IMG/VR virus record: IMGVR_UViG_3300021225_000153
Span: 1-35,470 of that record
Length of the DNA stretch: 35,470 nucleotides
From: a virus
Reading direction: 5' to 3' (one strand)
A program made the translations under genes and the position numbers. The stretch's first letter is position 1; every line of letters starts with the position of its first letter. This document shows, piece by piece, positions 1 to 35,470 of this stretch. The notes beneath the pieces were generated by a model. The model was not told the DNA's origin, did no database searches, and saw only the letters and a program-made list of their open reading frames with translations.

Positions 1-1890
1 TCTTCTATAAGTTCCATCTGTTCTACGATATATTTTTTCCTTTGTCAAATGCTTAGGTGAGTGCATAAAGAAAGGTAATTGTATTGTATTGGTAACTCCA
101 GTTGGATAATTAAAGCCAAAAGCATCTTCATTATTTGAGTATTCTAACTTAGTTACATAGCAACAATCATTAGTTACCTGAAACTGATTAGAACAAGCTA
201 CTACATTCTTTTCTGCATCTAATATGCAGTAAGAAAAACAATCTACACATACATTACTAAGTATGTTTCTACGCATCTTAAACTTAGATAGTCCAAGCTC
301 TGGGTCACTTACTGTAAGTGTTATCTCTGGATAGATAATAGCAGTATCTATGTCTATACATATTGGATATGTAGTTCCTCCCCATGCTCCCATAATTCCA
401 CTCCATAGCTCATCTTGGTCACCAATAGTAACTCCTCCATAATTAGTAGGGTCACCTTCTACATATATCTCTGTAAAAAATACGTTAGTAAAGTTACAGA
501 AATCAAAATCCCAAGTGTTACCAGATACATACTGGTAATTATATCTATAAGTAGTATCACAAGTTGCTACTGCTGGAAAGTCTATGAAGCCTTTATTCCA
601 ATATTCTGTAAGATAATAGTCAGCAGTTATGCCTACTCCATCTCCAAAGTCAGCAGAGAATTGTATAAGCTTTGTATCGCAACATTGAGTAAACTCACAA
701 TCAAAAGTAAAACCAAGTAGCTCACTTATTTTATCTATTAATCCTGACTTGCTATATACACCTAAAGGAACAGTAAGGTATCCAGCTCCAGAAGTACTTG
801 CATAGATATCAAATATAGGAGTCTCGTACATATTGATAGCTTCAATATTGAAACCATTTAGATGTCCATTAGCGTTAGTAATATTTAAAGTGATATCGTA
901 AGTTAATCCAGAGCCAAATAAGATAGCTTCTATCTCTCCACTATAATCGTTAATGGTAAAAGGTACTACTGTTGGTGGATTAACTCCATCATCTAAAGTA
1001 ATATTACCACTAAAGTTAGTATACAAACTATTGAATACATATTTAATTGAATAGCCTTGACCACCAGTTAAAGAGTAAACATATTTATAGCTTATAGTGT
1101 TAGTTGAACTGCCTAAAGCAGTATAGTGTAGTGCTGAATTATTCCAATAGAAAAACTTACCAACTTCATTAACTGGAGCAATAGTGTTAGGATTATCTAC
1201 AAATGAATTATTATTAATAAACGAGCCTCCAGGTATTGAAGCAACAGTAAAAGTACCACCAGCTTCAGTAGTTGTACTACCATGATTAACATCTATTACT
1301 GATGTAAAGAAGTTAAGCAAACTATTGCTATCAGCAGTAGGAGATAAGTAGTGTTTTACCTTTACAAAATTTACATTATCTGCTACTTGTACTGTATATG
1401 GACTACTTAAAATAGTACTCCATTCGATAATATATACTTTGTTCTGGATGTATAATTGCAGTTGTACTTCATCCACTCCACCTATGTAATGATGAAAGTC
1501 AAATGTAAGGTCTGCTGAGTATATCTCGTTAAAAGGATTATTGGCAAAATCAAACTCTTGAAAAGGAGTTAAATACTCTTGGTTACATAAGTTATATTGG
1601 CTTTCTGGTCCTATCTCTGTTCCTTCTATTACTGTTTTGAAGCTATATGTAGAACAAATAGGCTGAACTTGTACATCATTATCTATAAGCACATTGCAGT
1701 CTGAGTCGCAAACTGCAACATAAAAAGGAATTGAAGCTTCTAAAGGAGTATCTGTATTGACATCTATTTGAGCCTTTATGCTTAAATCTCCACATACTGG
1801 CAAAGCTATATCAGCCTCATCATCGCATGAGTTAGTATCTACATAATTGAAGTTCAAAAAGGAAGCCTCTGGACTCGTTATGTTTGTCAA
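1..1890 (-). CDS. Large tail protein, 5' part (continues at 35470)
   Basis: An open frame of 630 codons runs without a stop from about 1890 off the left edge, and codon phase is exact at position 1. It joins in frame to the fragment at 35213-35470 to give about 715 residues. The only in-frame ATG in the first half lies about 300 codons in. An in-frame TAA sits at 1912-1914, so the start must be a non-ATG codon just below it. TTG at 1890 (first residues MTNITSPEASF) is the best choice. The N-terminal half is beta-rich and acidic with several cysteines. The last part reads like the C-terminal domain of distal tail proteins in Bacteroidetes phages (YRRTDG, then EKEYE..TD). It follows the tape measure, another large tail protein and an AlkB-like gene, so a baseplate or tail-tip role is likely. 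Exact function is not recognised. Confidence 0.8.
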   Translation of the reverse strand, partial: MTNITSPEASFLNFNYVDTNSCDDEADIALPVCGDLSIKAQIDVNTDTPLEASIPFYVAVCDSDCNVLIDNDVQVQPICSTYSFKTVIEGTEIGPESQYNLCNQEYLTPFQEFDFANNPFNEIYSADLTFDFHHYIGGVDEVQLQLYIQNKVYIIEWSTILSSPYTVQVADNVNFVKVKHYLSPTADSNSLLNFFTSVIDVNHGSTTTEAGGTFTVASIPGGSFINNNSFVDNPNTIAPVNEVGKFFYWNNSALHYTALGSSTNTISYKYVYSLTGGQGYSIKYVFNSLYTNFSGNITLDDGVNPPTVVPFTINDYSGEIEAILFGSGLTYDITLNITNANGHLNGFNIEAINMYETPIFDIYASTSGAGYLTVPLGVYSKSGLIDKISELLGFTFDCEFTQCCDTKLIQFSADFGDGVGITADYYLTEYWNKGFIDFPAVATCDTTYRYNYQYVSGNTWDFDFCNFTNVFFTEIYVEGDPTNYGGVTIGDQDELWSGIMGAWGGTTYPICIDIDTAIIYPEITLTVSDPELGLSKFKMRRNILSNVCVDCFSYCILDAEKNVVACSNQFQVTNDCCYVTKLEYSNNEDAFGFNYPTGVTNTIQLPFFMHSPKHLTKEKIYRRTDGTYRR

Positions 1891-1919
1891 ACCAATAAAA
1901 ATTATAAGTGATTAAACTA

Positions 1920-1945
1920 TTGGCACAAAGCCCAAATGATAGGCT
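1920..1945 (-). repeat. Shared leader element, copy 1
   Basis: On the plus strand this reads TTGGCACAA, five bases, AAATG, two bases, AGGCT. The same blocks in the same order occur at 15728-15752 before the replication initiator gene. Read on the minus strand it ends with TTGTGCCAA, 29 bases before the TTG start of the large tail gene. It contains TATCATTTG, which resembles the Bacteroidetes -7 element TAnnTTTG apart from one extra base. A promoter or an RNA or protein binding site is possible. Confidence 0.45.
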
Positions 1946-1972
1946 AAATTAATATTTTATAATTTAGATAAA

Positions 1973-2443
1973 CTAAATATTTACTTTACTATTTAGTGAA
2001 TTGCGTAACACAATCGAGTATCTTTTTTCTTCTGCTTGTACTGAGTGCCTCCAGTTCCATCTTAAATCTCCTGAGAATTGTACTAAAGAATATCTTGGCA
2101 TAAAGTACCTACGAATATCAAAGCCTTTCTTAAACTTAAGGACTGCATCGCTGAGTAAACTTATGACATAGATAGTTTCTCCTCCTTGCTCTCTGTCTAT
2201 GTGAAAAGGTATATGTTGATTAGGCAAGTACTCGTTAATAGTTACAGAGTCAAACTCTATGCCTTCTATGGTCTTAAATATGTCTGGTATCTCTTTACTT
2301 ACTATGTTGTCTGCATAAGGTATAGAAGAGCCAAATCTTAGCACTTGGTTTCTGTTATCCCATCTCCTTTCCTTTTCAGGTATGAGCTTTAGCACTTCAT
2401 CTTCAAAGTGCTTATCAACAAACATCTCTTCTAACTTAAGCAT
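1973..2443 (-). CDS. AlkB-like 2-oxoglutarate/Fe(II) dioxygenase
   Basis: The 156-residue product has the full AlkB-type signature: NEY at 70-72, the iron ligands H81-x-D83 and H133, and the 2-oxoglutarate-binding R141-x5-R147. Enzymes of this family remove alkyl groups from DNA or RNA bases by oxidative demethylation, using Fe(II), 2-oxoglutarate and oxygen. Its length is short, about a minimal catalytic core. It lies inside the tail operon, overlapping the upstream tail gene by 8 bp, and is separated from the next tail gene by 82 bp. The location suggests a late-transcribed accessory gene. Substrate could be alkylated or modified phage DNA, but the sequence does not say which. The fold assignment is firm; the substrate is inference. 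Confidence 0.88.
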   Translation of the reverse strand: MLKLEEMFVDKHFEDEVLKLIPEKERRWDNRNQVLRFGSSIPYADNIVSKEIPDIFKTIEGIEFDSVTINEYLPNQHIPFHIDREQGGETIYVISLLSDAVLKFKKGFDIRRYFMPRYSLVQFSGDLRWNWRHSVQAEEKRYSIVLRNSLNSKVNI

Positions 2444-4655
2444 TTTTTGGTATTAAAATTAAGGTAGCATCTCCATCTACAAAAGAATACTCAAGGCTTT
2501 GAATCCATCCATATAACTGAGTGTTATCGCACTTGTAAGCTATTAGTCCATGTGGATTAGCTCGTATTGTTTTGTATTGCTCAAATGTCAAAGGAACATT
2601 CTCTACTTCGTGTAGTTCAGCAGTAAATATTCCTGACTGACTACCAGCAAAATCTGACTGAGTTAAGTTCTGCTTTTCAGATATCACTCCAGCTTCAATA
2701 GAGCATATAGAGTCAAGTTCTCCTTGTGCTGCTATGTTTCCCTTGCCATTAGAGAATATAAGCTCTTTAGTGCCTTTAATGAAGGTAGTAAGGTACTTAA
2801 ATAAGTTCATAGCCATTCTTGCTGGACTTATTCTGAAGTTAAGTATAGTTGCTGGGTCTATTATGTTTGCTGGACTATTTATATTACCTTGTTCTACTGC
2901 AATGTCTAAGCCATCTCGCTTAGTGCATATAGCAAAAGTATCTGCATCAAATCTCCAATCTTTAGTATTATTGTTTCCTTCTCTTCTTGTTAGTTCTATG
3001 GCATAACCTGAAGCAATAAACTGGCAAGTCTTATCTAAAGTATTGTTATTGTTTACAAGCTTAGTTGTATACTCTCGTTCTGTAAGAAATTCATCTAAGC
3101 CATTAAATTGCTCTGCTTCGTACTTGTTATATCCAGTCTTGAAGTTCTTTATGTAAAGTGCAAGTCTTGGTCTTTTAATAATAGAAACTAAGCCTATATC
3201 AGCAAGTATGTTGTCCTGATAGAAATACTGCCAGTCTTCTACTCTTAATACTTCTTGAGTTCCTTGCTCTTCTATGGTATATCCTATTCCAAATATGCTA
3301 TCTAAAGCCTTTAATATGTCGCTAAATGATAAGCTAAATACTGGAGCTTTATCGCCAGTATTAACATCTTCTAACTTTCTAAGTAATTCTCCTTTAGTAA
3401 GTGCCAACATACCACCACATCCATCTATTTCAAAGTTATATGGCTCAGAGTCAGTTCTACCTAAGTACTCGCTATATACTTTTAGGCATCCATTAGTAAC
3501 ATACTCTGAAGTCTTACTAAGTGCCTCATTTACCATATATATTTTACTCTGTGTAGTTTCGCAATATGACAAGGCAGTTAGTTTAAAGTTACTACCTGAC
3601 TCCATATTAAAAGTAGCACCTACTGCTCCAGTTGTAGTAGTAGTATATTGAGTAAAACAATATACATAAAGCTTAGTATTATTGCTTGTAAAAGTAGTAG
3701 TGTAGTTATTATCAATACTCCAAGTAATAGTAGTTACTGTTCCAACAGTTGAAACAGATGTTGGTGCTATTGTATCTATTGTAAATCCAAGTCCATTATC
3801 TGTATCAGATTGAGCAATAATTATATTGGAGCTTCCAATAGTATATGAAGCAGTAGTATCTAACACTAAACTACAATCTATTTTAGTCTGTATAGTTACC
3901 TCTCCAGTAAAACACTTGATATTATTTTGGTCAGTATTTAAGTATATGCAATTATCTGCATTTAAAACATTATTGTCTAAGTCTACATCTGGAGAAGATG
4001 AATATACATAAGGGAAATTATTAGGTCTAAAATCTCCAAACTCATCTGTAATAATACTTTCAAATGGAAGCGTAAGAAGTATCTTATTTAATCCAGGTAT
4101 TAAAGGGTTTTGATTCCATCCTTCAGGAGGAGTTCCTATTTCATCATTCAGGTAAGTTGATATATCTTCTTTATTCTCTACATAATCAGTAACTAATATC
4201 TTTTTACTTGGTATGTCTATGTATTTTCCTAAGTAATCATAGTCACCTATTGGGCTGCTTCCATCTATTCCAAATTGAGCATCTAAATTTACTTTAGTAT
4301 CCATTCCATTCTTTAACTGGTAGATACATCCTTTTCTTTCAAGTCCTACCTTGCAGTAGCAGTCATCTCCACAGAACCACTCGCTATTATAGAATGTTAT
4401 ACTATACTCTCCAAGTGTTTCAAAGGTATTCTCACAAGCATATTCTATTCTTAAATTCATAGAAGCATCTATACCACTTGCATCGTATAGGTCTTTAAGT
4501 ATCTGGTATCCTACACCATAAAACTCTACTGTTTGTGAGTCTGTCTCTGCTATGATACCATGATAGTTATCACTACGAGTCATTTTCATCTTGGTAGCAT
4601 CAAAGCCAACTGGCTCATCTATCAGGTTTTCTTCAAGCCAAAATCTAAAAATCAT
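2436..4655 (-). CDS. Large tail/baseplate protein
   Basis: A 739-residue protein encoded directly after the tape measure (11-bp overlap). That is the usual place for distal-tail or tail-hub proteins in siphophages. The first 150 residues are acidic and cysteine-containing (for example EWFCGDDCYCKVG). Residues around 230-400 are Thr/Ser/Asn-rich with many beta-branched residues, typical of beta-structured virion proteins. The C-terminal end (about 690-739) is compact and ends LILIPKNA. No catalytic motif is visible. Assignment to baseplate or tail hub is by position and composition; no named family was recognised. Confidence 0.7.
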   Translation of the reverse strand: MIFRFWLEENLIDEPVGFDATKMKMTRSDNYHGIIAETDSQTVEFYGVGYQILKDLYDASGIDASMNLRIEYACENTFETLGEYSITFYNSEWFCGDDCYCKVGLERKGCIYQLKNGMDTKVNLDAQFGIDGSSPIGDYDYLGKYIDIPSKKILVTDYVENKEDISTYLNDEIGTPPEGWNQNPLIPGLNKILLTLPFESIITDEFGDFRPNNFPYVYSSSPDVDLDNNVLNADNCIYLNTDQNNIKCFTGEVTIQTKIDCSLVLDTTASYTIGSSNIIIAQSDTDNGLGFTIDTIAPTSVSTVGTVTTITWSIDNNYTTTFTSNNTKLYVYCFTQYTTTTTGAVGATFNMESGSNFKLTALSYCETTQSKIYMVNEALSKTSEYVTNGCLKVYSEYLGRTDSEPYNFEIDGCGGMLALTKGELLRKLEDVNTGDKAPVFSLSFSDILKALDSIFGIGYTIEEQGTQEVLRVEDWQYFYQDNILADIGLVSIIKRPRLALYIKNFKTGYNKYEAEQFNGLDEFLTEREYTTKLVNNNNTLDKTCQFIASGYAIELTRREGNNNTKDWRFDADTFAICTKRDGLDIAVEQGNINSPANIIDPATILNFRISPARMAMNLFKYLTTFIKGTKELIFSNGKGNIAAQGELDSICSIEAGVISEKQNLTQSDFAGSQSGIFTAELHEVENVPLTFEQYKTIRANPHGLIAYKCDNTQLYGWIQSLEYSFVDGDATLILIPKNA

Positions 4656-6996
4656 TTCTACTGTTCTTTACTTGTTGTGTAGTATTGCCATTCTTAATGA
4701 ATGTTTCAAAGCCTCTTCTGTCAAAGTTTACCATTAACTGAGGATTAGAAGCCAGTTCTTTGCTAAATGCTTTAGCCATTTTATCATAATCCATATTAGC
4801 ACTTATCATAGTCTTACTTGGCATCAACATCTCAGGTAGCATTTCGTTAGGTATTCCATTAAGTAGCTTGTTTATATGAGCTGGTACTACTCTCTCTCCT
4901 TTAGATAACATAGCTGGAATACTGTCTGAAGTTTCAGAACCAGCACCACTTACAAACTCAGTACCTTTGGCAAACTTAGGTATTTTTTGAGCAGCTATTA
5001 CTGCGACTTGAGCAGCAGTACTTGCAGCAGTAACTGCTAAAGATGCAATAGCTCCAGGATTAAGACTACTTCCAAAAGTTGCAAGTATTTTAGTTATAGC
5101 TAAAGCTCCATTAATTATAGCTTGTGCTATCGCTGCTTGTTTGTCTGCTTGTGCTTGTTTTGTTTTTATTGCAGCTATTTGTCTTTGGTATCTTTCTTCT
5201 ATTCTTGCCTTTTGTTCATCAGTTAGATTTTTATTGGCAAGTTCTTTGTCTTTTAATTGGTTTAATCTTTCTATTTGAGCATTAAACTCAGCATTACGTT
5301 GATTACTTGTAATCTGAAATATAGCATCTGATACCTCTTTTGCACTTTCTATTGTGCCTTCTGCTATTGCTTTTCTTACTTCTTCTTCTTTATCTACTCT
5401 TTCCTTAATCTCTTCTGCTACTGTCTTTCCTTGTGGCTTCTTTTCTAAGTCTGCAAGTGGATTTTTTAACCTATCTAAAGCAGCATTTAAATTATCTATT
5501 TCCTCTCTTACTGCTCTATATGCAGTACTACCCATTTTTAATTTACTTGCTATGTCCTCCCATTGTTCTATTTGTCTTTTGTACCACTCTTCGCTACCTA
5601 CTTCAATAGCTGAAGCTATATTTTCTAAAGCAAGTATCTCTTCTTTTGCTCTCTTTTCTTCTTTTAATACTTTTACTTTCTTTTCTCTTATCTTTTGTAA
5701 ATCTTTTTGTCCTTGTGCTTCAATGTTATAAGATGTTATGTAAGCATTATAAGCCTCTTTTACTTTTTTTATCTGTTCATCTACTTGTTTTTGAGTAGCC
5801 TTATGATAAGTGTCCATTCTTTCATACTTAATACTTTGTACTTGGAATGTTTCTTTCTCAGCTTTTTGAACTGCTTTAAGAGCTTCTACTTGTTTTAAAT
5901 ATTCCTTTCCAGCTGCTGCTCTATCTTGTGCAAGTTTTTCATTGTATTTTATCTGTCCACTTTCTTCTGTAAGCTTACCTATATTTTTTAAATATTCAAT
6001 TTCTTTTTCTAATTGTTTATTGGTCTTTTCGTTAGTCTCTTGTATCTTCTCTTGCTTCTTAGCATAATCAGCAGCACTTTCTGAAGCTCCAAATATTGCA
6101 ACTTTTAACTTATCCCAATTAGTTACAAGAGCAGCAATAGCAATTACTGCAAGTCCTATACCAGTAGCAGCTAAAGCTATTCTAAATGCCTTTAAAGCTC
6201 CTACGCTTTCACCTATTACAAAATTGTAAGCCTTTTGTGCTGCTATATTTAATCCTTGACTAAGAGCAGTTTGTTTTTGAAGTCCATCTTGAATCTGTTT
6301 AAGACCATTAGTAACTGCCATTACTGCATTAAGCTTAACTAAAGTCTTTTCAAGTTCTTTATTTTCACTACCAAATAAAGCTGCTGCTCCTTGCATTACT
6401 TGGAATCCAGCTGCTCCTACTTGTATACCTTGAAGTGCTGCATCCAATTTAAATGTATCAGATGCAAGTACTGATATAGCTTGTTGTGCATCTCCTACCT
6501 GGTCTTTAAGTTCTCCAGCACCTTTAGCCATCTTATAAATTTCAGCAGTACTTAGCTCTCCAGCTATCATCATCTTTACAAGCTCATCTCTTGACTGCCT
6601 TAGTTGTGTTCTGAAGCTTTCTACTTTCTGTGGAGTATCTGGAGGAATAACTGGCTTTGGGTCTGGTTGCTTACCAGCTTCATCATTAAACTTCTTTTGT
6701 GCTGCTAATTGCTCATCAAGTAATTTTTTATTAACTACTAATTTATCTCCAAATAGCTTTATCTTTTGACCAGCTTCATCAACTAATTTACTTCCCCATA
6801 AACCTACTGCTGCTTGAGATGTATTTTTATATGCACTAAGTAGCTTATCCAATGCAGCACCAAACTTTCCTACATTAGTACCTCCATTCTTAAAGCTATC
6901 TTCTACTTCTTTGCTTACTCCTTTTACACTTTCAAGTCCATCTATTGCTGGTTGTAATCCTTTAGTGTCTGCTACCAGTTCTATTGTGTATTTCAT
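4645..6996 (-). CDS. Tail tape measure protein
   Basis: 783 residues with the build of a tape measure. There is an alpha-helical N-terminus, a hydrophobic segment at about 271-291 (ALAATGIGLAVIAIAALV) followed by NWDKLK, long charged coiled coil from about 310 to 640, and a second hydrophobic Ala-rich stretch near 650-700. It then has the Gly-rich GERVVPAHI region common near the C-terminus of such proteins. The protein sets tail length and is ejected during infection; at roughly 0.15 nm per residue it predicts a tail near 115-120 nm. Its start overlaps a 49-codon ORF by 35 bp. Downstream are tail-tip genes, as expected for a siphovirus. Confidence 0.93.
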   Translation of the reverse strand: MKYTIELVADTKGLQPAIDGLESVKGVSKEVEDSFKNGGTNVGKFGAALDKLLSAYKNTSQAAVGLWGSKLVDEAGQKIKLFGDKLVVNKKLLDEQLAAQKKFNDEAGKQPDPKPVIPPDTPQKVESFRTQLRQSRDELVKMMIAGELSTAEIYKMAKGAGELKDQVGDAQQAISVLASDTFKLDAALQGIQVGAAGFQVMQGAAALFGSENKELEKTLVKLNAVMAVTNGLKQIQDGLQKQTALSQGLNIAAQKAYNFVIGESVGALKAFRIALAATGIGLAVIAIAALVTNWDKLKVAIFGASESAADYAKKQEKIQETNEKTNKQLEKEIEYLKNIGKLTEESGQIKYNEKLAQDRAAAGKEYLKQVEALKAVQKAEKETFQVQSIKYERMDTYHKATQKQVDEQIKKVKEAYNAYITSYNIEAQGQKDLQKIREKKVKVLKEEKRAKEEILALENIASAIEVGSEEWYKRQIEQWEDIASKLKMGSTAYRAVREEIDNLNAALDRLKNPLADLEKKPQGKTVAEEIKERVDKEEEVRKAIAEGTIESAKEVSDAIFQITSNQRNAEFNAQIERLNQLKDKELANKNLTDEQKARIEERYQRQIAAIKTKQAQADKQAAIAQAIINGALAITKILATFGSSLNPGAIASLAVTAASTAAQVAVIAAQKIPKFAKGTEFVSGAGSETSDSIPAMLSKGERVVPAHINKLLNGIPNEMLPEMLMPSKTMISANMDYDKMAKAFSKELASNPQLMVNFDRRGFETFIKNGNTTQQVKNSRNDF

Positions 6997-7111
6997 TTTC
7001 TATTATGATTTGTCTGCGTTTATAATCTAAATCTGAGTAGAACTGATATAAAGTCCTATTCTTTACTTTACTTATTTTGGACAAATCATTGCCAACATAT
7101 TCCCTTTGCAT
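6962..7111 (-). CDS. Small 49-residue ORF before the tape measure
   Basis: ATG at 7111, TAA at 6962-6964. The product begins MQREYVGNDL and is very basic near KRRQIII. It lies 17 bp after the 195-residue gene and overlaps the tape-measure start by 35 bp. This is the position of the second tail-assembly chaperone reading frame (the T part of lambda G/GT). It is in the -1 frame relative to the upstream gene, and that frame stays open across the upstream stop, so a frameshift fusion is possible. The local A-rich run (GAAAAG) is not a canonical slippery heptamer, so separate translation is equally likely. Confidence 0.55.
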   Translation of the reverse strand: MQREYVGNDLSKISKVKNRTLYQFYSDLDYKRRQIIIENEIHNRTGSRH

Positions 7112-7128
7112 ATCTGCAAGGTTTGTTT

Positions 7129-7716
7129 CTACTTTTCTGACACAATAGAAGAAACCATATCCAAATGATGTTTTGTCAACTCCTTTGCCAGTAGAGAATA
7201 AGTCTCTAAATTCGTTTCTAATTCTTTCAAAAATGGCATTAATTCTAACAAAGGAGTCTGCAAAAAAAAATCACTTACAGACTTATGCTCTTTCCAGAAC
7301 TGTATCTTCTCTGCATTGTGCTTGAAGTCATAAGTTCTTGGGTCTTCATCCTTCTCAAAGAAGACAATAGAAGCCAGTTTATAAATTATCTCTGTATCTA
7401 TTGCCCACTTCATTCTCTCTGCCATTATATCGTTTAAAGCCTTTATCTTATATACATCTATCTTCTGGCTCTTAAGTATCTTATCGATAGCTTTTATATG
7501 CTCCTCCAGGTACTCGTAAGTTATCTTCATTCGAGCCTCTTCATAGAAAGTAATGGTCTTTAAGCCTCTTTCGTAAGGTATATTGAAATAATCTTTATAC
7601 CTATAAAATGTCCTACCTTCAATACTAAATGCCTCCTCTATTGGATATGGTATATCCTTTGGAAACCTCTTTAGCTTGTTGCCTATGTAAGCCTTCAATG
7701 TTTTAAATAATCGCAT
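7129..7716 (-). CDS. Putative tail assembly chaperone
   Basis: A 195-residue, mostly helical, charged protein (starts MRLFKTLKAYIGNKLKRFP). No motif was recognised. It sits between small tail-region genes and the tape measure, with a small ORF in between. In siphophages this slot holds the tail-assembly chaperone, which coats the tape measure during tail building. The assignment is purely positional. It overlaps the upstream small gene by 14 bp, which suggests translational coupling. Confidence 0.55.
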   Translation of the reverse strand: MRLFKTLKAYIGNKLKRFPKDIPYPIEEAFSIEGRTFYRYKDYFNIPYERGLKTITFYEEARMKITYEYLEEHIKAIDKILKSQKIDVYKIKALNDIMAERMKWAIDTEIIYKLASIVFFEKDEDPRTYDFKHNAEKIQFWKEHKSVSDFFLQTPLLELMPFLKELETNLETYSLLAKELTKHHLDMVSSIVSEK

Positions 7717-7909
7717 ACTCTCTTAGCTTTTCTTCAAGTTTGTTTAGTGGGAATATTCCCATAGTTAGGTTGTTCTTTTGTATTCTGACTTGTCCTTTAG
7801 CTGGAAATATTATGTACCTATTGGTAGTATTACTTACTTGGTGATACTTATGCTGGAGTACTCCTCCACATCTACAAGTGTTATATAGTTTGAATCCATC
7901 AATTACCAT
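7703..7909 (-). CDS. Small phage protein, 68 aa, unknown
   Basis: The ATG at 7909 is preferred over an upstream TTG at 7933, because it leaves a short 11-bp overlap with the upstream membrane-protein gene. The product (MVIDGFKLYNTCRCGG...) has a CRCGG motif near residue 12 and a basic middle, and ends LEEKLREYAII. Function is not recognised. It overlaps the next gene by 14 bp, so it belongs to the same translational chain. Confidence 0.7.
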   Translation of the reverse strand: MVIDGFKLYNTCRCGGVLQHKYHQVSNTTNRYIIFPAKGQVRIQKNNLTMGIFPLNKLEEKLREYAII

Positions 7910-8177
7910 TGCTTGTGAATTGTGCTGCTTCAAAGAATTGTATAAGTGCTGCTATTATAGTATTCATTCCACATACTGCTAACATCAGCTTCACATCTAT
8001 TGTCATAGTCAGCAAGATGCTCCATACTGAAGCCATACAAGGCAGACACATCGCTACTGGCTTGAATATCCAGTGCTGCATCCTCTCGCCCAACTTGCCA
8101 AGTATCATACCCTCCCAAAAACAAACATGAATCCCAGCACATACAAGACTGATTATAATTACATCTTCTAACAACAT
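7899..8177 (-). CDS. Small membrane protein with CLPCMAS motif
   Basis: 92 residues with two or three hydrophobic segments (about 5-22, 40-62 and 66-82). The middle one contains CLPCMASVW, a Cys-x2-Cys motif that recurs in small membrane proteins of Bacteroidetes phages. An overlapping frame at 7930-8232 also stays open but lacks any protein-like pattern and is a shadow. The protein should sit in the inner membrane. Its place between terminase and tail genes gives no clear role. Confidence 0.75.
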   Translation of the reverse strand: MLLEDVIIISLVCAGIHVCFWEGMILGKLGERMQHWIFKPVAMCLPCMASVWSILLTMTIDVKLMLAVCGMNTIIAALIQFFEAAQFTSNGN

Positions 8178-8530
8178 ACTGTATAAGTTGTGGTATCTGT
8201 ATAAGGATTAACTCCAGTACTATCTGAGCCAAAGAACTTCAAAGCTACTGCTCCATACTCTGTATCACATTGTACTATATCCTTCTTTTCGCATCCTTCA
8301 AACACTTCCAGAGTAAACTGACCAGCATACTTAGTTAGCAAACCACTTGGATAGAATGAAGTTTCTATTATTAGATTGCCATCTACATCAACTGGAAAGT
8401 CTACATTATATTTATTATTAAATTTATCTGTGAGAGTGGTCGTATAAGTACCTTCTGCCAGACCTACTGGCATTACGATAGTAGAAACACATTGTGGTAT
8501 GTTTATCTGTTTTATTGTGCAGCAGCTCAT
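8168..8530 (-). CDS. Structural-type protein starting MSCC, 120 aa
   Basis: ATG at 8530 (MSCCTIKQINIPQC) is chosen over a TTG 18 bp upstream. The protein is acidic with a beta-strand pattern: YTTTLTDKFNNKYNVDF, then GNLIIETSFYPSG, which suggests an immunoglobulin-like or beta-sandwich fold. It ends with two cysteines (YTVCC). Similar Cys-rich-start proteins occur near terminase genes in Bacteroidetes phages. It may be a minor virion protein; function is unproven. A 60-bp gap separates it from terL. Confidence 0.68.
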   Translation of the reverse strand: MSCCTIKQINIPQCVSTIVMPVGLAEGTYTTTLTDKFNNKYNVDFPVDVDGNLIIETSFYPSGLLTKYAGQFTLEVFEGCEKKDIVQCDTEYGAVALKFFGSDSTGVNPYTDTTTYTVCC

Positions 8531-8590
8531 AAGGAGTAAAGTTAACAATTAAGATTAGTAGCTATTTATTTATTTAGTTTACTATTTAGT

Positions 8591-9901
8591 TTAAAGTAGT
8601 CTGATAAAGTCTTGCATAAATACATTTAGATAGTACCTGAATGTATCCAAAGCGTCTGCTTGTTGAGCTGGGTCGTTTCTATCTTTCTTCTTTATAGTTC
8701 CATCAGGTAGCACCTCTACATGCTTCATGTCAAATATTAAGTCCTTTGCTCCTTGTGGGTCAAAGTAACATTGATAGTGTTCAAGTACTGCATTAACAAG
8801 TACTCTGTTAGTCTTGAGTGGAGGATTAGGCACTAAATACATATTCCTTGAACTTATATTTAGCCTTTGCTGAATGATGTCGTAATTATGGTAGTTGTCC
8901 TCGCTAAGCGTTCCTCTGGTCTTGCCTGAGTAGTCACCACATACCATATACATAGAGTTTGGATAGTTCCTTAGGATATAATCGCAAAGCTCATAAGTAT
9001 TTGCATTGTTTAGCTTAATTACTACTGGCACATTAATAGCATTATCATAGTCTTGTATGATAGTACAACAGATAGGACTTCTATTAAAGTCAAATGATAG
9101 GTAAGCAATATGGTCAGGTCTGTATTCCAAGTTCTTTATATGCTTATCTTCTTTGAATGTATATACAAACTTAGAGTCTGTATCGAAGTTCTCCCAGCTA
9201 CCTTCTATCATTATAGCCTTACTTCTTTCATCCAGATTGCTCCATGCTGACCATTGGTCTTGTGTCACAAATGGATTATCTTGTGGCATGGCATTGATGT
9301 AGTAGTAAGGAGTTCTTATCTCTCCTTTCATGTAAGGCACATATATAAAGTCCTTTACCCAAGTCTGAGTAGGATTGAAAGATGTAAAGATAAATGGAGG
9401 AGGAGTGTTAGTAGTATAGTGTGAGCCAGACCTCTCTAAAGCTCTGTACCACATCTTTTGTGTTAGTTCCTCTACTTGCTCTAAGAAGAAGCCATTACAC
9501 TCAAGACCTAAGAAGTCATTAAGCTCTGGGTCACTTGTTATGTTCTCTCCTTTAAAGATTATCTTAGAGCCATTCTTATACCTGATGAAGAAGTTAGACT
9601 TATCTCTTGACCACTTCCAGTCTGTTGAACCTCCTATTATCTTTTCGAGTGAAGGTATTGTAGTACCAGTTAGTGCTGGCATATCAGACCTAACTACTAC
9701 CCACTTAGAGCCTGGATACATCTTACAAAGAATAACAAGGATACCAAGTATAGAGTAAGTCTTACCTCCACGAATAGCACCACCATAAAAGAAGTACTTG
9801 TTATAATCTTCACCAGCATCCTTTAGCTTACAAGCCATCAAGACCTCGCTAAGTAGTTCCTTCTGTTTATCGTTCTTAGTAAAGTCTATTGTAGCTATCA
9901 T
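8591..9901 (-). CDS. terL: Terminase large subunit
   Basis: 436 residues with the expected ATPase and nuclease halves. Walker A is at 40-48 (GGAIRGGKT). The Walker B-type strand with catalytic Glu is near 136-144 (NGFFLEQVE). The motif III/coupling segment is at 172-181 (FTSFNPTQTW). The RNase H-like nuclease shows acidic residues D271 (SFDFNRS), D323 (CGDYSGK) and D416/D419 near the C-terminus. It cuts the concatemer and drives DNA into the prohead through the portal. It is translationally coupled (4-bp overlap) to a small conserved gene and lies just downstream of the likely small subunit. Confidence 0.96.
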   Translation of the reverse strand: MIATIDFTKNDKQKELLSEVLMACKLKDAGEDYNKYFFYGGAIRGGKTYSILGILVILCKMYPGSKWVVVRSDMPALTGTTIPSLEKIIGGSTDWKWSRDKSNFFIRYKNGSKIIFKGENITSDPELNDFLGLECNGFFLEQVEELTQKMWYRALERSGSHYTTNTPPPFIFTSFNPTQTWVKDFIYVPYMKGEIRTPYYYINAMPQDNPFVTQDQWSAWSNLDERSKAIMIEGSWENFDTDSKFVYTFKEDKHIKNLEYRPDHIAYLSFDFNRSPICCTIIQDYDNAINVPVVIKLNNANTYELCDYILRNYPNSMYMVCGDYSGKTRGTLSEDNYHNYDIIQQRLNISSRNMYLVPNPPLKTNRVLVNAVLEHYQCYFDPQGAKDLIFDMKHVEVLPDGTIKKKDRNDPAQQADALDTFRYYLNVFMQDFIRLL

Positions 9902-10143
9902 AGTTTCTTTATCTGCTCTCGCACATCTTTCCAGTATGCTACTCGTTCTAAGTCTATTGTCTTTTGATTATTAAACTCGTATAGAATGTACTCTACTGCT
10001 ATTAGTGAGCATATCTTAGCTGAGTAGGATGTTATGTTATAGGTCTTTAGTTCAAACTCTCCAGACCAGTCTACAAATATTGAATCAAGTGGAGTACTTT
10101 GGTATCTGTCTACTAACTCTTCTGCTTCTTCTTTGGCATTCAT
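9898..10143 (-). CDS. Conserved small phage protein, 81 aa
   Basis: A small helical protein (MNAKEEAEELVDRYQ, AKICSLIAVEYILYEF, YWKDVREQIKKL). This pattern of an AKxCxLIAVxxIL helix followed by YWxxVxxxI is familiar from small proteins next to structural or terminase genes in Bacteroidetes phages. Function is unknown. It has 4-bp overlaps with both neighbours (TerS-like and TerL), suggesting tight co-translation with the packaging genes. Confidence 0.75.
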   Translation of the reverse strand: MNAKEEAEELVDRYQSTPLDSIFVDWSGEFELKTYNITSYSAKICSLIAVEYILYEFNNQKTIDLERVAYWKDVREQIKKL

Positions 10144-10610
10144 ATCTCTATTTCCATGCCATTTGGTAATATCATAGTTACTTTATCCTTTACACTTACC
10201 TCGCTTTCTACCTTAGAAGCTGCGTAATCTCCTTCTATCTTGCTTATCTCTGCCTGAATATCCTTAATCTTTGCTGCTGCTTGTATCTTTAAGTCAGGCT
10301 TTTCTATCCTTTGTAACTCAATTACACAAGTATCAAGTAGTGACTGAAGAAACAATAGTCTTTCATGCTTAGTCTTTATAATACCATTTATAGTCTCTTT
10401 TTCTGTAGCTATGTATTCCTCTGTCTTAGCTTCATTAATGGCTAAAATAGCCTTAGAATGCCTTTCATTAGCTATCTTCCAGTACTTACTAAATGTTGGC
10501 TCTGATAACTTAAATTTACTTAAGATTGCTTTATAAACACTATTAAAAGACATATTTCCAGCCTTTAGCTGGTCTTCAATAAACGATATGTAAGCTTCTT
10601 GCTTATTCAT
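10140..10610 (-). CDS. terS: Probable terminase small subunit
   Basis: A 156-residue protein with an N-terminal helix-turn-helix-like part (about 1-55: LSEPTFSKYWKIANERH), a long helical middle and a short beta C-terminus (VTMILPNGMEIEI). This is the layout of small terminases: DNA-binding domain, oligomerisation coiled coil, TerL-contact tail. It would recognise packaging sites and hand DNA to TerL. It lies one small gene upstream of terL. Assignment is by architecture and position, and is fairly sure. Confidence 0.8.
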   Translation of the reverse strand: MNKQEAYISFIEDQLKAGNMSFNSVYKAILSKFKLSEPTFSKYWKIANERHSKAILAINEAKTEEYIATEKETINGIIKTKHERLLFLQSLLDTCVIELQRIEKPDLKIQAAAKIKDIQAEISKIEGDYAASKVESEVSVKDKVTMILPNGMEIEI

Positions 10611-10839
10611 TCTTTTTTCTATTATTGCTTTTAAATGCTCTTTGTATGCTATCTTCTCTATCTTCTAAGTTCTTTTCTCTAATAGCCTTTAGCCTTGCTA
10701 ATACCTTAGCTTCAAGTATTGCAGCTTCTTTCTTGGTAATCTCTTTGTAGTTCTTAGTTTCTCCAGCTATGTTATAATACTTGACATCTCCATCTTCATA
10801 GATGACCTTTTTGTATCCATAGTGTAGCTCCTCTTTCAT
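10603..10839 (-). CDS. Small phage protein, 78 aa, unknown
   Basis: ATG at 10839 (MKEELHYGYKKVIYEDGD) is preferred. A longer TTG-type extension would run into the upstream gene, whose stop lies 1 bp away. The first 35 residues look like a small beta-hairpin; the rest is a charged helix (ILEAKVLARLKAIREKNLED). It overlaps terS by 8 bp. No function recognised. Confidence 0.7.
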   Translation of the reverse strand: MKEELHYGYKKVIYEDGDVKYYNIAGETKNYKEITKKEAAILEAKVLARLKAIREKNLEDREDSIQRAFKSNNRKKNE

Positions 10840-10840
10840 A

Positions 10841-10990
10841 CTACTTCTTTTTACCAGCCTTAGCCTTAGCTTTTGCAGCAGTTGAAAGTGCAATAGCAAG
10901 AGCTTGTTTATATGGCTTATCGTGTTTCATTTCAGTTTTAATGTTCTTTGCGATAGTTTTAGGTGAAAATCCTTTCTTTAGTGGAGACAT
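10841..10990 (-). CDS. Small basic protein, DUF6496-like, 49 aa
   Basis: ATG at 10990, TAG at 10841. The product starts MSPLKKGFSPKTIAKNI and ends in Ala/Lys repeats (STAAKAKAKAGKKK). The pattern PLKKGxSxKTIxxNI ... KPxKQAxAIAL is a common tiny phage and bacterial protein. It is highly basic, which would suit nucleic-acid binding, but no role is established. It overlaps the HNH gene end by 13 bp and is followed after 1 bp by the next gene. Confidence 0.85.
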   Translation of the reverse strand: MSPLKKGFSPKTIAKNIKTEMKHDKPYKQALAIALSTAAKAKAKAGKKK

Positions 10991-11442
10991 AATGTTGAAT
11001 CTTTAAATGTGTTTAAAATATAATTATTATAATGATTTTTAGCATCATTAATATCTATAAAAGTTCCTAATCTTTTACCATTTTCAACTTTTACGCTGAA
11101 TTTTCCAGATGGAAGCATTTGTATTCCTTTATATATTTGTTTACTATCTTTTCTTTTTGGCTTATTTCTTAGATTAATAGACCATTCTACTATTCTTAAA
11201 TTTTCTTTTCTATTGTCTAATATATTTCTATTAATATGGTCAATACAATATCCTTTTGGAGCTTTTCCTAATATTAATTGGTGCAATTTTATTCTTTCTT
11301 TTTTATAGTTTATAGTTCTATCACCAGTTATATATCCTTGACCTCCAATAAACCATGAGTATTTATCTAATAAATACTTATCTTCTTCATCAATTAATAT
11401 GATGCTTCTTATATAAGCTTGTTTTTCACAATATTTTGGCAT
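10978..11442 (-). CDS. HNH homing endonuclease
   Basis: 154 residues. The central HNH motif contains H54 (LHQLILG), then DH at 68-69, N71, N73 and N81 (CIDHINRNILDNRKENLR), as in HNH_3-type homing enzymes. Residues about 101-145 (YKGIQMLPSGKFSVKV, LGTFIDINDAKNHY) resemble the AP2-like DNA-binding domain often fused to such nucleases. It is probably a selfish free-standing homing endonuclease that copies itself into related phages lacking it. It overlaps both neighbours (17 and 13 bp), so insertion did not leave spacer DNA. The gene looks more AT-rich than its neighbours. Confidence 0.9.
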   Translation of the reverse strand: MPKYCEKQAYIRSIILIDEEDKYLLDKYSWFIGGQGYITGDRTINYKKERIKLHQLILGKAPKGYCIDHINRNILDNRKENLRIVEWSINLRNKPKRKDSKQIYKGIQMLPSGKFSVKVENGKRLGTFIDINDAKNHYNNYILNTFKDSTLCLH

Positions 11443-11770
11443 CTTGATTAAGTTTAAATGTGATAAATTCTAAATCTGTTCTTACATCCTCATAAGTGTT
11501 AATCCATATCTTTATCTTTCTGGACATTATTAGTACATTGGTCTTGGTGCATTCCAAAGCAGCTGCCATGTCATCAAAGTTCAGATAAGGATATTTGACA
11601 CTCATCAGGTAGTAAGTGTAAAGTAAGTAAGATTTTTTCTTATTTGGTAATATTTTTTGGACTGTATCTCTGATATGCTGAGCATCTTGCTTGTAGCTCT
11701 CAATATCGAAAGGTCTAATCCTTATCTTATGTGTTTTGTAGTAAGCGTTAAAAAGGTCTGTTAAAGTCAT
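11426..11770 (-). CDS. Putative HTH protein, 114 aa
   Basis: A helical protein with a possible helix-turn-helix at about 66-88 (LNFDDMAAALECTKTNV). The region YYLMSVKYPYLNFDDMAA weakly recalls DnaA domain IV folds, also suggested for the gene at 17151. No catalytic residues are seen. It starts in an ATGA overlap with a 54-codon ORF and its end overlaps the HNH gene. A DNA-binding role is an inference from the helix pattern. Confidence 0.6.
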   Translation of the reverse strand: MTLTDLFNAYYKTHKIRIRPFDIESYKQDAQHIRDTVQKILPNKKKSYLLYTYYLMSVKYPYLNFDDMAAALECTKTNVLIMSRKIKIWINTYEDVRTDLEFITFKLNQDAKIL

Positions 11771-11931
11771 TTCTTCTGTATTATGTATTCTTGTTTATAT
11801 AGGTAGATTGTTTCTTCTTTCTCTGTTTTAGCCTCTATTACTTCTTGTGGCATATACTGAGTAATAGTTGCCTTTGAATACTTAGGCTTACCTGAGTGCT
11901 TTGAATATCCAGATATATAGTAGATTTTCAT
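11767..11931 (-). CDS. Small protein, 54 aa, unknown
   Basis: ATG at 11931, TGA at 11767-11769, overlapping the next start as ATGA. Its own ATG shares its A with the upstream TAA (TAATG). The product starts MKIYYISGYSKHSG and ends TIYLYKQEYIIQKK: basic, aromatic-rich, short beta-strands. Overlaps at both ends are strong evidence that it is translated. Function unknown. Confidence 0.72.
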   Translation of the reverse strand: MKIYYISGYSKHSGKPKYSKATITQYMPQEVIEAKTEKEETIYLYKQEYIIQKK

Positions 11932-12029
11932 TAAGGTATTCTTTGATAAAGTTTTACTATAATGGTAAGTACGATAGCAGTAAACAGTATCATAATCAAT
12001 AGTTCTTTAGCTTCTTGTTTGTGCTTCAT
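11931..12029 (-). CDS. 32-residue single-pass membrane peptide
   Basis: ATG at 12029, TAA at 11931-11933. The product is a basic/polar N-terminus (MKHKQEAKE), a hydrophobic helix at about 9-26 (ELLIMILFTAIVLTIIV) and a short basic tail (KLYQRIP). Its start lies 23 bp inside the end of the upstream gene, and its stop overlaps the next ATG as TAATG. Coupling at both ends makes translation credible despite the size. Role unknown; small phage membrane peptides can target host envelope proteins. Confidence 0.6.
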   Translation of the reverse strand: MKHKQEAKELLIMILFTAIVLTIIVKLYQRIP

Positions 12030-12222
12030 TCTTATAGGTTTCATTATAATATTGTTCTGCTTTTTCTTTTGCTAATTTTGCAATACATATGCCATTCATA
12101 TCTCCATTTATTCTTGCCTCTACTATCTGCTCTTTTTCCATCTGTTTGGCTTGTTCAAATACTGCACTAAGATTATTTACAAATATTCTTTGATGTAACC
12201 ATTCTACTGCTGACTCTTTCAT
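12007..12222 (-). CDS. Conserved small phage protein, 71 aa
   Basis: Starts MKESAVEWLHQRIF and has a helical body with EQAKQMEKEQIVEA and the end block AEQYYNETY. The SAVEWL ... AKxMEKEQ ... EQYYNETF pattern recurs in small proteins of Bacteroidetes phages. Function unknown. Its ATG overlaps the ninG stop region by 4 bp. Confidence 0.8.
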   Translation of the reverse strand: MKESAVEWLHQRIFVNNLSAVFEQAKQMEKEQIVEARINGDMNGICIAKLAKEKAEQYYNETYKNEAQTRS

Positions 12223-12737
12223 ATCTTATATTTCTGTTTTATAATTTCAAACTCTGTATCTGTATACTTATACTTCTTGGTTTCTTCTGCCAATAGCTCC
12301 AGCTTAGTTACTTCATCTGCTCCTATCTTTTTTATCAGTCCTTCTCTATAATTAAGCTCGTTTCCATCCAAGAAGAAATTACACTTTCTACATTGTTTAT
12401 GGACATTCTGCTCGTTAAATATAACTCCTCTATACAATTCAGCCTTCTTGTAGTGTCCAGCATCCCAATAAGGATTAGACTCTATTGCTCCACAACTTAT
12501 ACAAGGCAAATATTTATCTCGTTCTCGTATCCACTTTTGAAATACTTTCTTTGTATCTCCAAGTTTCTGACTATATGACTTTAGCTTAGTCTTTAGTTTC
12601 TGCTTTTCTTTAATCCAGTTGTCAGTATCAGCCTTTTCCTTTAGTATAAGTCCATACTTTGCTCCACATTCTGGACTACACCACTTCTGTAGAAAAAACT
12701 TAGGCTCAAACTTTGTCTTGCATATTTTACATCGCAT
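12219..12737 (-). CDS. ninG: NinG-like recombination endonuclease
   Basis: 172 residues matching the NinG/Rap layout: an N-terminal zinc finger (C3, C6, C20, C24), a Lys-rich linker, and a C-terminal HNH-like fold with C79/C82, GHY at 93-95 and C116/C119 (QCRKCNFFLDGN). In lambda this protein helps resolve recombination intermediates and increases phage recombination. Here it would act with the ERF annealing protein. The ATG directly follows a run of eight T residues on the coding strand that belongs to a possible hairpin (12750-12821), so there is no obvious ribosome binding site. Confidence 0.9.
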   Translation of the reverse strand: MRCKICKTKFEPKFFLQKWCSPECGAKYGLILKEKADTDNWIKEKQKLKTKLKSYSQKLGDTKKVFQKWIRERDKYLPCISCGAIESNPYWDAGHYKKAELYRGVIFNEQNVHKQCRKCNFFLDGNELNYREGLIKKIGADEVTKLELLAEETKKYKYTDTEFEIIKQKYKI

Positions 12738-12821
12738 AAAAAAAAGATACCAGTACTACGAGAAAAAAGTAACATGAATTAATTAATCAAAACCATTATG
12801 AAAAGAACTATGTAGTACTGG
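12738..12821 (-). promoter_or_regulatory. Inverted repeat plus T-run before ninG
   Basis: CCAGTACTAC at 12750-12759 and GTAGTACTGG at 12812-12821 form a perfect 10-bp inverted repeat with a 52-base spacer. On the coding strand the second arm is followed within 4 bases by eight T residues (12738-12745) that touch the ninG ATG. It could act as a weak attenuator or terminator, or as an operator. Each arm holds the palindrome AGTACT. Confidence 0.45.
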
Positions 12822-12828
12822 CATTTAT

Positions 12829-13110
12829 CTAAAATGGTAAATCTTCACTTGATAATATTGGAGGCAAATCTTCTAAATATACTTTAGGCTTTGCAAGATT
12901 AGGCTTTTCTGCTAATACATATTCATCTACTGTCAGGTAATGAGTATCTCCATACTTACCAGCTTCTTTTCTTTCTTTAATTTCTAAGTTGAAATATCCT
13001 TTCTCGTTAGTAATTGCTTGAAGTTGGCTGATAAAGTCTTCTGTCTTTCCAGAGAATTTAATGCTGAAGTTTGTCTTCTTTAGTTTAGTTCCATTGATGT
13101 AAGTAGGCAT
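12829..13110 (-). CDS. Putative single-stranded DNA-binding protein, small
   Basis: A 93-residue protein with an N-terminal beta-rich part (MPTYINGTKLKKTNFSIKF, YFNLEIKERKEAGKYGD) and a Pro-rich acidic tail ending SSEDLPF. That tail closely resembles the DDLPF/DDIPF tips of SSB proteins, which recruit replication and repair partners. The length is shorter than normal SSB, about 110-180 residues, and the OB fold is not obvious, so the assignment rests on the tail and on its place right after the helicase. Confidence 0.6.
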   Translation of the reverse strand: MPTYINGTKLKKTNFSIKFSGKTEDFISQLQAITNEKGYFNLEIKERKEAGKYGDTHYLTVDEYVLAEKPNLAKPKVYLEDLPPILSSEDLPF

Positions 13111-13182
13111 ATTGTTTATTTTAGTTAAAAATAATAATTAGTTTTTAGTTACAATAGTAAAGTATTGTATAGTTTCCAACAA

Positions 13183-14490
13183 TTAGAATATGTTGGTATC
13201 TTCTTGAGTTCCTGATATAGTCCAGTCTGTCATAGTTTGTTTCAATTTATCAAAGTAGATGTATCCACCTAAGTAAGAGTCATCTCTGTTCTTCTCGCAG
13301 CATACACTTATCTTTCCTCTTCTATCCTCAGGTATCTGCATAAAATCTAAATTCTTATTATCAGCCAAATACTCATCTGTCATAATATATACCTGAGAAG
13401 CTCCTTGTTCTATACCTCCTCCTCTTAGTCCTTCAAGTCCTTTGTCATCTCCTCTACTCAACTGGCTTAGTAGACATACTGATACTGGATACTCCTTAGC
13501 AAATGAACATATCTGATTTTCCATTAGGTAGAACTGCATATTAACTACTGAGTCTTTACCAAGCAAAGGAATCTTTTGGAAATAGTCAACATAAACTATA
13601 TCGAATTGATGTTTCTTGTATAGCCTAATTAGATTAGACTTGAAGTTATTACTTGTCCAGCCTATGCCTTCTTCAATTAGGATGTTATCGCTTAGTTCTG
13701 TCTGAGCTATGCTATTGTATTCAGTATCTGTTATCTGACCTGATATAATCCTTTTAGCAAATATTTGAGTATGGCTCTGTAGTATTCTTGCTGCCATTCG
13801 TTCTTTAGTCATCTCCAGCGATACAATCATAACCTTATAACCTCGTTTAGCTTGTTCATGTGCTGAGCTAAGTAAAAAAGCAGTCTTTCCAGTTCCTGGT
13901 TTAGCACCTAAAACAGTCACAGTATTAAGGTAAAATTTGATAAAATTAACACATGAAGGTAATTCTTGGCTCTTAAGTTCTCCTAATCTTACGCTGAGAG
14001 CCATTTTAAGTAGGTTTTTTTTGATTATTTCAAGTGAAGTGATGGAATTACTATCTAAAATATTTTGAGCCTTTAAAATAGCGTTATTTGAGTCATCAAT
14101 AAGCTGGAATATATCCTTAGTGTCATCCTGAGCATCTTTGAGTATAGAGTTAGCTATTAGCATCATCTCTCTTTGCATATATTTCTGTCCTATGATACGA
14201 GCATGGTAGTCTATTCCATAGGTAGCCTTATTGGTAAGTTCTGACAAATAGGTATAGCTTCCAGCCTCTTCAAGTTTACCTAACTTCTTTAGCTCTTCTC
14301 CTACTGATAGGATATCTATCGAGTAAGACTTGTTAAATAGGTTTCTTATTGCCTGATAAATGTATTTGTGCTTTGATGCAAAAAAGCACTCTTCGTTTAG
14401 CATCTCGCTTACATGAATATAAGAAGATTGGTCAAATAGTATAGAGCCAAGTAATGCTTCTTCAAGCTCTATTGCATTAGGTATATTCAT
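13183..14490 (-). CDS. DnaB-type replicative helicase
   Basis: 435 residues. The N-terminal primase-interaction domain (about 1-120: AIELEEALLGSILFD) is followed by the RecA-like ATPase. Walker A is at 195-203 (GAKPGTGKT), Walker B is near 300-310 (DIVYVDYFQKI), and the SLEM motif comes after strand 2. Later come LLSQLSRG and GGGIEQGASQV, the H4/arginine-finger region. It should unwind the fork 5' to 3' after loading by the initiator. It overlaps the PD-(D/E)XK-like gene by 14 bp. There is no phage DNA polymerase, so host polymerase must be used. The leader holds CCTAAAAAAC about 7 bases before the ATG, a recurring start-proximal motif here. Confidence 0.95.
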   Translation of the reverse strand: MNIPNAIELEEALLGSILFDQSSYIHVSEMLNEECFFASKHKYIYQAIRNLFNKSYSIDILSVGEELKKLGKLEEAGSYTYLSELTNKATYGIDYHARIIGQKYMQREMMLIANSILKDAQDDTKDIFQLIDDSNNAILKAQNILDSNSITSLEIIKKNLLKMALSVRLGELKSQELPSCVNFIKFYLNTVTVLGAKPGTGKTAFLLSSAHEQAKRGYKVMIVSLEMTKERMAARILQSHTQIFAKRIISGQITDTEYNSIAQTELSDNILIEEGIGWTSNNFKSNLIRLYKKHQFDIVYVDYFQKIPLLGKDSVVNMQFYLMENQICSFAKEYPVSVCLLSQLSRGDDKGLEGLRGGGIEQGASQVYIMTDEYLADNKNLDFMQIPEDRRGKISVCCEKNRDDSYLGGYIYFDKLKQTMTDWTISGTQEDTNIF

Positions 14491-14953
14491 TTGTTTGTTT
14501 TTTAGGTAGTAAAAGTTCGCTAATATAAATTAAGTCTATTGTTCTTACAAGTGTAATCTTATCTTTTCCTCTTGAGTATATCTTGTAAAGCTCTGGAGTT
14601 ATGCACTCTTCTTTAGCAGCACATTTAGACTGTGCAAATAGTACAAGTATCTTTCTGTCCACTATTAGCCAGTAATCATTAAGTTCAAAAGCTATGTAGT
14701 CAGCTTTGCCATATAGCCATCCAAGTTCTCCATTTACATTAATGAACTCTACATAGTGTATATTATCATCTGGCTCTCCAGTTGCAGTTCTAACTCTCTT
14801 TACTGCCTTTACATCAAACTTTGTTTCAAGTTTAATATCCCAATGCTCAAACATATCTTGTTCTTCTGTTGACTCTGAGATAGTTCCCCAGTCTGATATC
14901 TGTTTAGCAAAGTCTTCTTCTTGTTGTTTGAATTTAAGTACTCTTGGTTTCAT
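14477..14953 (-). CDS. PD-(D/E)XK-like phage protein
   Basis: 158 residues. The core DMFEHWDIKLETKFDVKAVK (33-52) carries D39 and D47-V-K49, resembling a PD-(D/E)XK nuclease active site, and is followed by strands (HYVEFINV, GWLYGKADYIAFEL). Proteins with this hWDi...DVK...GWLYG.ADYIAFE pattern occur in replication modules of Bacteroidetes phages. A nuclease or resolvase-like role is possible but not shown. It sits between the initiator (4-bp overlap) and helicase genes. Confidence 0.65.
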   Translation of the reverse strand: MKPRVLKFKQQEEDFAKQISDWGTISESTEEQDMFEHWDIKLETKFDVKAVKRVRTATGEPDDNIHYVEFINVNGELGWLYGKADYIAFELNDYWLIVDRKILVLFAQSKCAAKEECITPELYKIYSRGKDKITLVRTIDLIYISELLLPKKQTNEYT

Positions 14954-15711
14954 TTTCTTAGGTATTTGTTTACAAAGTGCTTTTGAAATTCATAGTGGCT
15001 CATATACTTTTCAGTTCTGAAGCATTGGCTGGTAAGACAATAGTTTATAAACTCAGTAAGCTTATTTCTTACTTTACTCTTATCTGTATCTCTGCTTATC
15101 TGCATTATCCAGTCTGAGTCAGTAGTTGCCTGATAAAGTATATCTACAAAGTCCTTGTATTGGTCATTAGCTTTATCTGTTGTGTAAACTATTGGAGCAT
15201 ATACCATAAAGTCAGATGCAAGTCTTGAAATAAAGTTCTCTGGATATTTAGTAAACTCAAACTTTCTAAACTCAATAAAAGACTCTATATCTTTTATATT
15301 GTTTCCTTTTATTTCCTTTCCTTTCCTTTCCTTTATAGCATTGCCATCGCATTGCGTTCGCATTGCGTTCGCATTATTCCATCTCTTAATAGCTGACTCT
15401 CTTGCCTTTACGCTTTTAGCATTTCTTTCTTCAAGTCTTCTTTCTACTGATAAAGAACCAAAAGTATCATTATCAAAAACAAATAAATCAAAGTCTAAAA
15501 GTATAGATTTTATAAGTTCGCTATCCACTCGCAATTCAAACGCAATTCCATCGCAATCCAATCGCAATGCGTTCGCATTATTATATAAGTCCTCAACTAT
15601 TGCCCAGAATAAACCATATCCTAAATATCCATGCTTCCTGATTAATCGCTTAATCTTTTCATCATTCCTGACATTATAATCGTGGCTGAAATAAAATGTA
15701 TCCTTATTCAT
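14950..15711 (-). CDS. Replication initiator, Lin1244/Lin1753-like (DUF4373)
   Basis: 253 residues starting MNKDTFYFSHDYNVRND. A TTG-started extension from 15762 would cross the structured leader and is not favoured. The N-terminal domain (about 1-95: KIKRLIRKHGYLGYGLFWAIVE) is the winged-helix seen in DUF4373 proteins, related to initiators such as DnaD and lambda O-like proteins. The middle is basic and Asn/Lys-rich, and the C-terminal part (about 150-253) is helical, likely for helicase contact. The gene carries two sets of 11-bp DNA repeats and a GGAAA run, so it probably contains the origin, as in lambda O. DnaB-type helicase and SSB-like genes follow. Confidence 0.85.
   Translation of the reverse strand: MNKDTFYFSHDYNVRNDEKIKRLIRKHGYLGYGLFWAIVEDLYNNANALRLDCDGIAFELRVDSELIKSILLDFDLFVFDNDTFGSLSVERRLEERNAKSVKARESAIKRWNNANAMRTQCDGNAIKERKGKEIKGNNIKDIESFIEFRKFEFTKYPENFISRLASDFMVYAPIVYTTDKANDQYKDFVDILYQATTDSDWIMQISRDTDKSKVRNKLTEFINYCLTSQCFRTEKYMSHYEFQKHFVNKYLRK
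15302..15334 (-). repeat. Purine-rich pentanucleotide run in initiator gene
   Basis: On the coding strand GGAAA is repeated four times in tandem (15312-15331), followed by AAATAAAAGG and AT-rich DNA. It lies directly next to the first iteron cluster. The strand bias and low stability could help unwinding at an origin. At protein level it encodes KERKGKEIKG, part of the basic linker. Confidence 0.6.
15332..15375 (-). repeat. Iteron cluster 1 (11-bp units)
   Basis: Plus-strand units in tandem: TTTATAGCATT (15332-15342, degenerate), GCCATCGCATT (15343-15353), GCGTTCGCATT (15354-15364) and GCGTTCGCATT (15365-15375). The coding-strand core is AATGCG. The 11-bp period is not a multiple of three, so it cannot come from repeated amino acids. 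A binding site array for the initiator encoded by the same gene is the simplest reading. Confidence 0.8.
15514..15579 (-). repeat. Iteron cluster 2 (six 11-bp units)
   Basis: Six contiguous 11-bp units on the plus strand: AAGTTCGCTAT, CCACTCGCAAT, TCAAACGCAAT, TCCATCGCAAT, CCAATCGCAAT, GCGTTCGCATT. The conserved core is CGCAAT/CGCATT. The last unit is identical to two units of cluster 1. With cluster 1, the purine run and the AT-rich flanks, this is the best candidate for the replication origin. Confidence 0.82.
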
Positions 15712-15727
15712 ATTGTATAAAATAAAA

Positions 15728-15752
15728 TTGGCACAATCGAAATGTGTAGGCT
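15728..15752 (-). repeat. Shared leader element, copy 2
   Basis: Plus strand: TTGGCACAA, three bases, AAATG, three bases, AGGCT. It matches the blocks of 1920-1945. On the coding strand TTGTGCCAA lies 16 bases before the initiator ATG. It overlaps two arms of the interleaved inverted repeats described for 15729-15804, so the sequence may be kept both as RNA structure and as a protein site. Confidence 0.45.
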
Positions 15753-15804
15753 CAGTACACAAGTCAAAAGTGCCATAAATTTTTTATATCTAAGTATCTG
15801 AGCC
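15729..15804 (-). promoter_or_regulatory. Possible pseudoknot leader of the initiator gene
   Basis: Two inverted repeats are interleaved. GGCTCAGTAC (15749-15758) pairs with GTATCTGAGCC (15794-15804), 10 bp with one bulged base. TGGCAC (15729-15734) pairs with GTGCCA (15770-15775), 6 bp. In the transcript the order is stem 1 left, stem 2 left, stem 1 right, stem 2 right, with connecting segments of 18, 11 and 14 bases. This is H-type pseudoknot topology, ending 17 bases before the ATG. The 141-bp gap also offers TTTG, 16 bases, TACACATTTC as a weak Bacteroidetes-type promoter. Confidence 0.5.
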
Positions 15805-15852
15805 ATACTTTACACTAATATACTAAATTAAGTAATTCGATAAATATTAGTT

Positions 15853-16206
15853 TTACACAAGCTTTTGTTTTATATTGTCTATAACTGCATTCATCTGGTA
15901 ATGGTAGAAGTCTTCAAATGTTGTGAAGCCTTTAGAGTCTTGCTCAAACCATACATATAATACATTCCTAAGCCTTTTACTTGGAGTCTTTTGAGCATCA
16001 TATAAATCATTGCTTGAGTTCTCTATTGCCTTTAATTGCTCATCTGATAACTGACTACCAGAGAATATAAGATATCCAAACTTCTGATTGTTTAAAGCTA
16101 TCTCTTGAAGTTGCTCTGGAGTAGGCTCTTGAGTTTCAAATGAAAGTTTAATAGTCCTATCTTTTAAGCTTCTAAAGCTCTCAAGTTGTGCATTTATTAC
16201 TATCAT
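15853..16206 (-). CDS. Conserved phage protein, 117 aa, unknown
   Basis: Starts MIVINAQLESFRSLKDRTIKL, with beta-strands, then helices (QLQEIALNNQKFGYLIFSG), a basic RLRNVLYVWFEQ segment and a helical end (YHYQMNAVIDNIKQKL). Proteins of this pattern follow annealing-protein genes in Bacteroidetes phages, so a recombination accessory role is plausible. It has a 4-bp overlap with the upstream gene, and is the last gene before the 141-bp initiator leader. Confidence 0.72.
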   Translation of the reverse strand: MIVINAQLESFRSLKDRTIKLSFETQEPTPEQLQEIALNNQKFGYLIFSGSQLSDEQLKAIENSSNDLYDAQKTPSKRLRNVLYVWFEQDSKGFTTFEDFYHYQMNAVIDNIKQKLV

Positions 16207-16658
16207 TTAGGCAAAGTTATTTTAAGTGTAGTTTTAGACTCTTTTTTTACTGGACTTGCCACTATCTCATCACCATCAAGAATGGACTTTCCTAATTTAG
16301 TAGCCATCTTAATATCATTCTCTACAAGCTTCTGAGCTTCTTTAAGTGGAGCTATCTTAGCCTCAAGTTCTGACCAGTTTCCATTAGACTTATAGTCGTA
16401 CTTTACTCCTGACTCTACTACCTCCACTTCAGCTCCAAATAAAGTAGTTTTATTTTTTACTGAATCTATTGCAACATCAAGCATTTTCTTTTTAGTTTCT
16501 TCAAGGCACTTAGTAAGAAACTCTATTCTAATAACTAATTCTATTGGGTCTAAATGTCCATTTAAAGCCAGTCCAGATAGACTGGAACTGACTTTTTCTA
16601 TGTTAGCTTTAGTTGGCTCTAAGCTATCTATAATTGTAATATCTAATACTTCTGACAT
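16203..16658 (-). CDS. ERF-associated helical protein, 151 aa
   Basis: Mostly helical: an N-terminal acidic part, CLEETKKKMLDVAIDSV in the middle, then a small beta part (TLFGAEVEVVESGVKYDY) and a Lys-rich C-terminus (KKESKTTLKITLPK). It lies 2 bp after erf and overlaps the next gene by 4 bp. Genes in this slot often accompany annealing proteins in Bacteroidetes phages. No function recognised. Confidence 0.7.
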   Translation of the reverse strand: MSEVLDITIIDSLEPTKANIEKVSSSLSGLALNGHLDPIELVIRIEFLTKCLEETKKKMLDVAIDSVKNKTTLFGAEVEVVESGVKYDYKSNGNWSELEAKIAPLKEAQKLVENDIKMATKLGKSILDGDEIVASPVKKESKTTLKITLPK

Positions 16659-16660
16659 TG

Positions 16661-17209
16661 TTAAGCGTTTAATTTTGTTACTAATTGGTTTCTAAATTCT
16701 TTACTCATAGCATATGGAGCTTGAGAATACTTTGTAAGTACTGCTTTAATTTGCTTTGGCTCTGCTTCTAAAGCTTTCTTAAACTGAGCATCTGTAAGCC
16801 ATATAGTTTCTTCTTTCTTAGGCTCTACTGCTTTCTGAGCATCATCATCCTGGTCTTGGATAGTTAAATTAAGCAGACCAGACAAAGAATATCTCTTAGC
16901 ATAGCTAACTGCTGAGCCATAACTCTGAGCATCTGCCTTAGTAACTACTACTGGAAATACTGAGCTTTCAAACTCTCCAGACTCTACATCAATTACTTTA
17001 GTTTCAACAAATAGTTGATTAGAGTCATCTGAATAAACATTACGCTGGATAACTACCAAACCACATTCAATAAGTGTAGGCTTGATATGTTCTTGGATGT
17101 GGTCAAGTGATGCGTAACTTGACTTAAAAAAAGGATTGTTTGCATCCTTCTTAATTGGTTTTACAAGTTGCTGGAACTTGCTGAGTGCTTTTAGCAAACT
17201 TTTGTTCAT
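16661..17209 (-). CDS. erf: ERF-family single-strand annealing protein
   Basis: 182 residues with the ERF core: KPIKKDANNPFFKSSYASLD (18-37), HIQEHIKPTLIECGLVVIQ, and YGSAVSYAKRYSLSGLLNL (95-113), the family signature. A charged linker (DDDAQKAVEPKKEE) leads to a C-terminal helical part. ERF proteins anneal complementary single strands, driving phage recombination and genome circularisation. NinG downstream would process the products. Its start lies 59 bp inside the upstream DnaA-domain-like gene, an unusually long overlap. The leader has CCTAAAACAAAATC before the ATG. Confidence 0.93.
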   Translation of the reverse strand: MNKSLLKALSKFQQLVKPIKKDANNPFFKSSYASLDHIQEHIKPTLIECGLVVIQRNVYSDDSNQLFVETKVIDVESGEFESSVFPVVVTKADAQSYGSAVSYAKRYSLSGLLNLTIQDQDDDAQKAVEPKKEETIWLTDAQFKKALEAEPKQIKAVLTKYSQAPYAMSKEFRNQLVTKLNA

Positions 17210-17648
17210 TTTGATTTTGTTTTAGGATTAAAAATTTATTGATAAGTTGGGTTAATTTGTCCTCAGCCATCAGGTATTCAAAGTCATTACTATCTTTTAA
17301 GTTCTGAGCAGTTCTTGCATTGAAGATTATAGTAGAGTGGTTACAGTTAAGTATTTCTGCATACTCTAATATAGTACATCTTTGATTATTGTCTAAATTT
17401 CTAAAATACAAGTAAAGTGCATGGCGAATCATAACATAGTTTACTTTCCTTGACTTAATTAGTATGTTATATCCAAGCTCCTGGCTTAAGAACTCTATAA
17501 GCTCTTTAGTCATATTGTAATTATGCTGTCTTAGTGTCTTATTAAATCGCATCATTCTATTATACTTTTCACCTCTCTTTTGTATTTCTAAATTCAGTTT
17601 ATATACTAATTCTCTTAGCTCCTTATTATTCAATCTCTCCAGTTCCAT
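17151..17648 (-). CDS. DnaA domain IV-like DNA-binding protein
   Basis: 165 residues. The N-terminal half is a coiled coil (LNNKELRELVYKLNLEIQKR). Residues about 66-115 (SRKVNYVMIRHALYLYFRNL, YAEILNCNHSTIIFNARTA) fit the DnaA C-terminal DNA-binding domain, including the NHSTI turn that matches the DHTTV signature. It lacks the DnaA AAA+ domain. It could bind DnaA-box-like sites to aid, or block, host DnaA. It sits just before erf in the early operon. The domain call is reasonably sure; the role is inference. Confidence 0.75.
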   Translation of the reverse strand: MELERLNNKELRELVYKLNLEIQKRGEKYNRMMRFNKTLRQHNYNMTKELIEFLSQELGYNILIKSRKVNYVMIRHALYLYFRNLDNNQRCTILEYAEILNCNHSTIIFNARTAQNLKDSNDFEYLMAEDKLTQLINKFLILKQNQNEQKFAKSTQQVPATCKTN

Positions 17649-17860
17649 TATAAGAATTTAATGATTAGTAAAATAGCTAATACAATTAATACCCATGTAA
17701 GTATAATTCCTCCACATCCTTGAAGTACCTCTTGCTCATACTCTAAGTCATCAGCTAAAGAGTCTGTTGGTTGTCTATGTGGGTCATAGTAGTAAGTACC
17801 ATGCTGGTCGAAGAATCTCTCTTGGAGATAATACTCCTTCATTCTGTCTGTTAGTTTCAT
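17648..17860 (-). CDS. C-terminally anchored membrane protein, 70 aa
   Basis: A polar N-terminal part (MKLTDRMKEYYLQERFFDQ, then YYYDPHRQPTDSLADDLEYE) and one C-terminal hydrophobic helix at about 48-70 (GCGGIILTWVLIVLAILLII). It is expected as a tail-anchored inner-membrane protein. Its stop and the next ATG share one base. The leader has ACCTAAAAAATC before the ATG. Role unknown. Confidence 0.75.
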   Translation of the reverse strand: MKLTDRMKEYYLQERFFDQHGTYYYDPHRQPTDSLADDLEYEQEVLQGCGGIILTWVLIVLAILLIIKFL

Positions 17861-17891
17861 AATGATTTTTTAGGTCTGCAAATATAAATAA

Positions 17892-18095
17892 TTAAATCCA
17901 AATTTCCTTTACTATTTTGTAAAGTCCATAGTCTGTAATGACTCTTTCCATTAAGTCTATGGTTGGTCTTACCTGATAAGCTCCAAGCTCATCGCACCAC
18001 TTACGATACTTACTGATATTGGCATAGGATAGACCAGTACGCTTATGGCAATCTCTTTGATTGACTACAAACTTAAATGCTTCTTTAGTTGTCAT
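17892..18095 (-). CDS. Small putative HTH protein, 67 aa
   Basis: Residues 1-45 (TTKEAFKFVVNQRDCHKRTG, then YANISKYRKWCDEL) suggest a helix-turn-helix like the N-terminus of small phage regulators. The end (LMERVITDYGLYKIVKEIW) is helical. It could be an early DNA-binding regulator; this is inferred from helix pattern only. It overlaps the upstream gene by 11 bp. Confidence 0.62.
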   Translation of the reverse strand: MTTKEAFKFVVNQRDCHKRTGLSYANISKYRKWCDELGAYQVRPTIDLMERVITDYGLYKIVKEIWI

Positions 18096-18288
18096 TGATG
18101 AACCTATTTACGTTCTTAATTAGTTGTTCTGTCTTTGCCTCTATTATAGATATTCGTTCTGATTGTAACATTACTTGTTTCCAATCTTCCCACTTCTCTC
18201 CAGAAGTAGAGCATCCAGACTCTATCCAATTAATCATTTTAGCCATTGGAGTCATTGAGTCAAAATCTTCTGAGCTGATGTTTTGCAT
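18085..18288 (-). CDS. Small protein, 67 aa, unknown
   Basis: Starts MQNISSEDFDSMTPMAKMIN and continues as an acidic helix rich in Trp (EKWEDWKQVM) and Ile. No known motif. It overlaps the preceding gene by 37 bp and the following one by 11 bp, typical of the dense early operon. Confidence 0.62.
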   Translation of the reverse strand: MQNISSEDFDSMTPMAKMINWIESGCSTSGEKWEDWKQVMLQSERISIIEAKTEQLIKNVNRFINDN

Positions 18289-18449
18289 GTTTTTAATTTA
18301 GTTTTTTTTGCAATTAGTTTCTCTCTTTTTAAAGTTGGTAGCATGAATGAAGCAAGTTCTATTGCTTCCCACTTTGAATGAGCATACAATGTAATTACAT
18401 TGAAGCCATTATAGTAGATGTAGTATTTACTTTTAGTTTCCATAGCCAT
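18252..18449 (-). CDS. Small basic protein, 65 aa, unknown
   Basis: Starts MAMETKSKYYIYYNGFNVIT; a second ATG two codons in is also possible. It has a beta-hairpin-like N-terminus, a helix (SKWEAIELASFML) and a Lys-rich tail. The layout, short beta then WEAIxxA helix, recurs in small phage proteins. Function unknown. Its start lies within the end of the 59-codon ORF (17-bp overlap). Confidence 0.62.
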   Translation of the reverse strand: MAMETKSKYYIYYNGFNVITLYAHSKWEAIELASFMLPTLKREKLIAKKTKLKTCKTSAQKILTQ

Positions 18450-18612
18450 ACTTGTGGGTAAACATATCTGAAGATGCTATGTATAGGAAGATAGCTTCAG
18501 GAAACTCCAGCTCGAATTGAGCAAGTGCAGCAATAGGACTTACTGCCTCGTATCTTATGCCAGATGCTATACTGTCTTCTGGCATGATGTAAGTTATATG
18601 GTATACTTTCAT
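18433..18612 (-). CDS. Small protein, 59 aa, unknown
   Basis: ATG at 18612, TAA at 18433-18435. The product begins MKVYHITYIMPEDSIASGIR and has an AALAQFELEFPEAIFLYIAS segment and a Gly/Tyr end (KYGYGN). It follows the upstream gene by 4 bp and overlaps the next start by 17 bp, so it fills an otherwise empty slot. The beta-alpha-beta pattern with FELEFP resembles its neighbour at 18252. Function unknown. Confidence 0.68.
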   Translation of the reverse strand: MKVYHITYIMPEDSIASGIRYEAVSPIAALAQFELEFPEAIFLYIASSDMFTHKYGYGN

Positions 18613-18616
18613 AGTA

Positions 18617-18886
18617 CTAATATAATAAAAGGTCTAATACTTTATAAACTAAGAAGTCTTGAAAGCTTCCATATTCTTTCCTCAAATCAGACTGGTAGAA
18701 GCAGTCTATCTCATCTGTATAGGCTAATAGCTCTGTATTACCTATATTGATAGACTTAATCTCGAAGTCTGCTGAATTGCCTGGATACTCATAAGTATCT
18801 GGCTCTTCATGGTAGTAGATACCACTTACATCTACTGATAGAAAGGATAACTGTACTCGTACTGTTTCGCTTGTTTGTTTTTGCAT
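18617..18886 (-). CDS. Small acidic protein, 89 aa, unknown
   Basis: ATG at 18886 (MQKQTSETVRVQLSFLSVDV) is chosen because CCTAAAAAA directly precedes it; upstream ATGs would run through the 28-codon ORF. The product is acidic and beta-rich in the first half (YYHEEPDTYEYPGN, FEIKSINIGNTEL), with a hydrophobic helical end. No motif recognised. Confidence 0.66.
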   Translation of the reverse strand: MQKQTSETVRVQLSFLSVDVSGIYYHEEPDTYEYPGNSADFEIKSINIGNTELLAYTDEIDCFYQSDLRKEYGSFQDFLVYKVLDLLLY

Positions 18887-18896
18887 TTTTTTAGGA

Positions 18897-18983
18897 TTAG
18901 AATTTGAAACCATAGTCATCATCTGATAACTCTATATTGTTTACTGCAAGGTATAGTATACCTATAATTAAGATTAGTGCCAT
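18897..18983 (-). CDS. 28-residue membrane peptide
   Basis: ATG at 18983, TAA at 18897-18899. A hydrophobic N-terminal helix (ALILIIGILYLAV) is followed by an acidic tail (NNIELSDDDYGFKF). It is packed 2 bp after the previous stop and 10 bp before the next start. Such micro-peptides are hard to prove; packing and the clear helix-plus-tail design support it. Confidence 0.45.
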   Translation of the reverse strand: MALILIIGILYLAVNNIELSDDDYGFKF

Positions 18984-18985
18984 AG

Positions 18986-19195
18986 TTAGTACTGATTGAA
19001 TTTACAAAGTTCTTTTAATCGAGTTAGGTCTTTAGTTCTTGGAGTTTCAGCGTTCTTAGTGCAATCTATTAGATGCATATCTGAAGTAGTTACTGACCAT
19101 TGGTTGCCAGTCTTAGGACTTGTGTATACTACTTTGTAGTGTCCATGTCCAGTAAAGTGAAAGTCGAAGTTTGAGATTGAAATTGATTTTGACAT
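18986..19195 (-). CDS. Conserved small phage protein, 69 aa
   Basis: ATG at 19195 (MSKSISISNFDFHFTGHGHY). An in-frame ATG at 19246 would add 17 residues read through the repeated hairpin element. The body KVVYTSPKTGNQWS, DMHLIDCTKNAETPRTKDL, RLKELCK is a pattern conserved in small proteins of Bacteroidetes phages. Function unknown. Its 57-bp leader contains hairpin element copy 1. Confidence 0.78.
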   Translation of the reverse strand: MSKSISISNFDFHFTGHGHYKVVYTSPKTGNQWSVTTSDMHLIDCTKNAETPRTKDLTRLKELCKFNQY

Positions 19196-19222
19196 TGTTA
19201 GTTTTTTTAAAGTAAAAAATAT

Positions 19223-19247
19223 GCAGTGTAGGATGCTGCTCCCCATT
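19223..19247 (-). ncRNA. Conserved leader hairpin, copy 1
   Basis: Coding strand: AATGGGGA, then the hairpin GCAG-CATCCTACA-CTGC (arms 4 bp, loop 9 bases, hairpin proper at 19223-19239), followed by A/T then TTTTTT. The same layout recurs at 19487-19511 with different arms (GAGG/CCTC) and an identical loop. It lies 51 bases (from its ATG) before the gene start. Confidence 0.55.
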
Positions 19248-19252
19248 GGTTG

Positions 19253-19459
19253 TTATTGCTCTGAAGTAGCTATTAAGTATTTAGCAAGTTTACGAGCTTC
19301 TACTATTTCATTTTCTGGTATAGGAGTAGCAACAAGACTGAACTGAGTGTGTTTAAATAATCTTGTTAATTTTTCAAATCGTTTAACTGCATCCTCTAAA
19401 GAGTAAAATAGTTCTCTTGTTTCTTGGCTGCCATTTCTTAAGATTGTGTACTGTGTCAT
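19253..19459 (-). CDS. Small protein, 68 aa, unknown
   Basis: ATG at 19459 (MTQYTILRNGSQETRELFYS). An in-frame ATG 17 codons upstream lies in hairpin element copy 2. A short beta start is followed by helices (LEDAVKRFEKLTRLFK) and a strand (FSLVATPIP). No motif. Its leader contains CCTAAAAAAC about 9 bases before the ATG. Confidence 0.68.
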   Translation of the reverse strand: MTQYTILRNGSQETRELFYSLEDAVKRFEKLTRLFKHTQFSLVATPIPENEIVEARKLAKYLIATSEQ

Positions 19460-19486
19460 AATGTTGTTTTTTAGGTTTAAAAAATT

Positions 19487-19511
19487 GAGGTGTAGGATGC
19501 CTCTCCCCATT
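19487..19511 (-). ncRNA. Conserved leader hairpin, copy 2
   Basis: Coding strand: AATGGGGA, then GAGG-CATCCTACA-CCTC (19487-19503), followed by AATTTTTT. Compared with copy 1 both stem arms changed so that pairing is kept, while the nine-base loop and the GGGGA flank are unchanged. Confidence 0.55.
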
Positions 19512-19518
19512 TGATTAA

Positions 19519-19836
19519 TTAGAATCCACAATCCATACCACAATCTCTTCTACCTACTTCATTCAAATTACCACAATTGCAATACATAATATCGCTTTCT
19601 ATCTTCTCTAATTGAAATATTCTATCATAAGCAGATTGTCCTCTTCTACTATAACCATCCCAACCATTTAATGACTTGCTAACTTTAGACATCTCTTTTT
19701 GAACCAAAGTTAACGCATCTGATTTAGTTGGAACTTTAAACCAATCCTGAGCTAATAGCCAGTTCTGATATGATACTGGAGTTGATAAGAAGTCTTGACC
19801 TTTGTACTTGCCAAATTTAAGAATGAAATTTTCCAT
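19519..19836 (-). CDS. DUF3820-like protein with C-terminal Cys cluster
   Basis: 105 residues. The N-terminal LKFGKYKGQDFLSTPVSYQN and WLLAQDWF match the small FGKYKG-type domain found in DUF3820 proteins and at the C-terminus of some exonucleases. The C-terminus has four cysteines (YCNCGN, RDCGMDCGF), a possible zinc site. It is the first gene after the terminator/promoter gap, so it should be expressed earliest. A nucleic-acid role fits but is unproven. Confidence 0.72.
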   Translation of the reverse strand: MENFILKFGKYKGQDFLSTPVSYQNWLLAQDWFKVPTKSDALTLVQKEMSKVSKSLNGWDGYSRRGQSAYDRIFQLEKIESDIMYCNCGNLNEVGRRDCGMDCGF

Positions 19837-19996
19837 AATGTTTTTGTTTTGATTAATTAATTTCGATATGTAATATTACTCAATATTATCTAATTAGGTA
19901 ACATTTAATCAAATTATTTTTAAAAAAAGTGCTAACTTATTGATAATTAGTACAATCTAAATGTAATTATTTTTAGAAAATAGGTTGAAATAGACT
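19837..19996 (-). promoter_or_regulatory. AT-rich probable early promoter region
   Basis: No ORF is visible in this part of the longest gap. It is very AT-rich. It holds a perfect inverted repeat, TAATATT-ACTC-AATATTA (19871-19888), that could be an operator, and A/T runs. Only partial matches to the Bacteroidetes consensus (TTTG ... TAnnTTTG) were seen, for example TAATTTG and TAGATTG on the coding strand. Its position after a terminator and before the whole early operon argues for a promoter. Confidence 0.5.
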
Positions 19997-20021
19997 AAAA
20001 AAGGAGTCATTTCTGACTCCT
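19997..20021 (-). terminator. Intrinsic terminator at end of the gene circle
   Basis: On the coding strand AGGAGTCA and TGACTCCT form an 8-bp stem with a four-base loop, followed by TTTTTT (19997-20002). It lies after the HExxH gene and before the early promoter region, so it ends the long late transcript. Confidence 0.85.
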
Positions 20022-20069
20022 CCCCCTAAAAAACAAAACTAAAAACAAACAATGAAGGCTTAAATTTAA

Positions 20070-20450
20070 TCAAAAATTCAATGCTTCAAATATTTTTTTG
20101 GTTAAATATCCTTGCAAATAAGCATACCATTCCTCACTATCTTTACTGTAACTTATCCCAATATAATCAGCTGCCATATTTATAGTATGCATTAGCTCGT
20201 GCATCAATGTATCATAACATCCAGCAGTACCAGTAAACTCTTTGACCATAAGAAAGATGTTTCCCTTATAAATCATAGTGTATCCATGTGCATTATTCCA
20301 ATCTAACTCATCTATTAACTTGTGAATTTCTGACACAGTTTCCTTGCTTGGAAACTTTATAGACTTCTTTAGCTCAGCAGCAGTCTTAAAGTCCAATACA
20401 ACATGGAACTTAACTGGATATATCTCGCTAACTATCTTAATGTATCTCAT
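20070..20450 (-). CDS. HExxH metallopeptidase-like protein
   Basis: ATG at 20450 (MRYIKIVSEIYPVKF) gives 126 residues. HELMH at 84-88 is a zincin HExxH motif, and E106/E107 in SEEWYAYL could be the third ligand, as in small phage metalloprotease-like proteins. A GTAGCYDTLMHELMH context is typical. It could be a protease cleaving a host or phage protein, or a catalytically related structural relic. It is the last gene before the terminator and overlaps the upstream gene by 14 bp. Confidence 0.78.
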   Translation of the reverse strand: MRYIKIVSEIYPVKFHVVLDFKTAAELKKSIKFPSKETVSEIHKLIDELDWNNAHGYTMIYKGNIFLMVKEFTGTAGCYDTLMHELMHTINMAADYIGISYSKDSEEWYAYLQGYLTKKIFEALNF

Positions 20451-20637
20451 CTTCAAGTTCAATATCAAATATAAATCCATCTTCTTCTAAGTCTATCATT
20501 TTTACCATAATTAACTCAGCTAAATTAAGGCTTGGCACTCTCGCTGCCTGGACTTTTTCCATTGCTCCTTTATAGGTTTCAGAGTTGACTGTTATAACAC
20601 AATCAGTATTTTCAATTATAAATTCAAACTGGAACAT
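20437..20637 (-). CDS. Small acidic protein, 66 aa
   Basis: Starts MFQFEFIIENTDCVITVNSE; a strand-helix pattern (YKGAMEKVQAARVPS) and an acidic end (FDIELEDEIH). No motif. It lies between the phosphoesterase (2-bp gap) and HExxH genes. Confidence 0.62.
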   Translation of the reverse strand: MFQFEFIIENTDCVITVNSETYKGAMEKVQAARVPSLNLAELIMVKMIDLEEDGFIFDIELEDEIH

Positions 20638-20639
20638 AT

Positions 20640-21644
20640 CTATACTATTTTATCTTTTAAAATCAGTTTATTTTCTACACTAAATTTACCATCAGCATCC
20701 AATATATTGACAATAGCAAAGCCATGCACATAGTTATTGCCATGAGGATTGTAAGTTACGCTATCTATATTCATCAGGCATCCAGTAGTCCAGCATGTAT
20801 GTGGCTGATTGTCTAAATCTGTCCATGTATACTCAGCCTTCTTATGGCAATGTGCTACAAGTGCTGAAGTCTTTAGCCTATCGAATACAGTTTTTGCTGG
20901 GTTGACAGAGCCAAATGACTTAAATACTGTATGTCCATGTAGTATTGGTAGCTTACCAGCTTTGATATGGTCATAACCTCTAAGTGGAATTATATTAAGG
21001 TCAAACAACTGCAATAAATCCTCTATCTTAAATAGGTCTGTGCTTAGTAATTCAGGAGCTTTCCTTAGCATATACTTCTCAAATCTATCTTCATGATTAG
21101 CATCCAATGAATAGTAGATTATTCCTTTAAAGTTTGCTCGTATCCATCGTAATACCTGAATAGAGTCATTAAGTTCATCCTTAAAGTTTCTCTTTCTTGG
21201 GTCTTTCTCGTATGCTGATATCCCATAGAAGTCCACTAAATCGCCATTGATTAAAAGACAATCGCATTTCTGGTCATTTATAAACTTAAATGCAGTCTTG
21301 ATAGCATCAACATCATGAAAAGGTACTTGCAAATCTGAAATGACTGCTATTTTTTTATATCCTGAAGGAATTATAAATATCTCCTTCTTGTTTCCCCAGC
21401 TCTCAGGTAGTTCTTGTACTTCTCTCTTTACTCGTATTGCTGGACTTTTACTTTTCTTGGCATCAGAGTCTTCATTTCTAATCCATCTTATGTAATTCCT
21501 CAAAGTATCGTAAGAGTTCCATAGCATCTTAGCATCTTCTGTCTTCCAGATTAAAGTAGTAAGTCCTCTTGTAGAATGTTTTTGGAACTTCTCAAGGTAA
21601 GGTAAGATAAAATCTGTCCTTATCTTATCATTTTGTTTAGCCAT
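20640..21644 (-). CDS. Calcineurin-like metallophosphoesterase
   Basis: 334 residues. The first 90 residues are a basic, helical, HTH-like region. The phosphoesterase core has D104 with H110 (SDLQVPFHD), GD at 134-135 (NGDLVDF), NHE at 183-185, H236-G-H238 and H265-C-H267. The first motif reads D-L-Q where D-x-H is usual, and the GNHE glycine is Ala (DANHE). These changes may tune metal use. It could act as a nuclease or phosphatase in DNA processing. Its late-operon place next to lysis genes is not typical of replication genes. Confidence 0.88.
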   Translation of the reverse strand: MAKQNDKIRTDFILPYLEKFQKHSTRGLTTLIWKTEDAKMLWNSYDTLRNYIRWIRNEDSDAKKSKSPAIRVKREVQELPESWGNKKEIFIIPSGYKKIAVISDLQVPFHDVDAIKTAFKFINDQKCDCLLINGDLVDFYGISAYEKDPRKRNFKDELNDSIQVLRWIRANFKGIIYYSLDANHEDRFEKYMLRKAPELLSTDLFKIEDLLQLFDLNIIPLRGYDHIKAGKLPILHGHTVFKSFGSVNPAKTVFDRLKTSALVAHCHKKAEYTWTDLDNQPHTCWTTGCLMNIDSVTYNPHGNNYVHGFAIVNILDADGKFSVENKLILKDKIV

Positions 21645-21669
21645 TTAATTTTGTTTTAGTAAATATATA

Positions 21670-22116
21670 CTATTTTTCTGAATATAACTTGCTCTCTGCT
21701 ATTCTCCTTCTTACAAGTCCTTCAAGTATCTTGCCTCCAGCAAATTTCCATTTTAAAAACTCTTCTCGTATAGTATCATCTGCTGGGTCTATATTTACTT
21801 TTCTAAGTAATTTAGAAGTCTTTAAATTGCCTATTCCAAGATTATAAGTAAAAGATAGTATAGCTGAGTATTGATTGTCTGTAAGTGGCATTTTAATTAG
21901 TGGCTTCACTCGTTCTCCAAAGGTTTCAAGATGCCATTTTAGAAGCTCCTCAGCTCGTTCTTTAGTTATCTTGTCGCATAGCTTTACCTTTGTGCCATCC
22001 TCGTAAAAAGTAGCTCCATATCCAATAGTAGGCACTTTAGCTGGACATAAGTAAGCCTCAAGTCTAAGTCCTTCAAATTGCTTAATTAAATCTATTCCTT
22101 TTTGGCTTAATTTCAT
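21670..22116 (-). CDS. Endolysin, GH24 lysozyme
   Basis: 148 residues, nearly a pure T4-lysozyme-type domain. The catalytic signature is E15, eight residues, C24, five residues, T30 (FEGLRLEAYLCPAKVPTIGY), so Cys replaces the usual Asp, as in some phage lysozymes. It cuts the glycan chain of peptidoglycan. No N-terminal signal or anchor segment is seen, so holin-dependent release is likely. It overlaps the spanin gene by 4 bp. Confidence 0.95.
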   Translation of the reverse strand: MKLSQKGIDLIKQFEGLRLEAYLCPAKVPTIGYGATFYEDGTKVKLCDKITKERAEELLKWHLETFGERVKPLIKMPLTDNQYSAILSFTYNLGIGNLKTSKLLRKVNIDPADDTIREEFLKWKFAGGKILEGLVRRRIAESKLYSEK

Positions 22117-22589
22117 GGCAAGAATCTAAGGATTGGAAAATATACCTTTAATGACTTTAATATTATATTCTGAATGATAAACATAGTTAGCATACCAGAT
22201 AAGAATATCCACCACCATTTAACACTATTATTCTGAGTATTTCCATCTCCTATTATTCCTCCTTTTTTAGCAGTAACTCTATTGTCTATCTTTACTATCT
22301 TTGCCTGAGGAGTAACTACAATAGCTTGTCTTTCTACTACCTTTCTTTCAAGTTGTGCCTTTAGCTGAAGCTTACCAGCTTTGGATTTTATAAATATTGT
22401 ATCATGAATAGTTCGACCAGGTATGAAAGTTTCAAAGTCTTTACAAGGCACTTCAGTACCATCTCTTTGAGTTTCAAACTTAATAGTATCAACTTCTGTT
22501 ATTATTCTATCCTGATAAATTACCTTGCTTGTATTTCTGTTACAAGCTACAAGTAATAGTATCGCTAAGTATTTAGTCTTTAAGTTCAT
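22113..22589 (-). CDS. Putative unimolecular spanin lipoprotein
   Basis: 158 residues. The N-terminus MNLKTKYLAILLLVACNRN is a lipoprotein signal with lipobox LVAC (C16). The periplasmic part is beta-rich (VIYQDRIITEVDTIKFETQR) then charged, and the C-terminus has one transmembrane helix at about 125-144 after WWW. An outer-membrane lipid anchor plus an inner-membrane helix in one chain is the design of T1-like u-spanins, which break the outer membrane. It sits between holin and lysozyme genes. A two-part Rz system is not seen. Confidence 0.75.
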   Translation of the reverse strand: MNLKTKYLAILLLVACNRNTSKVIYQDRIITEVDTIKFETQRDGTEVPCKDFETFIPGRTIHDTIFIKSKAGKLQLKAQLERKVVERQAIVVTPQAKIVKIDNRVTAKKGGIIGDGNTQNNSVKWWWIFLSGMLTMFIIQNIILKSLKVYFPILRFLP

Positions 22590-23004
22590 CTAATTCTGTT
22601 TTAAGTGATTTTCCTCTACTCAAAATATCTTTAGCCATCTTTATAAAATCATATCCAGTAGATAGCTTAATATTCTCAAGTATAGAAAGTGTTTCTACTG
22701 CTACCATAACAAAACCTACAAGTCTTGTAAGTATCAAATCAACTGGACTAACTGACTTTAGTAAATCGTTTAGCATTACAGAGTCAATAGCGAAACACAT
22801 TATAACTACAAACTCATAAAGAAACATCTTTGAAATAACTGCTGATAAAGCTCTACTCGTTATTTTTTGTTTGGTCTTATAAGCCTTGTAAATTCCAAAC
22901 AATGTATCTAATGCTATACATACTGCTACCAGTATTAAAGTAGCCTTGATAGGCATAAGAGCTGAAGCAGTTACTGCTATAAGTGTTTCTATGTACTTTT
23001 TCAT
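22573..23004 (-). CDS. Holin
   Basis: 143 residues with three hydrophobic segments (about 5-40, 57-76 and 84-108) and a charged C-terminal tail (KSLKTELDELKD). The CIALDTLFGIYKAYKTKQ block after the first helix is typical of the phage_holin_4 type. It would permeabilise the inner membrane and release the lysozyme. It overlaps the spanin gene by 17 bp; a 9-bp gap separates it from the previous gene. Confidence 0.88.
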   Translation of the reverse strand: MKKYIETLIAVTASALMPIKATLILVAVCIALDTLFGIYKAYKTKQKITSRALSAVISKMFLYEFVVIMCFAIDSVMLNDLLKSVSPVDLILTRLVGFVMVAVETLSILENIKLSTGYDFIKMAKDILSRGKSLKTELDELKD

Positions 23005-23013
23005 TTCAATTAA

Positions 23014-23316
23014 TTAAGAACCTTTTTTCCAATTCATGCTTTGTGATTTTGTCTTGCTTGGTGACCATTTCACCTTATTACTCCAGTATGCAGCTGACAT
23101 CTTGCCTTTCTCTATATTGTCTTTATGTCTGCTATAAAATGCTTGTCTTTGTCCTTCTGTTTGGTTTGTCTTAACTCCAGCTTGACCAAACTTAATAGTT
23201 TTAATTTGGTCACCTTCTTTAGCAACTACTATATGACTTTTAGCATCATTATAAATTCTCTTTGGCTGATTATAATTAGTTACTCCAGCTCTTGTTAATC
23301 TTGGGTCTTTCTTCAT
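23014..23316 (-). CDS. Phage protein with RHKDNIEKGKMSAAYW motif
   Basis: A 100-residue, very basic protein. The end block FYSRHKDNIEKGKMSAAYWS and NKVKW is a widespread motif in phage and giant virus small proteins, where it may bind DNA or act in virions. The N-terminal part (KDPRLTRAGVTNYNQPKR) resembles the same family. Position next to fibre and lysis genes gives no clear function. Confidence 0.78.
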   Translation of the reverse strand: MKKDPRLTRAGVTNYNQPKRIYNDAKSHIVVAKEGDQIKTIKFGQAGVKTNQTEGQRQAFYSRHKDNIEKGKMSAAYWSNKVKWSPSKTKSQSMNWKKGS

Positions 23317-23510
23317 ACTATTGGTTTATATTCTATTAATGGTAAATCTTTTATCCACTCAAACTCTGGATAAATATTTTGTTCTATTTCTTCAGTACTT
23401 ATTACCCAGTTACTATCGACATCTTGTACTGGATTAAAGTAACTATCCTCGTTATATCTTTGACCTATTAGTAGGTCTTTCTCTGCTATTGTTAAAAGTG
23501 CTACTATCAT
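23313..23510 (-). CDS. Small acidic late protein, 65 aa
   Basis: MIVALLTIAEKDLLIGQRYN, then YFNPVQDVDSNWVISTEEIE and a Trp-containing end (FEWIKDLPLIEYKPIV). The YNPxQDxxGNWxISxEE..E..FxWLxDLPxIEYKP pattern is familiar from small proteins near fibre genes in Bacteroidetes phages. It overlaps both neighbours by 4 bp. Confidence 0.75.
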   Translation of the reverse strand: MIVALLTIAEKDLLIGQRYNEDSYFNPVQDVDSNWVISTEEIEQNIYPEFEWIKDLPLIEYKPIV

Positions 23511-24337
23511 ATCTGTCTGCCTAAAGTTAATTGAAATGCTTGTACTGCTAAGTTCAAGTTAGTTGCATCTGTTGTACTCAATGAATCTCCTATGCTGAAC
23601 CAGCAGTAAGTTCTATTCGTATACTGTGCTGGTGATATAATACCATTGTTATTTAAAGCTCCTAAGTAAAGGAACTGAGGAACTAAAGCTCCAGCAGTAG
23701 AAGTAAATGTAACTGGAGTTCCATTATTTCTCTTGATAAACATTGAAGTACTTGAAGTTCTGGAAGCTATCATCATAGCCTCTGCTCTTGCCCCTTGTAA
23801 TCCACTTGAACTTCCAGTAGCATCATTTAATGATATGTATGCAGTACCTGAATAGTTGTTATAGAATTTAAAAGCACTTGCTGGAGTTTGGCATCCCATC
23901 TCTAAGTAAGTACCACTACTATTAGTCTTGCAATAGTTACTCATATGAGAAGAGTTAGCACTTGCTAAATCTACTGAAGGCTTAAAATAAGTGTGGCAGT
24001 AAGAGTTCAATCCATTGCCAGTAATACCATTGCTATCGTGACTCCAGCCACCACTAAAAGTTAGCCTATAAGCTGCATCTGTATCAAGTGGATTTTTAAG
24101 ATTGAATTTATGGCTTGAGCTTGTACCTCCTATTAAAGGATAAGCAGCCTTTATCTTTGTCCATAATGAGTTAGTCTTTAAACTAATTACTAAAGTATTT
24201 ATCGCTGATTGTTGTGTTAAGTCAGTAATAGCAGCAGCATCTATAAATGCTATTGCATCTGCATCAAAGTATGTAGACTCAATTATAGAACTGATTAAAC
24301 CTTTCTTCGTTCTTAAACCTAATCTACTATTTGCCAT
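23507..24337 (-). CDS. Tail fibre/receptor-binding-type protein, 276 aa
   Basis: A helical N-terminus (1-75) then a beta-rich Ser/Gly/Thr-rich body (GGTSSSHKFNLKNPLD, SYCHTYFKPSVDL, RTYCWFSIGDSLS). The body resembles a concanavalin/LamG-like receptor-binding domain. No chaperone or enzyme motif is seen. It lies in the fibre cluster, so it probably decorates the tail tip or head surface and helps in host recognition. This is a composition and context call. Confidence 0.7.
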   Translation of the reverse strand: MANSRLGLRTKKGLISSIIESTYFDADAIAFIDAAAITDLTQQSAINTLVISLKTNSLWTKIKAAYPLIGGTSSSHKFNLKNPLDTDAAYRLTFSGGWSHDSNGITGNGLNSYCHTYFKPSVDLASANSSHMSNYCKTNSSGTYLEMGCQTPASAFKFYNNYSGTAYISLNDATGSSSGLQGARAEAMMIASRTSSTSMFIKRNNGTPVTFTSTAGALVPQFLYLGALNNNGIISPAQYTNRTYCWFSIGDSLSTTDATNLNLAVQAFQLTLGRQI

Positions 24338-24699
24338 TATGAAATTCTGTTTACATATCCTACAATGTTTACTACATTCGCTGCACTTGCAAAAGCAGTA
24401 ATATTCCTCGCTGCTGCTCCAGTACCACTTAGTATAAGTCCAGGTACTGCAATAGTAAGACCTGACTGAGAAGGAATACTTACTATAATCTTATTATCAG
24501 GAGATGTAGTACCTCCATACTCTATCGTTAGTGTTCGTGTTACTGTATCTGTATTTGTTGCATAAATCCAAACTTCATCTATTGTAGATGAGCTTGTACC
24601 AGTTGCATGAATAGTTGTACCAGTAGTTGCAGTAGCTACTACCTTGATAGGCTGACCACCAGTTGAACCTGATAGATGTATTTTTGTAAATGTTGCCAT
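24337..24699 (-). CDS. Small beta-rich virion protein, 120 aa
   Basis: Starts MATFTKIHLSGSTGGQPIKV, very rich in Thr, Ser and Gly with alternate strands (DEVWIYATNTDTVTRTLTI, YGG). Similar small beta proteins occur in fibre modules and decorate virions. It shares one base with the next gene. A structural role is likely but not proven. Confidence 0.68.
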   Translation of the reverse strand: MATFTKIHLSGSTGGQPIKVVATATTGTTIHATGTSSSTIDEVWIYATNTDTVTRTLTIEYGGTTSPDNKIIVSIPSQSGLTIAVPGLILSGTGAAARNITAFASAANVVNIVGYVNRIS

Positions 24700-24700
24700 A

Positions 24701-26023
24701 TTATGAGAATACTTGTAGTTCTAAAATATTAGTTTGTTTGTTTTTCCAAAGTGAAGTAGATGACTCATAAGTTAATACTTGTCCATCTGTTGCTCCATTG
24801 ATATAACAATCATGGATTTCTGATAGCTCCCATCCATTCATAACCTTGACATATATCTTTCCATGATTAGCATGAGCATACTCTACATATCCTATTACTA
24901 CTATATGTCCAGTAGAGCCATTAGGCTTAATATTAGTTAGCTTTCCAGCAGTTGTAGGAGATAAATAAAGCACATCTCCATCTGCCCAAGTTTCACCTTG
25001 TAAAGAGCCAGTAGTATTTATTTCTTCTATCTGTCCAACAGTAAGTATAAATCCTTCTTGATTTGTTGGTATAGTTTCTATTACTACTCCAAGTGTATCT
25101 GCACTATTATTATCTGTATTAGCCTGAGCATATTCTACAGCTAATCTTTGTCCACTTGCACCACTTACTCTTACGACTGGATAATTAGCTTTAGTCAGAG
25201 TAGCATTAGGAGTTACTTTGTTTACTATTCTTGCTACTAAATCAACACCATTCTTCAATACTACACTACCACCTTTAAGAGTAGTTTCTGAGCTTCCTAT
25301 TGTATTATTCCACACAGTAGAACCTACAACAGTTCCAACTCCATTAGGAGAAGTATTAAGAGTAATATTATCAGTAGTAATATTATAAGTTCCTAAGTCT
25401 ACATTAGTAGTAGCTCCAGTATATGGAACAAATCCACTTGTAGAAGGAATAGTAGGTTTATTCTTGATGTAATCTAATGCAGATATATTAGCTTGTGTCC
25501 AGTCACTTTGTATCTGAGCAGCTGGTATGCTTGGCTTATTTTTTATATAGTCAACTGCAGTTATAGTTGCTTGTGTCCAATCGCTTTGTACTTGTGGAGT
25601 CTGAGCTGGTATATCATTTAGAGTTATAAATGGATTAACTCCATCTGCTCCATCATTTGTTAAATCACTTGTATTAGTTGGTATAGTAGGCTTATTCAAT
25701 ATCTCTGCTACTCCACTTACTGCATTCCAATCACTATTTACTTGAGCAGCTGGAATACTTGGAGTATTATAAAAATTGTTATAGTCAAAAGAATCTGCTG
25801 CTATGTTAGTAGGGTCATATACTGAAGCCATCATGTCACCACTACCAGTAGCAGTAGCTACTAATGGATTAGAGTAAGAGCCATCACCAGTAATAGTAAC
25901 TCCATCTACATAGATATGACTTATACATTCAGATAGCTCGACAGTTATCTGTTCTGGAATGTCAGTAACATTAATTGTTATGACATCATTCGTATCTGTA
26001 ATATTTACTATGATTGTATCCAT
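24701..26023 (-). CDS. Tail fibre protein with repeated QSDW units
   Basis: 440 residues. The N-terminal 60 residues are acidic and beta-rich (virion attachment). Repeats follow: NSDWN...ILNKPTIP (about 97-115), QSDWTQATITAVDYIKNKP (146-164) and QSDWTQANISALDYIKNKP (172-190), a pattern common in trimeric fibres. VPYTGATTNVDLGTYNI (199-215) is another typical fibre motif. The C-terminal half is a long beta region ending in a small domain (GWELSEIHDCYINGATDGQ). It is likely to bind host surface sugars or proteins. Repeats also exist at DNA level. Confidence 0.9.
   Translation of the reverse strand: MDTIIVNITDTNDVITINVTDIPEQITVELSECISHIYVDGVTITGDGSYSNPLVATATGSGDMMASVYDPTNIAADSFDYNNFYNTPSIPAAQVNSDWNAVSGVAEILNKPTIPTNTSDLTNDGADGVNPFITLNDIPAQTPQVQSDWTQATITAVDYIKNKPSIPAAQIQSDWTQANISALDYIKNKPTIPSTSGFVPYTGATTNVDLGTYNITTDNITLNTSPNGVGTVVGSTVWNNTIGSSETTLKGGSVVLKNGVDLVARIVNKVTPNATLTKANYPVVRVSGASGQRLAVEYAQANTDNNSADTLGVVIETIPTNQEGFILTVGQIEEINTTGSLQGETWADGDVLYLSPTTAGKLTNIKPNGSTGHIVVIGYVEYAHANHGKIYVKVMNGWELSEIHDCYINGATDGQVLTYESSTSLWKNKQTNILELQVFS
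25440..25770 (-). repeat. Direct DNA repeats within the fibre gene
   Basis: Imperfect copies of a roughly 75-base unit (for example starts of TTGTGTCCAGTC and TTGTGTCCAATC) encode the QSDWTQ...YIKNKP protein repeats. Such copies can recombine, changing repeat number and fibre length or specificity. Confidence 0.6.
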
Positions 26024-26343
26024 AGAGTATCAGTATACCATATTTTAACTGAATTATCAGGAAACACGAACTTCACTTCGTAATCCCATATTCCTATTGC
26101 CCAATCTATTAGTGTATCTTTGAGCATTACAAACTCTCCATTAAGAGCTACTACATCACTTACTCCACTACCAATAGTTAAGATATGTGTCTTAGTTCCA
26201 GTCTTAGCTTTGTTCTCAGTTCGAGAACAATCGTAACTAAAAGTTATAATTATATCAGTATCTGTTAAATCGAGTGGAACAGAATTAAGAAGGAAATTAA
26301 ATGTCCTTCCATTATATGTAGTGCCTTGCTTGTGTTCTATCAT
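26008..26343 (-). CDS. Fibre-module beta protein, 111 aa (BppU-N-like)
   Basis: MIEHKQGTTYNGRTFNFLLN, then LDLTDTDIIITFSYD and IWDYEVKFVFPDNSVKIWYT form a beta-sandwich pattern, as in the N-terminal domains of baseplate upper proteins. It could link fibres to the tail. It is the first gene after the internal terminator and overlaps the long fibre gene by 16 bp. Family similarity is weak, so this is tentative. Confidence 0.6.
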   Translation of the reverse strand: MIEHKQGTTYNGRTFNFLLNSVPLDLTDTDIIITFSYDCSRTENKAKTGTKTHILTIGSGVSDVVALNGEFVMLKDTLIDWAIGIWDYEVKFVFPDNSVKIWYTDTLWIQS

Positions 26344-26363
26344 GATGTCTAATTTATTGAATT

Positions 26364-26394
26364 AAAAAATGAGTGGAAGCCTTGACCTCCACTC
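26364..26394 (-). terminator. Intrinsic terminator after the tube gene
   Basis: On the coding strand GAGTGGA (26394-26388) pairs with TCCACTC (26377-26371), 7-8 bp with a short loop, followed by ATTTTTTAA. It separates the abundant head and tube genes from fibre and lysis genes and can lower expression of the latter. Confidence 0.85.
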
Positions 26395-26407
26395 TATTAA
26401 AATCAAA

Positions 26408-26971
26408 TTAAACAACTGGAACTGTCTGGAAGCAGTCAAAGATACCATCAGGAGCTGCAACTGGACATACTGGAGTCTTTTGAAACCAAATAGTTTCTAC
26501 ATTCCATACTACATCTTCTTCTAAAGTTTCTGTAACTGGATTAGAAACGAATACACTTACTGGTTTGTCAGAAATGTGTAATAAGGTTTCTGTCTTGTAA
26601 GCTACGTGCCATGCTCTTGATTTTTCTAACTCAGTATAGAAAGCACAGTTGCCATCATAGTTAGGGTCTTTGAACATTACAGTATAATCTCTTCCACCTA
26701 CTTTCTCTTTAACATCTCCATATCCAGCAGTAGTAACTTTAGCACCACCAGTAGAAGTACCTGATACTTCTGGTATGATACGAATTAAACCACTTGTGAT
26801 ATAAGTCTGCCAAGTAGCAGTAGTGTCAGGGTCAGCCTGAATAGCTGATACTGCATCTTTGTGAATAAAAGCAATAGCTCTTACTCTACCTTTTTCAAAA
26901 TCAGCACAAGGGTTACAGATATGTTCTGGAACATCTGCCTCGCAACTTGCACCTGGATAATAAATACTCAT
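26408..26971 (-). CDS. Probable major tail tube protein
   Basis: 187 residues with a beta-rich pattern (GRVRAIAFIHKDAVSAI, GRDYTVMFKDPNYDG, EDVVWNVETIWFQKT) and paired cysteines near the N-terminus (ICNPCADFEKG). It is placed after neck genes and right before a strong terminator, typical of a highly expressed tube protein. A shaft of stacked rings around the tape measure would result. No direct family name recognised, so it is a context-supported call. Confidence 0.68.
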   Translation of the reverse strand: MSIYYPGASCEADVPEHICNPCADFEKGRVRAIAFIHKDAVSAIQADPDTTATWQTYITSGLIRIIPEVSGTSTGGAKVTTAGYGDVKEKVGGRDYTVMFKDPNYDGNCAFYTELEKSRAWHVAYKTETLLHISDKPVSVFVSNPVTETLEEDVVWNVETIWFQKTPVCPVAAPDGIFDCFQTVPVV

Positions 26972-26982
26972 CTTAAATTAAT

Positions 26983-27570
26983 TTAATTAGTTGAAAAATT
27001 TGTACAAACTATTTCACAAGCATCCAGACACTTTCTTCTGTATGTGTGACTTATATTAAAATCATGCCTAAACATATACATATCTGGCAATCCATTAAAA
27101 TCTGTATTGTTAAACTCTGTCCCTATTATGCCAACTGCATTAAAGTCTACTGAGTTCTGAGTTAAGAATGCAACTGCTTTGCTATTCTCTTTAAATACAT
27201 CTGGCATCCAAGAACTAATCTTATAAGACACTTCAGAAGCGTTCTGTTTCAATCTTTTTCTATTGCCTATTACATACATAGACATAGTATAAGTGTCTGT
27301 TAATTCCTTGTTAGAATCGCCATACTGGTACTTATTTAGCTTCGTTTGTTTGTTTGTTAGTCTGTAATAAACTTGTAAGCTTACTTCACTATCAATAGCC
27401 ATCTCTATACCATCTCCAAACTCATCTACAATAGTAGGTACTAACTTGCTACCATTATCAACAGTAGTAGGTATCATCTCTGTAATTCCATAGTATTGAG
27501 CATCATAAAGACTTGGAAAAGCCTTTGCTTTGATGCTTTCATTTATGAGATTAACCAGCGAAGATATCAT
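26983..27570 (-). CDS. Putative tail terminator / neck protein
   Basis: 195 residues. Mixed alpha/beta: a helical start (ISSLVNLINESIKAKAFPSL), beta-rich central part (VSLQVYYRLTNKQTKLN, YTMSMYVIGNRKRLKQN) and a Cys-containing end (CLDACEIVCTN). Its place between the morphogenesis protein (20-bp overlap) and the tube gene fits a tail terminator. Positional call only. Confidence 0.6.
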   Translation of the reverse strand: MISSLVNLINESIKAKAFPSLYDAQYYGITEMIPTTVDNGSKLVPTIVDEFGDGIEMAIDSEVSLQVYYRLTNKQTKLNKYQYGDSNKELTDTYTMSMYVIGNRKRLKQNASEVSYKISSWMPDVFKENSKAVAFLTQNSVDFNAVGIIGTEFNNTDFNGLPDMYMFRHDFNISHTYRRKCLDACEIVCTNFSTN

Positions 27571-28141
27571 TCAATCTATTTTTTACTATTAACAATGCAA
27601 GTGCCTCTTCTTCTTTACTTAACTGAGTTAAGATTTTCTTATTGTAGTTTATATTTTCGTGTCTTTCGAGCTTCTTTATGTTTAATTCATTTTGATACCC
27701 TATTGCATAGCCATTAGGAATTTTAGCTGGATTTTGTTCACATACTGATAAATCCATTTCCATATTCCTTGTCAAACTAAGTATAACATTTGGATTTGTT
27801 CCTCTTGAATATTTTTTTCTTGCTTCACCTTTATTTTTACCTTTAGTATATTTTCCAGTGTCTTTAGCTTGACCTTTTTTTTCGCCTCTTTTATATGTTC
27901 CAGCATTGGCATACTGGTCACTTCTTATTTTTAAATATTCAGGACTATAAGTTCCTATCTTACTTCCATCTGCTGCCTTACCATCTTGATGCACTCGAAC
28001 TACCATAGCAGCAGTTAAGGCTTGTGCAATCTCTCGCATAATTTTATCTGCTTGTTCTCCACTTAATGACTTTAGGTCTTGCTCAAGAACATTTAAGACT
28101 TGATTAGCGTTAGTGTTATAAGCTATCATGGTATTACCCAT
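27551..28141 (-). CDS. Head-tail morphogenesis protein (HK97 gp10-like)
   Basis: 196 residues. RVHQDGKAADGSKIGTYSP (about 49-67) matches the virion morphogenesis/tail completion family signature of a flexible basic loop after the first helix. The middle is very rich in Lys/Gly (KRGEKKGQAKDTGKYTKG). Such proteins close the head-tail joint. Overlaps of 16 and 20 bp with its neighbours. Confidence 0.78.
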   Translation of the reverse strand: MGNTMIAYNTNANQVLNVLEQDLKSLSGEQADKIMREIAQALTAAMVVRVHQDGKAADGSKIGTYSPEYLKIRSDQYANAGTYKRGEKKGQAKDTGKYTKGKNKGEARKKYSRGTNPNVILSLTRNMEMDLSVCEQNPAKIPNGYAIGYQNELNIKKLERHENINYNKKILTQLSKEEEALALLIVKNRLNDIFAG

Positions 28142-29085
28142 TTAAATCCTGAAGCCTCTAAACATTCAACACAAGCGTCATCTTCTAAGTGTACTGTATT
28201 GTTAGCAGTTGCCAAGAAGTCTGTATAGTCCTGAGTAAACAAATCGAGCAATTCTTTAGCTCTGTTTCTATCTACTGATGTGAATCGATTAACTCTGTCT
28301 GAGTACAATCTTTCTCGCATTAACTCCATGCCTAAAGCATATAAGTAAGCATCTCCATAGATATCTAAGTTAGCACATACAATACTTTCATAGGCACATC
28401 TTAAAGATACTTCAGCCTTTAGTCCATAGCTATTAGTACCATAAGTAAGACCAGCCATAGATAAACTTGCTGCTCTATTCTCTAATACATAACAGTCTGT
28501 ATCTTGGTATAAACAATCGCATACTGCACTATCTATCTCTAAACTTGGTAAGTTAGTAAACTCATGACCATCATAAAGAACTAAAAGATTAAGCGTTTCA
28601 AATGTCTCATTAATTACTACTTCATTCCATCCTACTTGTGTATCTATTGTTTTAGTATTTAAACTATTAACATCAATACCATAGAATATATCAATAGTTT
28701 TAGCTTCAGGAGCATACAAGTAAACTCTGTTTAAATGTATTCTTAGTAATGGACTATAATCGTATAAAGCATATACATTTACTCCATGTGCTTTTCCATC
28801 GAAAGGAATACTTCCATCAATATCTCCAGTTGTTCTATATGTATAGATAGACTTCTTAAGATTATACTGGGACTTCATAAAGCTCAATATATCTTTGCTC
28901 ATTCTTGATATAGCTCTTTTTTCTACATCTGCAAACACACCAACAAAAGAAGTCTGCTGCTCATTAGCTACAGAATCAATGTTTAAAAGGGACACACCAG
29001 GAAGGTCTGTCAAATACTTACCACTCAAGGAAGCATCCAAGTTACAGTTTGCTCCTACGCCAATGTATCCCTCTAAACATTTCAT
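28126..29085 (-). CDS. Conserved head/neck structural protein, 319 aa
   Basis: Cysteine-rich at both ends (MKCLEGYIGVGANCNLDASL; CVECLEASGF) with a beta-rich middle. Residues 200-310 are helical with an RERLYSDRVNRFT segment. It follows the capsid gene by 27 bp and precedes the morphogenesis gene, as an adaptor, connector or stopper would. Proteins of this type are common after the capsid in Bacteroidetes phages; no exact role known. Confidence 0.68.
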   Translation of the reverse strand: MKCLEGYIGVGANCNLDASLSGKYLTDLPGVSLLNIDSVANEQQTSFVGVFADVEKRAISRMSKDILSFMKSQYNLKKSIYTYRTTGDIDGSIPFDGKAHGVNVYALYDYSPLLRIHLNRVYLYAPEAKTIDIFYGIDVNSLNTKTIDTQVGWNEVVINETFETLNLLVLYDGHEFTNLPSLEIDSAVCDCLYQDTDCYVLENRAASLSMAGLTYGTNSYGLKAEVSLRCAYESIVCANLDIYGDAYLYALGMELMRERLYSDRVNRFTSVDRNRAKELLDLFTQDYTDFLATANNTVHLEDDACVECLEASGFKWVIP

Positions 29086-29112
29086 ATTAATCTACTTTTC
29101 TAAGTTTAATAA

Positions 29113-30231
29113 TTAGTCTGGACAAACATCACAGAAGTTAGAAACTTCATATAGTAATGAACCTCTATTACCAGTTAGTGGGTCTGAAGCTTTGTAAGCA
29201 TCAGAAGGTATAGTCCACAAACCAAAATTAGAAGATAGAATCATGTTCCATCCTTTTCTCAAAGTAGCTCCTTCTCCATCAACTACAAAGTCAGCATCAC
29301 AGTCATTGTATTTAAACTGAACATCTACATTGATAGGAACGATAGATAAACCACCAGAAGCAGTAGTAGTAGTGTAAGGCAAAGCAATAGTTCCAAAGAT
29401 AGAAGTACCTTTAGCACCAGCTTTAAATCCTTGATATTTCAAATACTGTACAAGTTGTACTGCATCTTTCTCGTATACTGCGATATTGTTTGCTCCTAAA
29501 GTAGCATCCATTTCGTTATCATAGAAAAAGTCTACACCAGCAGCTTGAATACGAGTATCTAATCCATTAAGACCAGCTTGTTTTGCAGCTTGTTGTAACA
29601 TAAAAGAATTGAACAAACCAGAACCAACTACGATAGGTCTGCCTTTCATATTGTTTAATCTAAAGTCAGAAAGAATCTGAGTAAGACCATCATTTAATGG
29701 TGACTTAGTTACATCATATCCAATATTGATTGGAGATGCTAAAGCGTTACCAGTTCTTCTGTTCTTACCAACTTGAGCAGCAGCAAGAGTTACAAGGTCA
29801 GCATTGATAGCACCTAACAAAGCGTTAGAAGCGTTCATCAACTCATCCATAAACTCAGCTGGTACTTGAGTACCTACTAAAGAAACTGGAGCAGAAGCAG
29901 CAGCATCGTAAGCAGCAATAATCTCATCTTCGATATGAACTGCAATTTGTCTGTAAGAACCAACAGAAACTGTATCTTCTGTATAGCCTTGTACATTTGT
30001 AAGCTCACAAGAAGCTGCATCAGCAGTATCAGCTATTGAGTAACGCTGTTTCTTCTTAACTTTTACAGTCTTGAAGTGTCCATCAAAAGAATCATTCTTG
30101 ATAAGTCCTGGAGTGTGTGCAGTAACTAATGATTGCGTAAAACCAGGAAGTTCAATCTTGTACTGTGGAGTTGCTCCTAAAGCAATCTCCTTAATGTGCT
30201 GGAGAATCCCCAACGAAAAACCATTTGCCAT
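29113..30231 (-). CDS. Major capsid protein (HK97-like)
   Basis: 372 residues. The N-terminal extension carries a basic KVKKKQRYSI stretch. The body reads like the HK97 fold: a long helix (PAEFMDELMNASNALLGAI, then NADLVTLAA), an NNMKGRPIVVGSGLFN beta-layer and the end region of the A-domain. The good codon context, A-rich leader and the position after a scaffold gene support it. The N-terminus seems not to need cleavage, since a separate scaffold exists. Confidence 0.85.
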   Translation of the reverse strand: MANGFSLGILQHIKEIALGATPQYKIELPGFTQSLVTAHTPGLIKNDSFDGHFKTVKVKKKQRYSIADTADAASCELTNVQGYTEDTVSVGSYRQIAVHIEDEIIAAYDAAASAPVSLVGTQVPAEFMDELMNASNALLGAINADLVTLAAAQVGKNRRTGNALASPINIGYDVTKSPLNDGLTQILSDFRLNNMKGRPIVVGSGLFNSFMLQQAAKQAGLNGLDTRIQAAGVDFFYDNEMDATLGANNIAVYEKDAVQLVQYLKYQGFKAGAKGTSIFGTIALPYTTTTASGGLSIVPINVDVQFKYNDCDADFVVDGEGATLRKGWNMILSSNFGLWTIPSDAYKASDPLTGNRGSLLYEVSNFCDVCPD

Positions 30232-30255
30232 TTTTTTTCTAAATTTAAAAGTTTA

Positions 30256-31146
30256 CTATGATTGTAGCCTGATAGCTTCATCCATAGAACTTAGAAACTT
30301 AGAAGCATCAATCGTTCTACTGCTATCAGTCTGAGAAACTTGCAGTAGTGGCTTAGTGCTTTGTTGTGTGGCATTTGAATCGCTAACTGCAAGTAATTTG
30401 TTTTGAGTTAAAACTCCTTTTACAAAATCTTCATAAGAAGGCTTGTTGTTGCGTTCATCGAACCAGTCAAGAGTTTCATCTGAAGCTCTCTTTAGTTCAA
30501 AGTTGCCAGTATCTTTATTATATTTTATTTTTGCTCCCTTTTCAGTAGCACTTTTATTCAACAGTTGTTTTGCCATCATAGTATTTACATCACTTGGTAG
30601 TTCAGTAGCATACTTAAAGCTATTCAACATTAAATCCTCTTTGAATCCAGCAATTAGGTCATACTTAGAAGCTCTCTCTGCTTCAAGTTCTGACTGGTAC
30701 TTGCTTTCTGTTTCTCTAAGTTTAGCCATCAAGTTATCAATTTCAATCTGATACTTAACATCCTTAGAGTTATCTCCTTTAGCATTTGCCTTTGCCTTGC
30801 TTTCCTCTATCTCTTTAATCTTTCTTGCAAGTGTAGCAGCTCTCTTAGGAGTTGACTTTATGCCATATAGTTCAGACTTCAAGTCTTCATTATCAGCTAA
30901 AATCTCTTCGATAACATTTCTTATCTCGCTATCAACACCATTCAAAGCAAGAGCAGTAAAATGACTCTTCAACTCGTAATCTTGTTTAGCAGTTTCCTTG
31001 TCAAACAAAGAGCCTTCTAATTTGTAAGCAAGTGTATCGCTTAACTCAGCTTCTTTGATTTTGTCAAGTACAGAAATAAAATCTGTATCGTTTGTGTCTA
31101 TCCCAGCTTTCTTAGCAAGGCTTTCAAATAACTTGTCTAATTTCAT
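30256..31146 (-). CDS. Scaffolding protein
   Basis: 296 residues, highly charged and helical with a coiled coil at about 90-170 (KRAATLARKIKEIEESKAKA and more). The last 30 residues (DASKFLSSMDEAIRLQ) are a short helix typical of capsid-binding ends. It lies 24 bp before the capsid gene. It should direct procapsid assembly and then leave. No protease motif was seen. Confidence 0.8.
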   Translation of the reverse strand: MKLDKLFESLAKKAGIDTNDTDFISVLDKIKEAELSDTLAYKLEGSLFDKETAKQDYELKSHFTALALNGVDSEIRNVIEEILADNEDLKSELYGIKSTPKRAATLARKIKEIEESKAKANAKGDNSKDVKYQIEIDNLMAKLRETESKYQSELEAERASKYDLIAGFKEDLMLNSFKYATELPSDVNTMMAKQLLNKSATEKGAKIKYNKDTGNFELKRASDETLDWFDERNNKPSYEDFVKGVLTQNKLLAVSDSNATQQSTKPLLQVSQTDSSRTIDASKFLSSMDEAIRLQS

Positions 31147-31430
31147 ATTGTTGTTTCAGTATTTGCTGACTTCTTTGAAGCTTTAGCTTCCTTTTCTTTT
31201 GCCTCAAGTAAGGCTAATCTTGCTTTCAATTCTGCATTTTCTGCTAAGACTTGCTGAGCATCTGCTGGAGTTACAATCCTGGATAATAGTATAGCTTCAT
31301 CTTCTGCTCTACCATACTGCCATCCTTGTACTCCTTGTGCGTTATGTAGTCTTTTTAAATTGAAAATTCCTTCTTCTGTTAATTGTCTTATTTGTTTCTT
31401 TGGGTCTATTGCGATAAATCCTTTCGCCAT
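31143..31430 (-). CDS. Small head protein, 95 aa
   Basis: MAKGFIAIDPKKQIRQLTEE then a coiled coil (AQQVLAENAELKARLALLEA) and a Lys/Ser/Thr tail. Located between the MuF-like and scaffold genes, overlapping the latter by 4 bp. It may aid scaffold or capsid assembly. Not recognised. Confidence 0.65.
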   Translation of the reverse strand: MAKGFIAIDPKKQIRQLTEEGIFNLKRLHNAQGVQGWQYGRAEDEAILLSRIVTPADAQQVLAENAELKARLALLEAKEKEAKASKKSANTETTI

Positions 31431-31488
31431 GTTGTTTATTTTGTTGTAAAAATATAGAATAGATATTAAACTAATTTAGTTAAGTAGT

Positions 31489-32406
31489 TTACTTATTAGT
31501 AAACTTATCTCTTATGTTCTTTGGTATGCTTTCTTTTGGTACTGCTATAAGTCTATGTCCACAGTTCCATCCTCCAGCATAATTCTGTATATTGTTTACA
31601 TTAGTATCTGCCTTCATTCCTTCAGGTAGCTTTGTCTTTTTGTTACAAGGTATCTTATCGCTACATATATCTACTCCATCTATGTTATCGTGTAGTACAG
31701 TATCAAGCTCTGACTTATGGATGTATCGTTTATCTACCATATGTTTACACCAAGGTCTTGATGTTTCAATAAGAGAACCTACATACATATACCACTCAAG
31801 TCCTAAATCCTCACTAATTATAGTACCATAAGTTCTGGAGTAGGTATTAACAGAATCTGTTACTATTGTATTAGTGTATTTTTCAAAAGCTCCTAAGTTG
31901 CCTTCTGAACCTTTAATAAATGTCTTCATAGCATCTTGAAACTCTGCATAAGAGCCTCCACTTGTAATATTAGACTGTAATATTTCTTGTACTTTGCCTA
32001 TTATGTTTACATTCATTCCAGCCTCACCTAAATACATAGCAGTTCTATCTATTGCTGACTGCCTGACTATCTTTAGTATGTCTTCAGTAGTAGAACTTGG
32101 AGCAGTTGCAAAGCTTGAAAAGTAATCCTTTGTAGTTTCATTGATAGTATCATATGATGCTACCAATTCTTTAGAAGCCTTTAAAAACTCCTTAGTAAAT
32201 ATGACCTTTTCAAGTCTGCTTCTAAGTGTAGCCAGTATCTTATAATTGTCAATGGTATTCTTTATGTTGCCATTGCTATCAAGCTTCAGGTCTTTAGTCA
32301 GAGTAAGAATTTCCTTATAGATATTCTGCTGGATAGTTGGCACTTTGTCCATGAATCCAGTAATAGATTTGTCTACTACATCTATAACTTTCTTAAAATC
32401 TGCCAT
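31489..32406 (-). CDS. MuF-like minor head protein
   Basis: 305 residues. Helical N-terminal part (1-210), then the MuF signature: TSRPWCKHMVDKRYIHKSEL (215-234) and GGWNCGHRLIAVP (278-290), matching the conserved Cys/His pattern (RPxCxxxxG...P...CxHR). MuF/SPP1 gp7 proteins bind the portal and travel with the DNA. The gene follows the portal by 1 bp. Confidence 0.9.
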   Translation of the reverse strand: MADFKKVIDVVDKSITGFMDKVPTIQQNIYKEILTLTKDLKLDSNGNIKNTIDNYKILATLRSRLEKVIFTKEFLKASKELVASYDTINETTKDYFSSFATAPSSTTEDILKIVRQSAIDRTAMYLGEAGMNVNIIGKVQEILQSNITSGGSYAEFQDAMKTFIKGSEGNLGAFEKYTNTIVTDSVNTYSRTYGTIISEDLGLEWYMYVGSLIETSRPWCKHMVDKRYIHKSELDTVLHDNIDGVDICSDKIPCNKKTKLPEGMKADTNVNNIQNYAGGWNCGHRLIAVPKESIPKNIRDKFTNK

Positions 32407-32407
32407 A

Positions 32408-34387
32408 CTATTGAGTCAATGTAGCTACTTTAGCAGCTTGTGCTTCTGATTGTATAGTTTGTGGAGTTCCTAATTGTTTACGAGCTTCTTCTTCAGTTAT
32501 GCCAAATCTTTGAGCCACTAAACTAACTGCTGCTTCAAGGTCATATACTCCTGATGCTACTGCCTTAACTATCTCTATCATACCAGTTAAACCACCTACT
32601 GACATTGCAAGGTCATTACCTTGAGATGTAGCTACCATTGTAGATACATTAGAGTCTGGTGCTATTGCTGCACTAAATGAATTTCCTCGCATAGTTTCCT
32701 CTGCCATCATTTCCATTACTTTTACTTGCTCTGCATAATCTAAATTAGGAAAATTAGCATCTTCATAGATAGCCTTTCTTACATACTTTTGAATGTTAGA
32801 ACTTATAACATAGTCCATTTCTGTTATACCTTTATTCTGAAGCCTAAGTATCTTCTCATCTTCAGTAATAGTGTATAGTGGGTCAAGCTTGTAAACAAGT
32901 GTAGTATATGTACTTACATCTGTATCATGGCTAAATCTCTTAAGAGCTATTTCTATTTCCATGTTAGCTAATATAACTGGACTTAGTTTTGCTTCCTTAG
33001 CTTGTTTATATTCATCTATTAGAAGCTGATTGTTTACTAAGTCATACTTCTGTGGAATAGTAACAGTAGGTAGCATCATCATTCTTTGCTCCTTACTTGG
33101 AATCAAGAAATAGTAACGCATCTCGTTAGTATAGTAAGCTACATTCTCTCTTATGTATTTGAGAATAGAAGCTACTTTGTAAGCAAAGTTATCTGTCTCA
33201 TCCCTATCCCATGCTTTGCTAATACCTGACTGGTCAAGTGGAACATTGTATAAGAATTGCATATTAACTGACTCTAAAGCCATGTAAAGATGTTTATTAA
33301 CACTTTCTTCTAATAGCTTAGTAATAGCAGTATCTTTCTGTATGTATCCTGCTGGAGGAATAGGAGGAATCTGCTGATTTGGTTTAGTCAGGTCAACATT
33401 TATCTGATGGTTTTTAAAAGGACTTACTGTTTCATATCCACTACCTTTACAAATACCACAAGACATATAGTTTCCAGCAAATCCTGGACTTTTTACTTTG
33501 CCAGTACCACTACATTTAGAACAAGTGTTAGTATTAATAGTCCACTTTTCAGAGTAGATATGTAGCACTTTTTCAGCTTGTAAGTCAGAGTATTCTCTCG
33601 CTGCTTCGTTCAAGTGAACTACCATGCTTTGTAGTGGTGATTTCCATATTATATCTCCATCCTCGTTATCATAAAATAAACCTCTGAATCTAAAAGCTAA
33701 AAGCTCATCTAAATTATGAGTAAATCTGTTTATTTCTACAACTTTTTTCTCATGTGTTACATAGTATTCTATAATCTCGTTACGAGTAGAAAGTATGTGT
33801 ATCTCATATTCTCGTTTAGCTCCATCCTCTACTACTTCTATTTCTCTATCACTACAAGCTATTACAAAATCACCTTCTTCATAGTAAAGTACATCATCAC
33901 AATTACAGATATAAGGTATAGGCTTTACCAGTTCATTCTCCATTATCTCGAATGACTCTGGCATCATAATTACTACTGCATTGGCATCTATCAAAGCATT
34001 CTGCATAGCTTCATCAAATAGCCAAGCATCTATATTATCATATACTGGATATTCTTGCTCAAGATATTTCTGCAAAGTTTCATCTAAAAAAGCTGGTGCT
34101 TCTGTCTTAGAGTAATCTACTTTATAGTCAGGACTTCTTCTAATTTTAGTCAAAGAAGTTAATACCTTACTAATAGGATGCTCAGTCTTTGAAGCATAGA
34201 TATCGTAACGATATTGCTTAATTTCATCAGGCTCGTTAGGTCTTCTTGCATCTATAATCTTCTTAGGTACTTTACCTTCAGCGTGTACCTCTAAAGCCTC
34301 GTATAGTTCTACTGCTTCTTTCTTTATAGACCATTTCTCTTTACCATTGTGATAGTCCAATAACTTTATGTCCTCAAGTGGAGTCAT
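32408..34387 (-). CDS. Portal protein with zinc-finger insert
   Basis: 659 residues. Core helices and wing regions fit a phage portal. The insert at about 286-320 carries CSKCSGTG (289-296) and CGICKGSG (310-317), a DnaJ-type CxxCxGxG zinc finger. The C-terminus is Gln/Ala-rich (TPQTIQSEAQAAKVATLTQ). The ring forms the DNA gate for packaging by TerL and binds the MuF protein encoded next. The portal call rests on size, position upstream of MuF/scaffold/capsid genes and helical architecture. Confidence 0.88.
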   Translation of the reverse strand: MTPLEDIKLLDYHNGKEKWSIKKEAVELYEALEVHAEGKVPKKIIDARRPNEPDEIKQYRYDIYASKTEHPISKVLTSLTKIRRSPDYKVDYSKTEAPAFLDETLQKYLEQEYPVYDNIDAWLFDEAMQNALIDANAVVIMMPESFEIMENELVKPIPYICNCDDVLYYEEGDFVIACSDREIEVVEDGAKREYEIHILSTRNEIIEYYVTHEKKVVEINRFTHNLDELLAFRFRGLFYDNEDGDIIWKSPLQSMVVHLNEAAREYSDLQAEKVLHIYSEKWTINTNTCSKCSGTGKVKSPGFAGNYMSCGICKGSGYETVSPFKNHQINVDLTKPNQQIPPIPPAGYIQKDTAITKLLEESVNKHLYMALESVNMQFLYNVPLDQSGISKAWDRDETDNFAYKVASILKYIRENVAYYTNEMRYYFLIPSKEQRMMMLPTVTIPQKYDLVNNQLLIDEYKQAKEAKLSPVILANMEIEIALKRFSHDTDVSTYTTLVYKLDPLYTITEDEKILRLQNKGITEMDYVISSNIQKYVRKAIYEDANFPNLDYAEQVKVMEMMAEETMRGNSFSAAIAPDSNVSTMVATSQGNDLAMSVGGLTGMIEIVKAVASGVYDLEAAVSLVAQRFGITEEEARKQLGTPQTIQSEAQAAKVATLTQ

Positions 34388-35247
34388 ATCTTATTTCTTT
34401 CTTTTATGAATAATCTTTTATCTCGAATATTATAAGCCTTTCCTAATCCAGACTTATCACTATGGTATTTACTGATGTCAGTAAAGTTCTTCTTTACAGT
34501 AGTAGGAGTTTGATTACCACCAACAGAATAAGCATAATACTTCTTAGCTAATTGGTATGGCATTAAACTCATATCTTGTCTATCTCTCGCATACCAGAAT
34601 ATAGGCAACCAGTTTTCTTTATGTGGATACTGGTCTACTTCTAAAGATGCTAACTGAAATGCTAACTCATCTGCTATCCTTGCACCTCCAAATTCTCTAC
34701 CTTTTACTCTTGGATTGTCAAACATTTCCTTGACCTTGTCAAAGTATATCTTGCTCGTATCGTTCTTTACAAAGTACACACACTCGCTATGGTAGTTCCA
34801 CATATCCTTATCTGGATACAATGCTTTTACATCTTCTATGTTTGCCCATATAGTATATGTAGCCTTACCAGTATTAGACATTGTCCAATTACTATCTCCA
34901 GCTTCAGCCATTAACTCTGAAGGAGTCTTCTTAAATAGCCAAACCATATCTGCATCTAAGAATAAAGTCTGGTCATAAGGACTTAAATCATACATGAAAG
35001 TCTTTACCTTGATGTACTCTGTTACTCCTTTTGTAGTATATGCTTTCTTAGGAACTTTAATTAACTTATCAAACAAAGTACTTTTAACTTCGTTATAGTT
35101 ATGAGCTAAAGCTATCTTAATACCTGGCTCTACATTCTTTAAAGACATAGCCAAGTTCTCAGCCATTGCCAAGTACTCGAATGAACCAATAGCTATTAAT
35201 AGTATTCCTTTGTTAGCAGCTTCCTCCACAGTTGTTATTTTTGCCAT
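34384..35247 (-). CDS. Glycosyltransferase, GT-A type
   Basis: 287 residues. TLFLDADMVWLF (95-105) has the D98-x-D100 metal/nucleotide-sugar motif of GT-A enzymes, related to GT8-like families, with a Rossmann-type N-terminal strand (GILLIAIGSFEYL). It probably transfers a sugar from a nucleotide donor, perhaps onto virion proteins or host surface glycans. It lies between the end of the large tail gene (35-bp overlap) and the portal gene (4-bp overlap). Target unknown. Confidence 0.85.
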   Translation of the reverse strand: MAKITTVEEAANKGILLIAIGSFEYLAMAENLAMSLKNVEPGIKIALAHNYNEVKSTLFDKLIKVPKKAYTTKGVTEYIKVKTFMYDLSPYDQTLFLDADMVWLFKKTPSELMAEAGDSNWTMSNTGKATYTIWANIEDVKALYPDKDMWNYHSECVYFVKNDTSKIYFDKVKEMFDNPRVKGREFGGARIADELAFQLASLEVDQYPHKENWLPIFWYARDRQDMSLMPYQLAKKYYAYSVGGNQTPTTVKKNFTDISKYHSDKSGLGKAYNIRDKRLFIKERNKI

Positions 35248-35470
35248 TAAAATAAGTTCTTAACTTAAACTCTGCCTTAGCAGTAAAGTCTATCTTTGCA
35301 TTCCAGTTCATAGAGTAATCTCCTTGCTGACTAACTTGCTCTGTTATATTTAATCGATTAGAAGTTACAGTTACATTGTCATGCTTCAAAGCTACTATTA
35401 ATCTATCATGTAGGTACTCATGAAAGAAGTCTGTTTCACATTCGTATTCCTTTTCTATATCAGCACTTAA
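35213..35470 (-). CDS. Large tail protein, 3' part (joins position 1)
   Basis: The last 85 codons of the gene that leaves at position 1; codon phase matches at the junction. The product LSADIEKEYECETDFFHEY, then LHDRLIVALKHDNVTVTS and a Lys/Phe end to NNCGGSC, followed by TAA at 35213-35215. The EKEYE..TDxxxxxxHDRLxxALxHD block is common at the C-terminus of long tail proteins in Bacteroidetes phages. It overlaps the glycosyltransferase start by 35 bp. See the entry at 1-1890. Confidence 0.85.
   Translation of the reverse strand, partial: LSADIEKEYECETDFFHEYLHDRLIVALKHDNVTVTSNRLNITEQVSQQGDYSMNWNAKIDFTAKAEFKLRTYFNGKNNNCGGSC

Follow-up and report, generated by a model that had tools for sequence, protein, structure and literature searches.

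A pair of 11-bp repeat arrays and an adjoining purine tract, found inside a phage replication initiator gene, very probably form the replication origin of the phage, embedded as in lambda within the gene for its own initiator. The locus lies in an IMG/VR phage contig of 35,470 nucleotides, the whole of which was analysed and is referred to here as the window. The arrays and the tract are under selection at the nucleotide level. Their layout recurs in relatives and they move as a cassette; some phages have no array in the initiator gene and carry a copy between genes, beside AT-rich DNA. A preliminary description, made from the letters alone, had interpreted the locus as a probable origin, with theta replication as the presumed mode, and the interpretation as an origin gains support from the nucleotide-level constraint, the period-11 layout, the cassette and the intergenic copies. 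From these patterns we infer that initiator binding, DNA melting, helicase loading and the start of replication would take place at this locus.

The initiator and its genomic neighbourhood

The initiator gene (14950-15711, - strand) encodes a protein of 253 amino acids. It probably starts at ATG 15711, rather than at TTG 15762, because the alignment with relatives favors the former. The preliminary description had already called it a replication initiator gene, an assignment borne out by profile matches to Lin1244_N (PF14297; E = 6.6e-12, 46.4 bits versus a curated cut-off of 25) in a Pfam scan and to the "replication initiation protein" family phrog_2562 (E = 5.8e-15) in a PHROGs scan. The only other matches in the two scans were to unknown families; the lambda O family profile was absent from both, and RepA_N (PF06970) was absent among the Pfam matches. 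The protein comprises an N-terminal Lin1244_N winged helix (residues ~10-115), a disordered linker (~113-140) and a separate C-terminal region. In an AlphaFold2 model, pLDDT is mostly 86-98 for residues ~11-110 and is ≤50 over residues 121-140, a stretch encoded in part by array 2 and the purine tract. The family profile found no relative among PDB sequences (best E = 0.42), and Foldseek returned nothing below E = 0.001. According to VIA-align, the nearest solved folds are generic winged helices only; the RepA_N structures 4pql, 5kbj and 4pta score Z 5.8-6.3 over residues 1-88, tied with the winged helices of CRP-type regulators. A literature search found no papers on Lin1244 replication, and those that mention DUF4373 concern iron in Bacteroides. 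The bacterial relatives are from Bacteroidota.

Nearly every gene of the window is on the - strand. A DnaB-type replicative helicase (13183-14490, - strand; PF03796, E = 6.5e-29; PF00772, E = 2.2e-24; phrog_19, E = 7.9e-49) is encoded downstream of the initiator, and an ERF single-strand annealing protein (16661-17209, - strand; PF04404, E = 1.3e-30) upstream, in the same replication/recombination module. Between initiator and helicase lies the gene of a 158-amino-acid protein (14477-14953, - strand) with no Pfam or PHROG match, which is a candidate helicase loader or nuclease; no helicase loader, and no loader of the P type, was identified in the phage. Near the terminase genes, an open reading frame at 10978-11442 (- strand) resembles an HNH-type homing endonuclease by eye. 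On the opposite strand, a 126-codon open reading frame (15299-15679, + strand) covers the arrays. It is probably not a gene, and is probably open because the repeats carry no stop codons in that frame.

GC skew had been named as a check in the preliminary description; it is negative almost throughout, does not switch at 15.3-15.6 kb, and gives no help. A perfect TTATCCACA DnaA box is absent from the window, TTATCCACA with one mismatch is absent within 2.5 kb of the arrays, and only one-mismatch matches to the looser TTATNCACA lie nearer. DnaA boxes at origins are not universal.

Two 11-bp arrays and a purine tract under nucleotide-level selection

Array 1 (15514-15579, - strand), supported by a tandem-repeat scan and codon shuffles, consists of six contiguous 11-bp units of the ATTGCGA type in the part of the gene that encodes winged-helix residues 45-66. 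Read on the - strand from 15579 to 15514, the units are AATGCGAACGC ATTGCGATTGG ATTGCGATGGA ATTGCGTTTGA ATTGCGAGTGG ATAGCGAACTT. Array 2 (15332-15375, - strand), supported by the repeat scan and by synonymous diversity, has four units, AATGCGAACGC AATGCGAACGC AATGCGATGGC AATGCTATAAA from 15375 to 15332, and encodes the disordered linker that follows the winged helix, between the DNA-binding and C-terminal parts. The units are direct repeats whose internal symmetry is confined to a short TGCG..CGCA. Adjoining array 2 is a purine/A-rich (AAAGG)n tract (15302-15334, - strand) recognized by its period of 5 in TRF, its purine content and its synonymous diversity; it reads as (TTTCC)6.6 on the + strand, is about 94-97% purine on the - strand and, at 32/33 purines, is the most purine-rich - strand 33-mer of the window. 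No obvious melting tract adjoins array 1. These results agree with the preliminary description, which had reported six contiguous units in the first array, three to four in the second, an 11-mer present three times exactly and a GGAAA run beside the second array. The exact copies of the 11-mer, AATGCGAACGC, are at 15354, 15365 and 15569.

The two arrays are the top-scoring tandem arrays of the window (scores of 60-69, all others ≤54). With up to 2 mismatches allowed, AATGCGAACGC has 7 matches in the window versus 2.1 expected, a count reached in 0/100 shuffles, and a single match outside the arrays, with 2 mismatches, at 34658. The pattern also exceeds what the protein and its codon set would produce. 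In 1000 synonymous shuffles of the initiator gene, with both held fixed, the 11-bp self-match reached at most 30 versus 34/44 in the real gene, and the 6-unit score at most 49 versus 53. Array codons are rare elsewhere in the phage, where GCG makes up 1% of Ala codons and ACG 2% of Thr codons.

Comparison with relatives reveals where selection acts. From viral contigs, 80 relatives were taken with degenerate patterns, and diversity was computed on 36 divergent ones as the frequency with which sequence pairs that share an amino acid differ in codon. Synonymous diversity is 0.036 in array 1 (residues 45-56), 0.023 in array 2 and 0.045 in the purine tract, compared to 0.37 elsewhere in the conserved part of the gene and 0.22 in the lowest 12-codon window outside the arrays and tract; P values for the drop are ~1e-10 and ~1e-6. 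It is not an artefact of the search, since the patterns used to retrieve the relatives left synonymous positions free. The repeats of array 2 persist in relatives that have gained or lost codons before them. An alignment of related genes, proposed earlier as a check, was run and revealed repeats kept at the nucleotide level in a gene that otherwise varies; more distant relatives have a different repeat sequence but the same 11-bp period. The earlier statement that protein repeats do not explain the arrays is upheld by the codon shuffles and the frozen synonymous sites. In the close clade the linker peptide NANAM-TQ--GNAIKERKGKEIK is conserved and, given the synonymous constraint on the arrays, this peptide is mostly a shadow of the DNA element.

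Relatives, an exchangeable cassette and copies outside the gene

The linker repeats of more distant relatives keep the spacing and change the sequence. In 28/47 non-redundant distant relatives the linker fits a period of 11 best; any other period is best in at most 4, and the mean z of period 11 is 1.41 versus ~0 for periods 7-10 and 12-17. Clade-specific units occupy the same place in the linker (CGTTCAACGAC, CTTCGAACGAC, GTTCAACGGAC, GGGGTTCAACC, ATAGCCACCCT, ATAGCAATGCT and AATGCAAATGCA), followed by an AAAG-type tract in most relatives. An unbiased sample, drawn from 395 Bacteroidota genomes by the winged-helix profile alone, had a period-11 optimum in 9/27 PF14297 proteins and none in the other 18, so that 11-bp repeats are common but not universal. 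Matching repeats often occur also inside the winged-helix coding part, as array 1, in clades of the AATGC type. Array 1 is absent in GTTCAAC-type clades and was rejected as a general feature.

An exchangeable cassette (15286-15728, - strand) comprises the DNA-binding domain, the two arrays and the purine tract, as indicated by comparison with 79 relatives and the sister phage L002. Within the flanks fetched, the 79 other phages share only 15286-15728 with the window (ends at 15286-15308 and 15705-15728). L002 matches the window at 75-79% nucleotide identity over 12.2-15.33 kb and 16.2-18.6 kb, and is not homologous over the domain-plus-array segment. Between the matching flanks its winged-helix segment is very different and carries repeats of its own, CGTTCAACGAG CGTTCAACAAA and then AAAGTAAATAAAGTAAAT. 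These sequence comparisons show the arrays moving together with the DNA-binding domain, which is what would be expected if the winged-helix domain reads the arrays.

A search of IMG/VR with the exact 29-bp array, blind to protein, retrieved 58 contigs, nearly all with the array in Lin1244_N or DUF1376 initiator genes. Many have it in the Lin1244_N linker and a large share at the corresponding position of a DUF1376 gene; this sorting is approximate, as the 33 contigs labelled winged-helix include a few DUF1376 genes (such as L209, L212 and L243). Nine array-bearing genes that were scanned are DUF1376, with E from 8e-19 to 2e-27. The DUF1376 initiators of L204, L205, L208, L210, L216, L221, L226, L232 and L253 have the 29-bp array in the linker. 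Thus some DUF1376 (YdaU-type) phage proteins have an identical array at the same linker position. They differ in belonging to a separate Pfam family and in the tract after the array, which consists of other 5-6 bp microsatellites (ACCAAT, CCCAAT, AGAAG, ACACAAG), themselves possible unwinding elements. The Lin1244_N and DUF1376 profiles are similar with a probability of 99% with the linker and 62% for the winged-helix part alone (E = 7e-5, single comparison). Common descent of the two winged helices is plausible but unproven, because the profile similarity of the winged-helix part is only modest. An origin of the array as a host repeat was rejected, the exact array being present in 0/395 Bacteroidota genomes.

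Three of the contigs, two of them near relatives, carry the array outside any clear gene (L222, ~608; L250, ~6000-6030; L255, ~10087). The intergenic arrays adjoin AT-rich DNA of the AAATAAAATT or AAATAAAATTAAATAAAATT type, downstream of a small unrelated gene. All three contigs encode a Lin1244_N protein ~1.7-3 kb away (a distance that for one of them, G001, holds only if the contig is circular), the linker of which lacks the repeats. Judged by sequence, the intergenic copies represent an element that has been relocated naturally. The array locus is the sole repeat site in nearly every phage checked; the exceptions, G007 and G417, are two related DUF1376 phages in which one further iteron-like site, AATGCAAACGCAATGC, lies ~8.4 kb away from the main array (G007:C1:321-336 and G417:C1:12239-12254). 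The Rac prophage of E. coli K-12 carries a known origin, oriJ (PMC3945230). The linker of its DUF1376 gene, ydaU (L272:9120-9977), has three GTTCAAAC sites, one inverted and two 33 bp apart, and a ATAAAGATACAGATAAAGAT tract; the ydaU repeats are only a lead, because 11-bp repeats in this gene do not rise above codon shuffles.

Alternative explanations and comparison with known origins

The arrays could be initiator binding sites that serve only autoregulation, copy control, handcuffing or partition, with replication starting elsewhere. Iteron-type sites often repress the rep gene too, and array 1, confined to some clades, has no obvious adjoining tract of the kind expected to melt. This explanation is nonetheless unlikely, since a purine or AT-type tract, under synonymous constraint of its own, comes after array 2 in nearly all cases, and since the intergenic copies, which lie downstream of a small unrelated gene, adjoin strongly AT-rich DNA. 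An RNA element in the initiator mRNA, for translation control or structure, would likewise be selected at the nucleotide level, and as RNA the palindromic repeats fold better than shuffles (z of -3.0 and -3.4); the stable folds arise because the arrays hold partial palindromes. We regard an RNA element as highly unlikely: an Rfam search gave no match, array copies lie outside any clear gene, and clades change the repeat sequence yet keep the 11-bp spacing, which suits helical phasing of duplex DNA.

Because a cassette boundary adjoins an array, the repeats might instead serve recombination or packaging, or be a mobile repeat that sits by chance at a module boundary. With repeats confined to the array locus in nearly every phage checked, G007 and G417 excepted, and the exact array missing from all 395 Bacteroidota genomes, such a role is still less probable. 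Scarcely credible is a coding low-complexity linker in which the DNA repeats are incidental. The conserved linker peptide of the close clade is what such a linker would predict, but units of 11 bp do not correspond to whole codons, synonymous positions hardly vary, the pattern is lost when codons are shuffled, and three phages do without the peptide and carry the DNA elsewhere.

If the arrays and tract are the origin, the Lin1244_N winged helix would bind one 11-bp direct repeat per turn of the DNA helix, and the nucleoprotein complex would bend or strain the DNA. The adjacent asymmetric (AAAGG)n tract, the proposed duplex-unwinding element, would be destabilised and opened, and the C-terminal domain would deliver the DnaB-type helicase of the phage, a route also taken by lambda O with its iterons and AT-rich tract (PMC7466680, PMC5043065). 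Lambda O and other initiators bind iterons within their own gene, and in the O gene the iterons follow the N-terminal DNA-binding domain and precede the C-terminal part. The lambda ori has its iterons in the middle of the O gene with an AT-rich tract beside them, and in Stx phages additional iterons lengthen O by extra amino acids (PMC7466680, PMC5043065). Like lambda, the phage studied here carries its iterons midway through the gene for the initiator, with an A/T- or purine-rich tract directly adjoining, and the analogy to lambda O drawn in the preliminary description appears sound as to mechanism. It does not extend to the protein: with no O profile match, and with 11-bp direct repeats instead of the 18-19 bp inverted-repeat iterons of lambda, the initiator belongs to a different family. 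Also unlike lambda, the coding region of the DNA-binding domain itself contains a second array, and a DnaB-type helicase is encoded by the phage, with no P-type loader identified.

Replicons of the RepA_N type also have the origin inside the rep gene. RepA_N initiators, such as RepA of pSK41/pTZ2162 and of PLE, bind iterons with an N-terminal winged helix and have a variable, host-specific C-terminus (PMC7145576). The fold match over residues 1-88, shared equally by CRP-type regulators, does not decide membership of RepA_N; the lack of a Pfam match and the length and sequence of the iterons are differences. The iteron plasmids P1, RK2, pSC101 and R6K have direct repeats in helix phase next to an A+T-rich region (PMC5043065). 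The helix-phased 11-bp direct repeats (6 and 4 units) and the adjoining tract are similar, whereas the repeats here are inside the initiator gene and the window has no perfect DnaA box.

That an origin can lie in the initiator gene is already known from lambda O. What is added here is a pattern that spans the family, a code of only 11 bp, an extra array within the DNA-binding domain, and the portability of the element. A wider proposal, for and against which we lean about equally, is that array and winged-helix domain form a portable replicator cartridge that is shared across initiator families and probably bacterial phyla. Lin1244_N and DUF1376 would share an 11-bp code that diversifies by clade together with its reader, and the DNA part could leave the gene and work intergenically, after which the gene loses the linker. 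Origins are unknown for most uncultured phages, and for Lin1244_N/DUF4373 and DUF1376, both large families of phage proteins, little has been described about function. If the reading of the arrays as an embedded origin is right, the linkers of both families would allow the replication origin to be located from sequence alone in phages of Bacteroidota and Firmicutes, and probably in others, and the many natural iteron variants, paired with their readers, would be a ready data set for how winged-helix DNA specificity changes.
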